64,000 nt of DNA. Origin: Actinomycetota bacterium. Its GTDB lineage: Bacteria; Actinomycetota; UBA4738; HRBIN12. Both the position numbers and the translations under genes were made by a program. Shown here piece after piece: positions 1 through 64,000 of this stretch (within the stretch, counting starts at the first letter, position 1; every line of letters begins with the position of its first letter). The notes beneath the pieces were generated by a model. That model was not told the DNA's origin. It searched no databases and saw only the letters and a list, made by a program, of their open reading frames with translations. The stretch lies in NCBI GenBank assembly GCA_026003015.1, contig BPGL01000002.1, forward strand, positions 1 to 64,000, in the 5' to 3' direction.

Positions 1-697
1 CGCGACACCGCTTGAAGATGATCTCGTTGCCCATGATGAGGGTCTCGAACTCGTCGACGGCCGCCCGCACCGCGCGAAGCACCTCCAGGCTCCGCTTCAG
101 GAACCCGCGCGGCAGGTCGTCCTTCAGGCCGCCGACACGGCAGAAGGAGTGGTGCATCCGCGCCCCCGTGCACGACTCCATGAGGTCTTGGATCATCTCC
201 CGCTCGCGGAACGCGTAGAAGATCGGCGTCATCGCGCCGAGCTCCAGCGGGTAGGAACCCATGAACATCAGGTGGTTCAAGATCCGGTTCCATTCGGCGA
301 GCATCGTGCGGATCCACCGAGCGCGCTCCGGAACCTCGATCCCGGCGAGCCGCTCGGACCGCGATCGTCCAGCCGAGCTCGTTGTTGAACCCCGACAGCC
401 AGTCGTGCCGGTTCATCAACACGAGGGTCTGGCGCGCGTCCCGGTATTCGGCGAGCTTCTCGGCGCCGCGGTGCATGTAGCCGATGACGGCTCGGCCCGC
501 GTGATCACCTCGCCGTCGAGCTCGAGGACGATCCGCAGGACCCCGTGGGTGGCGGGGTGCTGCGGGCCGATGTTGAGGATCATCTCCTCGGTGGCAAGCC
601 CGCCGCTCGGAGCGACCTCCACGTCGAGGCCGCCGCCGCGGACCATCGACATCAGCTCGGAGGACTGGAAGCGCGGGCGCGCCGGCGAGTCGACCAT
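1..697 (-). CDS. nuoD: NADH-quinone oxidoreductase subunit D (partial, frameshifted)
   Basis: 49-kDa quinone-site subunit of respiratory complex I, in the peripheral arm. After correcting two single-base errors the minus strand reads as a typical NuoD N-terminal half: [14 protein letters not shown] near residue 40, then [25 protein letters not shown] and [15 protein letters not shown]. The C-terminal half lies beyond the left edge. One base is missing near 490 (after VITRAEP) and one is extra near 358 (within WTIAVERLAG). Start ATG at 697 is preceded by a TAGGAT -10 box 7 nt upstream and no Shine-Dalgarno, suggesting a leaderless mRNA. No nuoA-C precede it; the upstream neighbour is divergent selA. 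Because complex I is core machinery, the breaks are more likely sequence errors than decay. Confidence 0.88.
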
Positions 698-761
698 CGG
701 CCCCATCCTAGCGTCGCGGCGCCCGGTCGGCCTCGGCTCCGCGAGCGGTAGGCTGCCGAAC

Positions 762-2157
762 ATGGCCGCCGACGTGCGCCGGAAGCTCCCCTCGGTCGAC
801 GCCCTGCTGCGGTCCGAGGCCGGTCGGCGAGCCGCCGCGTCGCTGGGTCGACCGTTGCTCAAGCTCGAGCTCGTCCGAGCGCTCGAGCGACACCGCGAGC
901 GCGCACGTGCCGGCGGGGACCTCCCCGACCCCGACGAGGTGCTCGCGGAGGCGGCCGGGAGCGCGGCTCGGATCCTCGCCGGCCTGACACCGGTCATCAA
1001 CGCGACCGGCGTCGTCCTGCACACGAACCTCGGCCGAGCGCCGCTGTCCGAGGAGGCGGTGGACGCGGTGAGCCGAGCCGCCCGCGGCTACACGGACCTC
1101 GAGATCGACCGGACGAGCGGGCGCCGCGGTCGTCGAACGACCCGGGCCGAGACGATGCTCGTCGCGCTCACGGGCGCTGAGGACGCCCTGGTCGTCAACA
1201 ACGGCGCCGCCGCGCTCCTGCTCGCCCTCGTCGCCCTCGCGAAAGGCAAGCGCGTGCTCGTGTCGCGCGGTGAGCTGATCGAGATCGGCGGGGAGTTCCG
1301 GATCCCCGACATCGTGGCGGCCTCCGGCGCCCGGTTCGTGGAGGTCGGAACGACGAACCGCACGCGGAATCGGGGACTACCGCGCCGCCGCCGACGACCG
1401 GCTGGGGGCGATCCTCAAGGTCCACCCCTCGAACTACCGCGTCGTCGGCTTCACCGCCGCTCCCGCCCCCCGTGAGCTCGCCGCGCTCGCGCGGTCCCGC
1501 GGCGTCCCGTTCCTGTACGACGTCGGCTCCGGCCTCCCGTCCTCAGAGCGGGGGCTGCCGCCGGACGAGCCCACGCTCCGCGACGCCCTCGAACAGGGAG
1601 CCGACCTCGTCGTCGCTAGCGGCGACAAGCTCCTCGGCGGCCCCCAGGCGGGGCTCGTCGTGGGCCGAGCCGATCTCGTCCAGCGCCTGCGCGGCCACCC
1701 GATCGCCCGGGTCGTACGGGTGGACAAGCTGCAGGTGGCCGCGCTCGAGGCGACCCTCCGCGCGCACCTGCTCGGCGAGCACCGGACCCTGCCCGTCCAC
1801 CGGATGCTGCACGAGCCCCCCGAGGAGGTGGCGCGTCGCGCACACAGACTCGCCGAGATCCTGGGGGGCGACCTCGTCGGCGCCCGGGTCCGACGCTCCG
1901 CCTCGGTCGTCGGCGGAGGGTCGATGCCCGGCCACCAGGCGCCGTCGTGGGCGGTCGCCCTCCACGTGCCCGACGCCACCGCCTTCGCCGCTCGCCTGCG
2001 GATGGGCTCGCCCGCGGTCGCCGCTCGGATCGAGGACGGTTCGGTCGTGCTCGACTGCAGAACCGTGACCGACGGCGAGCTCCCGGACCTGGCTCGCGCG
2101 GTGGCGTACGCGCGGGAAGGGGACGACCTTGATGACGAGGGGCTCGCCGAAGGCTGA
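762..2157 (+). CDS. selA: L-seryl-tRNA(Sec) selenium transferase (one frameshift)
   Basis: PLP enzyme that converts seryl-tRNA(Sec) to selenocysteinyl-tRNA(Sec) using selenophosphate. Visible family features: [19 protein letters not shown] near residue 80, the DLEID region, [28 protein letters not shown], then after the frameshift [12 protein letters not shown] and [13 protein letters not shown], which holds the PLP lysine. One extra base near 1368 (TNRTR / IGDYR) splits the gene; corrected length is about 464 residues, matching the usual ~460. ATG 762 has TAGGCT 7 nt upstream. It overlaps selB by 26 nt, the usual selAB order. Identification is secure; whether the frameshift is real is not. 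Confidence 0.92.
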
Positions 2158-4005
2158 GCCGTCGCACGAGGTCCGCGTCGTCGCGACGGCCGGTCACGTG
2201 GACCACGGCAAGTCCGCGCTGATCACGCGGCTCACCGGGATCGACCCCGATCGCCTGGAAGAGGAGAAGCGTCGCGGCCTGACGATCGAGCTCGGCTACG
2301 CCTGGTGCACGCTGCCCAGCGGTCGGGAGATCGCGTTCGTCGACGTGCCCGGCCACGAGCGGTTCATCCGCACGATGCTCGCCGGCGTCGGCCCGGTCCG
2401 CTCGGTGCTGTTCGTCGTCGCCGCCGACGAGGGGTGGCGCCGTCAGGTCCGAGGAGCACCTCCAGATCGTCGACGTCCTCGGGGCGACGGCGGGCGTCGT
2501 CGCCCTGACGAAGCGCGACCTCGTCGACGCCGAGACCCTCACGATCGCCGAGCGAGAGGTCCGTGAGCGCCTGGACGGCACCGCCCTGGGCGGCGCGCGG
2601 ATCGTCCCGGTGTCCTCACGCACCGGCCAGGGGATCGACGAGCTCGTCGTCGCCCTCGACGACGCCCTGGCGGGCGTGCCGCCGCCGCCGCCCGGCAGGA
2701 CCCGGCTGTTCGTCGACCGAGCCTTCACGGTCCACGGAGCCGGAACGGTCGTGACCGGAACCCTGACGGGCGGGTGCCTCGAGGTCGGCGACGAGGTGGA
2801 GCTCCTGCCGTCGGGCGCGCGCGCCCGGATCCGCGGCCTGCAGTCCCACGGCCGGTCGGTCGAGCGCGCGTGCCCGGTCTCCCGCGTCGCCGTCAACCTC
2901 GCCGGGATCGATCGCACCCAGGTTCACCGGGGCGAGGTGCTCGTCGAGCCCGGCCGCTGGAGGTCCACCTCGGTGCTGGGACGCACGCCTCGCCGGCGTT
3001 CGCGGCGTCGATCTACCGATCGGCGGACGGGGCGCCTGGCGGGTCCACGTGGGAAGCGCCGACGCCGAGGGGCGCCTGCGGGTGCTCGGGCAGGCCGACG
3101 GGGGGGTCTACGCGCGCGTCGTCCTGCGCCACCCCCTCGTCGTGGAGCCCGGCGACCGGTTCGTCCTGCGCGAGGTGGGGCGGCGCGCCACGGTCGCCGG
3201 CGGGCTCGTGCTCGACCCCCGCGCCGTCGCGCGCCGCATCCGCCGTCGCCCTCGAGCGCCTGCGGGCGCGGGCCCGCGCCGAGCCGGATCAGCTCCCGGG
3301 CCTCCTCGTGGCCGAGCGGGGCGCGGTCCGCGCGGAGGAGATCGAGATCCTCACCGGCAGGGCGAGCGAGCGGGGAGACGGTCTCCGGGTGGATCGTCGA
3401 GCCGCGCGTCCGCGACCGCGTGCAGGAGGCGGTCTGCGAGGCGCTCGCCGACGCCCACGAGAACGCCCCCCTCTCGGAGGGTCTGTCGCTGGACGAGATC
3501 CGGCGCATCGTTGAGCGCGCCCTGGCCGAGGCGGGTGCGCCCACCGAACGCGCCCTCGCCGACGCCCTGCTCGAGGACCTGGTCGCGCGGGAGATCGTGC
3601 GCCGCGGGCGCGACGACGGTCCGGCTTGCCGGGCACCGCGTGGCCCTCGACGCCCACGCCGAGGAGCTGCGACGGCTCGTCGAGGCGATCTCCGGTCCCC
3701 GCGAAGCCGCACCGCCCGAGGTGGACGATCTGGTCCGTTCCGGCTTCGACCCGCAGGTGATCGAGGCGGCGGCGCGCGCAGGGCTCGTCGTGCGCATCGC
3801 GCCGCGCATCGTCGTGAGCCCCGGACTCGTCGAGCGCGCCGTCCGGCTCGTCGCCGAGCACGCCGCCGAGGGCGTCACCGTCTCGGCGCTCCGAGAGGCC
3901 CTCGGCACCACGCGGAAGTACGCCGTTCCGCTGCTCGAGCACCTCGACCGCACCGGCGCGACCAGGCGGGTCGGCGACCTGCGGTTCCCGCGCCGCTCCC
4001 CGTAA
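2132..4005 (+). CDS. selB: Selenocysteine-specific elongation factor SelB (six frameshifts)
   Basis: GTPase that brings Sec-tRNA to UGA codons marked by a SECIS hairpin. The N-terminal GTPase has G1 GHVDHGKS (about residue 22), G2 [11 protein letters not shown]3 DVPGHERF, G4 TKRDLVD and G5 VSS. Translation-factor barrels follow ([30 protein letters not shown]). The C-terminal winged helices, which bind SECIS RNA, end in [24 protein letters not shown]. Corrected length is about 624 residues (E. coli 614). Apparent one-base frameshifts lie near 2440, 2955, 3030, 3235, 3370 and 3620. Every segment stays family-like in the next frame, so sequence error is more likely than decay. Start ATG 2132 lies inside the end of selA. 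Confidence 0.9.
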
Positions 4006-4053
4006 GGCTCGAACGCGGCCTCGAGGCGCCCCGCGGGCTCCCGACGGGCGGCC

Positions 4054-4530
4054 TCAGGCCACCGCGGCGGTCACCGCAACCTCGACGCTCGCCCCGAGCG
4101 GGAGCGACGACACCCCGACCGCCGCGCGCGCGTGCTCGCCCGCCGACCCGAGGACGGCGGCGAACAGCTCGCTCGCCCCGTTCGCGACCCGCGGCTGGTC
4201 CGTGAACTCGGGCGTGGAGCAGACGAACACCGTGACCTGCACGATCCGCTCGAGCCGGTCGAACGCCCCGAGCTCCGCGCGCAAGGCCGAGAGCGCCTGC
4301 AGCGCCGCCTGCCGGGCGGCCTCCATCCCCTGGTCCACGGAGACGTCGTGCCCGAGCCGCCCCGGATGCAGGACCTGGCCCTCGACGATCGGGACCTGCC
4401 CGGCGACGAACGCCAGTCCGCCGGCCAGGCGCACGGGCACGTAGGCCGCCACGGCGGCCGGGGGTGCGGGCAGCTGGAGGCCGAGCTGCTCCAGCCGTCG
4501 GAACACCTCGTCGTCGTTCACACCGCCCAT
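4054..4530 (-). CDS. RidA/YjgF-family protein
   Basis: Small protein of the RidA (YjgF/UK114) family, which as trimers deaminate reactive enamines and imines formed by PLP enzymes. About 158 residues, close to family length plus a short N-terminal extension. Typical segments: FVAGQVPIVEGQ near residue 45, AARQAALQALSAL, and FDRLERIVQVTVFVCSTPEF. ATG 4530 is used here; a GTG at 4521, seven bases after a CAGGAT box, is an equally good leaderless start. It lies alone between convergent selB and the end of whiB on the same strand. The substrate cannot be told from sequence. Confidence 0.8.
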   Translation of the reverse strand: MGGVNDDEVFRRLEQLGLQLPAPPAAVAAYVPVRLAGGLAFVAGQVPIVEGQVLHPGRLGHDVSVDQGMEAARQAALQALSALRAELGAFDRLERIVQVTVFVCSTPEFTDQPRVANGASELFAAVLGSAGEHARAAVGVSSLPLGASVEVAVTAAVA

Positions 4531-4567
4531 CCTGCCACGGGATCGTCGCGGGGCGAGCGAAGCCGAC

Positions 4568-4847
4568 TCAGACGGCTTCGCGCCGTGCCTCCCGCTCACG
4601 ACGCCGCAGGAGCGCCCGACGCTCCATCTCGTTCAGCCCGCCCCACACCCCGTGGGGGTCGCGCCGCTCGAGCGCGTACTCCAAGCAGTCCTCCCGGACA
4701 CGGCATCGGCGGCAGAACGCCTTCGCGACGGCCTCCCGCGCCGCCTTCTCCGCTCGCTTCTCGAAGTAGGAGGGCGCGAAGAAGTAGGAGGCGTCCTGGC
4801 CACGGCACGCGGCGAGGGTCCCACCAGGGCTGCCTGGCGACGTCCAT
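4568..4847 (-). CDS. WhiB-family iron-sulfur transcriptional regulator (one frameshift)
   Basis: WhiB-like regulator, a family confined to Actinomycetota and their phages, binding a 4Fe-4S cluster through four cysteines. From ATG 4847 the sequence reads MDVARQPWWD, then needs removal of one base in the run at 4816-4818 to continue LAACRGQD, FFAPSYFEKR, FCRRCRVREDC and DPHGVWGGLNEMERR. Cys14, the C-X2-C-X5-C group and the GVWGG turn are all present. Corrected length is 92 residues. The basic tail RRREREARREA fits DNA binding. The WWD...AAC join across the break shows the indel is an error in a normal gene. A perfect 12-bp palindrome lies just upstream. Confidence 0.88.
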
Positions 4848-4857
4848 CTACCCGGTT

Positions 4858-4869
4858 GTTCGTACGAAC
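4858..4869. repeat. 12-bp perfect palindrome upstream of whiB
   Basis: GTTCGTACGAAC is its own reverse complement and begins 11 bp upstream of the whiB start codon (4847). It sits in the 65-bp gap between the whiB start and the nfeD-like stop on the same strand. Position and symmetry suit a repressor or autoregulatory site. It is not the actinobacterial LexA box, whose arms run CGAAC-N4-GTTCG. No other copy was noticed. Confidence 0.35.
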
Positions 4870-4912
4870 CGCGCGGGCGGGCTTGCCCGACGCCCCGGGT
4901 TCGGCGCCGTCC

Positions 4913-6247
4913 TCAGTCCTCGGGTTCGTCGGGCTCCCGCTCGACGCGCAGGACGAGCCCGTCCACGCCGCGAACCCGGACCCGGCTCCCGGCGGCGATC
5001 GGCTCCCCGATCGCCCGCCCGCGCCAGGTCACGCCCTTGACCAGCACCGGACCGTCCGGCGCGAGCGGCCCCCCCGCCTGTCCGACCAAGCCGATCAGGC
5101 CACGCTGGGTGGACTCGATCCGCTCGCGCGAGCGCACGGCGACCGTCAAGGCGAACCCGTAGTACAGGAAGGCTGCGAGCGTCGCGCCCGCGATCAGCCA
5201 CCAGGAGATCCGGATCGCCTCGGCCACATCGCGCCAGGCGAGCCACGACCCCAGCCCGAACAGGACGAGCCCGACCCCGGTCAGCACCCCCAGCCGGTGC
5301 AGCCGCACGTCGAGGACGAGCGCGCCCGTGCCGAGCAGCAGCAGACCGAGCCCCAGCGGGGCCGGGGGCACGATCGTGGCCCCGTAGCCGGCGAGCGAGA
5401 GGAGGACGACCCCGGAGACGCCGGCGAATCCGAACCCCGGCTGGGTGAGCTCGAACGCGAGCGCCGCGAGCCCCGCGACGAGGAGCCAGTAGACCATCGA
5501 GGGGGTCGCCACCGCGTGCTGCAGCCGCCGGATCGGGCCCGGTTCGTTGAACACCAGCGCCACGGTCCCCTCACGGGCCTGCGCCTGCGTCGTCGCGATC
5601 CGCGTGCGAAGCGTCACCTCGCCCTCGGCCGTTCGCACCGTCAGCCCGTCGGCCCGGGCGAGCAGATCCGGCACCGAGGTCGCCGCGAGCTGCGCGATCC
5701 CCAGATCGAGGGCGCGCTGGGCGGTGAGCGGCTCGTCGAGGTGGTCCAGGCTCGGCTGGTGGCCGCGCGCCGCGGCCCACGCCGCGATCCGCGCACGCAG
5801 GTCCGGTGGGCCGGCGTCGGGGTCGAGCAGCTCGACGGGGGTGAGCGGTCCCGTCTGGGACCCGGGTGCGACCGCGGCGAGCGAGGACGCGTGCAGCAGG
5901 AGCAGCGCCGCCCCCGAGGCGCGTGCCGGCGGCGGACCGACCCAGGTCAGGACCGGCACCGACAGGGAGGCCACGCGGTCGGCCAGGGCAACGCCGTCCT
6001 CGCCGAGAGCGCCCGGCGAGTCCAACTGGAGCACGACGATCGTGCCGGAGCGCTCCGCCGCGTCCAGGCGATCGAGGACGAACCCCAGCAGGGGGCGATC
6101 GATCGGGCCCTCGACCTTGAGCACCTCGATCCGGGTCGGGGGCGCGGCGTCCTGGGCCGCGGCCGCCCCGGCGCCCAGGGCGAGGACGGTCGCGGCGACG
6201 CCGACCGAGACGAGATAGCGGGAACGCGGACGCGCCACGAGCCCCAT
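4913..6247 (-). CDS. NfeD-like membrane serine protease homologue (ClpP-type domain plus NfeD)
   Basis: Signal peptide (LVSVGVAATVLALGAGAAAA), then a ClpP/crotonase-like extracytoplasmic domain (LQLDSPGALGEDG; ASGAALLLLHASSLAAVAPGSQTG, where the SG of ASG matches the usual catalytic Ser position). Four to five membrane spans follow (about residues 265-390), then a C-terminal OB-fold NfeD domain (LIGLVGQAGGPLAPDGPVLV). About 444 residues, normal for the long NfeD type, which usually partners a stomatin/flotillin gene; none is seen here. An alternative start is GTG 6238, seven bases after TACGAT and matching the leaderless promoters elsewhere. Divergent from the PBP gene. Confidence 0.82.
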   Translation of the reverse strand: MGLVARPRSRYLVSVGVAATVLALGAGAAAAQDAAPPTRIEVLKVEGPIDRPLLGFVLDRLDAAERSGTIVVLQLDSPGALGEDGVALADRVASLSVPVLTWVGPPPARASGAALLLLHASSLAAVAPGSQTGPLTPVELLDPDAGPPDLRARIAAWAAARGHQPSLDHLDEPLTAQRALDLGIAQLAATSVPDLLARADGLTVRTAEGEVTLRTRIATTQAQAREGTVALVFNEPGPIRRLQHAVATPSMVYWLLVAGLAALAFELTQPGFGFAGVSGVVLLSLAGYGATIVPPAPLGLGLLLLGTGALVLDVRLHRLGVLTGVGLVLFGLGSWLAWRDVAEAIRISWWLIAGATLAAFLYYGFALTVAVRSRERIESTQRGLIGLVGQAGGPLAPDGPVLVKGVTWRGRAIGEPIAAGSRVRVRGVDGLVLRVEREPDEPED

Positions 6248-6290
6248 CGTAGCGGGGGGGCCAGGGGGTATCCTCGCGCCAGGGAACCCC

Positions 6291-8729
6291 ATGGCGAACC
6301 GGACCGGGACCGGCCGGCGCACCGCCGGACCGCCCATCACGGACCGAGCCGCGTTCAAGCCGGTGGCGGCGTTGCTCCTGGTCGTGGTGGTGCTGGCCTC
6401 CTCCGGCCTGCTCGCGCTCCTGCTCGCGCCCCCCTTCGCCGGCGCGGCCTTCGGCGTCCGCGAGCTCGATCGGCGCCTCGAGGAGGCGGGCGCCGACTTC
6501 ACGAAGATCCCGGCGCTGCCGCAGCGCTCGACCGTCTACGCGAACGACGGCCGCACCGTGCTCGGACGCTTCTACCTCGACAACCGGGAGATCGTGCCGC
6601 TCGAACGCGTGAGCCCGATCGCCCGCCGCGCCGTCCTCGCGATCGAGGACCACAGCTTCTACGACCACGGGGCCGTGAACTGGGCGGGGCTCGCGCGCGC
6701 CGGGATCGAGAACCTGAAGGCCGGCGCGATCGTGCAGGGCGGCTCGACGATCACCCAACAGCTCGTGAAGAACACGCTCGGGCTCGATCCGACCGACCAG
6801 TCCTTCGAGCGGAAGTTCCAGGAGCTCGCGCTCGCGCTCCGGGTCGAGGAGCGCTACTCGAAGGACGAGATCCTCGAGCTCTACCTGAACCAGGTCTACC
6901 TGGGCAACGGCGTCTACGGCATCGGCACCGCCGCCCGCTTCTACTTCCGCACGTCGCCCGCCGATCTCACGCTGCCCCAGGCGGCGCTGCTGGCCGGCAT
7001 GATCCGCGCGCCCGAGTACTACGACCCGGTCGACCGGCCGGACAAGGCCCTCCTGCGGCGCAACGATGTCTTGAATCGGATGATGGCGCTGGGGTGGATC
7101 TCCGAAGCGCGCGCCGAGCGGGCCAAGGCCGCGGAGCTCGGCCTCGCGAACGTCCGCAAGCTCACCCCGAAGCTGCCGCCCTTCTTCGTCACCTACATGC
7201 GCGACCAGATCATCGCCGACCCCAACGGCTGGTACGGCGCGCTCGGCGAGACCGCGGACGAGCGGCGACGGGCCCTGTCCGAGGGCGGCCTCGAGATCGT
7301 CACGACCCTCGATCCCGAGTGGCAGGAAGCCGCCGAGGAGGCCGCGAACCGACCTTGGGCCCGTGCTCCGCTGAACCCGGGCTACCGCCCTCGCCCGGAC
7401 GTCGCGATCGTCTCCATCGACAACCGAACCGGCGCGATCCGAACCCTGCTGTCGGGTCGGAACTACGCTCGCGACGAGAAGGCGCTCGCGACGACCGGAC
7501 ACCAGCCGGGCTCGGCCTTCAAGGCGTTCGTGCTCGCCGCCGCCCTGGAAGCCGGGATCTCGCCTGCGGCGAGGTACTCCGGGGCACAGGGCGTGATCGC
7601 CGCGGACCGGTGCCGCAACGCGGACGGAACCCCGTGGTCCGTCGCCAACGCCGAGGGGTCGAGCCGCGGGCTGATCACCCTGGCCGAGGCGACGGAGGAC
7701 TCCGTGAACGCCGCGTTCGCCCGATTGATCCTCGACGCCGGGGTGGAGCGCACGAAGGAGATCGCCCAGCGGATGGGCATCGTGACGGACCTGCCGGCCG
7801 TCTGCTCGCTCGCCACCGGGTCGGTCGACGTCACCCCGCTGGAGATGGCCTCCGGTTACCAGACGATCGCCAACGTCGGGGTCCACTGCCGCCCCTACAC
7901 GATCGAAACGATCCGACAGCAGGGCAGGGTGATCTACCAGCACGAGCCGAGCTGCTACCCGGCCCTGCAGGCGGCGGACGCGAAGGAGATCATCCACCTG
8001 CTGCGCGCCGTCGTGACGTCGGGCACCGCGGCGAGCGCCTTCAGCGGATGGGGGCCCTGGCCGATCGCCGGCAAGACCGGGACCGCGGACCTGAACCGAC
8101 ACGTGTGGTTCGTCGGCTTCTCGCGACAGGTCACGACCTCGGTGTGGGTCGGGTCGCCGGGGCGCCCGTACCCCCTCACGAACTACTGGGGCTACGGCGT
8201 GTTCGGCGGCTCCATCGCCGCACCGATCTGGCGCGCCTACATGGCGGTCGTGATGCAGGACTTCCGTCCGCTGGACTTCCCGCCCCCCGTACGGGTGCGC
8301 GTCCCGAGCGTCGTCGGGCTCACGGTGCCGGAGGCGCGCCGGGTCCTGTCGGAGGCCCGGCTCGGCGCCCGCGTGCGCATCGTCGACGCCGTGGCACCCG
8401 AAGGCGTCGTCGTCGCGCAGACCCCCGGGGCGGGGAGCTCCACGCTGCCCGGCTCGCAGGTCCTCCTCGAGGTGAGCAGCGGCGTACCCCCGGTGGCGGC
8501 GGTGCCCGACGTCGTGGGGCTCGAGCCCGACCGCGCCCGCTCCGTGCTGGAGCGCGCGGGCTTCGCCGTCGACGTGGTCGAGCAGGTCTTCTCGAACCCC
8601 GCGAAGCACGGCGTCGTCGTCGCGCAGGATCCCCCGGCCCGAACGGAGGCCGTCGAGGGCTCGACCGTGACGATCACCGTCGGCGTCCCGCCCTCGGGCG
8701 GCGACGACGGGGGCGGGGGAGGGCCGTAG
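6291..8729 (+). CDS. Bifunctional penicillin-binding protein 1A with two PASTA domains
   Basis: Class A PBP that polymerises and crosslinks peptidoglycan outside the membrane. One N-terminal membrane span (residues ~23-45). The GT51 transglycosylase has EDHSFYDHGAVN (~118) and GGSTITQQLVKN (~150). The transpeptidase has SxxK in GSAFKAF (Ser ~407), SxN in SVNAAF (~470) and KTGT (~594). Two PASTA repeats follow (RVPSVVGLTVPEA... and AVPDVVGLEPDRA..., ~670-803), each ending in a VVVAQ.P core, then an Asp/Gly-rich tail. At 812 residues this is the standard actinobacterial PonA layout; PASTA domains bind muropeptides or lipid II. A TATCCT box lies upstream of ATG 6291. Confidence 0.93.
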   Translation: MANRTGTGRRTAGPPITDRAAFKPVAALLLVVVVLASSGLLALLLAPPFAGAAFGVRELDRRLEEAGADFTKIPALPQRSTVYANDGRTVLGRFYLDNREIVPLERVSPIARRAVLAIEDHSFYDHGAVNWAGLARAGIENLKAGAIVQGGSTITQQLVKNTLGLDPTDQSFERKFQELALALRVEERYSKDEILELYLNQVYLGNGVYGIGTAARFYFRTSPADLTLPQAALLAGMIRAPEYYDPVDRPDKALLRRNDVLNRMMALGWISEARAERAKAAELGLANVRKLTPKLPPFFVTYMRDQIIADPNGWYGALGETADERRRALSEGGLEIVTTLDPEWQEAAEEAANRPWARAPLNPGYRPRPDVAIVSIDNRTGAIRTLLSGRNYARDEKALATTGHQPGSAFKAFVLAAALEAGISPAARYSGAQGVIAADRCRNADGTPWSVANAEGSSRGLITLAEATEDSVNAAFARLILDAGVERTKEIAQRMGIVTDLPAVCSLATGSVDVTPLEMASGYQTIANVGVHCRPYTIETIRQQGRVIYQHEPSCYPALQAADAKEIIHLLRAVVTSGTAASAFSGWGPWPIAGKTGTADLNRHVWFVGFSRQVTTSVWVGSPGRPYPLTNYWGYGVFGGSIAAPIWRAYMAVVMQDFRPLDFPPPVRVRVPSVVGLTVPEARRVLSEARLGARVRIVDAVAPEGVVVAQTPGAGSSTLPGSQVLLEVSSGVPPVAAVPDVVGLEPDRARSVLERAGFAVDVVEQVFSNPAKHGVVVAQDPPARTEAVEGSTVTITVGVPPSGGDDGGGGGP

Positions 8730-8759
8730 GCGCGCCCGCCGCCCCGGGGTCCGCCGTCG

Positions 8760-9680
8760 CTACGCAGCCCGATAGGCGGCCCAGGCCTGCTGCATCCGGG
8801 CGGCCTGCCCGGCCGTGAACTCGAACATGCAGCTGTCCTGGGTGTAGTCCATGAAGTTCGTGATCGGATCCAGGCCGCCGCCCGCGCAGGTGTCGCGCCC
8901 GACGGGGCAGTAGAAGGCCGGCGAGGCCTCCGGCGCGGTGTCGTCGACGTAGTCGCCGGGCGCCTCGCAGCCGCCCTCGAACGTGTGGAACAGGTCGAGC
9001 CAGTGCCCGACCTCGTGGGTCGCCGTGTCCCCCTCCGAGTAGATCGAGAAGCTCCCGCCGGGCAGGGACTGGTAGTGGACGACCACCCCGTCGAGGACGC
9101 CGACCTCGTCGGCGTCCTGCGCGAGGTAGGCCCAGCCAAGCAGGTTCGCGCCGAGCTTGGCGGTGTAGATGTTGAGCGTCTCGGGGCCCCCGACCTTCAG
9201 CGCCTCCTTCATCCGACGCTCCTGCCCGTACCCCGTCAGGTTGAACCAGCTCTTGTTCGTCGTGCGCGTGACGCCCTGCAGCTCGAACCGGAACCCGGTC
9301 GCCGCCCCACCGGTCCTGCCCCCGAAGGCGTCGTTGAGGACCGCGATCTGCGCCCGGATCCGTGAACCCGGGAGGTTTCCGCCCTCGACGGTGAGGTCCT
9401 TGCGGATCACGTGCACCCACACCGGGATGGTGACCGCACGAGAGCCGCTGCGCTCACCGGCCCGCGCGGCCCGCGTCGGGTGGCGACGCACCCACGCCGA
9501 CAGCTCGTCGCGAACCGGTGCGGCCACGTCGTCCCGGGGGCGAAACCCTCGTCCGACCGGCTCGGCCCGCTCGATGCACCCTCCCGTTCCAGCGACGAGC
9601 ACGGCCTGGGCGAGCGGCGCGAGACCCAGGACGAGCGCCGCCGCGACGGCGCCGATCAGGATCGCCTTGACCTTGGACAT
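8760..9680 (-). CDS. Secreted M43-family (pappalysin-like) zinc metalloprotease
   Basis: 306 residues with an N-terminal signal peptide (MSKVKAILIGAVAAALVLGLA). The catalytic motif is HEVGHWLDLFHTF, an extended HEXXHXXGXXH zinc site, followed by the Met-turn NFMDYTQDSC typical of M43/pappalysin metzincins. Several cysteines near the active site (FEGGC, YCPVGRDTC, DSC) probably form disulfides. The propeptide-like region (residues 35-110) precedes WVHVIRKD. It stands alone, convergent with the PBP gene. Likely an extracellular protease for nutrition or protein turnover; substrate unknown. Confidence 0.88.
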   Translation of the reverse strand: MSKVKAILIGAVAAALVLGLAPLAQAVLVAGTGGCIERAEPVGRGFRPRDDVAAPVRDELSAWVRRHPTRAARAGERSGSRAVTIPVWVHVIRKDLTVEGGNLPGSRIRAQIAVLNDAFGGRTGGAATGFRFELQGVTRTTNKSWFNLTGYGQERRMKEALKVGGPETLNIYTAKLGANLLGWAYLAQDADEVGVLDGVVVHYQSLPGGSFSIYSEGDTATHEVGHWLDLFHTFEGGCEAPGDYVDDTAPEASPAFYCPVGRDTCAGGGLDPITNFMDYTQDSCMFEFTAGQAARMQQAWAAYRAA

Positions 9681-9785
9681 CCGGCCTACCCCCTCCTCGA
9701 CGGATCACCGATGCGAGGCCAACCCTAGGCGCCAACGCCGCGGCGAAACATCGGCCGAACGGACGAGTCCGCGACCCCCCGACCC

Positions 9786-10241
9786 TCAGGGGGCGCCGAG
9801 GCGATCCCGGACCTTCCGCTGGACCGTCGCGCCGTCGACGCGCCCCCGAGCCTGGGCCATCACCGCGGCCATCACCCGGCCGAGATCGCCCGCCGAGCTC
9901 GCCCCCGTCTCGCCGATCGCCCGTTCGATGAGCCGATCGACCTCCTCCTCGCCGAGGGGCGCGGGGGCGAAGGCGGCGAGCACCTCGCGCTCGGCCCGCT
10001 CCCTGGCGGCGAGCTCGGCCCGCCCCGCTCGCTCGAACGCCTCGATCGACTCTCCCCGCTTCTTCACTTCCTTCGCGGCGACCTCCCGCACCTCTTCGTC
10101 GGTGAGGGGTCGGCGCAGCTCCTTGCTGCGGTTCGTGATCGCCGCGAGCAGCATCCGCAGGGCCGACAGCCGGACCCGGTCGCCGGCCCGAAGCGCCGCC
10201 GTCATCGCCTCGTGGATCTCCGACTCGAGCCCCTGGCCCAC
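9786..10241 (-). CDS. GatB/YqeY domain protein
   Basis: 151-residue YqeY-family protein, a stand-alone relative of the C-terminal tRNA-binding domain of GatB. Typical segments: RLSALRMLLAAITN, EEVREVAAKEVKKR, and GDLGRVMAAVMAQARGRVDG near the C-terminus. Exact role unsettled in the family; sometimes called amidotransferase-related. GTG start at 10241, with only 14 bp between it and the start of the divergent metallophosphoesterase, so the two promoters must overlap. Confidence 0.85.
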   Translation of the reverse strand: MGQGLESEIHEAMTAALRAGDRVRLSALRMLLAAITNRSKELRRPLTDEEVREVAAKEVKKRGESIEAFERAGRAELAARERAEREVLAAFAPAPLGEEEVDRLIERAIGETGASSAGDLGRVMAAVMAQARGRVDGATVQRKVRDRLGAP

Positions 10242-10255
10242 CGTAGACTCCCCCC

Positions 10256-11164
10256 GTGCTTCCCTGGATCGCCGCGATCGCGGGCGGCGGGATCGGCTGC
10301 GTCCTGTACGGCGTCCTCGTCGAGCGCTCGTGGTTCCGCCTGCACCGCCTGCGCCTGGCCATCCTACCGGCCGGCGCTCGGCCCCTCGCGATCCTGCACC
10401 TGTCCGATCTGCACCTGATCCGCGGCGACGAGCGCAAGGCCCGGTTCCTCGCCGGTCTGCCTCGCGCCGACGTCACCGTCGTGACGGGCGACTTCCTGGG
10501 CGAGCCCGAGGCGGTCGAGCGGACGGTCGAGGCGGTGCGGCCGACCCGCGGACGCCTCGCATCGTGGTTCGTCCTCGGCTCGAACGACTACTACGCGCCT
10601 CGGCCCCTCAACTACCTCGAGTACTTCCGGCGCCACCGCCGGCCGCGGACGGCCCTGCCCGGTCGGCCTGCCGAGCTCGTCGACGGCCTGTGTGCCGACG
10701 GGTGGGAGGACCTGTCGAACCGACGGCGCCTCCTCGAGCTCGACGGGCTTCCCGTCGAGCTGCTCGGGCTCGACGACGCCCACATCGGTCGCCACGACCT
10801 GCGGGTGGCCGTCCGCGAGGCCCCGGAGCGCTTGGGGCTCGCGGTGATGCACTCCCCCGACGCCGCTCCAGAGGCGGCCGCGCTCGGCTACGACCTGATC
10901 CTCGCCGGGCACACGCACGGAGGCCAGGTCCGCCTGCCCCTGGTCGGCCCGCTCGTCACGAACTCCTCGGTGCCCCGGAGGATCGCGAGCGGGCTCATCC
11001 GCCTCGGGCCGGCGCTGCTGCACACCTCACCGGGCCTCGGGACCTCGAAGTTCGCGCCCTTCCGGTTCCTGTGCCGGCCCGAGGCCACCCTGCTGGAGCT
11101 CGTCCCGCGCCCGGTCGAGGAACGCGGGGCGGCGATCCCCGCCCGACGGTCGTCGCTAGACTGA
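10256..11164 (+). CDS. Membrane-anchored metallophosphoesterase (YkuE/YaeI type)
   Basis: 302-residue calcineurin-like phosphoesterase with one N-terminal hydrophobic segment (PWIAAIAGGGIGCVLYGVLV). Metal-site motifs in order: LHLSDLHL (~46), TGDFLG (~80), GSND (~108, replacing GNHD), MHSPD (~200) and AGHTHGGQ (~221). Relatives act on UDP-diacylglucosamine-like or other phospho-substrates at the membrane. GTG 10256 lies six bases after TAGACT, an apparent leaderless promoter. The tRNA-Pro gene follows directly. Confidence 0.87.
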   Translation: MLPWIAAIAGGGIGCVLYGVLVERSWFRLHRLRLAILPAGARPLAILHLSDLHLIRGDERKARFLAGLPRADVTVVTGDFLGEPEAVERTVEAVRPTRGRLASWFVLGSNDYYAPRPLNYLEYFRRHRRPRTALPGRPAELVDGLCADGWEDLSNRRRLLELDGLPVELLGLDDAHIGRHDLRVAVREAPERLGLAVMHSPDAAPEAAALGYDLILAGHTHGGQVRLPLVGPLVTNSSVPRRIASGLIRLGPALLHTSPGLGTSKFAPFRFLCRPEATLLELVPRPVEERGAAIPARRSSLD

Positions 11165-11172
11165 AGGTCCCT

Positions 11173-11246
11173 CGGGACGTGGCGCAGCTTGGTAGCGCGC
11201 AGCGTTCGGGACGCTGAGGTCGCGGGTTCGAATCCCGCCGTCCCGA
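11173..11246 (+). tRNA. tRNA-Pro (CGG)
   Basis: 74-nt cloverleaf. Acceptor stem CGGGACG pairs with CGTCCCG. The anticodon stem CAGCG/CGCTG encloses loop TTCGGGA with anticodon CGG. The T arm contains GGTTCGAATCC. Discriminator A; the 3' CCA is not encoded. Confidence 0.95.
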
Positions 11247-11255
11247 CCCCGAGGC

Positions 11256-11290
11256 GAGGGGGGCGCCCGCGTCGCGCGGCCGCCCCCCTC
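11256..11290 (+). terminator. Candidate terminator hairpin after tRNA-Pro
   Basis: A perfect 10-bp stem, GAGGGGGGCG (11256-11265) against CGCCCCCCTC (11281-11290), encloses a 15-nt loop just downstream of the tRNA. No T-run follows, as is common for terminators in very GC-rich genomes. It would insulate the tRNA from the downstream SOS-like promoter. Confidence 0.55.
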
Positions 11291-11327
11291 CGCGTCGTTG
11301 GGTCGCCCAGCACCGCGCTCGGACGAG

Positions 11328-11378
11328 CGAACGTCTGTTCGACGACGTTTGACGCCGCCGGGATCGGGTCGTTAGCCT
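11328..11378 (+). promoter_or_regulatory. SOS-like LexA box and promoter of the NlpC/P60 gene
   Basis: CGAAC-GTCT-GTTCG (11328-11341) is a perfect inverted repeat matching the Gram-positive/actinobacterial LexA pattern CGAAC-N4-GTTCG. Eight bases downstream is a -35 TTGACG (11349-11354), then an 18-bp spacer and TAGCCT (11373-11378), a TANNNT -10. The gene starts at 11427. The box, its spacing and the wall-hydrolase target together suggest DNA-damage control. lexA itself is not in the window. Confidence 0.5.
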
Positions 11379-11426
11379 CGGGCGGGCTCCGGACGACGGA
11401 GCCTTCCTCGTACGGCCTGGAGGACG

Positions 11427-12494
11427 ATGAACCGAACGCGGCGCGGGACCAGAGGTCTGGTGGGGGCGCTCGTCGCCGCCTCGCTCGCCCTCCCCCTCAC
11501 CCTCGTCGCGGTCCCCAGCTCCGCGGCCCCCACCAAGCAGGAGGTCGAGGCCGCGAAGGCTCGCCTCGAACAGCTCGGGCACGAGCTCGAGCGCGTGATC
11601 GAGCGGTTCAACGACGCGCGCTACCAGCTCCAGCTGGCCCGTGCGACGCTCGCCGAGACCGAGCGAGCCCTGAAGGAGGCCGAGGCCGAGGCCGCCCTCG
11701 CGCGCCAGCGCCTGCAGGAGCGCGCGGCGGCGGCCTACACGGGGATGGGCGCCGAGGTGGGCGTGCTCCTCGCGGCCGACGACCTCACGGAGTTCTCCGA
11801 CCGGCTCGAGTTCCTCGGTCAGATCGCCCAGTCCGACGCCGACCTCGCCGCGGCGGCCGACGCCGCCGGGCAGCGGGCCGAGTGGGCACGGGAGCGCCAC
11901 GCCGAGGCGGTCGCCGAGGCCCAGGCCCACCTCGCGGCGATGGCCGACCGGCGCGCCGAGATCCAGCAGATGCTCGACGAGCAGGAGGCGCTGGCGCGGA
12001 CCCTGCAGGCCGAGTACGACGAGTGGCAGGACTACCTCGCGGCGCAGCGCGCCGCCGAGGCGGCGTCGAGCACGACGACCTCGCCGCCGCCATCGGGTGG
12101 CGGCGGCGGCGGGTTCGTGCCGCCGCCGAACGCCTCGGCGGCCCAGATCGCGATCGCCGCGGCGCGAAGCGTGCTGGGGACCCGCTACGTGTGGGGCGCG
12201 GCCGACCCGAACGTCGGCTTCGACTGTTCGGGACTCACGTCGTGGGCCTGGGCCCAGGCGGGTGTCGTTCTGCCGCACTCGGCCTCGGCCCAATACGGGT
12301 CGCTGCCTCGCGTGCCGCTGTCGGCCGTCCAGCCCGGCGACATCATCTACTACGGGAACTTCGGCCCCCACGTCGCCCTGTACATCGGGGGCGGCCAGAT
12401 CATCCACGCCCGCCACCCCGGTCCGGGCGGCGAGGTCCAGGTCGACTCGATGTACGGCTACGACGAGCCGTGGGGCGCGGTCCGTCCGGGCTGA
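11427..12494 (+). CDS. Secreted NlpC/P60 peptidoglycan endopeptidase with coiled-coil N-domain
   Basis: 355 residues. Signal peptide (~1-34), a long Glu/Ala/Arg-rich coiled coil (~38-215), a Pro/Gly linker (SPPPSGGGGGG), then a C-terminal NlpC/P60 domain (~238-355). The catalytic Cys is in FDCSGLTSWAWAQAG and the His in HVALYIGGGQIIHA; DIIYYG precedes the His motif. The layout resembles RipA/CwlO-type D,L-endopeptidases, which cut stem peptides at division sites and are usually gated by their coiled coil. RBS GGAGG lies just before ATG 11427. Overlaps the convergent small ORF at its 3' end. The SOS-like box upstream suggests damage-induced control. Confidence 0.9.
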   Translation: MNRTRRGTRGLVGALVAASLALPLTLVAVPSSAAPTKQEVEAAKARLEQLGHELERVIERFNDARYQLQLARATLAETERALKEAEAEAALARQRLQERAAAAYTGMGAEVGVLLAADDLTEFSDRLEFLGQIAQSDADLAAAADAAGQRAEWARERHAEAVAEAQAHLAAMADRRAEIQQMLDEQEALARTLQAEYDEWQDYLAAQRAAEAASSTTTSPPPSGGGGGGFVPPPNASAAQIAIAAARSVLGTRYVWGAADPNVGFDCSGLTSWAWAQAGVVLPHSASAQYGSLPRVPLSAVQPGDIIYYGNFGPHVALYIGGGQIIHARHPGPGGEVQVDSMYGYDEPWGAVRPG

Positions 12495-12703
12495 TCATCG
12501 CCCGGGATGTCGCTCTCGAGGTCCACCAACCGGGTCCGAGCCTGAGCGACGAGCGCCTCGTTGCCGCTCGCCTCGGCCTCGGCGAGCGCCCGTTCGAGCA
12601 GCTCACGAGCCTGCGCCCGACGGGCCTCGGCGGTCGCCTCGGTGGCGTACTTCAACCGCTCGTCGGCCCGCACGATGAGCTCGAAGATCGCCCGCCCGTC
12701 CAC
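12458..12703 (-). CDS. Small conserved-looking hypothetical protein
   Basis: 81 residues from GTG 12703, rich in Ala, Glu and Arg and predicted mostly helical (RADERLKYATEATAEARRAQARELLERALAEAEASG). It resembles short helical-hairpin or TPR-like fragments, but no family is recognised. Its 3' end overlaps the convergent NlpC/P60 gene by 37 nt and its start is 56 bp from divergent rpsD. Helical, in-frame composition favours a real gene over chance. Confidence 0.5.
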   Translation of the reverse strand: MDGRAIFELIVRADERLKYATEATAEARRAQARELLERALAEAEASGNEALVAQARTRLVDLESDIPGDDQPGRTAPHGSS

Positions 12704-12759
12704 GCGGCGAGACTAGCACCCTCGCCCGACCCGGGCGTTTGGTAGCCTTGCCGGCCGCG

Positions 12760-13362
12760 ATGCGCAAGCTCGGACCCAAGCACCGGATGTGCCGTCGGGT
12801 CGGCGCGCCCCTGTGCGGGCGGCCGAACTGCCCGGCCAACAAGCGCCCCTACCCTCCGGGGCAGCACGGGCGTGGCCGCAAGCGGATCTCGGAGTACCAG
12901 ACCCGGCTCGTCGAGAAGCAGAAGCTCCGCGCGATCTACGGCGTGAGCGAGGCGCAGATGCGCCGGTACTACGAGGAGGCCACGCGCCATCGCGGGGTGA
13001 CCGGCGAGGAGATGCTCCGCCAGCTCGAGACCCGGCTCGACACCGTCGTGCTGCGCCTCGGCTTCGCCCAGACGGTCCGCCAGGCGCGCCAGCTCGTGGC
13101 CCACAGCCACGTCCTGGTGAACGGCCGGAAGGTGAACATCCCAAGCGCCCAGGTCCGCGAGGGCTCGACGATCGAGCTCACACCGAAGGCCCGCAACTTC
13201 ATCTCCGTGCGTGAGGCGCTGGAGGTGACGCCCGACCCGCCCGCCTACCTGTATCGGAACAAGGACGAGGTCTCCGGCGTGCTCACCCGCGCCCCCGAAC
13301 GCGACGAGATCCCCCTGCCGGTCCCCCTCGAGGAACGCCTGATCGTCGAGTTCTACTCCTGA
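12760..13362 (+). CDS. rpsD: 30S ribosomal protein S4
   Basis: Primary 16S rRNA-binding protein that nucleates the 30S body; about 200 residues. Landmarks: RPYPPGQHGRGRKRISEYQ near residue 28, KQKLRAIYGVSEAQMRRYY, the S4 RNA-binding domain (LETRLDTVVLRLGFAQTVRQ; LVNGRKVNIPS) and the usual C-terminus ERLIVEFYS. The N-terminal zinc ribbon is altered: His8, Cys11, Cys19 and Cys24 with a shortened loop instead of the usual four-Cys C+ form. ATG 12760 is 11 nt after TAGCCT. rpsD stands alone here, away from rpsM-rpsK-rpoA. Confidence 0.96.
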   Translation: MRKLGPKHRMCRRVGAPLCGRPNCPANKRPYPPGQHGRGRKRISEYQTRLVEKQKLRAIYGVSEAQMRRYYEEATRHRGVTGEEMLRQLETRLDTVVLRLGFAQTVRQARQLVAHSHVLVNGRKVNIPSAQVREGSTIELTPKARNFISVREALEVTPDPPAYLYRNKDEVSGVLTRAPERDEIPLPVPLEERLIVEFYS

Positions 13363-13997
13363 GTCCCCCGCGCGACCGGCGGCCGCGCCGCCGGTGACGG
13401 TCGGAGGGCGGCTCGCACGAAGGCCAGGGTCTCCACCTCCCGCCGACGCAGGGAGGCCCGCGACTCGTCGTCGCCGACCACCGCGCGCAGCACGCTGGCC
13501 TCGGTCAGCGCGCCCACGACGGCGGTGTACAGCGTGAACAGCAGGAGGGCCGGATCCTGCTCGCGAACCTCACCCGCGGCCATCCCCTCCTCGAGGAACC
13601 CGATCGCGCGCTCGCGCAGCGGCTCGATCGCGGCCGCGAACCGATCGAACGCCTCGGGGCCCAGACGCCCGGCCTCCCGCAGGAACATCGGGAACTCCGG
13701 CCACTGGGCTGCGAGCGCGAACACCGCGTGGATCACCGCCTCGGCCTTCTCCCAGTAGGACCGCGCTCCGTCGAGGGCCCGACCCAGCTCGTCGGCGAGC
13801 CGATCCACCGCCGCCGCGACGCAGGCCTCGAGCAGCGCCTCCTTCGTCGGGAAGTAGTACAGGAGCGTCTGCTTGCGCACGCCGACCGCCCGAGCGATGG
13901 ACTCGAGCGACGCTCCCTTGTAGCCGTCGCGGCCGAAGGCCCGGATCGCCTCCTCCACGATCGTGCCGCGCCGCTCGCGGCCGCCGACCCGCGGCAC
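13353..13997 (-). CDS. TetR-family transcriptional regulator
   Basis: 214 residues. N-terminal TetR helix-turn-helix: IVEEAIRAFGRDGYKGASLESIARAVGVRKQTLLYYFPTKE (residues ~13-53), with a divergent helical ligand-binding C-domain. Last gene of a minus-strand operon with PlsC (4-nt gap) and three upstream lipid genes. Two identical TCTACC-N4-GGTAGA repeats in the operon promoter (20033-20074) are the likely binding sites, so it probably represses its own operon and responds to an acyl-CoA or other lipid ligand. It overlaps convergent rpsD by 10 nt. Confidence 0.9.
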   Translation of the reverse strand: MPRVGGRERRGTIVEEAIRAFGRDGYKGASLESIARAVGVRKQTLLYYFPTKEALLEACVAAAVDRLADELGRALDGARSYWEKAEAVIHAVFALAAQWPEFPMFLREAGRLGPEAFDRFAAAIEPLRERAIGFLEEGMAAGEVREQDPALLLFTLYTAVVGALTEASVLRAVVGDDESRASLRRREVETLAFVRAALRPSPAARPPVARGTQE

Positions 13998-14001
13998 GCG
14001 G

Positions 14002-14913
14002 CTACCCCCAGGCCCGCGGCCGCGAGCGGCGCGGCACCGGCCTGGTGCCCTCCCAGGTCCGACGCCACGCGGCCCCCTGCGGCCCCGCGAGCGAGGGCGT
14101 CTGGCCGCGTGCGGACCGCTGGAGCGCCTCGAACCACGAGGTCCGATCCTCGTCGAACAGCTCCTCGACCGCCTGGCGCATCCGACGAGACAGGGCCTGA
14201 TGCCCCTCCCCCTCGAGCGGCCCGATCGCCCGTCCGTACCGCACCGTCACGGGCGGTCGCCCCGGGCGAGGCCACGGCCGACCCTTCGGCATCGCCTGGT
14301 AGGCGCCGATGATCGCGATCGGCACGAGCTGCACCCCGAGATCGATCGCCAGGCGCGCCGCGCCGTGGCGGAACCGCTGCAGGTGCCCGTCGATCGAGCG
14401 CGTGCCCTCCGGGAACAGCACCAGCGACCACCCGTCGCGGACGAGCTGACGGGCCTTCTCGATCGCCCCCGCGCCGCCCCGGGCTCGATCGATCGCGAAC
14501 CCGCCGTAGACGAGCGCCACGAACGCCTGCCGCCACCACACGTCGAAGAAGTAGTCGCGGGCGGCCCCTACCGCGGTCGTGCGCTGCCATCGATCCGGCA
14601 GGGTGCACATGATCAGGGTGGCGTCGAGGTGGCTCGAGTGGTTCGAGAAGAAGATCACGGGTCCCTCGAGGTCCTCGAGGAGCTCCGTTCCGTACACGCG
14701 CAGCGAGAGCTCGTGGCGAACGAGCGGGAGCATCGCGCCGTTGAGGATCGCTCGCCTCGCAGCCGTCCCGACCTTCGTGCGCGCCCAGTCCGTCGGGAAC
14801 CCCTCGTCGTCGACCTCCTCGACGAACGGCTCGGCCGAACGGGGAACGAGGGGTCGGCGCCCCCATCGGAACCCCGTCGCCATCGACCTCAGCTCATCGC
14901 GCCAACCGGCCAT
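14002..14913 (-). CDS. 1-acyl-sn-glycerol-3-phosphate acyltransferase-like (PlsC)
   Basis: 303 residues. The PlsC/LPLAT catalytic HX4D motif is in FFSNHSSHLDATL (~residue 94) and the substrate motif is VLFPEGTRS (~170). It transfers an acyl chain to lysophosphatidate or a related alcohol at the inner membrane face. The C-terminus is longer than core PlsC and basic. Within the operon it follows the LarA-like gene by 12 nt. The operon suggests a special lipid rather than bulk phospholipid, but the acceptor cannot be told. Confidence 0.87.
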   Translation of the reverse strand: MAGWRDELRSMATGFRWGRRPLVPRSAEPFVEEVDDEGFPTDWARTKVGTAARRAILNGAMLPLVRHELSLRVYGTELLEDLEGPVIFFSNHSSHLDATLIMCTLPDRWQRTTAVGAARDYFFDVWWRQAFVALVYGGFAIDRARGGAGAIEKARQLVRDGWSLVLFPEGTRSIDGHLQRFRHGAARLAIDLGVQLVPIAIIGAYQAMPKGRPWPRPGRPPVTVRYGRAIGPLEGEGHQALSRRMRQAVEELFDEDRTSWFEALQRSARGQTPSLAGPQGAAWRRTWEGTRPVPRRSRPRAWG

Positions 14914-14925
14914 CGTTCGGCTCCC

Positions 14926-16515
14926 TCAGCGGACGTCGGCGATCATGATCGGTGGTGCGTGGAAGTACGTGATCGAGGGTGAGGACCCGACCGTGTCCGA
15001 GGCCATCTCGAGCGCGTCGCGCAGCGAGTCCGCGCGTCGGTAGCCGAGCCTCGCCACGGAGCTCGGCTGCCCTCCGACGAAGATCACGTCCTTCACGTGG
15101 TCCCGACCGTGGGCACCCCAGTACCACATGTAGAACGGGTGGACCCCGTGGTACGCGTAGGAGGTCCGGTAGAGGTGGATGTACCAGGGGTCGGTCGCGT
15201 AGCGCTCCTCGAACTTCTGCTCGATCGTCGCCGGATCCGTGGTCTCCGCGAGCACCTCCTCGAAGAAGTCGATGTAGGAGGGGTGGTGCACCTGGTGGAA
15301 CTCCCAGGGGACCGGATGGAACAGGATCGCGACCCCACCCTCCCGCACGATCGGGCGGTTGCGGTACATGTTGAACAGGTACCCGAGCCCCAGGCAGTGC
15401 ACGAGGATCGGGTTGAGGATGGAGTTCACGTTGTAGGGACCGAGGTAGGGCACGCCGAACACCGCGATGTCCGTCTGCCCCTCCACCTCGACCAGCTGCT
15501 GGCGGTGCAGGTTCTCGAGCGTGCGCGCGTGCACCGCCTCGACCTCCCCGCCGTTGATGCCCGTCACCTTGTAGGGCGCCTCGATCCGCCGGAAGAACTC
15601 GCGACGGATCCGCGGTGGGGCGAGGTCGTTGGCCTTCTTCGCGGCCACCATCAGGGCCTGGTCGGCGGCCGACCACTCCCACTCCCGGCGGTTCAGGAAC
15701 CCGAGGTTCGAGGGGAAGGTCTCGCTGTTGAGCGTCGTCTCGATCTGGAAGACCTTCACGCCGCAGGCCGCGAGGTGTCGGCCCATGCGCACCGCCGAGT
15801 CGTTGATCGCGCTCCGCCCCTCGCGCGGGTCCATGTACGAGCGTGAGTTCAGCATCGTGTGCACGTTGTGGTGATGCCGGAGGGACCGGTAGCTGGCGAG
15901 TCCGACCGCGACCGACTTGTGTCCCCCGTCCATCGCCACGAGGTTCACGTTGACGTAGACGACGAGGTCCGACTCCGCGGCACGTCGGGAGATCTCGACC
16001 TCCTCCCCGTGATCGGTCGTGCCAAGGTCCGCGAGCGCGCCGGGATCCTCGGCGTCGAAGTTGGCGAGTCGATCGGGCCAGAACGATCGGAACACCCGCT
16101 CGCCGACCATCCGTCGGATCTCCCTCGGGGTCATCCGTCGGTGCAGCGCCGTGGCGACGATCAGCTCCACGTCCTCGACGCCCCGACGCGCGGCGAGCTC
16201 GATCACGTGCTCGAGGATCCGCTGGCGCACGTCCGGCAGACGCATCGGCGGCAGGGGGATCGAGATGTCGTCGATCGCGATCGTCAGGCGCATGCCCGGG
16301 AAGAGCAGCTCCGGCAACGGCTTCGCGTCGCCGAGGGGGTGCAGGAGCGCCCTGCGGATCTCGGCGTCGAGGTCGGGAACGCCGGGCAGGGGATCGGGCG
16401 GATAGATCACGCGGGTCCCGAGGGGGAACCGCTCCAGGCGGAACCCCTCCCCCTCGTGGACGAGCAACGGTGGCGTTCGCTCGTCCACCTCGAGCACGAA
16501 TCCGGGTCGTGGCAT
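14926..16515 (-). CDS. LarA-like (DUF2088) protein, lactate-racemase superfamily
   Basis: 529 residues; the N-terminal half matches the DUF2088 domain of nickel-dependent lactate racemase. Visible: IAIDDISIPLPP (~79), VATALHRRMTPREI with His125, a DH pair at 168-169, and GGHK with Lys200 followed by HHH at 214-216. These correspond in order to the LarA His, His, pincer-anchoring Lys and nickel His; the early LarA substrate Arg is not obvious. The C-terminal half is longer than LarA and rich in Tyr/Trp/His (FYMWYWGAHG). Operonic with alcohol dehydrogenase (18 nt) and PlsC (12 nt). Probably a hydroxy-acid or hydroxy-lipid racemase or dehydrogenase; substrate unknown. Confidence 0.75.
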   Translation of the reverse strand: MPRPGFVLEVDERTPPLLVHEGEGFRLERFPLGTRVIYPPDPLPGVPDLDAEIRRALLHPLGDAKPLPELLFPGMRLTIAIDDISIPLPPMRLPDVRQRILEHVIELAARRGVEDVELIVATALHRRMTPREIRRMVGERVFRSFWPDRLANFDAEDPGALADLGTTDHGEEVEISRRAAESDLVVYVNVNLVAMDGGHKSVAVGLASYRSLRHHHNVHTMLNSRSYMDPREGRSAINDSAVRMGRHLAACGVKVFQIETTLNSETFPSNLGFLNRREWEWSAADQALMVAAKKANDLAPPRIRREFFRRIEAPYKVTGINGGEVEAVHARTLENLHRQQLVEVEGQTDIAVFGVPYLGPYNVNSILNPILVHCLGLGYLFNMYRNRPIVREGGVAILFHPVPWEFHQVHHPSYIDFFEEVLAETTDPATIEQKFEERYATDPWYIHLYRTSYAYHGVHPFYMWYWGAHGRDHVKDVIFVGGQPSSVARLGYRRADSLRDALEMASDTVGSSPSITYFHAPPIMIADVR

Positions 16516-16533
16516 CTCCTCTCCTATCGCTTC

Positions 16534-17748
16534 CTATCGCTGGGGCGCGAAGGTCACCTTGAAGGTCCCGAGCGCGCCGGCCGACATCGCGTGGTCGATC
16601 GCGTCGCGCCAACGGTCGAGCGGGTAGGTCGCACCGACGAGCCGCTCGAGCATCGGCACCGTCGCGGCGGCCTCGATCGCCGCCTCGAACGTCGAACGGG
16701 GCCGCCCGCCGATCTCCTCGACACCCCCGGCCGTGTAGGCCCCGACCAGCTCGAGCTCGCGGAACCACAGCGGTGCGAGATCGCCTCCGCCCTCGGGCAT
16801 CCCGGACAGCACCACTCGGCCACCGGCTCGGACGGCGCGCAGCGCCTGGTCGAGGCCGCGGCCGGACCCCGTGCACTCGATCGCCACATCGACGCCCCCG
16901 AGGAGGAACTCGCCGCCTCGCTCGGGCGTGAGCTTGACGGCGCGGGCGTCGCGGCGGATCGCCTTGAGAGCGTGCTCGGGGCGCACGACGAGGTCGGCCC
17001 CTGCCATCGCGGCGGCGGCGCGCTGCGCAGCGTGCTTGGCCGCCACGGTGACCCGCCCCGCGTTCGTGAACAGGCGCAGGGCCACGAGCGTGAGCAGCCC
17101 GACGGTGCCCGCACCGACGACGAGCACCGAACCCCCGTCAGGCACCCGCGCCCGGAGCGCGGCGTGGATCGCGCACGCGAAGGGCTCGACGAGCACCGCC
17201 GCACGGTCGCTCAAGACCTCGGGGACGGGGAACAGCTGCGAGCGATGCGCGAGCATCGAGCGGCTCCACCCACCCCGGGTCTCGGCACAGAACCCCGTCT
17301 GCAGCCCCGGCTTGAGGTGGCCGACCGTGACGCGATCGCACCGCCCGGTGAGCCCCGTCGCGCAGTTGTCGCACACCGGGTCCTGGCCCCTGGCGGCGCA
17401 GGCGAGCACGCTCGAGAGCACGACCCGGGTGCCGGCCGGCAGGTCCTCGCAGTCGTCCTGGAGCTCGCCGACGACCTCGTGGCCGGGCACGAACGGCACC
17501 GAGACGAGCGGCGAGAAATACAGGGAGCTCCGCCCGGCGATCGTCGCCAGGTCCGAGCCGCAGATCCCGGCGAGGAGCGGCTTCAGGCGCGCCCAGCCCG
17601 GCCGCTCGGGCGGCTCCGGATCGGGGAGCGTCGCCAGGCGCAGCGGCGCGAGCGGGCCGGTCAGCAGACCGGGGAGCCGGCCGCCCACGGTCCGTGCCCC
17701 CACGTAGCGGGGAACCGACCGGAAATACTCCACCGCAAGCGTCGTCAC
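16534..17748 (-). CDS. Zinc-type alcohol dehydrogenase (MDR family)
   Basis: 404 residues, medium-chain dehydrogenase fold. Catalytic zinc region LLAGICGSDLA (~60) and PFVPGHEVVGE (~86); a Cys-rich structural-zinc-like loop (CAARGQDPVCDNCATGLTGRC, ~111-131); cofactor site VLVVGAGTVGLL (~215). The N-terminus is longer than usual. GTG 17748 lies nine bases after the acyl-reductase stop, so both are cotranscribed. Context suggests interconversion of a fatty alcohol/aldehyde or hydroxy-lipid intermediate; the precise substrate is inference. Confidence 0.83.
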   Translation of the reverse strand: MTTLAVEYFRSVPRYVGARTVGGRLPGLLTGPLAPLRLATLPDPEPPERPGWARLKPLLAGICGSDLATIAGRSSLYFSPLVSVPFVPGHEVVGELQDDCEDLPAGTRVVLSSVLACAARGQDPVCDNCATGLTGRCDRVTVGHLKPGLQTGFCAETRGGWSRSMLAHRSQLFPVPEVLSDRAAVLVEPFACAIHAALRARVPDGGSVLVVGAGTVGLLTLVALRLFTNAGRVTVAAKHAAQRAAAAMAGADLVVRPEHALKAIRRDARAVKLTPERGGEFLLGGVDVAIECTGSGRGLDQALRAVRAGGRVVLSGMPEGGGDLAPLWFRELELVGAYTAGGVEEIGGRPRSTFEAAIEAAATVPMLERLVGATYPLDRWRDAIDHAMSAGALGTFKVTFAPQR

Positions 17749-17757
17749 ACGTCCACC

Positions 17758-20040
17758 TCAGCGCACCGCCGGCTTGGGGAAACGGACCCGGGGCATCCCG
17801 GGCGACATCGACCACTCCTCGACCGGCCAGCGCCGTCGCCGCGCGTAGCGGTACAGCGCCGAGTCGGGGGAGACGGCGACGGGGTTGCCCACCGCCCGAA
17901 GCAGCGGCAGATCGCTGTAGGAGTCCGCGTACGCGTAGGCGTGGCGCAGATCGACCCCCTCCTGCCGGGCGAAGCGCCGCAGCCAGGCGGCTCGAGCCTC
18001 GCCGACGAGCGGCGGGCGGGACAAGAAGCCCGTGTAGCGTCCGTCGCGGACCTCCAGCTCCGCCCCGATCACGAGCTCGAACAGCGGGGCGAACGGACGG
18101 ACGAACGGCTCGGCCGCCGCCGTGATCAGCACGGTCCGGTGCCCCACGGCCCGGTGCTCGCGGACGCGGCGGAGCGCGGCCGCGGAGGCCTTCTGCAGCA
18201 TGAACTCCGCGACGTGCCCGTCGATCAGGCGCCGCACACCCTCGACCGAGGCGCCTTCGTAGCGGCGGAAGAACGTCCGCAGGAAGTCACCCCGGTCGCG
18301 CCGGTCCATCTGCAGGTAGCCGGGGATCCGGCCGAACACGCGGGCGAGCTCGGCCGGCCACTCCGCCGGCTCGAGGTCGGCCAGCCGCGCCCACACGTAG
18401 GACTCGACGACGTTGGAGGCGATGATCGTCCCTTCCATGTCGAAGATCGCCAGGACCGGCTCGTCCCGGCGCTCGATCCGCACGAGCGGCCGGTCCCGCT
18501 CTCGGCGCGACAGCTCGCGCAGCGACCGCGTCACGGCGGGGCAGTGCACGTCCTGCAGGTAGTGCTTCCAGTCGATCGTCGCGACGTCGAAGGGGAAGCG
18601 TGCTCGGTCCTCGAGCGCGAGGCGCCCCCACAGCTCGACGACCCGGTCGTCGGTGTAGACGACCTCGGTCTCGGTGTAGGGGCCGTACAGGTCCGAGTAC
18701 CGCCGCACGAACCGCACCCGCGCCTGGTCGCGATCGACGCGGGACACGGCCTCGCGCATCGCCCGGGACTTCGGCAGGTGGGTGACGACGGCCTCGGCCA
18801 GCTCGGTCAGCCGCTCGGCTCGGCGCAGGAGACGCTCGACCCTGAGGTTCCCCGGGAACGTCCAGGTGGGAACCTTGTGCTCGCCGCGACCCCGCTCCGG
18901 CAGCGGATGGGCCTCGAAGTACTCCCGCACCCACTCGTAGAGCTCGTAGAAGCGCAAGGGGTTGCGGGTCCCGCTCGACACGTTGTAGTGGGCCGCCTCG
19001 CCCGGGCCCGGCGGGTGGGCCGCCACGGCGAGGATCGCGTTCACGACGAAATCGACCGGGATGAGGTCGACGATCCCCTCCGGGATCCCGGGGAACTCGG
19101 GGATCTGCCCCAGCCCGTACGCGCGGATGATCGGATCGGCCATCTTGAACCCGTCGATCCAGCCCGGGTAGGGGTGCAGCAGCGCCGACTCGATGATCGA
19201 GGGGCGCACGATGCTGAGCGAGAGGCCCGCCTCCGCGGCGAGCTCCTCGACCGCGCGCTCCCCGAGCGCCTTCGTGAACGTGTAGACGTCCGGCCAGCCC
19301 AGGGAGCGCGCCCGCGCTCGGCCGTAGTCCGTGAGTCGTCGATCGACCCAGGTCCGTCGGCGCTCCTCGGCGTCGGAGGCAACCGTCAGCGGGCCGGCCC
19401 GCGAGTGCTCCTTCGCGGCCTCGGCCATGAATCGCTCCAGCCGCTCGGGCGTGCGCGAGGCCGCCTCGACCTCGCCGCGCGCTGCAAGCGCGAGCTCCGC
19501 CTCGGCCCTCCAGTCGACGCGGTGCTCGAGCGGCCCCTCGGGGATCACCCCCTTGCGGACGCCGGCGACGTAGGCGGTCGAGACGTGCACGAGCGCCGGT
19601 CGGCTGTGCCGCGTGGCGGCTCGGTAGAGGTTGAGCGCGCCCAGGACGTTCGCCTGGAACGCCTCGTCGATCGGAGGGTCGAAGGTCACGGTCGCGGCCG
19701 AGTGGATCACGACGTCGATCCCCTCCGGCAGCTCCGGCTCGCCCCGCGTGAGGTCACCGTCGACGACCTCGACCCGCGCATCGAGAAGGTCGGCGAGCGC
19801 CCCGGCGGACCCGAGATGGTCCCGCAGCCCGTCGAACGCCGGCTTGCGCACGAGGTGGTGAAGGCGCTCGCGCGGGGACACGCCCTGCTGCGCACGGATC
19901 AGCGCGATCAGGCGGGCCTCCGGCACGTCGCGCAGGAGGCGCTCCAGCAGGACCTGCCCGAGGAAGCCGGTGACCCCGGTCAGGAGGACCCGCCGCCCGG
20001 CCAGAGCCTTCGCGATCGACCCCGTGGGTGCCTCTACCAC
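17758..20040 (-). CDS. Fatty acyl reductase-like SDR fused to HAD-IB phosphatase
   Basis: About 760 residues in two parts. The N-terminal extended-SDR/fatty-acyl-CoA-reductase half has the nucleotide site LLTGVTGFLGQVLLERLL, HVSTAYVAG and catalytic YTFTK, then the NAD-binding-4-type region (SIVRPSIIES, GWIDGF, IPVDFVVNAI). The C-terminal HAD subfamily IB half has DMEGTI (motif I), LITAAAEPF (II) and ADSYSDLPLL (III); the first motif reads DxEGT rather than DxDGT. Likely reduces an acyl thioester to aldehyde or alcohol while the HAD part dephosphorylates a lipid phosphate. GTG 20040 sits seven bases after CATAAT and lies inside an operator; there is no Shine-Dalgarno. First gene of the lipid operon. 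Confidence 0.8.
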   Translation of the reverse strand: MVEAPTGSIAKALAGRRVLLTGVTGFLGQVLLERLLRDVPEARLIALIRAQQGVSPRERLHHLVRKPAFDGLRDHLGSAGALADLLDARVEVVDGDLTRGEPELPEGIDVVIHSAATVTFDPPIDEAFQANVLGALNLYRAATRHSRPALVHVSTAYVAGVRKGVIPEGPLEHRVDWRAEAELALAARGEVEAASRTPERLERFMAEAAKEHSRAGPLTVASDAEERRRTWVDRRLTDYGRARARSLGWPDVYTFTKALGERAVEELAAEAGLSLSIVRPSIIESALLHPYPGWIDGFKMADPIIRAYGLGQIPEFPGIPEGIVDLIPVDFVVNAILAVAAHPPGPGEAAHYNVSSGTRNPLRFYELYEWVREYFEAHPLPERGRGEHKVPTWTFPGNLRVERLLRRAERLTELAEAVVTHLPKSRAMREAVSRVDRDQARVRFVRRYSDLYGPYTETEVVYTDDRVVELWGRLALEDRARFPFDVATIDWKHYLQDVHCPAVTRSLRELSRRERDRPLVRIERRDEPVLAIFDMEGTIIASNVVESYVWARLADLEPAEWPAELARVFGRIPGYLQMDRRDRGDFLRTFFRRYEGASVEGVRRLIDGHVAEFMLQKASAAALRRVREHRAVGHRTVLITAAAEPFVRPFAPLFELVIGAELEVRDGRYTGFLSRPPLVGEARAAWLRRFARQEGVDLRHAYAYADSYSDLPLLRAVGNPVAVSPDSALYRYARRRRWPVEEWSMSPGMPRVRFPKPAVR

Positions 20041-20077
20041 GCGGTAGATTATGCGGTCTCTACCGGTCGGTAGACAA
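20033..20077 (-). promoter_or_regulatory. Lipid-operon promoter with two identical TetR-type operators
   Basis: Minus-strand promoter: -35 TTGTCT (20077-20072), 18-bp spacer, -10 CATAAT (20053-20048), then seven bases to GTG 20040. Two copies of the inverted repeat TCTACC-N4-GGTAGA lie on it: 20059-20074 within the spacer and 20033-20048 overlapping the -10 edge, transcription start and start codon. The centres are 26 bp apart. This is a classic steric-repression arrangement, and the TetR gene at the operon's end is the obvious candidate. Confidence 0.7.
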
Positions 20078-20288
20078 GACCGGGTGAGCCGGCGCGCTCG
20101 CCGATCGCCGGCCCCGGCCTCCGCCCCCCAGCGACGCCGACCGCCCCCGGCCCCCTCGCGTTGCTCGGAGGCGAACCACCCGTTCGGGCTGGCCCCCTCC
20201 TCGTGGCCTGGGCTCAATCGGTGCGCCACCTGCGTCGATGCGTCCTACGGAGCGCGGGGGGCGGCCCCCGCGCGGGCGAGGTGAGCCG
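20078..20288. other. Intergenic region before the GGDEF gene
   Basis: About 210 bp of very GC-rich DNA between the lipid-operon promoter and the diguanylate cyclase gene. No further gene, repeat or hairpin was recognised. It ends in CGAGGTGAG, a plausible ribosome-binding site for ATG 20289. Confidence 0.4.
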
Positions 20289-21632
20289 ATGTCGCTTCGG
20301 CACAAACTGATGGCGGTGCTCGCGATCCCCGCGATCGTGCTCATCGCGGCCACGGCGCTGAGCTACCAGACGAACCGCTGGCGGGTCGAGGCGACCCGGC
20401 TGCTCCAGCGGACCTACGAGATCCGCAGCGCCATCGACCTCCTCGTCTCGGACCTCGTCGCCGCGGAGGCGGCGGTGCGCGGCTACCTCCTGACGAGCGA
20501 CCCGGGCATGCTGCACCCGTACGTGCAGGCCCGCTCGTCGATCCCCCGCCATCTCGACGAGCTCGGCGGGCTCGTGACCGACCCCGAGGCCGCGCGCCTC
20601 GTTCGCCAGCTCGCCGACCACGCGAACCTGCGCCTGAGCAAGTTCGCCGACCAGCTCGCCCGTTCCCCTGCGATCCAGGGGGATCGCGCCGAGGTGATGG
20701 CCCTTGCCAAGGAGGGGGAGGTCACGATGCGCTACGTCCTCGGCCTCGCGGAGACGCTCCGCGAGCGCGAGGACCGAGCGCTCGAGGAACGCGCAGCGAG
20801 CCTCGCGCGGGCCGAGCGGCAGGCGTTCTTCATCCGGATGGTCGGCCTGCCGGCCGGTCTCGTGCTCGCCGGGGTGATCGTCGCCCTGTTCGCGGGTCGA
20901 CTCGTTCGGCGGATCGAGATCTTGAGCGAGAACACGAGACGGCTGGAGCAGGGCCTGCCGCTCGTCGAGGGCAAGCGGAGCCGTGACGAGCTCGGCGCAC
21001 TCGAGCGAGCCGTCCTGGAAACCGGCACGCGGGTCCAGGAGCTCCAGGCCGAGCTGCAGCGGCTCGCAACCGTCGATCCGCTGACGGGCCTGGCGAACCG
21101 CCGCGGGTTCGTCCAGGCGGCCGAGCTCCGTCTCGATCTCGCCCGCCGCGACCGACGCCCCCTGGCGCTCGTGTTCGTCGATGCGGACGGCCTCAAGCAC
21201 GTCAACGACTCGCTCGGCCACGCGGTCGGCGACGAGCTGCTGCAGGAGATCGCCGCGTTGCTGCGCGACACGTTCCGGTCCTCCGACCTTCCCGCGCGCC
21301 TCGGGGGCGACGAGTTCTGCGTCCTCGTCTCGGCGGAGACCGAGGAGGGCATCGCGAAGGCGGTCGAGCGGTTCACCGCCGCGATCGAGCGATCCAACAA
21401 CCTGCCCGGACGCGCCTACCGGCTCGCCGCCTCGATCGGCGTCGCTCGGTTCGACCCGGTGAGCGACCGGACCATCGACCAGTTGATCGCCCGGGCGGAC
21501 ATGCTGATGTACCAGGAGAAGCGGGCGAAGGCGATGGCCCGCGCGACGGGGTCCGGGCCCACGCCGATCGCGAACCCGACGGCGCCGGCTGTCGACGGAA
21601 CCGTCACGGCCAGCGCGCGGCCGGCGCCCTGA
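20289..21632 (+). CDS. CHASE3-like sensor diguanylate cyclase (GGDEF)
   Basis: 447 residues. A membrane span (~8-27), an extracytoplasmic helical CHASE3-like sensor (~35-185, LVAAEAAVRGYLLTSDP), a second span (~187-210), a short HAMP-like linker (RLVRRIEILSENTRRLEQG), then a GGDEF domain with DPLTGLANRRGF, DADGLKHVNDSLGHAVGD and active-site LGGDEF. Likely makes cyclic di-GMP from two GTP in response to an external signal. No RxxD inhibitory site sits five residues before GGDEF. No partner sensor gene is adjacent. Confidence 0.9.
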   Translation: MSLRHKLMAVLAIPAIVLIAATALSYQTNRWRVEATRLLQRTYEIRSAIDLLVSDLVAAEAAVRGYLLTSDPGMLHPYVQARSSIPRHLDELGGLVTDPEAARLVRQLADHANLRLSKFADQLARSPAIQGDRAEVMALAKEGEVTMRYVLGLAETLREREDRALEERAASLARAERQAFFIRMVGLPAGLVLAGVIVALFAGRLVRRIEILSENTRRLEQGLPLVEGKRSRDELGALERAVLETGTRVQELQAELQRLATVDPLTGLANRRGFVQAAELRLDLARRDRRPLALVFVDADGLKHVNDSLGHAVGDELLQEIAALLRDTFRSSDLPARLGGDEFCVLVSAETEEGIAKAVERFTAAIERSNNLPGRAYRLAASIGVARFDPVSDRTIDQLIARADMLMYQEKRAKAMARATGSGPTPIANPTAPAVDGTVTASARPAP

Positions 21633-21660
21633 TCGCCCAGCCCCTAGACTCGCCCGGCGG

Positions 21661-22155
21661 ATGACCGCCAGGATCGAGGTTCGGATGGCCCGCGCGGAGG
21701 ACTGGCCCGCCGTCGCCGGGCTGCTCGTCGAGCTCGGCCGAGGGGTGGCCGCCGGCACGGCCGACGACCCGGTGCACCGGATGCAGTTCGCAGGACATCT
21801 GCGGAACATCGCGACCGTCACCCTCGTCGCCGAAGCGGACGGGGAGGTCGTCGGCGTCATCGACATGGAGTACCACCAGCGCCTCGGCGACCATCGGCCG
21901 CAGGCCCGCGTGAACGACCTCGTCGTCGCGGACCGGGCCCGCGGGCGGGGGGCGGGCGCGGCGCTCCTGCACCGCGCCGAGGAGCTCGCCCGCAAGCGGG
22001 GGTGTTTCCGGATGACCCTCGTCACGGCCGCCTGGCGCGAGCGGGCGATCGCCTTCTACGAGCGCGAGGGGTTCCAGGACTACGGGCGGTGGCTCGTCAA
22101 ACCGCTCGCCCCGGACGTGAGGCCCGGCGGCGAGCCGATCCGCGACGACACCTGA
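21661..22155 (+). CDS. GNAT-family N-acetyltransferase
   Basis: 164 residues with the GNAT acetyl-CoA motif A VNDLVVADRARGRGAGAALL (R/Q-x-x-G-x-G/A) and motif B around TLVTAAWRERAIAFYEREGF. ATG 21661 lies ten bases after TAGACT, so probably leaderless. The acceptor substrate is not predictable. It is 28 bp downstream of the GGDEF gene but has its own promoter. Confidence 0.88.
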   Translation: MTARIEVRMARAEDWPAVAGLLVELGRGVAAGTADDPVHRMQFAGHLRNIATVTLVAEADGEVVGVIDMEYHQRLGDHRPQARVNDLVVADRARGRGAGAALLHRAEELARKRGCFRMTLVTAAWRERAIAFYEREGFQDYGRWLVKPLAPDVRPGGEPIRDDT

Positions 22156-22185
22156 GGCGGCCGCGCGCGGCCCGTGACCCGGCCC

Positions 22186-23217
22186 TCAGCGACCGATCAA
22201 CCGCTCCGCGATGAGTACGGCGTCGAGCGCCGCGCCGAGCCGCAGGTTGTCCGCGCAGGCGAACAGCGCAAGGGCGTCGGGGCGGTCGGGGATCCGGCGG
22301 ATCCGCCCGACGAGGGCCACGTCGAGCCCGGCGGCTTCGAGCGGCGTCGGGACCACGCCCGAGGCCGGATCGTCGCGCACCTCCACCGCGGGAGCCCTGG
22401 CGAGCACCGCGCGAGCCTCATCGGGGTCGATCGGCCGCCCGAAGGTCGCAACGATCGACACCGCGTGCCCGACGATCGTCGGCACCCGCACGCTCGTCGC
22501 GACGACGGGCAGATCCGGCAGGCCGAGGATCTTGCGCGGCTCCGCCATCATCTTCGCCTCCTCGCCCGTGAAGCCCGACGGCTCGATGTCGCCGATCCTC
22601 GGAACGACGTTGTAGGCGATCGTCGTCCCGACGACCTCGCCGACCGGCAGCGTGGCCGGGTCGGGGCGCGCGAGCGAGGCCTCGTCGCCGCGCAGCTTCT
22701 CGATCTGCTCGATGAGCTCGCGGACCCCCCGCTGCCCCGCGCCGCTGACCGACTGGTAGCTCGAGAGCACGAGCGAGCGCAGCCCGGCCGCCCGGTGCAG
22801 CGGCGCCACGGCGAGCATCGCCGTGATCGTCGTGCAGTTGGGGACCGCGACGATCCGCGACGGCGGCGGCGTCTCGAGCACCTCCGGATTCACCGGTGGG
22901 ATCGCGAGCGGGACGTCGGGGTCCATCCGAAACGCGCTCGAGTTGTCGATGCACACCGTCCCGGCAGCGGCGATCTCGCGCAGGAACGCCCGCGCGGTCG
23001 ATGCGCCCGCGGAGGCGAAGGCGAGGTCGAACCCGCGCACAGCCTCGACCGAGAGCTCTTGGACCTCGTGGTCCTCGCCGCGGAACGGCACCCGCCGGCC
23101 GGCGCTGCGCGCCGACGCGAGCGGCAGGAAGCGGTCGACCGGGAACGCCCGCTCCTCAAGGATCCGGGTCATCTCGCGCCCGACGGCCCCGGTGGCTCCG
23201 ATCACGGCGACGTCCAT
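22186..23217 (-). CDS. asd: Aspartate-semialdehyde dehydrogenase
   Basis: Second step of the aspartate pathway to lysine, threonine and methionine: NADPH reduction of aspartyl phosphate. 343 residues: NADP site VAVIGATGAVGREM, SAGRR phosphate loop, active Cys128 in VPNCTT, SYQSVSGAGQRG, and catalytic His in VRVPTIVGHAVS. ATG 23217 has TAGCGT ten bases upstream, giving its own leaderless promoter although lysC and a small gene lie upstream on the same strand. Confidence 0.95.
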   Translation of the reverse strand: MDVAVIGATGAVGREMTRILEERAFPVDRFLPLASARSAGRRVPFRGEDHEVQELSVEAVRGFDLAFASAGASTARAFLREIAAAGTVCIDNSSAFRMDPDVPLAIPPVNPEVLETPPPSRIVAVPNCTTITAMLAVAPLHRAAGLRSLVLSSYQSVSGAGQRGVRELIEQIEKLRGDEASLARPDPATLPVGEVVGTTIAYNVVPRIGDIEPSGFTGEEAKMMAEPRKILGLPDLPVVATSVRVPTIVGHAVSIVATFGRPIDPDEARAVLARAPAVEVRDDPASGVVPTPLEAAGLDVALVGRIRRIPDRPDALALFACADNLRLGAALDAVLIAERLIGR

Positions 23218-23266
23218 CGCGCCGTCCACGCTACCAGCGGGCGAGCGCCCGTCCCGGGAGCCGCGC

Positions 23267-23911
23267 TCAGGCGAACCGCCAGGACCGCAGGAAGGTTTCG
23301 AAGGCGCCGATGTGCTCGTCGAAGGCCGCCTCGTCGTCGGCGAAGCGGACCCGCCAGGCGAGCTCGTCCACGACCACGACCACGTCGCGCACGCGGATCG
23401 CGTCGCCGAGGGGCGAGGTGGCCCGCGCCTCCCACCACAGGGCCAGCTCGCCGCCGACGCGGATCGACGCGGGATCCCCAACCTCGTAGCCCGTCCCCTC
23501 CTCGAGCGAGCGGACCTCCGCCGCCACGTCGTCGAGCGAGCGACCCACGGTCTCCACCGCTTGGACGTGGATGACGGCCGCGGCGTCGGGCAGCCAGAAC
23601 CGATCCACCGTGCCGCCGTCCGCGGGCTCGGCTCGCCACCCCTCCGGCGGCCGGACGCAGTAGCCGAACCGGGCGGACCGGAAGGGCACGCCCGCACAAC
23701 GATCGGACCTCGCCACCGACCACACGACCCCGGCGCTCCCGACGAGCATGACCGCCAGGACGATCCCCACCGCGATCCACCGGCGCCGGGACGGCCGCGA
23801 CCGAGCGCCCGCCTCCTCCGTCTGCGGCGAGGCCGTCGGCGGCGGGTGGGTCGCCGACGGCGCGGGCCCCTCGGGGGCGGGCGGGACCGGTGGCGGCGGA
23901 AGCGTCGTCAC
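23267..23911 (-). CDS. Single-pass membrane protein, function unknown
   Basis: 214 residues from GTG 23911. A Pro/Thr-rich cytoplasmic N-terminus ([16 protein letters not shown]), one membrane span ([20 protein letters not shown], ~50-69), then an extracytoplasmic domain with two cysteines ([18 protein letters not shown]) and no recognised motif. Its GTG overlaps the lysC stop (GTGA), showing translational coupling. It sits between lysC and asd, where actinobacteria normally have nothing. The outer domain resembles small secreted lipid- or ligand-binding folds only in composition. Confidence 0.7.
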
Positions 23912-25149
23912 GCCCTCGAGCTGTCTGAGCTTTGCTCCTCGTCCAGCCCGAAGCGTGCGTGGACGGTGCGCAGAGCGCGCTCGCCGTCGTCCTGGCGGAT
24001 CACGCACGAGATCCGGATCGGCGAGGTCGAGATCATCTCGATGTTGATCGCCTCGCCGGCCAGCGCGTCGAACATGTCCGCCGCGACGCCGGGGTGCGAC
24101 CTCATCCCCGCGCCCACGAGCGAGAGCTTCGCGATCCCCTCGTCGATCGAGAACCGGTCGGTCCCGATCTCGGCGGTGATCCGCTCCAGGACCCCGCGGA
24201 GCTTCGGGGCGTCCTCCCTTGGGGCCGTGAAGGACAGGTCGGTGACGCCCTCGTGCGAGACGTTCTGCACGATCATGTCGATGTTGATCCCTTCCGCGGC
24301 GATCGCCTTGAACACCCGCGCAGCCACGCCGGGGCGGTCCGGGACCCGCTCGAGCGTGACCTTCACCTCGTCGGTGTCCAGCGCCGCGCCCGAGATCATC
24401 ACGCCTTCCATCGATCCGTCGACCTCCTCCACCCAGGTCCCCGGCTGATCGTCGAACGAGGAGCGTACGTGCAGGCGCACGCCGTGCCGACGCGCGAACT
24501 CGACCGACCGTGCCTGCAGGACGCGAGCGCCCGCGGCCGCGAGCTCCAGCATCTCGTCATAGCTCAGACGGTCAACCTTGCGCGCCGTCGGCACGATCCG
24601 CGGATCGGCCGTGAACACCCCCGGCACATCGGTGTAGATCTCGCACACGTCGGCACCGATCGCGGCGGCCATCGCTACCGCGGTGAGGTCCGACCCACCC
24701 CGACCGAGCGTCGTGATCTCGTAGGCGCTCGAGAGCCCCTGGAAGCCGGCCAGCACGACCACGGAGCCGGCCTCGAGCGCCTCGAGCACCCGCTTGGGCC
24801 GGATCTCCACGATCTTCGCCGCGCCGTGCTGCGTATCGGTGATGATGCCGGCCTGTGAGCCCGTGTAGCTCGCCGCACGGCAGCCGCGCGCGTTGATCGC
24901 GATCCCGAGCAGCGACATCGCGATCCGCTCGCCGGCCGTCAGCAGCATGTCGAGCTCCCGTGGGTCCGGAAGGTCGGTGATCTGCGAGGCCATCGCGAGC
25001 AGCTCGTCGGTGGTGTCGCCCATCGCCGACACGACGACGACCACGTCGTGGCCCTGCTCACGGGCACGCACGACCCGATCGGCGACCGCCTGGATCCGCT
25101 CGACCGTGGCGACCGAAGAGCCGCCGTACTTCTGCACGACGATCGACAC
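23908..25149 (-). CDS. lysC: Aspartate kinase
   Basis: Phosphorylates aspartate, committing it to lysine, threonine, methionine and isoleucine synthesis; usually feedback-inhibited through its ACT domains. 413 residues: [15 protein letters not shown] at the start, [26 protein letters not shown] and [15 protein letters not shown], then two C-terminal ACT domains ([37 protein letters not shown]). GTG 25149 gives the conserved N-terminus. Its stop overlaps the next gene's start (GTGA). Confidence 0.96.
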
Positions 25150-25212
25150 AGGTCCGCTCTTCCGTCCGCTCCTCGGGGTCGGGCCAAGTGTAGCCGCGAC
25201 TACCATGCGGCC

Positions 25213-26232
25213 ATGCGAGCGTGGGTGCTGCGCGACACACGGGGACCGGCCTCCTACGCGCTCGAGCGCGTCGAGGACCCCGAGCCGGGGCCGGGCGAGG
25301 TCCGCGTGCGCCTGCGGGCGAGCGCGCTCAACCACCTGGATCTCTGGGTCGCCCACGGGCTGCCGCGTCCGCCCTGCCTGCCCCACGTGTCGGGGGCCGA
25401 CGGCGCTGGCGTGGTGGAGCTCGTCGGGGAGGAGGTCCTGACGCCCCGACCCGGCGACGAGGTCGTGATCGACCCCGCCACCTCGTGCGGAGCCTGCGCC
25501 GCCTGCGCGAACGGTGCCGTCCCCTTCTGCGGGGAGTTCAGGATCGTGGGTGAGCACCGCTGGGGCACGCACGCCGAGGCCGTGGTCGTCCCCGCGACGA
25601 ACGCCGTGGCGAAGCCCCCGACGCTGGGCTGGGAGGAGGCTGCCGCGTTCGGCCTCGTCGTGAGCTCCGCGGTCAGGATGGCACGGCGCGCGCGGATCGG
25701 CGCCGGCGACCGCGTGCTCGTCGTGGGCGTCGGCGGCGGCAGCGCCACGGCCGCGTTCCTCGTCGCCCGCGCCCTCGGCGCGGAGGTCCTGGCGACCTCC
25801 ACCCGTCCGCAGGCCCGTGCCTGGGCGAGCGCTCACGGCGCCGCGGCGACCTTCGACTCGGCCGGCCCCTTCGACGAGGAGGTCCGCGCGGCCACCGACG
25901 GCCGCGGGGTCGACGTCGTCGTGGACAACGTAGGGACGGCGACCTTCGAGCGGTCGCTGAGGGCGCTCGCGCGCGGCGGGCGCCTCGTGACGAACGGGAG
26001 CACGAGCGGGCGCACCGCTGAGCTGCACCTGCCCACGCTCTTCTGGCGCCAGCTCGAGGTGATCGGAGCCACGATGAACGATCACGAGGAGTTCCGCGAG
26101 GGCGTTCGGCTCGTCGAGGCGGGCGACGTCCGGATCCCGGTCGAGCGCACGGTCCCCTTCGAGGAGCTGCCGCGGGCGATCGAGCTCCTCGAGGCGGGCG
26201 GGCAGATCGGCAAGCTCGTCCTGGCCCGCTGA
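25213..26232 (+). CDS. Zinc-binding dehydrogenase / quinone oxidoreductase (MDR)
   Basis: 339 residues, medium-chain reductase fold: [13 protein letters not shown], the Cys-rich structural zinc loop ([18 protein letters not shown], ~94-111), and cofactor motif [18 protein letters not shown] 25213 follows TACCAT by six bases (leaderless). Divergent from lysC. Probably an NADPH-dependent alcohol/enone reductase; substrate unknown. Confidence 0.85.
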
Positions 26233-26236
26233 AGGC

Positions 26237-28339
26237 CTACACGCCCCCGAGCGTCCTTCGCAGGAAGTCCAGGACGGCCAGGTGCCGACCGACGACGACC
26301 GCGTCGAAGCCGCCGAGGTGCGACGCCCTCGGTAGGAGCAGCAGCTCGTGCGGGATCCCCGCCGCGAGCAGGCGTGCCGACAGCTGCAGGGAATGCGCCG
26401 CGACCACGTTGTCGTCGGCGAGCCCGTGGATGAGCAGGAGCGGACGGGTGAGCCGTTCGGCGCGCGCGAGGGGAGAGCTCCGTTCGTACGCGTCGGGGTG
26501 CTCCTGCGGCCTGCCGAGGTAGCGCTCGGTGTAGTGGGTGTCGTACAGGCGCCAGTCGGTAACCGGCGCGCCCGCGACGGCCGCGTGCACGACGTCGGGG
26601 CGGTCGATCACGGCGAGCGCCGCGAGCATCCCGCCGAACGACCACCCGAGCATCGCGACGCGGTCGGGATCGAGGAACGGCCACCGATCCACGGCGGCGG
26701 CCAAACCGTCGACCTGGTCCTCGAGCGCGAGCGCGAGGTTGTCCGCGATCGCACGCTCCCAGTCCGTGCCGCGTCCCGGCGTGCCGCGTCCGTCGATCAC
26801 GAGGACGGCCGCCGGCAGACGATCCGCGAGGTACTGGGCCTCCCGGAAGGCACCTCGGTGCCGCACCACCTCGCGGTGCTGCGGACCGCCGTAGGGCGCA
26901 AGCAGGACGGGCAACCGACGGTCGGGCTCACGGCCCTGCGGCAGGAGCAGGGCGGCGCGCAGCTCTCGGACCCCGAGCTGCGCCCACCGCGGTCGGGGGT
27001 CCACGATCGGCGTCTCGGCCCGGCTCGGCACCTCGCACGTGCCGCCCGGGTACCGTACGACGGTCCGCGACCCGAGCTCGTCGGCCAGCGAGCTCGTGAG
27101 GACGACGACCTCACCGCTCCCGGTCGCCGCGTGCACGCCCGCCCCCTCGGAGACCCGCTCGGGGGCGCTGCCCGGCCGCACCCGCCAGACGTGGACCTCG
27201 TCGGGCGCGCCGTGCTCGGAGCCCGTGACGAGCACGGCATCGCCGACGACCTCGATCGCAGCGACGTCGAGCCCGGCCGGGGTGACGAGCTCCTCGCCGA
27301 TCACGAGCCTCCTGGACCCCTCGCGATCGAGCGTCGCCACGAGCCGACCGTCGGCCAGCCGTCCGGGCGAACCGGGGACGAGCGCGACCCAGCGCCGGTC
27401 CTCATCCTCGCGTACGAGCGCCGTCGACCCGGTCGCGGGGTCGACCTCGAGCAGGCGGGTCGTCCGCTGGTCTCGGGACTGCACGAGCAGCGTGAGCGGG
27501 GCACCATCGCTCCACGTCACGCGAGCGAGGTACTCGAAGCGCTCGGGCTCGTCCCACCGCACCTCGGTACGTTGGCCCGTCGCGACCTCGAACAGGTGGA
27601 GGCTCACGATGGCGTTCGGCGTGCCCGCCTGCGGGTATCGGATCGCGCGGGGTTCGGCGGCGGGGTCCGTCGGATCGCTCACCCACCAGGTGGCGACGGG
27701 ACGCTCGTCGATGCGGCACGCGGCAAGCACGCTTCCGTCGGGCGACCACCACATCCCCCGGAGCCGACCCATCTCCTCGGCCGCGATGAACTCCGGCAGC
27801 CCCCAGCGCACGGCCGGATCCTCGGGGGCCGCCAGACGCCGGACGGCTCCGCCGTCGAGCTCGACGACGTACAGCGACCCGTCGATGACGAACGCGACGC
27901 GCACCCCGGTGGGATCCATGCGGGGGTCGTCCGGCGTACCGGGGGTCGGCAGCTCCCGTGCCGTGCCCGCCTCGAGGTCGGCGAGGTGCAGCCGCCCGTC
28001 GGCGACGAACACCGCCCGGGTCACCGCCCGGTCGGTCGCGTAGGCGACGACGCCCTCGCCGCGTTCGCGGACCCGCTCGCGGCGGGCCCGCTCCGCCTCG
28101 GTCGCCGCCTCCCCGCGACCCTCGGGCAGGAAGACGGGGCGCTCGGACCCGGTCGCGAGGTCGAGCACCCACAGGCCGGTGCGGGGATCGTCCCCCGCGA
28201 TCGAGCGCAGGAACACGACGCGCGAGCCGTCCGGCGCGACCGTGAACGACCGCGGCACCCCGCAGGAGAACGCGCGGGTCCGGGCGAGCTGCTCGGGGAA
28301 CGCGAGGTCGGCGGGGTCGCGGGGAGCCGACTCGGTCAC
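26237..28339 (-). CDS. S9-family prolyl oligopeptidase / dipeptidyl aminopeptidase
   Basis: 700 residues. An N-terminal beta-propeller (DPP-IV-like; [20 protein letters not shown]) is followed by a C-terminal alpha/beta hydrolase with nucleophile GWSFGG, acid HGLADDNV and catalytic His in RASHLGG. The AAEEMGR segment resembles the Glu motif that reads free N-termini in DPP-IV. No signal peptide is seen, so probably cytoplasmic. GTG 28339 overlaps the recR stop (GTGA), an unusual partner for recR. Confidence 0.88.
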
Positions 28340-28932
28340 ATCTCCCTCCGGCCCTCCAGGGCCTGGGAGAGCGTCACCTCGTCGGCGTACTCGAGGTCGC
28401 CGCCCACCGGCAAGCCGCTCGCCAGACGCGTCACGCGCACGCCGAGGGGCTTCAGCAGCGCGGCGACGTACATCGCCGTCGCGTTGCCCTCGAGGTTCGG
28501 GTTCGTCGCGACGATCACCTCCCGCACCCCGTCGCGCTCGACGCGATCGAGCAGCTCCTGCACGCGCAGGTCCTCCGGCCCGACGCCGTCGAGCGGGCTG
28601 ATCGCGCCGCCGAGCACGTGGTAGCGCCCCTTGATCAGGCCAGCGCGCTCGAGCGTCGCGGCATCGGTCGGCTCCTCCACCACGCACAGCTGGGTCGGGT
28701 CGCGCGAGGCATCGCGGCAGATCCGGCATCGATCGCCTTCGGCGACGTTGCCGCACTCGCGACAGAAGGCGATCCGCTCCTTGGCTCGCACGATCGCCTC
28801 GGCCAGGCGCTTGGCCTCGTCGGGCGGCGCCTTCACCAGCCAGAACGCGAGCCGCTGGGCGGACTTCGGCCCGATCCCCGGCAGGCGAGCCAGCTCGTCG
28901 ATCAGCTCCTGGATCGGACCCTCGTAGGCCAC
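28336..28932 (-). CDS. recR: Recombination mediator RecR
   Basis: 198-residue RecFOR-pathway protein that helps load RecA on gapped DNA. Helix-hairpin-helix [19 protein letters not shown], a Cys4 zinc finger ([18 protein letters not shown]), and Toprim segments ([22 protein letters not shown]). Follows dnaX on the same strand, the standard dnaX-recR order; an ebfC/ybaB gene is not between them here. Confidence 0.96.
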
Positions 28933-28949
28933 GGCTCCTCCGTTCGCGC

Positions 28950-30701
28950 TCAGTCGGGGCCGTCGATCGGACGAGCGCCGAGCACCTCCTGAACGCGGCG
29001 GAGCGCCTCCGCCTCGTCGGGCACCTCGTCCTCTTCGACGGCCTCCACGGGCGCGGCCGGCCCGCGCTCCCGCGCTTCGCGCACCGCGCAGACGATCTCC
29101 GGGGAGATGCCGAAGAGCTCGGCGAGCGCTGACCGGAGCACCTCGCGTCGATCCTCCACCTTCTGCACGCCGAAGCGCTTATCCGGAGGGAACGCGAGCT
29201 CGAGCGTCTCCCCGTCGAAGGAGGCCGGGGTCGCGCTCTCCAGGAACGCGCGCAGGACCGGCTGGCGACGGTGCCCGAGGTGGTCGAGGAGCGCCCCCCA
29301 GGACCGACGGAGCATCGCCACGTCGACGCTCGCCCGGTCGGGGCCGTGAGGCGTGGGGACCGGCTCCGTTTGGCCCTCCGGCGTCGCGTCGGCCCCCGGG
29401 ACGGATGCCGGGGGCGCCACGGGCGAGCCGTCCGGGAGCACGATCGCGTCGTCGGCCGGCAGGGTCGACCCCGTGTCGGCCACGGGCGTCGCCCGGTCGC
29501 CGTCCCCTTCGGTCGCTGCGGGCGCGACGTCGAGGTTCGCGAGGCGCTCGAGGCGCTCCAGGCGGGCGGTGATCGCCGCCGGGGACGGATCGGTCTCGGG
29601 CAGGCACGCGCGCACGAGGGCGAGCTCCAGCGTGAGCCTGGGGCTCGTCGTCCAGCGCAGATCCTGCTGCGCGGCGAGCAGCAGGGTGACCACGCGGGCG
29701 AGCTCGCCGGTCGTGAACCGCTCGGCCTGGACCCGCAGCACCTCCTGCGCCTCGGGCGTCGCGTCCAGGAGGTCGTCTTGGCCCGGCGCGGTCTTGACCA
29801 GCAGGAGGTTCCGCAGGTGGGCCAGGGTCTCGCCGGTGACCGTGCGCAGATCCTGCCCCTCCTGGACCAGCCGATCGACGAGCTCGAAGGCGCCCCGCAC
29901 GTCGGCCGCGGCGATCACGTCGGCAAGCTCGGAGGCCGCATCGCCCCCCGTCGCGCCGAGGAGCGACCGAACCGTCTCCTCGTCGATCCGCTCCCCGCCC
30001 ACGAGGCTCGCCTGATCCAGAAGCGAGAGGGCGTCGCGCGCCGATCCCTCGGCGCGGCGTGCGATCGCCGCGGCGGCCGCGGGCGCGAGCGCGACGCCCT
30101 CCTTCGAGGCGACGGCCACGAGGTGGTCCGCGAGCTGGTCGTGCGACAGACGCCGGAAGTCGAACCGCTGACAGCGCCCGACGATCGTCGGCGGCATCTT
30201 GTGCGGCTCGGTCGTCGCCAGGACGAACCGCACCCCCGGCGGCGGTTCCTCGAACAGCTTGAGCAGCGCGTCGAACGCCTCGCGCGACAGGCGCTGGGCC
30301 TCGTCGATGATGTAGACCTTCTCGCGGCCGACCATCGGCGCGGTCGGCGCGCGCTCGCGGAGCTCGCGAGCGTCGTCGACCCCCCCGTGGGAGGCGGCGT
30401 CGATCTCGACGACGTCGACGTGGGTGCCCTCGCGGATCGCGACGCAGCCGGAACAGACGTCGCACGGCTCGGGGGTCGGTCCGCGCTCGCAGTTGACCAT
30501 CTTCGCGAGGATCCGAGCCGTGGAGGTCTTGCCCGTGCCGCGCGGGCCCGCGAACAAGAACGCGTGGTGCAGGCGCCCCTCGCGGACGGCCCCGGTCAGC
30601 GCGCGGACGACGTGGTCCTGACCGAGGAGCTCGGCCGGGGTCTGCGGGCGGTAGCGACGGTAGAGCGCCTGGTGCTGCGTCTCGGGCGTCTCGTCTGCCA
30701 C
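28950..30701 (-). CDS. dnaX: DNA polymerase III subunit gamma/tau
   Basis: Clamp-loader ATPase, about 583 residues. [21 protein letters not shown] near the start, Walker [13 protein letters not shown], zinc-site cysteines ([16 protein letters not shown]), Walker [11 protein letters not shown], and sensor-1 [24 protein letters not shown]; then a Pro/Ala-rich tau-like C-terminus. GTG 30701 ([11 protein letters not shown]) is chosen because GGGAGGG lies six bases upstream and longer readings would run into the SRP RNA gene. No frameshifting slippery site was checked for. Confidence 0.95.
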
Positions 30702-30731
30702 GTGCCCTCCCGACCCGTCCCCGAGGAAGTG

Positions 30732-31002
30732 GCCGTGCACCCGCCTTCGACCGCACGGACCCGAGCGCTTCGTCGACGCGGCAGGCTCCGACCAGGCGTC
30801 CCTACGGCACCCGCCGGGAACCGCTGAGGGCTGCTGCGTTCCCGCCCTGACCCGGTTCGCGGTCCGACGTCGCGTAGGACCCGGCCATCAACGCCCCGCG
30901 CCGAGGGCTGCCTCGGATCTCGCGGGCCTCGGGCGGGGATTCGGCCCCGCGTCAAGCGGATCTCGGGTACAGGGCACCGCTAGCTCCCCGCCTAGCACGG
31001 CC
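30732..31002 (-). ncRNA. ffs: Signal recognition particle RNA, large (Alu-containing) form
   Basis: RNA scaffold of the particle that targets nascent membrane and secreted proteins. On the minus strand the universal domain-IV core reads GGGTCAGGGCGGGAACGCAGCAGCC (around 30860-30830, within CCTCAG-type ends). The 5' Alu-like part has GCTAGGCGGGGAGCTAGCGG and GTGCCCTGTACCCG, and the 3' part GTGCCGTAGGGACGCCTGG. Ends pair: GCCGTGC (31001-30995) with GCACGGC near 30731-30738. Length ~271 nt matches the large SRP RNA known from Bacillus and some other phyla. Located directly upstream of dnaX. Exact ends are approximate. Confidence 0.88.
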
Positions 31003-31010
31003 ACCATCGG

Positions 31011-31016
31011 AGTATA
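31011..31016 (-). promoter_or_regulatory. -10 box of the SRP RNA gene
   Basis: On the minus strand TATACT lies eight bases before the inferred RNA 5' end at 31002, an excellent -10 hexamer. No convincing -35 was found 17-18 bp further upstream. Its position independently supports the 5' end chosen. Confidence 0.6.
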
Positions 31017-31128
31017 CGGCCGGGCCCGGACTCGGGCCCCGGGCGCCGATGCGCAGGGACCCTGGTTCGTTCGTTCCTCGGGTTCCAGGCGGTTCCGGAC
31101 CGGCCCGGAGGCCTAGGCCCGATCACTC

Positions 31129-31710
31129 TCACGGCAGGTACTGCACCTCGATGCGCACGACGACGCCGTCCCGGACGGTGATCCAATACGGGGCCTGACG
31201 TCCCTGGTAGCGGGCGTCCCAGGGACGGTGGTGGCTCTCGAAGGCGGCCAGGAAGGGGGCCACCTCTCCCCGGACCAGGTGACAGCAATGCCGCTTCCAG
31301 TCGATGACCCAGACCACCAGGTCCGCAGAGATGGGGAGGGTGCGCAGCTTGGGGTTGTCGTTCACGATGTAGACGTCGTTGGGGACCGGTACCTCGTCCC
31401 CGCGCTCAGCCGCCGCTTCGTTGGCGGCCTCGCCCGTGAGGAAGTACGCGAGGTCGAAGCGGAGCGTCCCGGCTTCGATGTCCACCGACCGGATGGAACC
31501 GAAGTGGCGCCCGTCCTCGAGCACCGGGCTCGGACTCGGACCCGACGAAGCGGGAGCGTCCGCTGTGGGACCGCCGGTGACCGAGGCCGGGGCGGAGGGC
31601 AGCCGCTCGGAGGACGGGCCCGACGCACCGGGTGCGCCGTGGGAGGAGCAGCCCGCGGCGAGCACCAAGGGCGCAAGCAGGAGCAGCACCACAGCGCGGG
31701 TGGCAGACAC
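31129..31710 (-). CDS. Secreted lipoprotein, function unknown
   Basis: 193 residues. Signal peptide with lipobox LVLAAGC (Cys20), a Ser/Pro/Ala-rich linker (~22-66), then a compact domain with SVDIEAGTLRFDLAYFLTG, VPNDVYIVNDNPKLRTLP and WKRHCCHLV. The pattern of Ile/Asp-rich strands with VYIVNDNPKLRTL recurs in uncharacterised actinobacterial lipoproteins as far as recalled; no function known. Anchored on the outer face of the membrane. A 388-bp stretch without a convincing gene lies upstream. Confidence 0.75.
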   Translation of the reverse strand: MSATRAVVLLLLAPLVLAAGCSSHGAPGASGPSSERLPSAPASVTGGPTADAPASSGPSPSPVLEDGRHFGSIRSVDIEAGTLRFDLAYFLTGEAANEAAAERGDEVPVPNDVYIVNDNPKLRTLPISADLVVWVIDWKRHCCHLVRGEVAPFLAAFESHHRPWDARYQGRQAPYWITVRDGVVVRIEVQYLP

Positions 31711-32098
31711 GGCCTGACCCTACGCCCATGCCAGCGACCTGTCGAGCGGTTTCGCGGCGCGTGTCAAGGACTCCGGAGCGACGGCAACGATCATCCCGGA
31801 ATCGTCGCCGATCTTCAGCGGCCCGGTCTTCAAGCTCCTCGCACCCGAAGCGTTGCACCGAGCGGCGCGCGACGACCGCGCTCGCGCGTCTTCGATGATG
31901 AGCTCCGTGCCGTCGGGGGTCGGCAGCGGTACATGGTCCGGAGCGCTCGCGCTTCGCCGCCGCAAGGATCCCCTCCAAGGGAGACCTCGACGGTTGAAGC
32001 GTCGAGCCTTCGGCTGCCGCCCCCTCGCGTCGGGCACGCCGGAGGCTCGAACCGTCTCCTGCCCCGGTCCGCCGGATCCGCGGCCGTAGGATGGGCGC
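31711..32098. other. 388-bp region without a convincing gene
   Basis: Lies between the lipoprotein start and mntA. Open frames exist on both strands, but their translations are Arg/Ser-rich and match nothing recognised. A hairpin is present at 31986-32006: CTCGACG and CGTCGAG around a 7-nt loop. The right end holds TAGGAT (32087-32092), the likely leaderless -10 of mntA. Could hold a decayed gene or small RNA. Confidence 0.4.
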
Positions 32099-32521
32099 AT
32101 GGACGTCACCGAGCTCGAGGACCGGCTCCGCGCCGCGCTGGAGCGGCAGCCGGAGGTGCTGGTCGCCTACCTGTTCGGGTCGGCCGCCCGGGGCCGTCCG
32201 GGTCCCCTCTCGGACGTGGATGTCGCCGTCCTCCTCGCCGAGGACAGCGACCGTACCGGGCGTCGCCTCGACCTCATCGGGGACCTCGCAGCCGCCGCAG
32301 GGACCGACGAGGTCGACCTCGTGGTGCTGAACGAGGCGCCGAACGAGCTCGCCTTCCGTGTGATCCGCGACGGCCGGGTCCTGCTCTGCCGGGACGAGCG
32401 GACACGCGTCTGGCACCGGGCGCGGACGATCCTCGAGTACCTCGACCTCGAGCCGCTCCGGCGCGCCCTCGCCGAGGGCCTCCGCCGCCGCCTCGCGGAG
32501 GGGACGTATGGTCGACGCTGA
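32099..32521 (+). CDS. mntA: MntA-type nucleotidyltransferase antitoxin
   Basis: 140-residue minimal nucleotidyltransferase with the diagnostic GSX10DXD motif (GSAARGRPGPLSDVDV, ~residues 24-38) and the third Asp in EVDLVVLNEA. In MntA-HepT (type VII) systems this enzyme AMPylates and silences the HEPN toxin. TAGGAT lies six bases before ATG 32099. It overlaps the hepT start by 14 nt, typical of the pair. Confidence 0.88.
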   Translation: MDVTELEDRLRAALERQPEVLVAYLFGSAARGRPGPLSDVDVAVLLAEDSDRTGRRLDLIGDLAAAAGTDEVDLVVLNEAPNELAFRVIRDGRVLLCRDERTRVWHRARTILEYLDLEPLRRALAEGLRRRLAEGTYGRR

Positions 32522-32921
32522 GGTCTTGCGGCTGCGCCTGCGCGAGCTCGACCGCCGCGTCACCGCCCTCCGGGAAGCCCGCGCCGCCGGCCGCGACCGC
32601 TTCTTCGACGATGCCCTGCTCCGAGCCGCGGTGGAACGTCACCTGCAGCTCGCGCTCCAAGCGGCCATCGACGCGGCGGCGCACGTGGTGGCCGAGGAGT
32701 ACGCCGACAGCCCCTCGACGTACCGGGAGGTGTTCGAGATCCTCGCTCGGCACGGGGTGCTGGAGCCGGACCTCGCGACCCGGCTCGGACGCGCGACCGG
32801 GCTCCGCAACCTCCTCGTGCACGGCTACCTGGAGGTGGATCCCGCCCGGATCTGGGAGAGCCTGGGCGAGCTGGACGACCTCGTCGCCCTGGCCGAGCGG
32901 GTGGCGCGTCTGCTCCCCTGA
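32508..32921 (+). CDS. hepT: HepT-type HEPN ribonuclease toxin
   Basis: 137-residue all-helical HEPN protein (DUF86). The active-site RX4HXY motif is RNLLVHGY near residue 100. In characterised pairs HepT is an RNase, and MntA adds AMP to the Tyr of this motif. Gene order antitoxin-toxin with overlap fits a functional module. The next gene (HAD phosphatase) starts two bases after the stop, so cotranscription is possible. Confidence 0.88.
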   Translation: MVDAEVLRLRLRELDRRVTALREARAAGRDRFFDDALLRAAVERHLQLALQAAIDAAAHVVAEEYADSPSTYREVFEILARHGVLEPDLATRLGRATGLRNLLVHGYLEVDPARIWESLGELDDLVALAERVARLLP

Positions 32922-32923
32922 GC

Positions 32924-33622
32924 ATGCTGGCCGTCCGCGCGCTCGTCGTCGACTTCGACGGCACCGCCTGCCTGCAGGACGTCTCCGAGGTGCTCCTCGC
33001 CGCCTTCTGCGAGCCGGGCTGGGAGGCCTACGACGAGGCCGTCGACCGCGGCGAGATGGGGCTGCGCGAGGCCGCCCGCCACCAGGCGGCGATGCTGCAC
33101 GGCTCGCGCGAGGAGATGCTCGCCCACGCGCTCGCTCACGCGGAGCTCGACCCCACCTTCCCGCCGTTCGTCGCCTGGGCGCAGGAGCGGGGCCTGCCGC
33201 TCGAGCTCGTCTCCGACGGCTTCGCGTTCTACATCCGACCGATCCTCGAGCGGGCGGGGCTCGGCCACCTGCCGGTCGTCACGAACGAGATGGTCTTCGA
33301 CGGCCGGCCGCGCCTGCGCCACCCGAACGGCCATCCCGAGTGCGTCGGCTGCAGGACCTGCAAGATGCTTGCGGTGCAACGGCTCCGCGAAAGCGCCGGG
33401 CCGGTCGCGTTCGTCGGCGAGGGGCAGTCCGACCGCTACGGGGCGCTGTACGCCGACGTCGTCTTCGCCAAGGACGCGCTCGTGCGGATCTGCGAGCGCG
33501 ACGGGGTCCCGTACCGGCCCTGGCGCACCTTCGACGACGTGCGGGTCGAGCTCGAGGCCCTCCGCGAGCTCCCCGGACCCGTCGCGCCCGCGCGCTGCCC
33601 CGGCTGGCTCGCGTCGGCGTGA
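32924..33622 (+). CDS. HAD-IB phosphatase (MtnX/SerB-like)
   Basis: 232 residues. HAD motifs: VVDFDGTACLQD (~8), LVSDGF (~89) and VGEGQSDRYGALYAD (~155). The layout resembles MtnX-like phosphatases of methionine salvage or phosphoserine phosphatase. A Cys cluster (HPECVGCRTCK, ~124) is unusual and could bind a metal. No other mtn genes are nearby, so the substrate is open. Follows hepT by two bases. Confidence 0.8.
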   Translation: MLAVRALVVDFDGTACLQDVSEVLLAAFCEPGWEAYDEAVDRGEMGLREAARHQAAMLHGSREEMLAHALAHAELDPTFPPFVAWAQERGLPLELVSDGFAFYIRPILERAGLGHLPVVTNEMVFDGRPRLRHPNGHPECVGCRTCKMLAVQRLRESAGPVAFVGEGQSDRYGALYADVVFAKDALVRICERDGVPYRPWRTFDDVRVELEALRELPGPVAPARCPGWLASA

Positions 33623-33630
33623 TCCAGCGC

Positions 33631-34194
33631 TCAGCGCACCGTGAGCGAGGTCTCCACCGGGACGGGGTGCGCGATGATGTCGAGCACCGGAGAGGTCTCC
33701 TGCACGTACCGGCAGAGCTCCTGGAGCTCCTCCTCCGAGGCGTTGCCGGCCTTCGCGGTGCCCCGCACCCGGATCGCGGTGAACCCGGGCCGCGGGCCGT
33801 CGGCAATCCCCACGAAGTTGCGGAGATCGAGGTCCCCCTCCACCTCGTACGTGAGCTCCTCGAGCTCGTAGCCCCGCGCGGCCGCGTTGTAGACGAAGCC
33901 CACCGCGTAGCAGAACCCGAGGGCCGCGAGCACCAGCTCGACCGCGTTGGGCCCCAGGTCCCGGCCGAGCAGCACCTCGGGCTCGCAGCCGGTGAGCTCG
34001 TGCGTCCGGGCGTGCGGCACCTCCTGCCCCGCGTGGACGAACGAGCCGATCTCCCCGCGGCTCGTGCTCCCCTCCCGCCAGCTCGTCCTCGCCTTGAAGG
34101 TGAACCGAGCGATCCCCGGATCACCCTCGATAGCCTGGATGGTCTGCACCAGCCGGGTGACGTCCACTCCGTTCCTCGTCACCGCGGTGTCCAT
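33631..34194 (-). CDS. OsmC-family peroxiredoxin-like protein
   Basis: 187 residues, OsmC/Ohr fold. The two conserved redox cysteines are Cys95 in LGFCYAVGF and Cys161 in ELCRYVQETSPV, as in thiol-dependent organic hydroperoxide reductases. ATG 34194 is chosen over one at 34221 because AAAGGAGGA lies directly before it. Next to a membrane protein and divergent from an ECF sigma operon that includes a selenoprotein methyltransferase, suggesting a redox or metalloid stress neighbourhood. Confidence 0.85.
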   Translation of the reverse strand: MDTAVTRNGVDVTRLVQTIQAIEGDPGIARFTFKARTSWREGSTSRGEIGSFVHAGQEVPHARTHELTGCEPEVLLGRDLGPNAVELVLAALGFCYAVGFVYNAAARGYELEELTYEVEGDLDLRNFVGIADGPRPGFTAIRVRGTAKAGNASEEELQELCRYVQETSPVLDIIAHPVPVETSLTVR

Positions 34195-34228
34195 GGCTCC
34201 TCCTTTCGCCGGTAGGCTCACCGGTCCC

Positions 34229-34729
34229 TCAGCGCCGCTCGGCCAGGATCCCCCGCAAGCTGATCAGCGCGCCGGCGACGAAGATCGCGACGGCCAGGTA
34301 GATCAACCCGAGGTGTCCGAGCGTGTCGAAGTCGTTCGGGTAGTGGGCGGGAAGGGCCACCGCGAGCCCGAGCACGGGCGCCGCCACCGCGCCCACCCAG
34401 GCCCACGCCTGTCCCCTGCGCACACCGAACGCCACGAGGAACAGCACCGCCAGTCCCGTCGCGGCGATGAACCCCGACACCGCGATATGCAGGTGCGAGA
34501 CGTACTCGAACAGCGAGGGGCTGAAGGCCTGGATCTCGTCCCTTCCCACGCTCACCTCGTTCGGCCCGATCCCGAGCTCGAGGAACGCGTCGGTGAAGTT
34601 CCGGATGAAGAGGATCACCGCGTAGCCGACGAACCCCACCGCCGCGAGGCCCATCAGCCAGCTCCCGATACGGAGCGCCCGAGCTCCCTCCCGTTCCTCG
34701 GCTCGGGCGCCGATCGCCGCGCTCGCCAT
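34229..34729 (-). CDS. Four-span integral membrane protein, function unknown
   Basis: 166 residues with four hydrophobic segments: WLMGLAAVGFVGYAVILFI (~25), LHIAVSGFIAATGLAVLFLV (~83), AWVGAVAAPVLGLAVALP (~109) and LGLIYLAVAIFVAGALI (~138). No family recognised. GGGAGGGG lies just upstream of ATG 34729. Lies between OsmC (same strand, 34-bp gap) and the divergent sigma factor, so perhaps part of the same stress response. Confidence 0.7.
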   Translation of the reverse strand: MASAAIGARAEEREGARALRIGSWLMGLAAVGFVGYAVILFIRNFTDAFLELGIGPNEVSVGRDEIQAFSPSLFEYVSHLHIAVSGFIAATGLAVLFLVAFGVRRGQAWAWVGAVAAPVLGLAVALPAHYPNDFDTLGHLGLIYLAVAIFVAGALISLRGILAERR

Positions 34730-34880
34730 GTCCCACCCCTCCCTTCCAGGGTTGCCTTCCACTCCTTCAGGGACGCTGGAACCTCGGGGGGGGAATGCGC
34801 TTCCACCGCGATGCAACAAGGTCGTGGTCCGCGGCGTCTTGGGGGTGTGACCGGCGACGTCGGCACGGTGGGGGGATGTC

Positions 34881-35471
34881 GTGACGGTCGAACCGAGGAC
34901 CGCTCGTTCGAAGGAGGACTTCGAGGCGATGGCGACGCAGGCCATCCCGGGGCTGTACGCCCTCGCCCGCCGGCTCACGGACCAGAGCCCCGAGGACCTC
35001 GTCCAGGAATGCCTCCTCCGCGCCTACCGGGCCTACGGGGAGCTCGCGGACGACGCGGCCGGCCCCGCATGGCTCCGGCGGATCCTCGTGAACGCGTTCC
35101 GCGACCGCCTGCGCAAGGAGATGCGGAGCGTGGAGGAGGTATCCGTGGAGGACGTGGACGAGTTCTCCCTCTACCGCACCCTGGCCGAGGAGGATCCCTT
35201 CCCCTACTCCGACACCCTCCACCTGGACTTCCTCCGAGCGTTCGGCCGCGAGGACGTCCGGGCGGTGCTGCTCCGGCTCCCGGTGCGCTACCGCGCGCCG
35301 CTCGTGCTCCGCTACATGGAGGGCTTCTCCACGAAGGAGATCGCGAGGCTCTTGGACGAGCCGCTCGGGACCGTTCTCGCCCAGCTGCACCGGGGACGGA
35401 AGCGCTTCGAGCGGGAGCTGTGGGACTACGCGAACGAGTCGGGGCTGCTCGCGAAGGGAGCGGGGCGATGA
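34881..35471 (+). CDS. ECF-subfamily RNA polymerase sigma factor
   Basis: 196 residues. Sigma region 2 (YALARRLTDQSPEDLVQECLLRAYRAY; WLRRILVNAFRDRLRK) and region 4 (LPVRYRAPLVLRYMEGFSTKEIARLLDEPLGTVLAQLHRGRKRFE). GTG 34881 follows GGGGGGATGTC. Its stop overlaps the next ATG (ATGA) of a zinc anti-sigma factor, so the pair is a classical ECF module. Redox-sensing ZAS anti-sigma factors release such sigmas on thiol oxidation; the target is likely this operon and neighbours. Confidence 0.92.
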   Translation: MTVEPRTARSKEDFEAMATQAIPGLYALARRLTDQSPEDLVQECLLRAYRAYGELADDAAGPAWLRRILVNAFRDRLRKEMRSVEEVSVEDVDEFSLYRTLAEEDPFPYSDTLHLDFLRAFGREDVRAVLLRLPVRYRAPLVLRYMEGFSTKEIARLLDEPLGTVLAQLHRGRKRFERELWDYANESGLLAKGAGR

Positions 35472-35716
35472 CCCCGGACGAGCCGCTGATCCCCTGCTCG
35501 GAGGCCGTGGAGCGGCTCTGGGAGTACCTGGACCGGACGCTCTCGGCCGAGGACCAGGCCCGCGTCGAGCAGCACCTCGCCTTCTGCCGGCGGTGCTGCG
35601 GCGAGCTCGAGTTCGCCCGGGAGCTCCGTGCCTTCCTCGCGACCGCCGCCGCCGACGAGATCCCGCCGGACGTGCGGGAACGACTGCAGGGGTTCGTCCG
35701 GGAGCTGGGAGGGTGA
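35468..35716 (+). CDS. Zinc-finger anti-sigma factor (ZAS type)
   Basis: 82 residues, soluble. HXXXCXXC motif in EQHLAFCRRCCGELEF, typical of zf-HC2 anti-sigma factors such as RsrA/RseA that bind the ECF sigma and lose zinc on oxidation. Start ATG 35468 overlaps the sigma stop. The selenoprotein methyltransferase ATG is only four bases after its stop, forming a three-gene operon. Confidence 0.88.
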   Translation: MTPDEPLIPCSEAVERLWEYLDRTLSAEDQARVEQHLAFCRRCCGELEFARELRAFLATAAADEIPPDVRERLQGFVRELGG

Positions 35717-35720
35717 CGTG

Positions 35721-36518
35721 ATGAGCGAGGATCTCCTGTACCAGACGGAGGTGAAGGCGGCCGTTCGCGCGGCCTACTCGACGATCGGCTCGGGCGGTGG
35801 CGAACCCGTGGCCCGGCGCCTGTACACCGAGGAGCAGCTCGCCGGGCTTCCGGCCGGCGCGATCGCGTGGGCGCTCGGGGTGGGCAACCCGGTCCTGCAC
35901 GCAGGGCTCCGTCCCGGAGAGACCGTCCTCGATCTCGGCTCCGGCGGTGGGATCGACACGATCCTGGCCGCGCGGGAGGTCGGCCCCGCGGGGCGGGCGA
36001 TCGGGATCGATCTGCTCGACGAGATGGTGGAGCGGGCCCGGGGTCACGCGCGGGAGGCGGGGGTCGAGCATTGGACCGAGTTCCGGCGGGGCGAGATGGA
36101 GGACATCCCGCTCCCCGACGCGAGCGTGGACGTCGTGATCTCGAACGGCGTGATCAACCTGTCGCCCCGGAAGTCCCGCGTCCTCGCCGAGATCCACCGG
36201 GTGCTCCGACCCGGCGGCCGGATGTGCGTCGCCGACCTCACCGTTGAGGACGACCTCCCACCGGAGGTCCTCACGAGCGACGCCGCCTGGGCCGGCTGAG
36301 TGTCGGGGGCCATGGCGGAGCGTGTCTTCGCCCGGAAGATGGAGAAGGTGGGGTTCGCCGACGTGTGGATCGGCGAGAGGATCCCCTACGGGATCCGCGA
36401 CGCCGCGCTCTACCCGCTCTTCACGCAGGACCTGATCCGGCTCATGGAGCGGCTGATCCCGCCCGAGCGGCAGGGCTCCGTCGCGATCGGCGTGATCGCG
36501 AAGGCCCGCAAGCCGTGA
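35721..36518 (+). CDS. ArsM-like SAM methyltransferase, putative selenoprotein (Sec193)
   Basis: 265 residues reading through an in-frame TGA at 36297-36299. The SAM-binding core is intact: VLDLGSGGGIDT (~69), the acidic end of strand 2 (GIDLLDEM, ~95) and SNGVINLSPRKSRVLAEIHRVLRPGGR. The frame continues past TGA as VSGAMAERVFARKMEKVGF, the normal ArsM C-terminal region, and stops at 36516. In arsenite methyltransferases this site is W-x-x-C-x-x-G-A, so UGA replaces the third arsenic-binding Cys. The other two canonical Cys are Val54 (LGVGNP) and Gly143 (SNGVINL). A SECIS-like hairpin follows the UGA, and selA/selB are in the window. The substrate is therefore uncertain: arsenic, selenium or another metalloid or thiol. 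Confidence 0.85.
36314..36332 (+). promoter_or_regulatory. SECIS-like hairpin after the UGA codon
   Basis: GGCGGAG (36314-36320) pairs with CTTCGCC (36326-36332), seven pairs including one G-U, around loop CGTGT. The loop begins 21 nt after the UGA and carries G in its second position. Bacterial SECIS elements sit in the coding region with the apical loop roughly 16-37 nt after UGA and a G in the first two loop bases. It would recruit SelB bearing Sec-tRNA. Confidence 0.7.
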
Positions 36519-36530
36519 GCGGCCGAGGAC

Positions 36531-36579
36531 GGTCGCGCCCACGCCCTGAGCGTCCCTGACCCGCGGCCCGGGCGCGACC
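36531..36579. terminator. Candidate bidirectional terminator
   Basis: A perfect 10-bp inverted repeat, GGTCGCGCCC (36531-36540) and GGGCGCGACC (36570-36579), with a 29-nt spacer, lies between the convergent methyltransferase and tRNA-Ser genes. No T-run. Symmetry and position between convergent units suggest termination in both directions. Confidence 0.45.
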
Positions 36580-36597
36580 CTCGACCGCGCGCCCTCG

Positions 36598-36682
36598 CGG
36601 TGGCCGCGGGATTCGAACCCGCGAGGGGTTGCCCCCTACACGCTCTCCAGGCGTGCCCCTTCGTCCGCTCGGGCAGGCCACC
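36598..36682 (-). tRNA. tRNA-Ser (GGA)
   Basis: 85-nt type II tRNA with a long variable arm. Acceptor GGTGGCC pairs with GGCCACC; anticodon loop centre reads TGGAG with GGA; T arm GGTTCGAATCC. Discriminator G, no encoded CCA. Confidence 0.93.
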
Positions 36683-36728
36683 GCCGGCAGTGTAGCCCGC
36701 GCGATGCGCCTGCCTCCGAGCCCCTCCG

Positions 36729-36818
36729 CGGAGGCGACAGGATTCGAACCTGTGAGGGGTGGGTTAGACCCCTAACCGCTTTCGAGGCGGTCCCGTTCGG
36801 CCGCTCCGGCACGCCTCC
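36729..36818 (-). tRNA. tRNA-Ser (CGA)
   Basis: 90-nt type II tRNA. Acceptor GGAGGCG pairs with CGCCTCC; anticodon stem CCGCC..., loop with CGA; long variable arm; T arm GGTTCGAATCC. Discriminator G, no encoded CCA. Forms a pair with the tRNA-Ser(GGA) gene 46 bp downstream. Confidence 0.93.
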
Positions 36819-36856
36819 GATCGCGCAGTCTACAGGGGACGGGTCTGCCGGCCGAC

Positions 36857-37284
36857 TCACCGGCGCGCGCGGAAGAAGTCCCGCAGGAGCTCGCCGCACG
36901 CCTCGGCGAGCACGCCGGAGGTGAGCTCGACCCGGTGGTTCAGCCTCGGGTCCTGGAGGAGGTTCCCGAGCGAGCCGGCAGAACCCGGCCTTCGGGTCGG
37001 GGGCGCCGACGACGACGCGGTCGACGCGCGCGAGCACGAGCGCGCCCGCGCACATCGCGCACGGCTCGAGGGTCACGTACGCGGTGTGGCCCTCCAGACG
37101 CCAGCTCCCCGCTCGCTCGGCAGCGGCTCGCAGGGCGAGCACCTCCGCGTGCGCGGTCGGGTCTCGGCGCAGCTCGCGCTCGTTCCCGGCGCGAGCGACC
37201 ACCCCGTCTCCCCGGACGACGACGCAGCCGATCGGCACGTCGCCGTGCTCGGCGCAGGCGCGCGCGGCCTCGAGGGCCTCGCGC
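36857..37284 (-). CDS. tadA: tRNA adenosine(34) deaminase (one frameshift)
   Basis: Makes inosine at the wobble base of tRNA-Arg(ACG), which is itself encoded at 52320. From ATG 37284: MREALEAARACAEHGDVPIGCVVV, zinc motifs TAHAEV (His, Glu) and LEPCAMCAGAL (two Cys). One extra base near 36977 breaks DPKAGFC / GSLGNLLQDPRLNHRVEL; the second part completes a normal C-terminus ending FFRARR. Corrected length ~142 residues, typical. tadA is essential where only tRNA-Arg(ACG) reads CGN, so an error is likely. Confidence 0.88.
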
Positions 37285-37299
37285 ATCCAGCGCTCGTCC

Positions 37300-37650
37300 T
37301 CAGGAAGCCCCGAACTCCTCGAGGCGTTCATCGTCGATCCCGAAGTGGTGCGCGACCTCGTGCACGACGGTGCGTCGGATCTCCTCGCGAACGCGCGCCT
37401 CGTCGTGACCGGCGACGGCCATGATCGTGGCGCGGAACAAGGTGATCGTGTCGGGCGCCACCCACGTGTAACCGCCCCCGCGCTCGGTGAGCGGCACCCC
37501 GTGGTACAGGCCGAGGAGGTCGCGCTCCTCCGGCGGCGGGAGGTCCTCGACGAGCACCTCGACGTTGTCCATCGCGTCCCGGACCCAATCGGGCAGCCCG
37601 TCCAACGCCTCGGCGACGAGCTCCTCGAAGCGCTCCCGGGTGATCGCCAT
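37300..37650 (-). CDS. Predicted zincin metallopeptidase (COG3824/DUF1025-like)
   Basis: 116 residues with the metalloprotease-like motif VVHEVAHHFGIDDERL near the C-terminus (HExxHxxG-DD). N-terminus MAITRERFEELVAEALDGLPDWV and the VEDLPPPEERDLLGLYHG segment match this small actinobacterial family, whose role is unknown. ATG 37650 is six bases after TAGGCT, which is the reverse reading of the pncB -10 box. Confidence 0.82.
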   Translation of the reverse strand: MAITRERFEELVAEALDGLPDWVRDAMDNVEVLVEDLPPPEERDLLGLYHGVPLTERGGGYTWVAPDTITLFRATIMAVAGHDEARVREEIRRTVVHEVAHHFGIDDERLEEFGAS

Positions 37651-37655
37651 ACGGG

Positions 37656-37662
37656 TAGCCTA
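37656..37662. promoter_or_regulatory. Bidirectional overlapping -10 boxes (TAGCCTA)
   Basis: TAGCCTA reads TAGCCT on the plus strand, seven bases before pncB ATG 37669. On the minus strand it reads TAGGCT, six bases before the metallopeptidase ATG 37650. The start codons are 18 bp apart with no Shine-Dalgarno, so one heptamer would serve two divergent leaderless transcripts. Confidence 0.6.
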
Positions 37663-37668
37663 CGTCGC

Positions 37669-39021
37669 ATGCCCGGTGGGCTCCTCACCGACCTGTACGA
37701 GCTGAACATGGCGGTCAGCTACCTGCGCCGAGGGATGACGGAGCCGGCGACCTTCAGCCTGTACGTTCGCGACCTTCCGCGAGCCCGGGGGTTCCTCGTC
37801 GCGGCCGGGCTCGAGGCCTGCCTGGACTTCCTGGAGGGCTTCGGCTTCGACGAGGACGAGCTCGCCTACCTGGCCTCGATCGGCTTCGAGGAGCGGGACC
37901 TCGCGGAGCTGCGGGCGCTCCGGTTCGACGGAGAGGTGTGGGCGGTCCCCGAGGGCACCGTGGTGTACGCGGCCGAGCCGATCCTCGAGGTCACCGCGCC
38001 GATCGCGGTCGCGCAGCTCGTCGAGACCTCGCTGCTGAACCGCGTGACGCTCCACACGACCCTCGCCACGAAGGCCGCCCGCTACGTGCTCGCCGCCCAG
38101 GGGCGCGACCTCGTGGACTTCTCGTTCCGGCGCACGCACGGGACACAGGCCGCGATGGCGGTCGCCCGTGCGTCGGCGATCGTCGGGTTCGTCGCGACGT
38201 CCAACGTCGAGGCGGCCCGCCGCTACGGGCTCGTGGCCACCGGCACGATGGCCCACTCTTTCGTCGAGGCGTTCCCCTCGGAGGAGCACGCGTTCCGCGC
38301 CTTCGCCGAGGATCACCCCGACCGAACGACCTTCCTCGTCGACACGTACGACACGCTGAACGGCGTGCGCACCGCGATCGCGGTCGCGCGCGAGTTGGGG
38401 CTGGAGGAGCGGCTCGGGGTGCGGCTGGACAGCGGTGACCTCGACCACCTCGCTCGGGAGACGCGCCGGCTCCTCGACGCGGCCGGCCTCGAGCGCGCTC
38501 GGATCTTCGCGAGCGGGGGTCTGGACGAGCACGAGGTCGCCGAGCTCGTGCGGGCCCAAGCCCCGGTCGACGCGTTCGGGATCGGCACCCAGCTCGGCGT
38601 CTCCGCCGACGCCCCCTACGTCGACACGGTCTACAAGCTCGTTGAGTACGCGGGGCGACCGGTCATGAAGCTCTCGGCGGCCAAGACCACGGCGCCGGGA
38701 CGCAAGCAGGTCTGGCGACGGCCGGTCGGCGAGCACGCCGACGTCCTGGGGCTGCGCGACGAGGACGGCCCCGCCGGGTGGACCCCGCTCCTCGAGCCCG
38801 CGATGGCGCACGGGCGGCGGACCCGGCCCGACCCCGACATCCCCGCGATCCGGGAGCGGTTCCGCGCCGACCTCGAGCGGGTACCGGCCAAGGCTCGGCG
38901 CCTGCAGCACGCCGAGCGCGTGACCGTCGAGCGCTCGGCGGCCCTCCGGGACCTCACCGCCGAAGCCCGTGAGGACGCGCTCGACCGCGCCGGCATCGGG
39001 GGACCGCGTGCCTCGGACTGA
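37669..39021 (+). CDS. pncB: Nicotinate phosphoribosyltransferase
   Basis: Joins nicotinate to PRPP in NAD salvage. About 450 residues: GLLTDLYELNMAVSYLRRG at the N-terminus, SLLNRVTLHTTLATKAARY, the active-site SFRRTHGTQAAM segment, GTMAHSFVEAF, LDSGDLDHLA and FGIGTQLGVSADAP (PRPP/ribose sites). Leaderless-type start. Overlaps the following hydrolase by 14 nt. Confidence 0.93.
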   Translation: MPGGLLTDLYELNMAVSYLRRGMTEPATFSLYVRDLPRARGFLVAAGLEACLDFLEGFGFDEDELAYLASIGFEERDLAELRALRFDGEVWAVPEGTVVYAAEPILEVTAPIAVAQLVETSLLNRVTLHTTLATKAARYVLAAQGRDLVDFSFRRTHGTQAAMAVARASAIVGFVATSNVEAARRYGLVATGTMAHSFVEAFPSEEHAFRAFAEDHPDRTTFLVDTYDTLNGVRTAIAVARELGLEERLGVRLDSGDLDHLARETRRLLDAAGLERARIFASGGLDEHEVAELVRAQAPVDAFGIGTQLGVSADAPYVDTVYKLVEYAGRPVMKLSAAKTTAPGRKQVWRRPVGEHADVLGLRDEDGPAGWTPLLEPAMAHGRRTRPDPDIPAIRERFRADLERVPAKARRLQHAERVTVERSAALRDLTAEAREDALDRAGIGGPRASD

Positions 39022-40216
39022 CACGGCGCCGCCGCGCCGCCGCCGGCTGCGCCGGCTGGTGCTCGCGGCGCTGGTCGCGGTCGCCGTGTTCCACGCCGCC
39101 GGCGGCTGGTACTTCGCCAACGAGATCGAACGGCGGGCGCTCGACGGCGCGGCGCGCCGGGCCTCGACCCGACCCGATCCCACGATCGAGGTCCTCGCGG
39201 TGGACGAGGACCCCCTCGTCCCCGGCGGGGGCGGCACGATCACCTTGCGCCTGCCCTCCGACTCCGAAGCGCTCCTCGCCCGCGGCGTGTGGGGACTGCG
39301 GTGGGAGGACGGCTACGGGCAGGTCGCGGGCATCGTGACCCGCGACGGGGCGAGCGTCACGCGAGCGTTCCTCCTGGTGCGCGGCGGTCCGCCCGAGCCC
39401 GGCGAGCTCGTCGAGCTCGATCTGCGGGCCTGGCCCGACGCCGAAGCCGCCGGCCTGCCCGTACGCGACGTCGAGGTCCCGGGGCCGCTCGGGACCTACC
39501 CCGCGTGGTTCGTGCCCGGACGGGGCTCGACGTGGGCGATCGTCGTGCACGGCAACTCGATGGTTCGAACCGACGGGATCCGGTTGCTCACCGTGTTCGC
39601 GCGAGCCGGGCTCCCGGCCCTCGCGATCACGTACCGCAACGACGTCGGAGCCCCAGCGGATCCGAGCGACCGACTCGCGTACGGGCTCACCGAGTGGGCC
39701 GACCTCCAGGCGGCCGTGCGCTACGCGCTGGCGAAGGGCGCGCGCTCGATCGTCCTCGCGGGCTACTCGATGGGCGGCGGGATCATCATGGCCTTCCTGC
39801 AGCGCTCCGAGCTCGCCGACCGGGTACGCGCGGTCGTGCTCGACGCCCCGATGCTCGACCTATCCGCCACGGTGGACGACAACGCGACCCGCGAGCGCCT
39901 GCCGGTCGTGGGGCTCCCGCTGCCGCCCTCGATCACCTGGGCGGCGAAGACCCTCGCTGGGTGGCGCTTCGGTGTCGACTGGGAACGGCTCGACTACCTC
40001 GCCGACGTCTCGGCCTACCGAGGCCGGCGGTTCCTCGTCTTGCACGGGACGCGGGACGAGACCGTGCCGATCGCCACGAGCGAGCGGCTCCGAGGGTTGC
40101 TGCCCGAGCAGGTCCGGCTCGTCCGGTGTCCCGGCGCCGGGCACATCGAGTGCTGGAACCTCGACCCCGAGGCCTACGCCGCCGAGGTCCTCGCGTTCCT
40201 ACGGCGCGAGGCCTGA
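39008..40216 (+). CDS. Membrane-anchored alpha/beta hydrolase
   Basis: 402 residues from GTG 39008. One N-terminal membrane segment (LVLAALVAVAVFHAAGGWYF), then an external region and an alpha/beta hydrolase core: oxyanion HGNSM, nucleophile GYSMGGG, acid HGTRDETVP and His GAGHIE. Likely a serine esterase or lipase-like enzyme at the outer membrane face. The pncB overlap suggests cotranscription but no shared pathway is obvious. Confidence 0.84.
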   Translation: MPRTDTAPPRRRRLRRLVLAALVAVAVFHAAGGWYFANEIERRALDGAARRASTRPDPTIEVLAVDEDPLVPGGGGTITLRLPSDSEALLARGVWGLRWEDGYGQVAGIVTRDGASVTRAFLLVRGGPPEPGELVELDLRAWPDAEAAGLPVRDVEVPGPLGTYPAWFVPGRGSTWAIVVHGNSMVRTDGIRLLTVFARAGLPALAITYRNDVGAPADPSDRLAYGLTEWADLQAAVRYALAKGARSIVLAGYSMGGGIIMAFLQRSELADRVRAVVLDAPMLDLSATVDDNATRERLPVVGLPLPPSITWAAKTLAGWRFGVDWERLDYLADVSAYRGRRFLVLHGTRDETVPIATSERLRGLLPEQVRLVRCPGAGHIECWNLDPEAYAAEVLAFLRREA

Positions 40217-40290
40217 GGGCCACCGGGACGTCCCGACGCCTGCACCCTTGCGGACGGCCGGGCTGGACCCGACCGGCCGGGCGCGTGCGC

Positions 40291-40875
40291 TCAGGCCGTC
40301 GGGAGCCAGTCGGGTCGACCGGCCTCGTAGGCCTCGATCGCGTCGGTAACGCGAAGGGTGAGCCCGATGTCGTCGAGGCCCTCGAGCAGGCGCCAGCGGG
40401 TGTAGTCGTCGATCGGGAAGCCCGCCTCGATGCCCGGCGCCCGCACGGTGCGGGTCTCCAGATCGATCGTGATCTCGGTGGCGGGGTCGGCGAGCACCGC
40501 GTCCATCAGCGCGCGGACGGTCGAGGCTTCCAGCTCGACCGGCAGGACCCCGATCTTCGTGCAGTTCGTCCGGAAGATGTCGGCGAAGCTCGGTGCGATC
40601 ACGGCCCGGAACCCCGCGTCCTCGATCGCCCAGACCGCGTGCTCGCGGCTCGAGCCGCTGCCGAAGTTCGGCCCGGAGATCAGGATCGTGGCCCCCCGGT
40701 AGCGGGGGTCGTTCAGGACGAAGCCGGGGTCTTTGCGCCACTCGTCGAACAGGAACGCCCCGTAGCCGGTGCGCTCGATCCGCTTCAGGTACCGCGCCGG
40801 CACGATCTGGTCGGTGTCGACGTCGGAACGGTCCAGCGGCACCGCCCTGCCGGTATGGGTTCGGAACGGCCGCAC
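40291..40875 (-). CDS. leuD: 3-isopropylmalate dehydratase small subunit
   Basis: 194 residues; partner of LeuC in isomerising 2- to 3-isopropylmalate in leucine synthesis. Motifs: VDTDQIVPARYLKR, GPNFGSGSSREHAVWAI and FADIFRTNCTKIGVLPV. GTG 40875 lies two bases after the leuC stop with GGAGGAG upstream, so the two are translated together. Confidence 0.95.
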   Translation of the reverse strand: MRPFRTHTGRAVPLDRSDVDTDQIVPARYLKRIERTGYGAFLFDEWRKDPGFVLNDPRYRGATILISGPNFGSGSSREHAVWAIEDAGFRAVIAPSFADIFRTNCTKIGVLPVELEASTVRALMDAVLADPATEITIDLETRTVRAPGIEAGFPIDDYTRWRLLEGLDDIGLTLRVTDAIEAYEAGRPDWLPTA

Positions 40876-40877
40876 GG

Positions 40878-42269
40878 CTACAGCTCCTCCGGCGTGGCGA
40901 AGCGGCCGGCGACCGCGGTGGCCGCGGCGACCCGGGGGCTCACCAGGTGCGTGCGCCCCCCCTTGCCCTGGCGTCCCTCGAAGTTCCGGTTCGAGGTGCT
41001 GGCGCTCCGCTCCCCGGGGCGCAGCACATCCGGGTTCATCCCCAGGCACATCGAGCAGCCGGCACCGCGCCACTCGAAGCCGGCATCGGTGAAGATCCGA
41101 TCGAGCCCCTCGCGCTCGGCCTGCAGCTTCACCGCGACGCTGCCCGGAACGACGAGCCCGCGGATCCCCTCGGCGATCCGTCGCCCGGCGACGACCTCCG
41201 CCGCGACGCGCAGGTCCTCGATCCGCGAGTTCGTGCACGACCCGAGGAACACGACGTCGGGGCGGATCTCGCGGATCGGCGTCCCCGGCTCGAGGTCCAT
41301 GTAGGCGAGGGCACGCACGGCCGCCTCACGGCGCACGGGATCGTCGAACGCGTCCGGGTCGGGGACGACGTCGTCGATCGTCACCGACTGCGCCGGGTTC
41401 GTTCCCCAGCTCACGAACGGACGCAGCCCGCTCGCGTCGATCGCGACCTCCGCGTCGAACACCGCGTCCGGGTCGGAGGGCAGCGTCCGCCAGTCCTCGA
41501 GCGCCCGCTCCCACACCGCGCCCTTCGGCGCGTGCGGGCGACCCTCGACGTAGGCGAACGTCACGTCGTCGGGCGCCACCATGCCGGCGCGCGCACCCGC
41601 CTCGATCGACATGTTGCAGATCGTCATCCGGCCTTCCATCGACAGGGAACGGATCACGCTGCCCCGGTACTCCACGATGTGCCCGACCCCTCCGTCGGTG
41701 CCGATCCGATTGATGATGGCGAGGATCACGTCCTTGGCGCTGCAGTCAGCGGGCAGCTCGCCCTCGACCGCGATCGCCATCGTCTTCGCCCGCCGCTGCG
41801 GGAGCGTCTGGGTGGCCAGCACGTGCTCGACCTCGCTCGTACCGATCCCGAAGGCGAGCGCGCCGAACGCCCCGTGGGTCGACGTGTGCGAATCGCCGCA
41901 GACGATCGTCATCCCGGGAAGCGTGTAGCCCATCTCGGGGCCGATCACGTGGACGATCCCCTGGCCGGGCCCCCCCCACGGGTACAGGGTGATGCCGAAC
42001 TCCTCGGCGTTGGCGCGAAGGGCGTCCATCTGCCGCGCGCTCACGGGATCGGCGACCGGCCCCTCGGTCGTCGGGACGTTGTGGTCCATCGTCGCGACGG
42101 TGAGATCGGGTCGCCGTACCCGCCGACCGTGCAGCCGGAGCCCGTCGAAGGCCTGGGGGCTCGTCACCTCGTGGACGAGGTGCAGGTCGATGTAGAGCAG
42201 GTCCGGCTCGCCCTCCGCTCGGCGGACGACGTGACGCTCCCAGACCTTCTCGGCGAGCGTTCGTCCCAT
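40878..42269 (-). CDS. leuC: 3-isopropylmalate dehydratase large subunit
   Basis: 463 residues with the aconitase-type iron-sulfur cysteines in [11 protein letters not shown] and [11 protein letters not shown], plus [13 protein letters not shown] and [15 protein letters not shown] 42269 ([15 protein letters not shown]) has GGGAGGAGG upstream. First gene of leuCD, divergent from an IclR regulator that probably represses it. Confidence 0.96.
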
Positions 42270-42331
42270 CGCGGTCGACCCGACCTCCTCCCGTGTCTCA
42301 CACCGTGGGAAATGTGGTACCGATATGTGGG
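42270..42331. promoter_or_regulatory. leuC-IclR divergent control region
   Basis: The 62-bp gap holds the leuC ribosome site (GGGAGGAGG, minus strand) and a region rich in repeats: ATGTGG occurs twice 14 bp apart around GGTACC, and GTGGGA occurs near both ends (42305 and ~42327). Such repeats between an IclR gene and leuCD are the expected place for an LtbR/NdgR-type operator; the exact site is not resolved by eye. Confidence 0.45.
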
Positions 42332-43093
42332 ATGGCCAGGATAGCACGGAACAGCGGGGTCGGGGTCCTCGACCGGTGCGTGGCGATCCTCGAAGCGGTC
42401 GCGAACGGCGCCCGCACGGCCGGGGAGGTCGCGTCGCGCACGAGCCTGCCGCGCTCGACGACGCATCGCCTGCTCGTCGCGCTCGTGGCCCACGGCCTCC
42501 TCGCGCGGGCGGCCGGTGACGGCTTCCGGCTCGGTCCGCGCCTGCGCGCGCTCGCTGGGTCGGCCGAGGAGCCCGACCCAGCGGCGGTCGCCGGACCGGT
42601 CCTGGAACGGCTCGCCGCGACGACCGGTGAGAGCGCCCAGCTGTACATCCGTGTCGGCGACGAGCGCGTCTGCGTCGCCTCCGCCCAGTCGACGAACGAG
42701 CTGCGCACGATCGTGCCGGTGGGAGCCAGGCTCCCGATCACGCACGGGTCGGCCGGAAAGGTGGTGATGGCCTGGCTGGAGCCCGAGGAACGACGCCGCC
42801 TCGCCGCGCGGGTCGAGCCGCGCACCCCCGCCACCCCGACGGGGGAGCAACTCCTACGGGAGCTCGCGAGCATCCGGCGTCGCGGCTGGGCCGTGAGCCT
42901 CGGTGAGCGCGAGGCGGGCGTGGGCAGCGTGAGCGCGCCGGTCGTGGCGCCCGACGGATCGCTCGTCGGAGTGGTTTCGATCAGCGGGCCGGTGACCCGT
43001 CTAGACCGACGTCGGTCGGCACGGCTTGCGCCGGCGGTCGTCGAAGCCGCTCGGGCGCTCGGTCACGCGATCGCCACTCAGCATTCGACCTAG
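42332..43093 (+). CDS. IclR-family regulator (LtbR/NdgR-like)
   Basis: 253 residues. N-terminal winged helix ([40 protein letters not shown]) and C-terminal IclR effector domain ([58 protein letters not shown]). Divergent from leuCD, the arrangement of LtbR/NdgR in other actinobacteria, which control leucine genes. Convergent 4-nt overlap with the DUF3179 gene. Confidence 0.88.
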
Positions 43094-44259
43094 GGACGTC
43101 CGAAGATCCGGGTGTCCGGGTGGAAGGCAGCCCAATCGAACCAGAAGCTCTCGATCGCGATCGCGGGAACGAGCTCCTCGCCGGCGAGCTCTCCGGCGAC
43201 GGCGTGGCCCGTGATGTCCCACGTGCTGCCGGTCTGTTCGTCCCGGATCCCCTCACCCGTTGCAACGAACGTCAGCGTTCGTCCGTCGAGGGTGGGAACG
43301 TATGCAACAGCGGCACCGACGTCGCGCGCGTCCGCGATCCTGCCCGCGTCCAGGGCCGAGGCCGTTCCCGCCTTCCAGAAGACCGCGATCGGCGCGTCGC
43401 CGACCGACGTCGACACCGCCGCCCAGCCGCCCACCGCCCGATCACGCAGCTCCGAGTACGGGAAGGCCACGGTGTCGGAGGCGGTCTTCACCCCGATCAC
43501 GCGCTCGGTTGCCGGCAGGCGCTCGTCGAGCTCGCCCGTGAACAGGAAGGGCTGGTCGCTCGAGTCGTAGAACTCGTACGGGTTGGTGCCGTACGGGCGC
43601 TCGTGGCCCGTGTCGCGAGACAGCACCTTGCCCTGCGGATAGGCGGCGCGCCAGTCGCCGAACGACAGGACTCGCGCTGGCACGAAGGTCAGCTGCTCGC
43701 CGACGAGCTCTCCGATGATCGCCTGCCCCGTCGCTTGAGCCCAGTACGTCTCGGTCTGACGGTCGTACATCACGAGGTTCGACCGGTAGAGCATCCCCGA
43801 CGTTCCGAAATCGAGCAGGCGCCCTCCGATCGTCGGCCGCTCGAAGGCGATGCCCGTGTTGCACAGCGGACAGTACGTGACGGCGATAGGAACGCCTCCG
43901 ATGACGTCGTTGACGATCTCGTGCCACGTCATGATCTGGAGGGGGTAGGCGCGCGCATCGCCATCGATCTCCACCGCCAAGACGGGCTCCCGATCGGCGA
44001 GCCAGTCCGCGTCGCCCGGGCCGATGAACCTCGGGTCGTCGATCGGAGGGATCCCGTCGGGCGGGGGCCCTCCCCGGATCAGGTCCTCGGGGTCGACGAG
44101 CGGCCTTATGCCTTCGCCGTCCTTCTCGGCCTTCGTGGCTTCGGCCGCTTCGGACGCGCGTCGGCCGAGGTCACCGCCCGCCGAACAGGCCGCAGCAAGG
44201 AGCCCCAAGGCCACGACCAGGGCGGGCCAGCGGAACCCGGCATCCGGCAACCAGGACAT
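43090..44259 (-). CDS. DUF3179-family lipoprotein
   Basis: 389 residues. Lipoprotein-type signal (LVVALGLLAAACSAG). DUF3179 hallmark VTYCPLCNTGIAFER near residue 130 with two cysteines, then GTSGMLYRSNLVMYDRQTETYWAQ and GKVLSRDTGHERPYG. Function of the family is unknown; Cys-X2-Cys and His residues suggest metal or redox chemistry outside the cell. Divergent from a TlpA-type thioredoxin with about 80 bp between them, which could be a partner. Confidence 0.87.
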   Translation of the reverse strand: MSWLPDAGFRWPALVVALGLLAAACSAGGDLGRRASEAAEATKAEKDGEGIRPLVDPEDLIRGGPPPDGIPPIDDPRFIGPGDADWLADREPVLAVEIDGDARAYPLQIMTWHEIVNDVIGGVPIAVTYCPLCNTGIAFERPTIGGRLLDFGTSGMLYRSNLVMYDRQTETYWAQATGQAIIGELVGEQLTFVPARVLSFGDWRAAYPQGKVLSRDTGHERPYGTNPYEFYDSSDQPFLFTGELDERLPATERVIGVKTASDTVAFPYSELRDRAVGGWAAVSTSVGDAPIAVFWKAGTASALDAGRIADARDVGAAVAYVPTLDGRTLTFVATGEGIRDEQTGSTWDITGHAVAGELAGEELVPAIAIESFWFDWAAFHPDTRIFGRP

Positions 44260-44338
44260 CGCTACCCCCTAGGTCGCCGCAGACCTCCGTGCGATTCCGC
44301 GAGCGTTCGGTCGGTCGCTCAGCGGGATAGGCTGCGTC

Positions 44339-45004
44339 GTGGGGTTGCAGGCGTCGACCGATCAGAGCGCCCGACCGTGGGCGGGGAGAGGCGAGCGCGT
44401 GGCGAGCGCGTGGCGGATCCATCCTGAGCGTCGAACCGGCGCCTTCGCGTGGCTCGCCGGCGCGGTCGCGCTCGGCGCCACCTGCCTCATCGGCACCGCC
44501 TGTGGGGGGCCCTCGCCCGATCGCGCGGCACGCCCCCGCATCGAGATCCAGGTCGAGGCCGACCTCACCCCCGGTGGGCGGATCGACCGGCTCGTCCTGC
44601 CGGCGCTCGAGGGCGACGGCTCCTTCGACTACGGCCGGGTCGCGGATCGGCCGCTCGTGATGAACTTCTTCGCCTCCTGGTGCCGACCCTGCGCCGAGGA
44701 ACTGCCCGAGATCGAGCGCGTGTATCGCGAGCTCGGCGAGCGGATCGCGTTCGTCGGGGTCTCACAGAGCGACGCTCGATCGTCGAGCATCCGCCTCGTG
44801 CACGAGACCGGGGTCACGTTCCCAACGGCCTTCGACCCCGAAGGGCGCTCCTACGAGCGCACCGGTGCACGGGGGATGCCCACGACCGTGCTCGTCCGCC
44901 CCGGCGGTGAGGTCGCCGACGTGTGGGTGGGGCCGCTGGACGCGCCGACGCTTCGAGAGCTGATCGCCCGCGAGCTGGCACCCGACGCGGGCTACCAGGC
45001 GTAG
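44339..45004 (+). CDS. TlpA/ResA-like secreted thioredoxin-fold protein
   Basis: 221 residues. Membrane or lipoprotein-like signal region (WLAGAVALGATCLIGTACGG), then a thioredoxin fold with active site ASWCRPCAEELPEI (~residue 112) and cis-Pro GMPTTVLV. Likely a periplasm-side thiol-disulfide reductase for cytochrome maturation or secreted proteins. GTG 44339 is five bases after TAGGCT, supporting this start; a GTG at 44399 is the alternative. Overlaps the convergent aldo-keto reductase by 13 nt. Confidence 0.86.
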   Translation: MGLQASTDQSARPWAGRGERVASAWRIHPERRTGAFAWLAGAVALGATCLIGTACGGPSPDRAARPRIEIQVEADLTPGGRIDRLVLPALEGDGSFDYGRVADRPLVMNFFASWCRPCAEELPEIERVYRELGERIAFVGVSQSDARSSSIRLVHETGVTFPTAFDPEGRSYERTGARGMPTTVLVRPGGEVADVWVGPLDAPTLRELIARELAPDAGYQA

Positions 45005-45969
45005 GCCTCCGGCGCAGGTCCGCCGGGACCGGGGAAGATCTCGTCGAGCCGGTCGAGCACCTCGGGCTCGAGGCGGATCTCCAAGGCGCGCATGGAGCCG
45101 AGGAGCTGCGCCTCCGTCCGCGGCCCGACGATCGGGGCCGTCACGGCCGGACGGTGCAGCAGCCACGCGAGCGCGACGTCGGCCGGGCGCTCGCCGAGCT
45201 CCTTGCACAACTGCTCCCAGCGCTCGAGCCGGTCACGGTTCGCCGCGATCTCCCCCTGGAGGTATTCACTGGAGCGCCGTCCCTCGGTGACCTTCTCGAG
45301 GGCACCGGCGAGCAGACCGCCTGCGAGCGGACTGTAGGCGATCAACCCCATGCCGTACTCCACCACGGCGGGGATCACCTCGAGCTCGATCGTCCGCTGG
45401 TTCAGGTTGTAGATCGATTGCTCGGTGGCCAGGCCCAGAGAATGTCGCCACCCTGCGATCTCGTTCGCCCGCGCGATGTGCCATCCGGCGAAGTTCGAAG
45501 ACCCGACGTAGAGGATCTTGCCGGTGCGCTTGAGCTGGTCCATCGCCTCCCAGATCTCGTCCCACCACGCCTCGCGGTCGATGTGGTGCATCTGGTAGAG
45601 GTCGATCCGATCGGTCTGCAGACGCCGCAACGACGCCTCGCACTGCCGGATGATCGCGAGCTTCGACAGGCGGGATTCGTTGGGCCAGTCGCCCATCTTC
45701 CCCCAGACCTTCGTGGCCAGCACCACCTTGTCACGCCGCGCGCCGCCCTTGGCGAACCACCGCCCGATGATCTCCTCGGTGGCGCCAACCCCGAGATGGC
45801 GACCGTACGTGTTCGCCGTGTCGACGAAGTTGATCCCGTGGGCGACGGCGGCGTCGAGGATCCGGTGGGACTCCTCCTCCGGGGTGTGGGGGCCGAAGTT
45901 CATCGTCCCCAGGCACAGACGGCTGACGACCAGGCCGAGGTGCCCGACGTGGGTGTACTGCATCGCCAT
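44992..45969 (-). CDS. Aldo/keto reductase
   Basis: About 325 residues, AKR TIM barrel: LCLGTMNFG, FVDTANTYG (catalytic Asp, Tyr), LATKVWGK (Lys), YQMHHID (His) and NADP-site IVGPRTEAQLLGS. Voltage-gated K-channel-beta-like or YghZ-like type. Two close starts (45969, 45963) are possible. Downstream of the MFS gene by 13 bp, so likely cotranscribed; substrate unknown. Confidence 0.9.
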   Translation of the reverse strand: MAMQYTHVGHLGLVVSRLCLGTMNFGPHTPEEESHRILDAAVAHGINFVDTANTYGRHLGVGATEEIIGRWFAKGGARRDKVVLATKVWGKMGDWPNESRLSKLAIIRQCEASLRRLQTDRIDLYQMHHIDREAWWDEIWEAMDQLKRTGKILYVGSSNFAGWHIARANEIAGWRHSLGLATEQSIYNLNQRTIELEVIPAVVEYGMGLIAYSPLAGGLLAGALEKVTEGRRSSEYLQGEIAANRDRLERWEQLCKELGERPADVALAWLLHRPAVTAPIVGPRTEAQLLGSMRALEIRLEPEVLDRLDEIFPGPGGPAPEAYAW

Positions 45970-45982
45970 CTCGATCGGGAGT

Positions 45983-47324
45983 CTACGGAAGCCCCGCCGC
46001 ATCCTCCGGGCCGGCGGCCGCGAGCGTTCCCGCCGACGCCCCCACCGCCGGCGGCGGCGGCTCGCGGAGGCTGCCGTCGCGCTCCGGTCCGCGCGCGCCC
46101 GGGAGGAACATGAACGCGAGCGTCACCGAGCCGCCGACGAGCCCGGCGGCGATCAGCGTGGCGTCGGCGCCGATCGACTCGGCCACCGGCCCCACGGCCG
46201 CGAACGACAGCGGCACGCCGGCGATGGTGATGAGCCAGTCCAGGCTCGCGACGCGACCGAGCAGCCCGGAGGGCACGAGGCGCTGCAGCAGCGTGTACCA
46301 GATCACGACGACCACCGCGACCGACGCCTCGGTGACGAGCCCCACGAGCATCGCCTGCCACAGAGCGTTGACCACACCGAACAGCGAGGTCCCGAACATC
46401 GAGATCGCCCACGCCAGGTACAGGACGGTCACCGCACGCGCGGGCAGCCGACCGCGCTGCCCGAGGGTGAGCGCGACCCCCGATCGCGCCGACCCCGCCC
46501 GAGGCGTAGACGAGCCCCAGCGCCGACGCGCCTCCCCCCAGGTCGTTGCGCACGACGTAGGGCAGGAGCGTCTCCCACGGCCCCCACACCGCGAACAGGC
46601 TGATCACCGTGGCCATGAGGGTGATGAACAGCCAGCGGGTGCGGCGCACGTAGCGGAGCCCCTCGAGCGCGTCCCCCCACACCGAGCCGCGGGCTTCGTC
46701 GGCGCCCCGCTCCCGGCGCGTTCGGATCAGCGCGATCATCAGCGTCGACCACACGAACGTCGCCGCGTCGGCGACGAAGGCCCAGCCCGGGCCGAACGCT
46801 CCGACGACGAGCCCGCCGAGCGCGGGCCCGAGGACCATGAGGGCGAAGGGGCGGACGAACTGGTCGAGGGAGTTGGCCTGGACGAGGAAGGGCTCGGGGA
46901 CGATATCGGGAACGATCGCCTGGAAGGCGGGCTGGAAGATCGCCTGCCCGGCCCCGAACACGGCGACGAGCCCGACGAGCATCGGGATCGTCAGCACCCC
47001 GGTGATCGACAGGTAGCCGACGGTCCCGATCGCGCTCGCGCGGATCAGGTCGCCGGCGATCATCAGCCGACGCCGGTCCACGCGGTCGGCGAGCACGCCC
47101 GACAGGAGCATCAGCAGGACCTGCGGCAGGCTCCAGGCGAGCCCGACCATCGCCAGGGCGGAGGGGCGGTTCGCGAGGTCGTACGCCTGCGTGGCGACCG
47201 CGATGTAGTAGAACCCGTCGCCGACCATCGAGACGAACATCCCCGTCCACAGGAGCCGGAAATCGCGGATCCGCAGGGGCCGGATGATGCCGAGCCGATC
47301 GACGAGGCCGCGCGTGCGCCGCAC
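45983..47324 (-). CDS. MFS exporter, macrolide-efflux/enterobactin-exporter type (one frameshift)
   Basis: About 446 residues when the indel is corrected. Start GTG 47324; first spans FRLLWTGMFVSMVGDGFYYIAVA, conserved loop GVLADRVDRRRLMIAGDL, and further spans to IVPDIVPEPFLVQANSL (typical of the MFS_3/DHA3 group). The frame breaks at GVGAIGG in the C5 run at 46477-46481 and resumes as VALTLGQRGRLPARAVTVLY, then the last spans. A homopolymer error is likely. Probably drug or metabolite export; operonic with an aldo-keto reductase. Confidence 0.85.
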
Positions 47325-47355
47325 GGACGGCGAGCCTACCGGAGAGGCGGAGGGG

Positions 47356-48585
47356 TCAGGCGGCGAGCCGCCACAGGCGCCCGCCGTTGGCCTCCCACGG
47401 CGACCGACCGAGGTACCCGGTCACGAAGGCCGAGGCGCCCTGCGCCGCGATCCCCGTTCCGCGCACCCACCGGGCGCCCTCGAGTCGCACCTGGTCGATC
47501 GGCGAGCCCGCCGCTGTGAACCGTCGAAGGGCCAGGTCCAGGCCGCGGTCGGCAAGATCCCGCCTCGTCCCCACGACCCAGATCCGTCGAGCGCCGTCGA
47601 TGACGACGCCGGCGGGCTCGGCTGCCTTCGGCCGGATCGCGTCCCAGCGCCGAGACCACGCCAGGGCGCCGCCGAGGCCGAAGCGGCCGAGCCAGCCGCT
47701 CGAAGCCCGGCCCCCCAGCCGCCACGCCACCCCGGAGCCGTCCACCGCGGCCGTGACCGCCACCACACCGCCCCCCACGGCGATCTGGACCACCGCGTCC
47801 TGCCCCCGCATCGGCGCCTCGTCGATCCGGCGCACCCAGCGGAGGGCGCCGCCCTCGCCCAGCCGAGCCAGGATCGCCGATCCGCGGACGAACGGCGCCT
47901 CCTCGCCGGGTCGGACCGGCTCCGCGGCCGCCCATCCGGCGACGAACGCGTCGCCCCCGCGTGCGATCGCCACGCCGGTGGCGCGGTCCCACCAGCCCCG
48001 TGGCGTCGGGGGCGGCGGTTCGACGTTCACCCTCCACCGCGGACGCGCCAGCCGGTCGAACGCGCGGACCCATCCGTCGGACGACGCGTCCCCGCAGCAC
48101 CCGTGGTCGAAGCCGGTCACGACGATCCCGTCGGGACCTCCGGCCACGTCGGTCACCTGCTGGGCGATCGAACACCGCCACCCGGGCGTGACGAACCGAT
48201 GCCGGAGCCGGCCGGTCGGCCCCCGGACCTCGACGAACCAGCCGCCCCCCTCGCACTGACCCTGGACGGCACCGACCCACACGATCCGGCCGTCCGGCAG
48301 CAGATCGACCGCGACCCCCGTGGTGCTCGCCTGGACGGACGGGAGGAACGAGCGCCGCCACTTCAGATCGCCGTCGGGCGAGAACTTCGCCACGAATCCC
48401 TTGCGCGTGATCGACGAGCGCCGGTCGCCCACCACGTAGACGGCGCCGTCGCGTGCGACCACCACGGAGCGGAGCACGATGCCGGCCGTTCGGACCCACG
48501 TGACGGAGGGAACCACCGCGATGGCGGGGGTCGCGAGCGTCCCGAGGACGGTTCCGAGCGCCAGCGCCCCGAGGGCGCGCCTCAT
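47356..48585 (-). CDS. Secreted beta-propeller-like protein, function unknown
   Basis: 409 residues. Signal peptide (ALGALALGTVLGTLATPAIA), then six to seven repeats of the pattern DGAVYVVG / KWRRSF / GVAVDLLPDGRIVWVG, as in SBBP/PQQ-like propellers. A cysteine-rich stretch (FDHGCCGDASSDGW, ~165) is unusual. No enzymatic motif. Extracellular. Lies between MFS and glycosidase genes on the same strand with its own start; no pathway is evident. Confidence 0.65.
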   Translation of the reverse strand: MRRALGALALGTVLGTLATPAIAVVPSVTWVRTAGIVLRSVVVARDGAVYVVGDRRSSITRKGFVAKFSPDGDLKWRRSFLPSVQASTTGVAVDLLPDGRIVWVGAVQGQCEGGGWFVEVRGPTGRLRHRFVTPGWRCSIAQQVTDVAGGPDGIVVTGFDHGCCGDASSDGWVRAFDRLARPRWRVNVEPPPPTPRGWWDRATGVAIARGGDAFVAGWAAAEPVRPGEEAPFVRGSAILARLGEGGALRWVRRIDEAPMRGQDAVVQIAVGGGVVAVTAAVDGSGVAWRLGGRASSGWLGRFGLGGALAWSRRWDAIRPKAAEPAGVVIDGARRIWVVGTRRDLADRGLDLALRRFTAAGSPIDQVRLEGARWVRGTGIAAQGASAFVTGYLGRSPWEANGGRLWRLAA

Positions 48586-48659
48586 CCCGCCAGCCTGCTC
48601 CGATCCCGATCCATCCGCAAGCCCGCAGGGGTCGCGCCCCGGGCCGCTGGGCGCGGAGC

Positions 48660-50789
48660 CTAGGCGGAGGGGCGGATCAGCGCGAGGCCCCGCGGGAGCC
48701 CTCGAACCGCGAGGGCGTCGCCGTCGACCTCGATCGACACGCGCGTGCCGGCGAGCGGGACGTCGGCGAGCCGGAGCGCGGTCGCACCCGGTGGGAGCAC
48801 CGGGTCGACCTCCACGCGGCCGGCCGGGACGTCGGGCTCGAGCCCGAGCGCGGTGCGCAGCAGCAGCAGCGGTGCCGCCGAGGCCCACGCCTGAGGGGAG
48901 CACGAGGTCGGGTACCGTACCGGCACCGGGACCTCGTCGGGGGTCAGGCCCGCGAACAGCTCCGGCAGGCGGCCGTCGAGCGCCTCGGCCGCCGCCAGAA
49001 GGCCGAGCGCCACCCGCATCGACGCCTCGGGGAAGCCGGCCCGGCGGAGCCCGGCCGCGCAGATCGCGGTGTCGTGAGGCCACACGGAGCCGTTGTGGTA
49101 ACTGAGGGGGCTGTAGCGCCCCATCGAGGTCGCGAGCGTGCGGATCCCCCACCCGCTGAACAGCTCGGGCGACAGGAGCCACTCCGCGACGGCCGCCGCC
49201 TTGTCGTGGTCGGCAACGATCCCGGTCCACAGGCAGTGGCCCATGTTCGACGCGATCGCGTCCACCGGCTGCTTCGCCCCGTCAAGGGCCAGGGCGAACG
49301 CTCGACGCTCGGGCATCCAGAAGTCGCGCTCGAACCGCTCCTGCAGCGCCGCGGCCCGTTCGGTCCGGTGTGCCGCCGCCTCCCCGTCGCCCGCCAACGC
49401 GGCGAGCGCCGCACCGGCCCGCCACGCTGCGTAGGCGTACGCCTGCACCTCGACGAGCGCGAGCGGCGGCTCCGCGAGCCGCCCGTCGGCGAAGCTGACC
49501 GCATCCTGGGAGTCCTTCCACCCCTGGTTCGCCCGGCCGTTGGGACCCGCGGGTCCGTACTCGAGGTAGCCGTCCCCATCCGGGTCTCCGGGGCCCTCCA
49601 TCCATCCGAGCGCCGCGTCGACGGCCGGCAGGAGCGCTCGGATCTCCTCGAGCGGGGCCCCCCATCGCCAGAGCTCGTGCACGAGCAGGACGAACAAGGG
49701 GGTCGCGTCGGTCGACCCGTAGTCGATGTCGCCCGCGGCGAGCGCGAGCGAGGGGCCGCGTGAGAACCGAACCTCGTGCAGGATCCGCCCGGGCTGCTCG
49801 CCGCTGTCCGCGTCGGTCGTCGTGCCCTGCATCCGGGCGAGCGCCCGGGCCGTTCCGATCGCGAGGTTCGGATCCAGCAGCAACGCCATCCACGACGTGA
49901 GGATCGAGTCGCGACCGAACAGCGTCATGTACCAGGGCGCCCCCGCGGCCACGAGGACGTCCTCGGGGTGGCCGGGGTCGACGATCCGCAGTGCAGCCAG
50001 ATCCTCCTCGGCGCGTGCGACGGCCCGGGCGAGGCCGGGCGCGTCGGTGTCCAGACGGGGGAACGCCCGACGCCACCCCAGGCGGCGCGCGGTCGTCGGC
50101 GCGAGGTCGGGTTGGGTGCCGCAGGGGTAGGTCGGGCGTACCTCGGCGCCCCCGCGAACCGCCCGGAGCTCCACGCAGCCGTGCCACGTCGTGCCGGGAT
50201 CGAGCTCGATCGTCCACACGAGCGTTCCCGCTGCATCGACCGCGGCCTGCGGCGACGCGCGCACGATCGCACCCCGCCGCCCGCCGTCGCGCAGGAACCG
50301 CAGCGCCCCGTCCTCGACCTCGCAGGGCACGCGCTCGACCGGAGCCACTCCCTTCTTCACCGAGAAGAGCTCGGCCAGATCGGCCCCCACGCGCAGGCGA
50401 ACCTCCGCGTTCCTCGGCTCGTGCGCGAGGTTGCGGATCCGAAGGTCGATCCGCATCCCCTGCCCGACCCACACGTCGCGCAGGACCAGCAGCCGACGGT
50501 CTAGCGATCGCCCCGCGAAGCACGCCGACCAGGGCGACCGCGTGGCGAGGCTGAGCGCCTCCACCGGCTCACCGTCGATCGCGAGCTCGAAACGCGAACA
50601 GATCCGCGTGTCGCCCACGAAGACGCCCTCGACGCTCGAGCCGCCGATATCGCCGCTCGGGCCGCAGATCGTGAAGCTCGCACCCTCGACGAGGGTGACG
50701 GTGGCGCTGGGGACCGGGGCGCTCTCGTCGACCGCTCGATCGACGGCGATACCTGCCGCGCCGCCCCGAGCGTCTGGCAGCGGGTGCAC
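48660..50789 (-). CDS. Glycogen-debranching-type glycosidase (GDE N-domain plus (alpha/alpha)6 barrel)
   Basis: 709 residues. N-terminal GDE_N-like domain (GVFVGDTRICSRFELAIDGEPVEAL) and a C-terminal (alpha/alpha)6 catalytic barrel with PWYMTLFGRDSILTSWM (general acid region), GYLEYGPAGPNGRANQGWKDSQDAV and YHNGSVWPHDTAI. Resembles amylo-alpha-1,6-glucosidases and trehalase-like hydrolases. Cytoplasmic, no signal peptide. The glycosyltransferase gene ends six bases upstream, so the two probably act on the same glycan. Confidence 0.85.
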   Translation of the reverse strand: MHPLPDARGGAAGIAVDRAVDESAPVPSATVTLVEGASFTICGPSGDIGGSSVEGVFVGDTRICSRFELAIDGEPVEALSLATRSPWSACFAGRSLDRRLLVLRDVWVGQGMRIDLRIRNLAHEPRNAEVRLRVGADLAELFSVKKGVAPVERVPCEVEDGALRFLRDGGRRGAIVRASPQAAVDAAGTLVWTIELDPGTTWHGCVELRAVRGGAEVRPTYPCGTQPDLAPTTARRLGWRRAFPRLDTDAPGLARAVARAEEDLAALRIVDPGHPEDVLVAAGAPWYMTLFGRDSILTSWMALLLDPNLAIGTARALARMQGTTTDADSGEQPGRILHEVRFSRGPSLALAAGDIDYGSTDATPLFVLLVHELWRWGAPLEEIRALLPAVDAALGWMEGPGDPDGDGYLEYGPAGPNGRANQGWKDSQDAVSFADGRLAEPPLALVEVQAYAYAAWRAGAALAALAGDGEAAAHRTERAAALQERFERDFWMPERRAFALALDGAKQPVDAIASNMGHCLWTGIVADHDKAAAVAEWLLSPELFSGWGIRTLATSMGRYSPLSYHNGSVWPHDTAICAAGLRRAGFPEASMRVALGLLAAAEALDGRLPELFAGLTPDEVPVPVRYPTSCSPQAWASAAPLLLLRTALGLEPDVPAGRVEVDPVLPPGATALRLADVPLAGTRVSIEVDGDALAVRGLPRGLALIRPSA

Positions 50790-50795
50790 GCCGGC

Positions 50796-51839
50796 TCAGG
50801 CGGCGCGCGCCGCGTGTCGCGCGATCGCCCGCCGGTACAGCGCCAGGTGGTCGGCGACCATCCGCTCGATCGAGAAGCGTTCGGCCGCGACCTTGCGGAT
50901 CACGGTCCGGTCGAGCTCGCCCGCGGCATGCACCGCGGCTGCCAGACCGTCGATCGAACTGCGGACGAACCCCGTCACACCCTCCTCGACGAGCTCGGGG
51001 ACCGAGCCACGCGGCGTCGCGACCACGGGCGTTCCGCAGGCCATGGCCTCGACCATCACGATCCCGAAGGGCTCCTCCCACGCGATCGGGTTCAGCAGGC
51101 ACCGTGCGCCGGCGAGCAGCTCGCGTTTGCGGAAGCGGTCGACCTCGCCGAGGTACTCGATGCCGTCGCCGAGCAGCGGGGCCACCTGGGTCGCGAAGTA
51201 CTCGTGCTCGCTCGGCTCGCGCATCTTCGCGGCGATCCTGAGGGGCACCCCGGCGTCGCGCGCGACGAGCGCGGCGGTGTGGACGCCCTTGTCGGGGCTC
51301 ATGCGACCGAGGAACAGCGCGTAGCCGCCCTCGCCCTCGCCCGCGGGGTAGGCGTCGACGTCGACCCCGTGGTGGATCACCGCGGCGATCGGGATGTCGC
51401 CGGCGAGCTCGGCCTGCCGGTGCGAGATGGCCACGATCGGCACCGTGCGTCCGACGACCCGATACAGGGCGCGCAGCTCCCCCTCGAACGGACCGTGGTT
51501 CGTGGTGACGACGGGAAGGTCGAAGCGCTCGGCGTAGACCGGGCCCGCGAGGGTGTGGTCGTGCACGATGTCCGGCGCCCACGGCACGATCGCCTCGTAC
51601 GCCCCCACGACGTGCGCGAGCTCCGAGGCCGCGCCGGTCGAGACGGTGCCGAGCGCCCGCTCGAACGTGAAACCGGTCCGCACCGGGCAGGTGCTGTCGC
51701 CGGTCGCGTAGAGGAACACCTCGTGGCCGGCGGCCACGAGCCCCCGCGCGAGGGCGTCGAGCGACGCCTCGGTCCCCCCGTAGGCGGGCGGCGGCACCGG
51801 AACCCAGGGCGGCGCGATGATCGCGATCCTCATCTGCAT
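50796..51839 (-). CDS. GT4-family glycosyltransferase
   Basis: 347 residues, GT-B fold. N-terminal RIAIIAPPWVPVPPPAYGGTE, acceptor-side DIVHDHT and TTNHGPF, and donor-side LFLGRMSPDKGVHTA and EX7E in EEPFGIVMVEAMACGTPVV. Retaining transferase using a nucleotide sugar. Forms a two-gene unit with the debranching-type enzyme, suggesting glycan or glycoside metabolism (possibly glycogen, trehalose or a glycolipid). Confidence 0.87.
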   Translation of the reverse strand: MQMRIAIIAPPWVPVPPPAYGGTEASLDALARGLVAAGHEVFLYATGDSTCPVRTGFTFERALGTVSTGAASELAHVVGAYEAIVPWAPDIVHDHTLAGPVYAERFDLPVVTTNHGPFEGELRALYRVVGRTVPIVAISHRQAELAGDIPIAAVIHHGVDVDAYPAGEGEGGYALFLGRMSPDKGVHTAALVARDAGVPLRIAAKMREPSEHEYFATQVAPLLGDGIEYLGEVDRFRKRELLAGARCLLNPIAWEEPFGIVMVEAMACGTPVVATPRGSVPELVEEGVTGFVRSSIDGLAAAVHAAGELDRTVIRKVAAERFSIERMVADHLALYRRAIARHAARAA

Positions 51840-52050
51840 CGGCTCCTCGTCAGCAAGATCGGTCCCGAGAACCGGTCGTGGTGACGCGGCTCGACGTGGG
51901 GATCAACCACCCCTTCTCTACCTCTATACCAGCTCGCACGGCGACCGTCGGCTCGTCCCTCGTCTCGGATGGGTGTCGCCGCGGGTCGGATGCGGGAGGA
52001 TGGGGAGGCGCCCGGCGCTCCCGGCGACGGGACAGGGAGGAGGATCCGGC
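51840..52050. other. Intergenic region, divergent promoters
   Basis: 211 bp between the glycosyltransferase and the small acidic gene. It is somewhat less GC-rich, with AT-richer stretches (CTTCTCTACCTCTATACC near 51913), a plausible promoter zone. No gene seen. Confidence 0.35.
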
Positions 52051-52272
52051 ATGGACGAGCACGAGCCGTTCCCCGAGGAGGACCTCGAGCCGACCGGCGG
52101 TCCCGCGCCGCTCATCGAGGCCCCCGAGGTCCCGGAGGCCGATGCCGTCGAACAGTCCCTCGACCTCGTGCCGGACCGGGACGCCCCGCCGAGGGCGGAC
52201 GCGCTCGTACCCGAGGCCGACGCGATCGAGCAGGCGCGCATCGTCGAGGTGGATGACGAGGACCGCGGCTGA
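52051..52272 (+). CDS. Small acidic protein with an internal repeat
   Basis: 73 residues, about one third Asp/Glu, no membrane segment. The motif VPEADAVEQ is repeated as VPEADAIEQ about 26 residues later. Strong GGGAGGAGG upstream of ATG 52051. Short acidic proteins with PEADAxEQ repeats occur in actinobacteria as uncharacterised proteins as far as recalled. Directly upstream of tRNA-Arg. Function unknown. Confidence 0.7.
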   Translation: MDEHEPFPEEDLEPTGGPAPLIEAPEVPEADAVEQSLDLVPDRDAPPRADALVPEADAIEQARIVEVDDEDRG

Positions 52273-52319
52273 GCCGCCCGTGCGTTCCGGCCTCCCACTC
52301 CGCTACCATCGGAGGCCGA

Positions 52320-52392
52320 GCGCCGGTAGCTCAATGGACAGAGCATCTGACTACGGATCAGAAGGTTGGGGGTTCGACTCCCTCCCGGCGCG
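52320..52392 (+). tRNA. tRNA-Arg (ACG)
   Basis: 73-nt cloverleaf. Acceptor GCGCCGG pairs with CCGGCGC; anticodon stem TCTGA/TCAGA with loop CTACGGA (anticodon ACG, A34 to be deaminated by TadA); T arm GGTTCGACTCC. Discriminator G; CCA not encoded. Confidence 0.94.
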
Positions 52393-53526
52393 CTGAGCCC
52401 GCCTCGAACGCTCGTCGCCACGAACGATTTCCCCCCGCGGATCGGCGGCGTCGAGCGCTTCCTCGTGGACCTAGTCCGCGCCCTGCCCGCCGGGTCGGTG
52501 CACGTGCTCGCGCCCGACCAACCCGGGGCCCGCGCCGTCGATCGGACGATCGAGGCCCCCGTCGACCGGCTGCCGCGGGCGAGGCCGGGCGGGCTCGCGC
52601 CGTGGCGACGGCGGATCCTCGATCGGCTCGACACCGGCGGGTTCGAGGTCGTGCTCATCGGCCAGGCGCTGCCGCTCGGCCTGCTGGTGTCCGAGCTCGC
52701 CGATCGAGGGGTCCCCTGCGTCGTGCTCACCCACGGGGTGGAGTACTGGCTCGCGCGACTCCCCGGCGCCGCCGCGCTCCTGCGTCGCGCGACCGAGGGG
52801 GCCCGGCTCGTCACGGCCATCAGCACGGCGACCGCCACGGCGATCCGTTCTGCCCTGCCGGCGGACCTGCCCGTCGAGCTGCTGCCACCGGGCGTCGACG
52901 TCGAGCGGTTCCGCCCCGACGTCGACGCCAGCGGCGTGCGCGAGCGACTGGGCGTCGACGCCCGCCCGCTCGTCCTGTGCGTGAGCCGGGTCGTGCGCCG
53001 CAAAGGGTTCGACGTCCTCGTCGGCGCGATGCCGGCGATCCTCGCGCGGGTTCCCGACGCGGTGCTCGCGTTGGTCGGCGACGGTCCGGACCGACGCCGG
53101 ATCGAACGGCTCGCCCAACGATCGCCGGCGCGTAGCGCGATCCGCATCGTCGGCGCGGTGTCCGACGTGGACCTTCCCGCCTACCACGCGGCGGCCGACG
53201 TCTTCGCGATGCCGGCCCGCAGCCGCTGGGGCGGCCTCGAGGTCGAGGGGTTCGGCATCGTCTACCTCGAGGCGGCAGCGTCGGGGACCCCCGTGGTCGC
53301 CGGCCGCTCGGGCGGGGCCGCCGAGGCGGTCGTGCACGGGCGGACCGGGGTCCTGGTCGACGGGCGAGACCCGGTGGTGGTCGCGGGGGCCGTGTCGGGT
53401 CTGCTGGTCGATCCCCCACGGCGCGCGGCGATGGCGCGAGCGGCGCGCATCCACGCCGAGGCCTTCGACCGGCGCGCCATCGCCGCGCGCCTGGTCGGCT
53501 ACCTCCGCACCGCCGTCGGTCAGTAG
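52393..53526 (+). CDS. GT4-family glycosyltransferase (PimB-like)
   Basis: About 377 residues, GT-B. N-terminal TLVATNDFPPRIGGVERF, then VVLTHGVEYW, LPPGVDVERFRPD, LVLCVSRVVRRKGFDVLV and EX7E in EGFGIVYLEAAASGTPVV. Resembles phosphatidylinositol mannoside mannosyltransferase PimB and relatives. No ATG/GTG/TTG lies between the tRNA-Arg end and the conserved N-terminus; a CTG at 52393 immediately after the tRNA is the first plausible start, so the real start is uncertain. Confidence 0.82.
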   Translation: MSPPRTLVATNDFPPRIGGVERFLVDLVRALPAGSVHVLAPDQPGARAVDRTIEAPVDRLPRARPGGLAPWRRRILDRLDTGGFEVVLIGQALPLGLLVSELADRGVPCVVLTHGVEYWLARLPGAAALLRRATEGARLVTAISTATATAIRSALPADLPVELLPPGVDVERFRPDVDASGVRERLGVDARPLVLCVSRVVRRKGFDVLVGAMPAILARVPDAVLALVGDGPDRRRIERLAQRSPARSAIRIVGAVSDVDLPAYHAAADVFAMPARSRWGGLEVEGFGIVYLEAAASGTPVVAGRSGGAAEAVVHGRTGVLVDGRDPVVVAGAVSGLLVDPPRRAAMARAARIHAEAFDRRAIAARLVGYLRTAVGQ

Positions 53527-53551
53527 CCCTCGCTCGCCCGAACCGGGCGCG

Positions 53552-54235
53552 TCAGGCCTGAGGCTCGGCCCATACGAACCGTGCGATGTCGAGGCCGAGC
53601 GGCACGACCTCCTCGCCGATCCGCAGCCCAACCGCCCCAAGACCCGCCCCCGCCTCGCTCACCTCGACGAGGGTGCCAGGGACGACCCCCGCCGCCTCGA
53701 GCAGCCGGAGGACCTGGGGCGCGTCGTGCTCGGCAACCTCGGAGATCCGCCGCACCACCGCGGCCTGGCCGGGCTCCAGGTCCGCCACGGCGACGAGGGT
53801 GCCGTAGGGGGCCGACCGCCCCGGGATCACGTTGCCGTGCGGGCAGGTGTCGGGCTGCCCGAGGTGCTCGGCGAGACGGTCGGCGACCTCGTCGCTCAGG
53901 CCCGGCGCGAGCCGCTGCGCCTCCGCGTCGGCGCTGGCCCAGTCCAGGCCGAGCACGTCGGTGAGCCAGCGCTCCAGCAGCCGGTGGTGCCGCACGACCG
54001 TGGCCGCGAGCTCCTCGCCGGCCGGGGTGAGGCGGACGCTTCGGTCCTTCGCCACCTCGATCCAGCCGTCCCGCTGCAGCCGCTGGAGGGTCTCCGAGAC
54101 GGTCGGAGCGCTCACCCCCTGCCACTCCGCGATGCGACTCGGGCGCACGACCTCGCCCTCGTGCTCGATGTAGTAGATCGTCTCGAGGTAGTGCTCGACC
54201 GTCTCCGGGCGCAGCTTCGATCCGCCGTTCGGCAT
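53552..54235 (-). CDS. DtxR/IdeR-family metal-dependent regulator
   Basis: 227 residues. N-terminal winged helix (VEHYLETIYYIEHEGEVVRPSRIAEWQGVSAPTVSETLQRLQRDGWI), dimerisation/metal domain (LAATVVRHHRLLERWLTDVLGL; CPHGNVIPG near 150) and a C-terminal FeoA/SH3 domain (VADLEPGQAAVVRRISEVAE). Iron- or manganese-activated repressor. ATG 54235 is nine bases after TACCAT (54250-54245, minus strand). Divergent from FTR1, its likely target. Confidence 0.9.
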   Translation of the reverse strand: MPNGGSKLRPETVEHYLETIYYIEHEGEVVRPSRIAEWQGVSAPTVSETLQRLQRDGWIEVAKDRSVRLTPAGEELAATVVRHHRLLERWLTDVLGLDWASADAEAQRLAPGLSDEVADRLAEHLGQPDTCPHGNVIPGRSAPYGTLVAVADLEPGQAAVVRRISEVAEHDAPQVLRLLEAAGVVPGTLVEVSEAGAGLGAVGLRIGEEVVPLGLDIARFVWAEPQA

Positions 54236-54262
54236 CGCCCGTCGATGGTAGCCGTCGCGAGG

Positions 54263-54312
54263 TTGACGCGAATCCGACTTCGGTGGTAGGAATCGCTCGT
54301 TCGAGCCAACGA
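54263..54312 (+). promoter_or_regulatory. FTR1 promoter with a candidate DtxR operator
   Basis: Plus-strand -35 TTGACG (54263-54268), 18-bp spacer, weak -10 TAGGAA (54287-54292). Five bases downstream lies the inverted repeat TCGTT-N6-AACGA (54297-54312), where a repressor would block transcription. It does not match the classic 19-bp DtxR box (TTAGGTTAGGCTAACCTAA), so assignment to the divergent regulator rests on position. Confidence 0.45.
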
Positions 54313-54373
54313 ACCAGGTGATTCGGTCGAGCGAAGCAAGGGATCGCCCCGAGCGGGAAGGGATGCGAGCGCC

Positions 54374-55198
54374 GTGTTGCCCTCCTTCGTGATCGGCCTG
54401 CGCGAGGGACTCGAGGCTGCCCTGATCGTCGGGATCATCGCCGCCTTCCTCGTCCGCCGGCGCCGGAGCCTGCGCCCGATGTGGGCCGGCGTCGGCCTCG
54501 CCGTCGCCCTGTGCCTCGGCGCGGCCATCGCCTTCACGGTCGTGGGCTCGACGCTGTCGTTCCGGGCGCGCGAGACGGCCGAGGGCGTGCTGTCGCTCGT
54601 CGCCGTCGGGGGCGTGAGCTACATGGTCGTGTGGATGCACCGCCATGCGCACGAGCTCAAGACGCGTCTGGAGGAGCAGGCCGCGATCGCGATCGACGCG
54701 GGCGGGCTGGCGCTCGTCGCGATGGCGTTCTTCGCCGTGCTGCGCGAGGGCGTCGAGACCGCCGTGTTCCTCCTCGCCGCCTTCCAGCAGACCGCCCGGC
54801 CGCTGCTCGCCGGGATCGGCGCCATCGCCGGGATCGTCGTCGCGATCGGGCTCGGGTACGGGATCTACCGCGGCGGCGTGCGGATCAACCTGTCGCGCTT
54901 CTTCCGCGTGACCGGCCTCGTGCTCGTCGTGGTCGCGGCCGGGCTGCTCGCAAGCGCCGTCCACGAGTTCGCCGAGGCCGGTCTGGTCACGATCGCTCAG
55001 GAGCCGGCCGTCGACCTGTCGTGGCTGATCGCGCCTGGCACCGTTCGAGCGTCGCTGATCACCGGGATGTTCGGCCTGCAGCCGATCCCGACCGTCGCCG
55101 AGGCCGTCGCCTGGTTCCTGTACGCCGTCCCGATGGCGGCCTACGTCTGGCGGCCGGCCCGGCCGAGGGCCCGCCAGCCGGCCGTCGTGGCTCCGTGA
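54374..55198 (+). CDS. FTR1-family iron permease (EfeU-like)
   Basis: 274 residues, about seven membrane spans. The two REGLE-type iron motifs are LREGLEAALIVGI (~10) and LREGVETAVFLLA (~125). Imports ferric iron. GTG 54374. Followed by a cupredoxin lipoprotein, forming a two-gene unit, and divergent from a DtxR-type repressor. EfeB peroxidase is not seen. Confidence 0.9.
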   Translation: MLPSFVIGLREGLEAALIVGIIAAFLVRRRRSLRPMWAGVGLAVALCLGAAIAFTVVGSTLSFRARETAEGVLSLVAVGGVSYMVVWMHRHAHELKTRLEEQAAIAIDAGGLALVAMAFFAVLREGVETAVFLLAAFQQTARPLLAGIGAIAGIVVAIGLGYGIYRGGVRINLSRFFRVTGLVLVVVAAGLLASAVHEFAEAGLVTIAQEPAVDLSWLIAPGTVRASLITGMFGLQPIPTVAEAVAWFLYAVPMAAYVWRPARPRARQPAVVAP

Positions 55199-55221
55199 GC
55201 GATCGAGGAGGTTCGCACGCC

Positions 55222-55626
55222 GTGTCCCGAGCCATCGCCGCCCCCCTCGTCCTCGCCGTCGCGATGCTCGCCGGGTGCACGAGCACCGGCGGCGAAGCCG
55301 ACGTCACGGTCTCGCTCCGCGACGATGCCGTCGAGCTCGCGCCGGACACGATCGAGGCGGGCAGCGTCACGTTCGCCGCGACGAACGAGGGCACCGTCAC
55401 GCACGAGATCGAGGTGTTCGCCGGGGACGTCGACCCCTCGACGCTCCCGATCGAGAACAACGTCGCCTCCACCGAGGGGCTCACCCTCGTCGACGAGATC
55501 GAGGACATCACGCCGGGCAGCACCGCGAGCCTCACGGTCGAGCTCGCGCCGGGAACGTACGTCGTGATGTGCAACCTGCCCGGGCACTTCGCGCGGGGCA
55601 TGGTCGCGGTGCTCGAGGTCTCCTGA
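55222..55626 (+). CDS. Cupredoxin-domain lipoprotein (iron-uptake partner)
   Basis: 134 residues from GTG 55222, preceded by GAGGAGG. Lipoprotein signal AVAMLAGC. Cupredoxin fold with ligand-like His in THEIEVF and Cys/His/Met in VMCNLPGHFARGMVAV. Probably an outer-face copper or iron-binding partner of the FTR1 permease, like the N-terminal domain of EfeO. Overlap-free but only 23 bp after the permease stop. Confidence 0.86.
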   Translation: MSRAIAAPLVLAVAMLAGCTSTGGEADVTVSLRDDAVELAPDTIEAGSVTFAATNEGTVTHEIEVFAGDVDPSTLPIENNVASTEGLTLVDEIEDITPGSTASLTVELAPGTYVVMCNLPGHFARGMVAVLEVS

Positions 55627-55635
55627 CGCGCTCGG

Positions 55636-55725
55636 CGGAGACGCCGGGATTCGAACCCGGGAGGGAGCTCAACGCCCCCTAACCGCTTAGCAGGCGGCTC
55701 CTTTCGGCCACTCAGGCACGTCTCC
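55636..55725 (-). tRNA. tRNA-Ser (GCT)
   Basis: 90-nt type II tRNA with long variable arm. Acceptor GGAGACG pairs with CGTCTCC; anticodon stem CCGCC..., loop with GCT; T arm GGTTCGAATCC. Discriminator G. Convergent with the cupredoxin gene, ten bases away. Confidence 0.93.
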
Positions 55726-55784
55726 GGGGCCCATCCTACGCCCGAGCAGGCCGCCCGACCCGCGCCCGGCTAGGCTGCAGCACG

Positions 55785-56957
55785 ATGCCGGAGGTGGTCG
55801 TCGTCGGCGGTGGCGTGATCGGCGCCGCGTGCGCCGACGAGCTCGCCGCCCGCGGGCTCGAGGTCCTCCTCCTCGAGCGCGACACGCTGGCCGCCGCTGC
55901 GAGCGGGCGCAACATGGGCCTGTGGCTCCCAACGGCGGATCCGGCCACGCAGCCGCTCGCGGAGGCGAGCCTGCGGACCTACCTCGAGCTCGCCGACGGG
56001 CCGATCCCGGTCCGCGTGGACCGCACGCCGGGCCGAACGCTCTTGCTCGCCGTGGATTCGCACGACGTCGACGTCGGCGCACGGACCGCCGAGGCGCTCG
56101 CGTCGAGCGGGGCGCCGGTGGAGTCCCTGCCGCCGGAGGCGATCGTGCGGCTCGACGCCGCCCTCGCCGCGGACCTCGCCGCCGGCTGGCTCGTGCCCGA
56201 GGGGCGACGCCTCGATCCCGGCGCGCTGGCGATCGCCCTGGCCGCCCGTGCGCGGTCGCGCGGTGCCCGGATCGAGCTCCACACGACGGTTCGTGCCCTC
56301 GCGCGCCACGGCGAGCGCGTGACCGGCGTGTTCACCGATCGCGACGCGATCGCCGCCCGGGTGGTCGTCGTCTGCGCCGGTCCTTGGAGCCCCTGGCTCC
56401 TCGAGCCGCTCGGGGTGGACCTGCGGGTCCGGGGCTCGCTCGGATGGGTCGTGCGGGTGGGCCCGTCCCCCGGCCTTCCCCGCACGCTCGTGGAGGCCGT
56501 CGGATGGCGCCGGTGGGGCGGCCGCGCGAGCGCATGGCCCACGGCCGGCGAGGTCGCGCGCGGCGGCCTCGAAGGGTTCGCGACCGCGCCGGCGTTCGCG
56601 CCCCACGACGACGGCTCGATCACGATCGGCGCGCTGCATCAGCCGTGGCTCACCCCGGAGCCTCCCTCCCCCGCGCCGATCCGAACGCTGCTCGCCGAGG
56701 CGATCCGGGTCGCCCCTGCGATCGACGCCGCGCCGGTCGCGTCCTCGCGATGGTGCGTCCGCCCCACCTCGCCCGACGACCGACCGATCGTCGGTCGGGT
56801 GGCCGAGGGGCTGTGGGTCGCGACCGGCCACGGCTCGGAGGGCGTGATCCTCGGCGCCGGGACGGCGCAGCTGCTCGCGGACCTGATCACCGGCGTGGCG
56901 CCCGCGATCGACCCCACTCCCTTCGACCCGTCTCGCCTCCTCGACGCGCCTCGCTAG
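55785..56957 (+). CDS. FAD-dependent oxidoreductase (DAO family)
   Basis: 390 residues. N-terminal Rossmann FAD motif VVVVGGGVIGAACADELAARG, ASGRNMGLW, and C-terminal ATGHGSEGVILGAGTAQLLADLI. Glycine/sarcosine oxidase or D-amino acid dehydrogenase group; substrate unknown. ATG 55785 eight bases after TAGGCT. Convergent 4-nt overlap with the P1 peptidase gene. Confidence 0.88.
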   Translation: MPEVVVVGGGVIGAACADELAARGLEVLLLERDTLAAAASGRNMGLWLPTADPATQPLAEASLRTYLELADGPIPVRVDRTPGRTLLLAVDSHDVDVGARTAEALASSGAPVESLPPEAIVRLDAALAADLAAGWLVPEGRRLDPGALAIALAARARSRGARIELHTTVRALARHGERVTGVFTDRDAIAARVVVVCAGPWSPWLLEPLGVDLRVRGSLGWVVRVGPSPGLPRTLVEAVGWRRWGGRASAWPTAGEVARGGLEGFATAPAFAPHDDGSITIGALHQPWLTPEPPSPAPIRTLLAEAIRVAPAIDAAPVASSRWCVRPTSPDDRPIVGRVAEGLWVATGHGSEGVILGAGTAQLLADLITGVAPAIDPTPFDPSRLLDAPR

Positions 56958-58051
56958 CGCTGCAGGCGACCGCAACGGTCGAGCAGCTCGAGCGTTCGGT
57001 CGATCGGCAGGGCCGACAGGGTGTGCCCGTCGCGCCCGACGGTCGTCTCGGCCGCGACGAGCGCGTTCACCACCGCCTCCTCGGTCGCCTCGACGGTGGC
57101 TCGGAAGATCGCCGACAGCACCGAGCCCCCGTCGGCGAACGCTCCGTCGATCACCGCCCGCAGCTCGACCGTCTCACCGCGGGTCGGCAGACGGGTCGCG
57201 GTCGAGAAGGCGATCAGCTGCTCGCCGCTCGTCGTGCCGGCGTACGAGCCGCCGCGCGCGAGGCCAAGCCCCGCTCGCTGGGCGACCCGGCGGAGCTGGT
57301 GCGGGAGCAGGGGGGCGTCGGTGGCGACGACGACGATGCACGAGCCGTCCGCATCACCGTCGGGCAGGGGGAGATCGGTGAGCGCCTCGCCGACCCGCAC
57401 GCCGTCGATCAGGAGATCCGGCCGCTCGCCGTGGTTCGTCAACACCAGGACGCCGACCGTGAACCCCCCGCGATCGTCCGGCAGGACGCGGGAAGCGGTG
57501 CCGATCCCGCCCTTCAGGTCGAAGCCCTGCATCCCGACCCCAGCCCCGACACACCCCTCGGCCACCGCGCCGGCGGTGGCGCTCTCGAGCGCGGCCGCGA
57601 CGTCGGCGTCGTCGACAGGAGCGCTCAGGACATCGGACAGGAAGGAGTCGTCGCACTCGGTGACGCACGGCATGACGGTCTCGCCGGCGCTCGCGGAGCG
57701 TCCCGCGATCCAACGAACCGCGGCGTCGTACACCCGCCCGATCAACAGCGACGACGTCAGCAGGATCGGGCTTTCGAGGACTCCCCACTCCCGGATCGTG
57801 TTGATCCCGATCAGCTCGCCGTAGCCGTTCAGGATGTGCACGCCGGCGTAGACCGGCGCATCCCAGGGGTCGCCGTCGTGGGGCCAGATCGCGGTCACGC
57901 CGGTCCGAACGGCGTGCGGGTCGCCGTCGGCCCCCCGAACCACCGAGCGGTGCCCGACGCGCACGCCCGCCACGTCGGTGATCGCATCCAGCGGCCCCGG
58001 ACGGCCGCGACCGATCCGGATCCCCAGGTCACGGGCGCGGGGTCGGCTCAC
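56954..58051 (-). CDS. P1-family peptidase (DmpA/BapA aminopeptidase-like)
   Basis: 365 residues from GTG 58051, seven bases after TATCGT. Family segments: GPLDAITDVAGVRVGH at the N-terminus, LLTSSLLIGRVYDA, KGGIGTASRVL (autoprocessing Ser region; typical GTAS) and ATDAPLLPHQLRRVAQRAG. DmpA-type enzymes self-cleave and release N-terminal residues or beta-peptides. Divergent from hemA with only 24 bp between start codons. Confidence 0.88.
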   Translation of the reverse strand: MSRPRARDLGIRIGRGRPGPLDAITDVAGVRVGHRSVVRGADGDPHAVRTGVTAIWPHDGDPWDAPVYAGVHILNGYGELIGINTIREWGVLESPILLTSSLLIGRVYDAAVRWIAGRSASAGETVMPCVTECDDSFLSDVLSAPVDDADVAAALESATAGAVAEGCVGAGVGMQGFDLKGGIGTASRVLPDDRGGFTVGVLVLTNHGERPDLLIDGVRVGEALTDLPLPDGDADGSCIVVVATDAPLLPHQLRRVAQRAGLGLARGGSYAGTTSGEQLIAFSTATRLPTRGETVELRAVIDGAFADGGSVLSAIFRATVEATEEAVVNALVAAETTVGRDGHTLSALPIDRTLELLDRCGRLQR

Positions 58052-58057
58052 GGCCGC

Positions 58058-58064
58058 TACGATA
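58058..58064. promoter_or_regulatory. Bidirectional overlapping -10 boxes (TACGATA)
   Basis: TACGATA reads TACGAT on the plus strand, 12 bases before hemA ATG 58076. On the minus strand it reads TATCGT, seven bases before P1-peptidase GTG 58051. It has the same TANNNTA form as the heptamer at 37656 and again serves two leaderless divergent genes. Confidence 0.6.
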
Positions 58065-58075
58065 TCGGTCCTGCC

Positions 58076-59353
58076 ATGCCGATCCTCGCCCTCGGGATCT
58101 CCTTCCCGCGCGCTCCGATCGAGCTGCTCGAGCGGCTCGCGTTCACCGACGACGACCTGGCCAAGGCCTCCCGGCGGGTCGGCGATCTCGAGGGGCTCGA
58201 GGAGGCCGTCGTCCTGTCGACCTGCAACCGGGTCGAGGTCTACGGCAGCGTCGCGAGCTACCACGCGGGCTTCCTGGCCCTGAAGCGGCTCCTGGCCGAG
58301 ACGCGCGGGATCGACCCCGACGAGCTCGCGGGCCCCCTGTACGCGCACTGGGAGCAGCAGGCCGCCGAGCACCTGTTCGCGGTCGCGGCCGGGCTCGACT
58401 CGCTCGTCCTGGGGGAGACCCAGATCCACGCGCAGGTCCGCGAGGCGCTCCGCCGCGCCGAGGCAGAGGGCACCGCCGGCCCGGCGCTCACGGCCCTGTT
58501 CCACGCGGCCGGCCGCGCCGGGCGCCGGGTGCGCCAGGAGACCTCCCTCGGCGCGGCTCCGGACGCTCTCGTAGCGCTCGCCGCGACGCTCGCCGAGGCA
58601 GCGCTCGGCAGGCTCGCCGGCCGTCAGGTCGTCGTCGTCGGCGCGGGCCAGATCGCCGGGCTCGCGGTGAAGCACCTGCGTGCGAGGAACGTGGGCCCGG
58701 TGCGGATCCTGAACCGCTCGCTCGAGCACGCGCGCGCCCTGGCCGCGCGCACCGATTCGGAGGCCGGCGAGCTTCACACGCTGGCCCGCGCGCTCGTCTC
58801 GGCCGACCTCGTCGTGAGCGCGACCGGCGCGGCCGGCCTCGTCGTTCACCGCGACGAGGTCGCTCGGGCGATCGCCGCACGTCCGTCGCGGCCCCTCGTG
58901 CTCGTGGACCTCGCCGTGCCTCGTGACGTCGACCCCGAGGTCGCCTCCGTCGACGGGGTGCGGGTGATCGACATCGTGGCGCTGCGGGACCGGATCGTGG
59001 CCGACCGCGAGGAGGGCGCGGCCGACGACCTCGCGCGGGCCCGTAGGATCGTCGACGAGGAGGTCCGGCGCTGGGTCCTTCGCCGTCGAGGCGACGAGCT
59101 CGCGCCCCTGATCCGTTCGATCCGACGCCGCGGCGACGAGGTCGTCCGCGCGGAGCTCGAACGACACGCCGCGCGCCTCGCCGGGCTCACGCCCGACGAG
59201 CGGCAGGCCGTGGAGGCCCTCGCCCGCGGGATCGCCGCCAAGCTGCTGCACGACCCGATCGTCGGGCTGAAGGAGCGCTCCGAGCCCGGCGCGGACCGAC
59301 TCTACGCGCGGTTGCTCGCGGAGCTGCTCGGGATCGACCCCGACGCCCCGTGA
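58076..59353 (+). CDS. hemA: Glutamyl-tRNA reductase
   Basis: First committed enzyme of C5 haem synthesis: reduces glutamyl-tRNA to glutamate-1-semialdehyde. 425 residues. Catalytic Cys50 in LSTCNRVEVY; LVLGETQIHAQVREAL; NADP site VVVVGAGQIAGLAVKHL; C-terminal dimerisation helices. Stop overlaps hemC start (GTGA). Confidence 0.95.
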   Translation: MPILALGISFPRAPIELLERLAFTDDDLAKASRRVGDLEGLEEAVVLSTCNRVEVYGSVASYHAGFLALKRLLAETRGIDPDELAGPLYAHWEQQAAEHLFAVAAGLDSLVLGETQIHAQVREALRRAEAEGTAGPALTALFHAAGRAGRRVRQETSLGAAPDALVALAATLAEAALGRLAGRQVVVVGAGQIAGLAVKHLRARNVGPVRILNRSLEHARALAARTDSEAGELHTLARALVSADLVVSATGAAGLVVHRDEVARAIAARPSRPLVLVDLAVPRDVDPEVASVDGVRVIDIVALRDRIVADREEGAADDLARARRIVDEEVRRWVLRRRGDELAPLIRSIRRRGDEVVRAELERHAARLAGLTPDERQAVEALARGIAAKLLHDPIVGLKERSEPGADRLYARLLAELLGIDPDAP

Positions 59354-60258
59354 ACGCCCGCACCGTGCGGATCGGAACCCGGCGGTCGGCCCTCGCCACG
59401 ACCCAGGCCGAGGCGGTCGCGGCGCTCCTGCGCACCCAGGGGCTCGATGCAGAGCTCGTCGCGATCGCAACCGCCGGCGACGAGGGGACCGAGGGCGCGA
59501 CCTCGCCCCGAGGGCGCAAGGGCCTGTGGGTCGACGCGATCGTCGAGGCCCTGCGCGAGGGCCGGATCGACGTGGCCGTGCACTCGGCCAAGGACCTACC
59601 GGCCGAGGAGGACGAGGACCTCGTGATCGGCGCGGTCCCCTGGCGCATCGACCCTGCCGACGTCGTCGTCTTCCGCGAGCGCTCCGACCTCGCGCCGGGA
59701 CTCGTCGTCGGCACCTCGAGCCTGCGGCGGCGCGCGCAGCTGCTGGCCGCCTTCCCCGGGGTCGGGGTGACGGAGCTCCGCGGCAACGTCGACACGCGCC
59801 TGCGCAAGCTCTCGCTCGGCGCCGTCGACGCGCTCGTCCTGGCCGCGGCCGGACTCGAGCGGCTGGGGATCCGGCCGGCACACGTGCGCCGCCTGTCGGT
59901 CGGGGAGATGGTGCCGGCGCCCGGGCAGGGGAGCCTGGCGATCCAATGCCGCAGGCAGGACCGCGTCACCAGGGCGCGCCTCGTCCCCCTCGACCATCGC
60001 CCCTCGCGGCTCGCGCTCGAGGCCGAACGCGCGCTCGTCCGGCAGCTCGGCGGCGGCTGCGCGCTGCCCCTCGGCGCGATCGCGGCCGTCCGGGACGACA
60101 CGGTCCGCCTGGCCGCCGTCGTCGCCGCCCCCGACGGCTCGCGGGTCCTGCGCGCTGCGGCAGAGGCGGCCTCCCCCGAGCGCGCGGCCGAGCGCGTCGG
60201 CTCGCGGCTCCTCGCGGACGGCGCCGACCGGATCCTCGCCGAGGTCCGGGGGCCGTGA
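59350..60258 (+). CDS. hemC: Porphobilinogen deaminase
   Basis: 302 residues. Polymerises four porphobilinogens into hydroxymethylbilane. RIGTRRSALATTQAEAV, HSAKDLP, GTSSLRRRAQL, ELRGNVDTRLRKL, and dipyrromethane-attachment Cys237 in GGGCALPLG. Starts GTG 59350 and stops at a GTGA overlap with hemD. Confidence 0.95.
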   Translation: MNARTVRIGTRRSALATTQAEAVAALLRTQGLDAELVAIATAGDEGTEGATSPRGRKGLWVDAIVEALREGRIDVAVHSAKDLPAEEDEDLVIGAVPWRIDPADVVVFRERSDLAPGLVVGTSSLRRRAQLLAAFPGVGVTELRGNVDTRLRKLSLGAVDALVLAAAGLERLGIRPAHVRRLSVGEMVPAPGQGSLAIQCRRQDRVTRARLVPLDHRPSRLALEAERALVRQLGGGCALPLGAIAAVRDDTVRLAAVVAAPDGSRVLRAAAEAASPERAAERVGSRLLADGADRILAEVRGP

Positions 60259-61031
60259 GGGGCTCCCCGCTGGCCGGGCGCACGATCCTCGTCACCCGAC
60301 CGACCGAGCGCGCGGAGCCGCTCGTGCGGGCGCTCGAGGCCCGCGGCGCTCGCCCGATCCTCGCGCCGACGATCCGGATCAGCCCGGCGCGATCGGCGGA
60401 CCTCACGCGAGCGCTGCGCGAGCTCGCCGGAGGCGGGTTCGACTGGATCGTGTTGACGAGCCCGGCCACGGTCGGCGTGCTCGCCGACCGTCTCTCGGGA
60501 CCCCACGAGGTTCGGGCGCGCGTCGCGGCGATCGGGGACGGGACGGCCGAGGCCTTCCGTCGCTGGGCCGGCCGTCGGGTGCACCTGCAAGCCACCCGCT
60601 TCACCACCCGCGATCTCGCCCGGGCCTTCCCGAAGGGCCAGGGGCGCGTCCTGTGCCCCCGCGCCGACATCGCGCCGCCCGGGCTGGAGGCGACCCTCGA
60701 GCGCAAGGGCTGGGAGCCGGTGCGCGTCGACGCCTACCGCACGACCTTCCCACGCCGGCTGCCACCCGAAGCGCGGGCGGCCCTCGCCGAGGGCCGGGTC
60801 GACGCGATCGCGTTCACGAGCGCCTCGACCGTGCAGGGCTTCGTGCGGGCCGCGACGGTCGTGCGCGGTCGACCGCGCGTGGCCTGCATCGGGCCGGTCA
60901 CGGCCCGAGCGGCGCGCGAGCACGGCCTGCCCGTCCACGCGGTCGCCGCCCCCCACACGACCGAGGGCCTCGTGGCCGCCCTGGAGCGCGCCCTGGCCCG
61001 GGGACGAGCGAGCGCGCCTCCGGACCCGTAG
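60255..61031 (+). CDS. hemD: Uroporphyrinogen-III synthase
   Basis: 258 residues. Cyclises hydroxymethylbilane with inversion of ring D. Weakly conserved family; visible segments are LVTRPTERAEPLVRALEARG, DWIVLTSPATVGVL, AAIGDGTAEAF, AYRTTF and AFTSASTVQGFV, and IGPVTARAAREHG. Coupled to hemC by GTGA overlap; position in the haem operon secures the call. Confidence 0.92.
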   Translation: MRGSPLAGRTILVTRPTERAEPLVRALEARGARPILAPTIRISPARSADLTRALRELAGGGFDWIVLTSPATVGVLADRLSGPHEVRARVAAIGDGTAEAFRRWAGRRVHLQATRFTTRDLARAFPKGQGRVLCPRADIAPPGLEATLERKGWEPVRVDAYRTTFPRRLPPEARAALAEGRVDAIAFTSASTVQGFVRAATVVRGRPRVACIGPVTARAAREHGLPVHAVAAPHTTEGLVAALERALARGRASAPPDP

Positions 61032-61041
61032 GCTGGGGTCG

Positions 61042-62316
61042 ATGGAGCGCTCCGAGCGGCTCTTCACGCGAGCCCGACACGTGATCCCCGGCGGCGTCAG
61101 CTCACCGGTCCGGGCCTGGGGCGCGGTCGGCGGCGTTCCCCGGTTCATCGAGCGGGGCGAGGGCGCCTACGTCTGGGACGCCGACGGGATCCGCTACCTC
61201 GACCTGATCCAGTCGTGGGGCGCGCTGCTGTTCGGGCACGCGCGTGCGGAGATCGTCGAGGCGGCCGCGGAGGCGGCGCGCCGCGGCACGTCGTTCGGCG
61301 CCCCGACCGAAGGCGAGGTGGAGCTCGCCGAGCGGATCGTTGAAGCCCTTCCGGGCGTCGACCAGGTTCGGTTCGTCTCCAGCGGCACCGAGGCGGTGAT
61401 GAGCGCGATCCGCCTGGCCCGCGGCGCGACGAAGCGCGACCTCGTCCTCGCCTTCGACGGCTGCTACCACGGTCACGCCGACACGCTCCTGGCGATCGCC
61501 GAGGGCAGCGGCCTCGCGACGTTCGGCATCCCCGGATCGCCCGGTGTCACCGAGGGCACGGCGCGCGACACCCTGAAGGCGCCGTACAACGACCTCACCG
61601 CGGCCGGCGAGCTCTTCGCGGCCCATGGGGAGCGGATCGCCGTGGTCGTCGTCGAGCCGGTCGCCGCCAACATGGGCGTCGTGCCGCCGATCCCGGGCTT
61701 CCTCGAGGGCCTACGGGAGCTGTGCACGGAGTACGGGGCCCTGCTGCTGTTCGACGAGGTGATCACCGGCTTCCGCATCGCCTACGGCGGCGCGCAGACG
61801 CTCTACGGCGTGACGCCGGACCTCACGACGCTCGGCAAGGTGATGGGCGGGGGGTTCCCGTGCGCGGCCTTCGGCGGGCGCGCCGAGATCATGGCCCACC
61901 TCGCGCCGGTCGGGCCCGTGTACCAGGCGGGAACCCTCAGCGGGAACCCCGTCGCCGTCGCCGCCGGGATCGCGGCCCTCGATCTCGCGCGCAAGCTCGA
62001 CCCCTATCCCGACCTGGAGCGCCTCGCGGCGCGGCTGGCGTCCGAGCTCGCCGACGCCTTCGCCGCAACCGATCTTGCGGCCACCATCAACCGCGCCGGA
62101 TCGTTGCTGAGCGTCGCGTTCACGCCGGGGCCGGTCCGGAACTTCGAGGCCGTCAGGGCGGCCGACCACGAGCGGTTCGCGCGGTTCTTCCACCACCTGC
62201 TCGCGCACGGGGTCCTGCTCCCCCCCTCGGGCTACGAGCTGTGGAGCCTGAGCGCCGCCCACGGCGACGTCGAGATCGATCGGATCGTCGAGGCGGCGCG
62301 CTCCTTCAAGGGCTGA
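61042..62316 (+). CDS. hemL: Glutamate-1-semialdehyde 2,1-aminomutase
   Basis: 424 residues, PLP enzyme making 5-aminolevulinate. SERLFTRARHVIPGGVSSPVRA, VSSGTEAVMSAIRLAR, LLFDEVITGFR, and PLP lysine K266 in LTTLGKVMGGGFP. ATG 61042 has TAGGCT seven bases upstream, so it can also start leaderless from inside the operon. Confidence 0.96.
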   Translation: MERSERLFTRARHVIPGGVSSPVRAWGAVGGVPRFIERGEGAYVWDADGIRYLDLIQSWGALLFGHARAEIVEAAAEAARRGTSFGAPTEGEVELAERIVEALPGVDQVRFVSSGTEAVMSAIRLARGATKRDLVLAFDGCYHGHADTLLAIAEGSGLATFGIPGSPGVTEGTARDTLKAPYNDLTAAGELFAAHGERIAVVVVEPVAANMGVVPPIPGFLEGLRELCTEYGALLLFDEVITGFRIAYGGAQTLYGVTPDLTTLGKVMGGGFPCAAFGGRAEIMAHLAPVGPVYQAGTLSGNPVAVAAGIAALDLARKLDPYPDLERLAARLASELADAFAATDLAATINRAGSLLSVAFTPGPVRNFEAVRAADHERFARFFHHLLAHGVLLPPSGYELWSLSAAHGDVEIDRIVEAARSFKG

Positions 62317-62317
62317 G

Positions 62318-63316
62318 ATGGCAGGCGCTGAGATGGGCTTCCCCGACCAGCGACCCCGACGGATGCGGCGCACCGCGGCGCTGCGCGCGCTCGTTCGCGA
62401 GACCGACCTGCGCCCCGACGACCTCATCGCGCCGATGTTCGTGAAGGAGGGGATCGACGAGCCGGTCCCGATCGCCTCGATGCCGGGCCAGCACCAGCAC
62501 ACGATCGACTCGCTGCGCGCGGAGGCCCTCGCGATCGCCGAGGCGGGTGTGCGGGCCTTCGTCCTGTTCGGCGTCCCGGCCCGCAAGGACGCCGAGGGCT
62601 CCGAGGCCTGGAACCCCGAGGGGATCGCCCAGCGCGCGATCGCGGCGCTGCGCTCGGAGTTCGGCGACGACGCCGTGGTGATCGCCGACCTGTGCCTGGA
62701 CGAGTACACCGACCACGGGCACTGCGGCGTGCTGAACGAGCGACGCGAGGTCGACAACGACCGCACCCTCGTGCTGTACCGACGCATCGCGCTCGCCCAG
62801 GCCCAGGCGGGGGCGCACATGGTCGCGCCGAGCGGCATGATGGACGGCCAGGTCGGGGAGATCCGCGACGCGCTCGACGAGGCGGGACATCAGGACGTCG
62901 GGATCCTCGCCTACGCGGCGAAGTTCGCGAGCGCGCTCTACGGCCCGTTCCGCGAAGCGGCCGAGGGCGCGCCCCGCTTCGGCGATCGCGCCGGCTACCA
63001 GCAGGACCCCGCCAACGCCGACGAGGCGCTGCGGGAGATCGTGGCTGACATCGAGCAGGGCGCCGACGTCGTCATGGTCAAGCCGGCCCTGCCGTACCTC
63101 GACGTCGTCCGGCTCGCGAAGGACGCCACCGGGTTCCCCCTGGCCGCCTACCACGTGAGCGGCGAGTACGCGATGGTCAAGGCGGCGGCGGCCAACGGGT
63201 GGCTCGACGAGCGACGGACCGTCCTGGAGCTCCTCACGTCGATCCGGCGGGCGGGCGCCGACCTCGTGCTCACCTACCACGCGCGCGACGCCGCGGTGTG
63301 GCTGCGACAGGGGTGA
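62318..63316 (+). CDS. hemB: Delta-aminolevulinic acid dehydratase (porphobilinogen synthase)
   Basis: 332 residues. Condenses two aminolevulinates. Schiff-base lysines K202 (AYAAKFAS) and K255 (VMVKPALPYLD). The metal-binding segment reads DLCLDEYTDHGHCG, a mixed Asp/Cys form of the zinc site. ATG 62318 is one base after the hemL stop; ATG 62333 is an alternative start. Last gene of hemACDLB. Confidence 0.95.
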   Translation: MAGAEMGFPDQRPRRMRRTAALRALVRETDLRPDDLIAPMFVKEGIDEPVPIASMPGQHQHTIDSLRAEALAIAEAGVRAFVLFGVPARKDAEGSEAWNPEGIAQRAIAALRSEFGDDAVVIADLCLDEYTDHGHCGVLNERREVDNDRTLVLYRRIALAQAQAGAHMVAPSGMMDGQVGEIRDALDEAGHQDVGILAYAAKFASALYGPFREAAEGAPRFGDRAGYQQDPANADEALREIVADIEQGADVVMVKPALPYLDVVRLAKDATGFPLAAYHVSGEYAMVKAAAANGWLDERRTVLELLTSIRRAGADLVLTYHARDAAVWLRQG

Positions 63317-63322
63317 GCCGCC

Positions 63323-63796
63323 TCAGGCGGCGAGGTGCGCCCCCCGACCCTGCGCCGCCACGGGCGCGGGGTCGGGGAGCGCGATGCAGAACGTGCCGAT
63401 GACGGATCCCAGCTCGTCGTGCATCGGCGAGACGCGGCACCGCACCACCTCGAGGTTCCCCCGGAGCGTGAACAGCCCCTCCTCGTCCGACAGCGCCGCG
63501 ACGTGCGCCTCGAGCACCGCGAGGCTCGGGCCCTCCATCCCGAACACGTCCAGCAGGTCCCGGCCCTCGCAACGGTCGGGGTCGCAGCCGAGCAGCGCCG
63601 CGGCGGCCGGGGTGACCGATCGCATCCGAAGGGCGGCGTCCGTCGACCACAGCAGCGCCGGGGCGTCTCCCCGGAGCTCGTCGCGGTGCGCGGGAGCGAC
63701 GCTCACGGCCGACGTGGGGTCCGGAACCGCAGGCCGGCGAGGCGGGGTCCAGGACGGGTCCGAGTCCGTGATGCCGATCAGCTCCCACTGGCGCAT
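63323..63796 (-). CDS. PAS-domain protein, function unknown
   Basis: 157 residues from ATG 63796, preceded by GGAGGAGGGAG. A single PAS-like domain (ALLWSTDAALRMRSVTPAAAALLGCDPDRCEGRDLLDVFG ... LRGNLEVVRCRVSPMHDELGSVIGTFCIAL) and no output domain. Might sense a small ligand or redox state through its cysteines and act on a partner elsewhere. Convergent with hemB (6-bp gap). Confidence 0.75.
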   Translation of the reverse strand: MRQWELIGITDSDPSWTPPRRPAVPDPTSAVSVAPAHRDELRGDAPALLWSTDAALRMRSVTPAAAALLGCDPDRCEGRDLLDVFGMEGPSLAVLEAHVAALSDEEGLFTLRGNLEVVRCRVSPMHDELGSVIGTFCIALPDPAPVAAQGRGAHLAA

Positions 63797-64000
63797 GCCG
63801 CTCCCTCCTCCACGGGTCGGTCCGCTACCTCGCATCGGGTACGCGGGGGTCGTGGGCGCAGCGGCCCGACGGGCGATTTCGGGGACCGCCACGACGACCG
63901 ACACGCGCTCGGCCGAAGGACCTGGGTCCTTCGCCGCGGCAGCGCCGACCGCCCGGCGTGGGTGGCGCTCTCGACGCCCGGATCCCGTGGTCAGCCACCT
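63797..64000. other. Right edge of the window, no gene assigned
   Basis: 204 bp upstream of the PAS gene. No convincing start codon with ribosome site or conserved motif was seen; it may hold the PAS promoter and the beginning of a gene cut by the edge. Confidence 0.35.

Follow-up and report, generated by a model that had tools for sequence, protein, structure and literature searches.

A predicted selenoprotein methyltransferase of the ArsM fold, probable effector of a putative thiol-sensing sigma factor operon in Actinomycetota

The arsenite methyltransferases known as ArsM are described, in the available parts of two papers, as having conserved cysteines at positions 72, 174, and 224, residues by which the first of these papers had selected its sequences (PMC5552862; PMC7248198). 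Selenoprotein forms of such enzymes are also in print. As far as the accessible text goes, the 2008 ocean survey (GOS) reported eight arsenite S-adenosylmethyltransferase selenoprotein sequences (PMC2398784), and a 2026 review, in the portion at hand, tabulates an arsenite methyltransferase (NF008823) with the Sec motif UxxG (WP_011987699.1), in a row that precedes the table part headed ‘Predicted with high confidence’, together with three related double or fusion selenoprotein families (PMC13188914). The words ‘sigma factor’ are absent from that review (PMC13188914). ArsM-type selenoproteins as such are already known.

On the regulatory side, the closest described systems are pairs of the SigR/RsrA type, in which the gene of an ECF sigma factor is adjacent to that of an anti-sigma factor with H-x3-C-x2-C plus an upstream Cys; the SigR-type promoter reads GGAA-N-GTT. 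No title or abstract beginning among the best-ranked literature matches (the top 8 to 12 of 15 to 427) pairs a selenoprotein with a sigma/anti-sigma system or an ECF group with a methyltransferase, and the pairing terms were not found in PMC4960319. As far as was searched, the methyltransferase clade described here (for which the label MT-A was coined), its operon, its promoter-like motif, and its single-Sec site are new.

The member of this clade from which the comparison started lies in a 64,000-nucleotide stretch of DNA (the window), which starts at base 1 of contig C2 in the 2.2-Mb, four-contig genome of an Actinomycetota bacterium. As a preliminary description of the window had it, the MT-A gene (35721..36518, forward strand) opens with the ATG at 35721, closes with the TGA at 36516-36518, contains a single in-frame TGA at 36297-36299 (forward strand), and specifies 265 residues if this first TGA is a residue, selenocysteine at position 193. 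The codon also lies within the W-x-x-C-x-x-G-A pattern claimed for it, in the context W190-A-G-U193-V-S-G-A197 (more widely A-W-A-G-U-V-S-G-A), and the alignment with ArsM that had been recommended as a check sets it opposite Cys224 of the solved ArsM chain 5eg5; by our own count on the printed alignment, G143 stands opposite Cys174 and V54 opposite position 72. Chain 5eg5, which we take to be CmArsM, is a C72A mutant according to its title. Routine gene prediction would probably terminate the MT-A protein at residue 192 and so miss a residue present throughout the clade.

Upstream of MT-A and on the same strand are the genes of an ECF sigma factor (34881..35471, its start codon placed mechanically) and of a zinc-type anti-sigma factor (zf-HC2, RsrA-like; 35468..35716) with C10, H36, C40, C43, and C44, and a promoter-like motif, TGCAACAA-N15-CGTC (34812..34838, forward strand), precedes the sigma gene. 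The operon and the motif had been missed in the preliminary description and were found here by locus comparison, the order ECF sigma, anti-sigma, and MT-A on one strand recurring in 26 of 26 loci (23 found first and 3 later).

The explanation proposed here, which we regard as probable when taken as a whole, is that a Sec methyltransferase serves as the effector of a thiol-sensing sigma operon. MT-A would be a Sec-containing, SAM-dependent methyltransferase of the ArsM fold, its UGA decoded by SelB and tRNA-Sec at the direction of a hairpin, and would act for a small, self-regulated stress operon. The zinc-thiol anti-sigma factor would hold the ECF sigma factor until thiol oxidation, a thiol-binding metalloid, or an electrophile freed it, whereupon the sigma factor would drive transcription of the operon that encodes it, plus a divergent gene in certain genomes, from TGCAAYRR-N15-CGTC; MT-A would then methylate and disarm a compound held by its single selenolate and small-molecule thiols, as opposed to the three protein thiols of ArsM. 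Comparison of sequences supports the Sec coding, the hairpin, the operon, the promoter-like motif, and the loss of the other arsenic-binding cysteines, while the conserved residues suggest zinc binding and redox sensing by the anti-sigma factor and the position of the motif suggests its control by the sigma factor. The substrate class and chemistry, namely detoxification of a soft metalloid or electrophile, are a guess somewhat more apt to be wrong than right. On this explanation, MT-A links selenium with a stress-type sigma factor of its own, and the promoter-like motif, the anti-sigma factor, and the enzyme form a compact module open to testing. Knowing its inducer would hint at the substrate and hence at why some ArsM-fold enzymes abandoned the remaining arsenic ligands while keeping a single selenium.

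How far MT-A is to be called ArsM-like depends on what is meant by the term, which the preliminary description had applied to it: the word holds for fold and homology and is doubtful for function, given the cysteine sites and the score. A model of the structure, built from seven rows and with a mean pLDDT of 84.4, confirmed the ArsM fold, the best Foldseek matches in the PDB being ArsM, and MT-A shares with ArsM (NF008823/PRK11873) the methyltransferase domain and a Sec at the Cys224 position; the glycine-rich motif that it keeps is presumably the one expected of a SAM site. Unlike ArsM, MT-A has lost the other two cysteines. Gly occupies the Cys174 site in each of the 25 copies covering it (22 aligned and 3 later), and inspection by eye of 24 rows found that all 24 lack a Cys at the Cys72 site and that the N-terminal Cys pairs of canonical copies are missing, whereas 13 of 13 canonical ArsM rows keep SNC and have the Cys72 site in GCG (the latter by eye). 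Among the invariant columns of 22 MT-A rows, C193 is the sole Cys/Sec, and only the 224 site of the three conserved in ArsM is retained, as Sec or Cys. The operon context differs likewise, with a sigma factor in place of arsR.

That MT-A is simply an arsenite methyltransferase selenoprotein, and its operon one more control of arsenic methylation, is a credible if rather doubtful alternative. The nearest families and folds are ArsM, and the Sec lies in the same UxxG motif as in the ArsM selenoproteins partly described in print, a likeness compared at that motif only. Arsenic is also a possible substrate because, according to the available text, the Thermus enzyme TtArsM methylates arsenite with a single Cys, as activity measurements show, so that one ligand can suffice, and MT-A resembles it in having one chalcogen residue instead of three (PMC8649762). 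Unlike MT-A, however, TtArsM has Cys77 and two His as proposed ligands and an ArsR/SmtB-type regulator, and the same text mentions no Sec (PMC8649762); C77 may also be a site other than that of Cys224. The residues at the Cys72 and Cys174 sites weigh against arsenite, as does the score of the window protein, which at 236.7 is below the NF008823 cut-off of 263, and the genome already has, beside arsR, a separate canonical arsM (291 bits, with Cys at these sites), about which the preliminary description was silent. The double or fusion families ArsM_AhpD_UU (NF041537), ArsM_DUF2284_UU (NF041536), and MTase_UXPK_star (NF047649) gave domain matches to 22 of 22 MT-A and 12 of 12 members of a second family (MT-B, below), although they are by name fusion or double selenoproteins and the window protein is single-domain and far below their cut-offs. 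That MT-A represents a new class of single-Sec methyltransferases, distinct from the arsenite methyltransferases and the dedicated output of its own thiol-sensing sigma factor, is a reading to which we give slightly less than an even chance.

The anti-sigma factor keeps C10, H36, C40, C43, and C44 in 23 of 23 rows, a C, H, C, C, C set that we take to be the pattern of zinc-thiol anti-sigma factors. As in the SigR/RsrA pair of Streptomyces, to the extent that it is described in the sources at hand, an ECF sigma factor adjoins an anti-sigma factor with H-x3-C-x2-C (23 of 23 rows). The present pair nevertheless differs from SigR/RsrA in its scores (94.4 for the sigma factor against a cut-off of 251.55 for the SigH model TIGR02947, and 56.3 bits for the anti-sigma factor against a cut-off of 62.5 for the RsrA model TIGR03988), in the linkage of its operon to a methyltransferase, and in its promoter motif. 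A SigR-type promoter was sought upstream of the sigma genes and rejected as a candidate, occurring in 1 of 22 regions with 0.95 expected from shuffles, which is not above chance.

The motif found instead, TGCAA[CT][AG][AG]-N15-CGTC (TGCAAYRR), precedes the sigma gene in 14 of the 22 regions compared (one further locus, L054, in which the contig end cuts the sigma gene, was left out of these counts), and a looser form in 15 of 22, with a mirror copy of the looser form facing the other side in 8 of 22. Over 100 dinucleotide shuffles the looser form averaged 0.07 loci and never exceeded 1, a test that was not blind because it used the very regions in which the motif had been spotted by eye. The motif is absent from 7 of the 22 regions and from all 3 later loci. 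Across 15 genomes, the strict pattern TGCAAYRA gave 25 matches versus 26 for a backwards control; of its 11 TGCAAT matches, 10 fell at the sigma-MT-A locus and the remaining one in another part of genome G264, and the 14 TGCAAC matches comprised the window's own and others that were background-like. A wide sigma regulon is thus unsupported, since nearly all TGCAAT matches lie at the sigma-MT-A locus, and this clustering suggests that the sigma factor may serve little beyond the locus, with the proviso that weaker sites would be missed. If MT-A is indeed the dedicated output of this sigma factor, the regulon may hold little more than sigma factor, anti-sigma factor, and enzyme.

The linkage of a thiol-type anti-sigma factor to MT-A in every locus could also be taken to mean that the Sec is a redox switch, or a partner for the anti-sigma factor, and that the methyltransferase is part of the signalling. 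This is improbable, given that the ArsM fold and the glycine-rich motif are kept and that no internal partner Cys is conserved within MT-A, C193 being its sole invariant Cys/Sec in 22 rows.

Beyond the operon proper, the neighbours vary in identity and orientation and include a small membrane protein (8 of 23 loci), an OsmC-like protein (6 of 23), or MT-B. The window has the first two: a divergent small membrane-protein gene on the reverse strand (34229..34672, the coordinates being those of the conserved part), with about four hydrophobic segments by eye and no Pfam or NCBIfam family, and, adjoining it on the same strand, an OsmC-like gene (33631..34221, reverse). A MntA/HepT type VII toxin-antitoxin pair lies just upstream of this region, at 32099-32921. 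Elsewhere, a Cys-rich protein of only about 62 residues, with several CxxC, is encoded on the opposite strand near the operon in 4 of 23 loci (L045:4278-4469, L046:309-494, and L050:1906-2097 among them), and genome G140 has two complete sigma/anti-sigma/MT-A operons (contigs C93 and C81; L052 and L057).

MT-B, another ArsM-like gene and a second family of the same design, lies near the operon in 13 of 23 loci and in 1 of the 3 later loci (L105), a count that omits a weak match in L060, includes a frame-broken copy in L057, and falls to 11 with a stricter query and threshold. In 12 aligned MT-B sequences the same site is UGA in 8 and Cys in 4, and the Cys174 site is Gly in 12 of 12. The MT-B hairpin has a stem unlike that of MT-A but almost the same loop, CGUGC or CGUGU in 7 of 8 copies and UGGAA in L061. 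Its covariation is better than that of the MT-A hairpin: two of its pairs show two-sided changes, a number attained in 82 of 500 shuffles, and its covariation score was reached by 2 of 500. The MT-B genes of L061, L073, and L074 have the SECIS loop UGGAA or UGGAG in place of CGUGN, possibly a second loop class. The window genome returned five matches (MT-A, the canonical arsM, and three weak ones), none of them a close MT-B. A single origin of MT-A and MT-B is neither supported nor rejected (p-AU 0.393), and, if the new-class reading of MT-A is true, both enzymes might cooperate against a single metalloid or electrophile.

The proposal that the MT-A UGA encodes selenocysteine is strongly supported by comparison across the clade. 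Copies were pooled from two whole-genome model searches of the window's phylum, of 296 genomes (20 copies in 19 genomes, one broken) and of 396 genomes (at E 1e-80, 22 copies in 21 genomes, including three new ones), and from a contig scan with six short patterns taken from one protein that included other phyla and gave six loci, all actinobacterial, three of which were taken to be those of G022, G106, and G127 and were counted once. Residue 193 in the resulting 26 copies (23 first and 3 later) is UGA in 19, Cys in 7, and nothing else, and MT-A accordingly shows the in-frame UGA, where homologues have Cys, by which bacterial selenoproteins are recognized. Full MT-A genes occur in 6 of the 27 genomes of the window's order, all with UGA, and a seventh genome there, G061, has an MT-A broken into two frames (L064:4763-5366, two pieces with about 64 residues unmatched). 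In a 51-row tree, the 22 full MT-A rows form one side of a branch (100/99), within which at least two Sec/Cys changes are required. That the Cys copies follow a loss of Sec decoding was rejected: G226, G118, and G075, which have Cys, have selA, selB, and selC over cut-off. In two Cys-form loci, L023 and L048, the frame continues into what by eye is a cupin-like domain ending in C-x-x-C.

The earlier claim that the stretch 3′ of the TGA is protein-coding was borne out by codon-position differences and pN/pS against orthologues. After the UGA, MT-A and its nearest orthologue (L014) differ at 13, 13, and 29 sites of the three codon positions (pN 0.19, pS 0.45) and MT-A and L015 at 22, 18, and 28 (pN 0.27, pS 0.46), a coding-type pattern that is absent from the other two frames of this stretch. 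Constraint is weaker against the Cys copy of L043 (pN 0.32, pS 0.38; 3′ of the hairpin only, pN 0.36, pS 0.35).

The SECIS-like hairpin that had been noted after the UGA also exists, and is visible by comparison, not by folding of the lone sequence: the 45 nt from the UGA, folded alone, do no better than shuffles (z 0.62) and the hairpin is not their lowest-energy fold, and a first 55-nt fold of the window sequence gave z -0.13. This predicted bSECIS-type element (36314..36332, forward strand) has a 7-bp stem (GGCGGAG/CUUCGCC) and the loop CGUGU, starts at the 15th nt after the UGA, and sets the loop 21 nt from it. In the part of the review at hand, bSECIS rules call for a loop of 3-9 nt, a stem of 4-16 bp, a G in the first two loop positions, a distance of 16-37 nt from the UGA, and an MFE of at most -7.5 (PMC13188914); the window hairpin has a loop of 5 beginning with CG, a stem of 7, a distance of 21 nt, and -9.6 kcal/mol when its 21 nt are folded alone. 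Folded bare, the 19-nt hairpins of 8 of 17 UGA rows do not attain -7.5 kcal/mol; the 30-nt folds of these 8 are at -8.0 or lower, and all 30-nt folds pass the limit.

The hairpin is kept in 19 of 19 UGA copies and not in the Cys copies. Its stem cells are paired in 119 of 119 cases in 17 UGA rows versus 45% in 6 Cys rows, and those 17 copies share the 7-bp stem with the loop CGUGU, CGUGC, CGUGA, or GGUGC; among the later copies, which served as a fresh test and were judged by eye, the hairpin is identical in L105 (UGA), has a known C/U variant in L106 (UGA), and is absent from L107 (Cys). One stem pair has changes on both sides in the UGA rows (G-C, G-U, A-U), and covariation in the stem is weak, with 59 of 500 shuffles scoring as high and 281 of 500 giving as many two-sided pairs, because the six other pairs never vary. 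Frozen silent positions are a stronger sign of a SECIS than covariation here: at UGA+8, where the codon spans the loop, 16 of 17 UGA rows have CGT, against 29 of 311 Arg codons elsewhere in these genes.

The Sec machinery of the window invites a further explanation, namely that the gene is decaying, its UGA a true stop and the sel genes decaying too. The preliminary description placed selA and selB in the window without mention of any break; both are present and both are frame-broken near the contig end. In this assembly, selA (about 777..2142, forward strand) is spread over two frames, and selB (about 2171..3993, forward strand) over six successive pieces that change frames, the middle ones weak, at 37-43% identity. 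A broken MT-A also occurs in the family (G061/L064, above). Decay is very unlikely all the same, for the UGA stands at the same codon in 19 copies, followed by coding constraint and a conserved hairpin, and other Sec genes of the window genome have no break: selC (72 bits) and selD (377 bits) are over cut-off, and the single TGA of FdhA falls on its Sec site, within SNNIDSCNRTUHAPS, and is accompanied by a hairpin with, by our own reading, a GGUCU loop. The frame changes themselves, one in selA and five in selB, share one and the same step; they begin about 1.4 kb from the contig end, and all six lie within 4 kb of it. We take sequencing error to be likelier than decay because they are one-way and near that end. 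Sigma, anti-sigma, dnaX, hemL, and hemB in turn match their families end to end or nearly so. As selA and selB are frame-broken in the assembly, Sec decoding in this very strain is putative. A Cys codon, TGC or TGT, misread as TGA, which an assembly with probable errors near a contig end might suggest, is already contradicted, and is negligible as an explanation, in that other genomes supply 18 more copies with the same TGA, each of which has the hairpin.

Among the 19 MT-A genomes, selB is over cut-off in 17 and selA in 18, the window genome falling short for both because its copies are broken. The tRNA-Sec is over cut-off in 17 of the 19 genomes, with more than 60 bits in 15; the margin is under 1 bit in G140 and G287, and G127 and G264 fail. 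In 9 of the 19 genomes (G032, G287, G264, G236, G140, G118, G086, G183, and G127), selD itself has one in-frame TGA.
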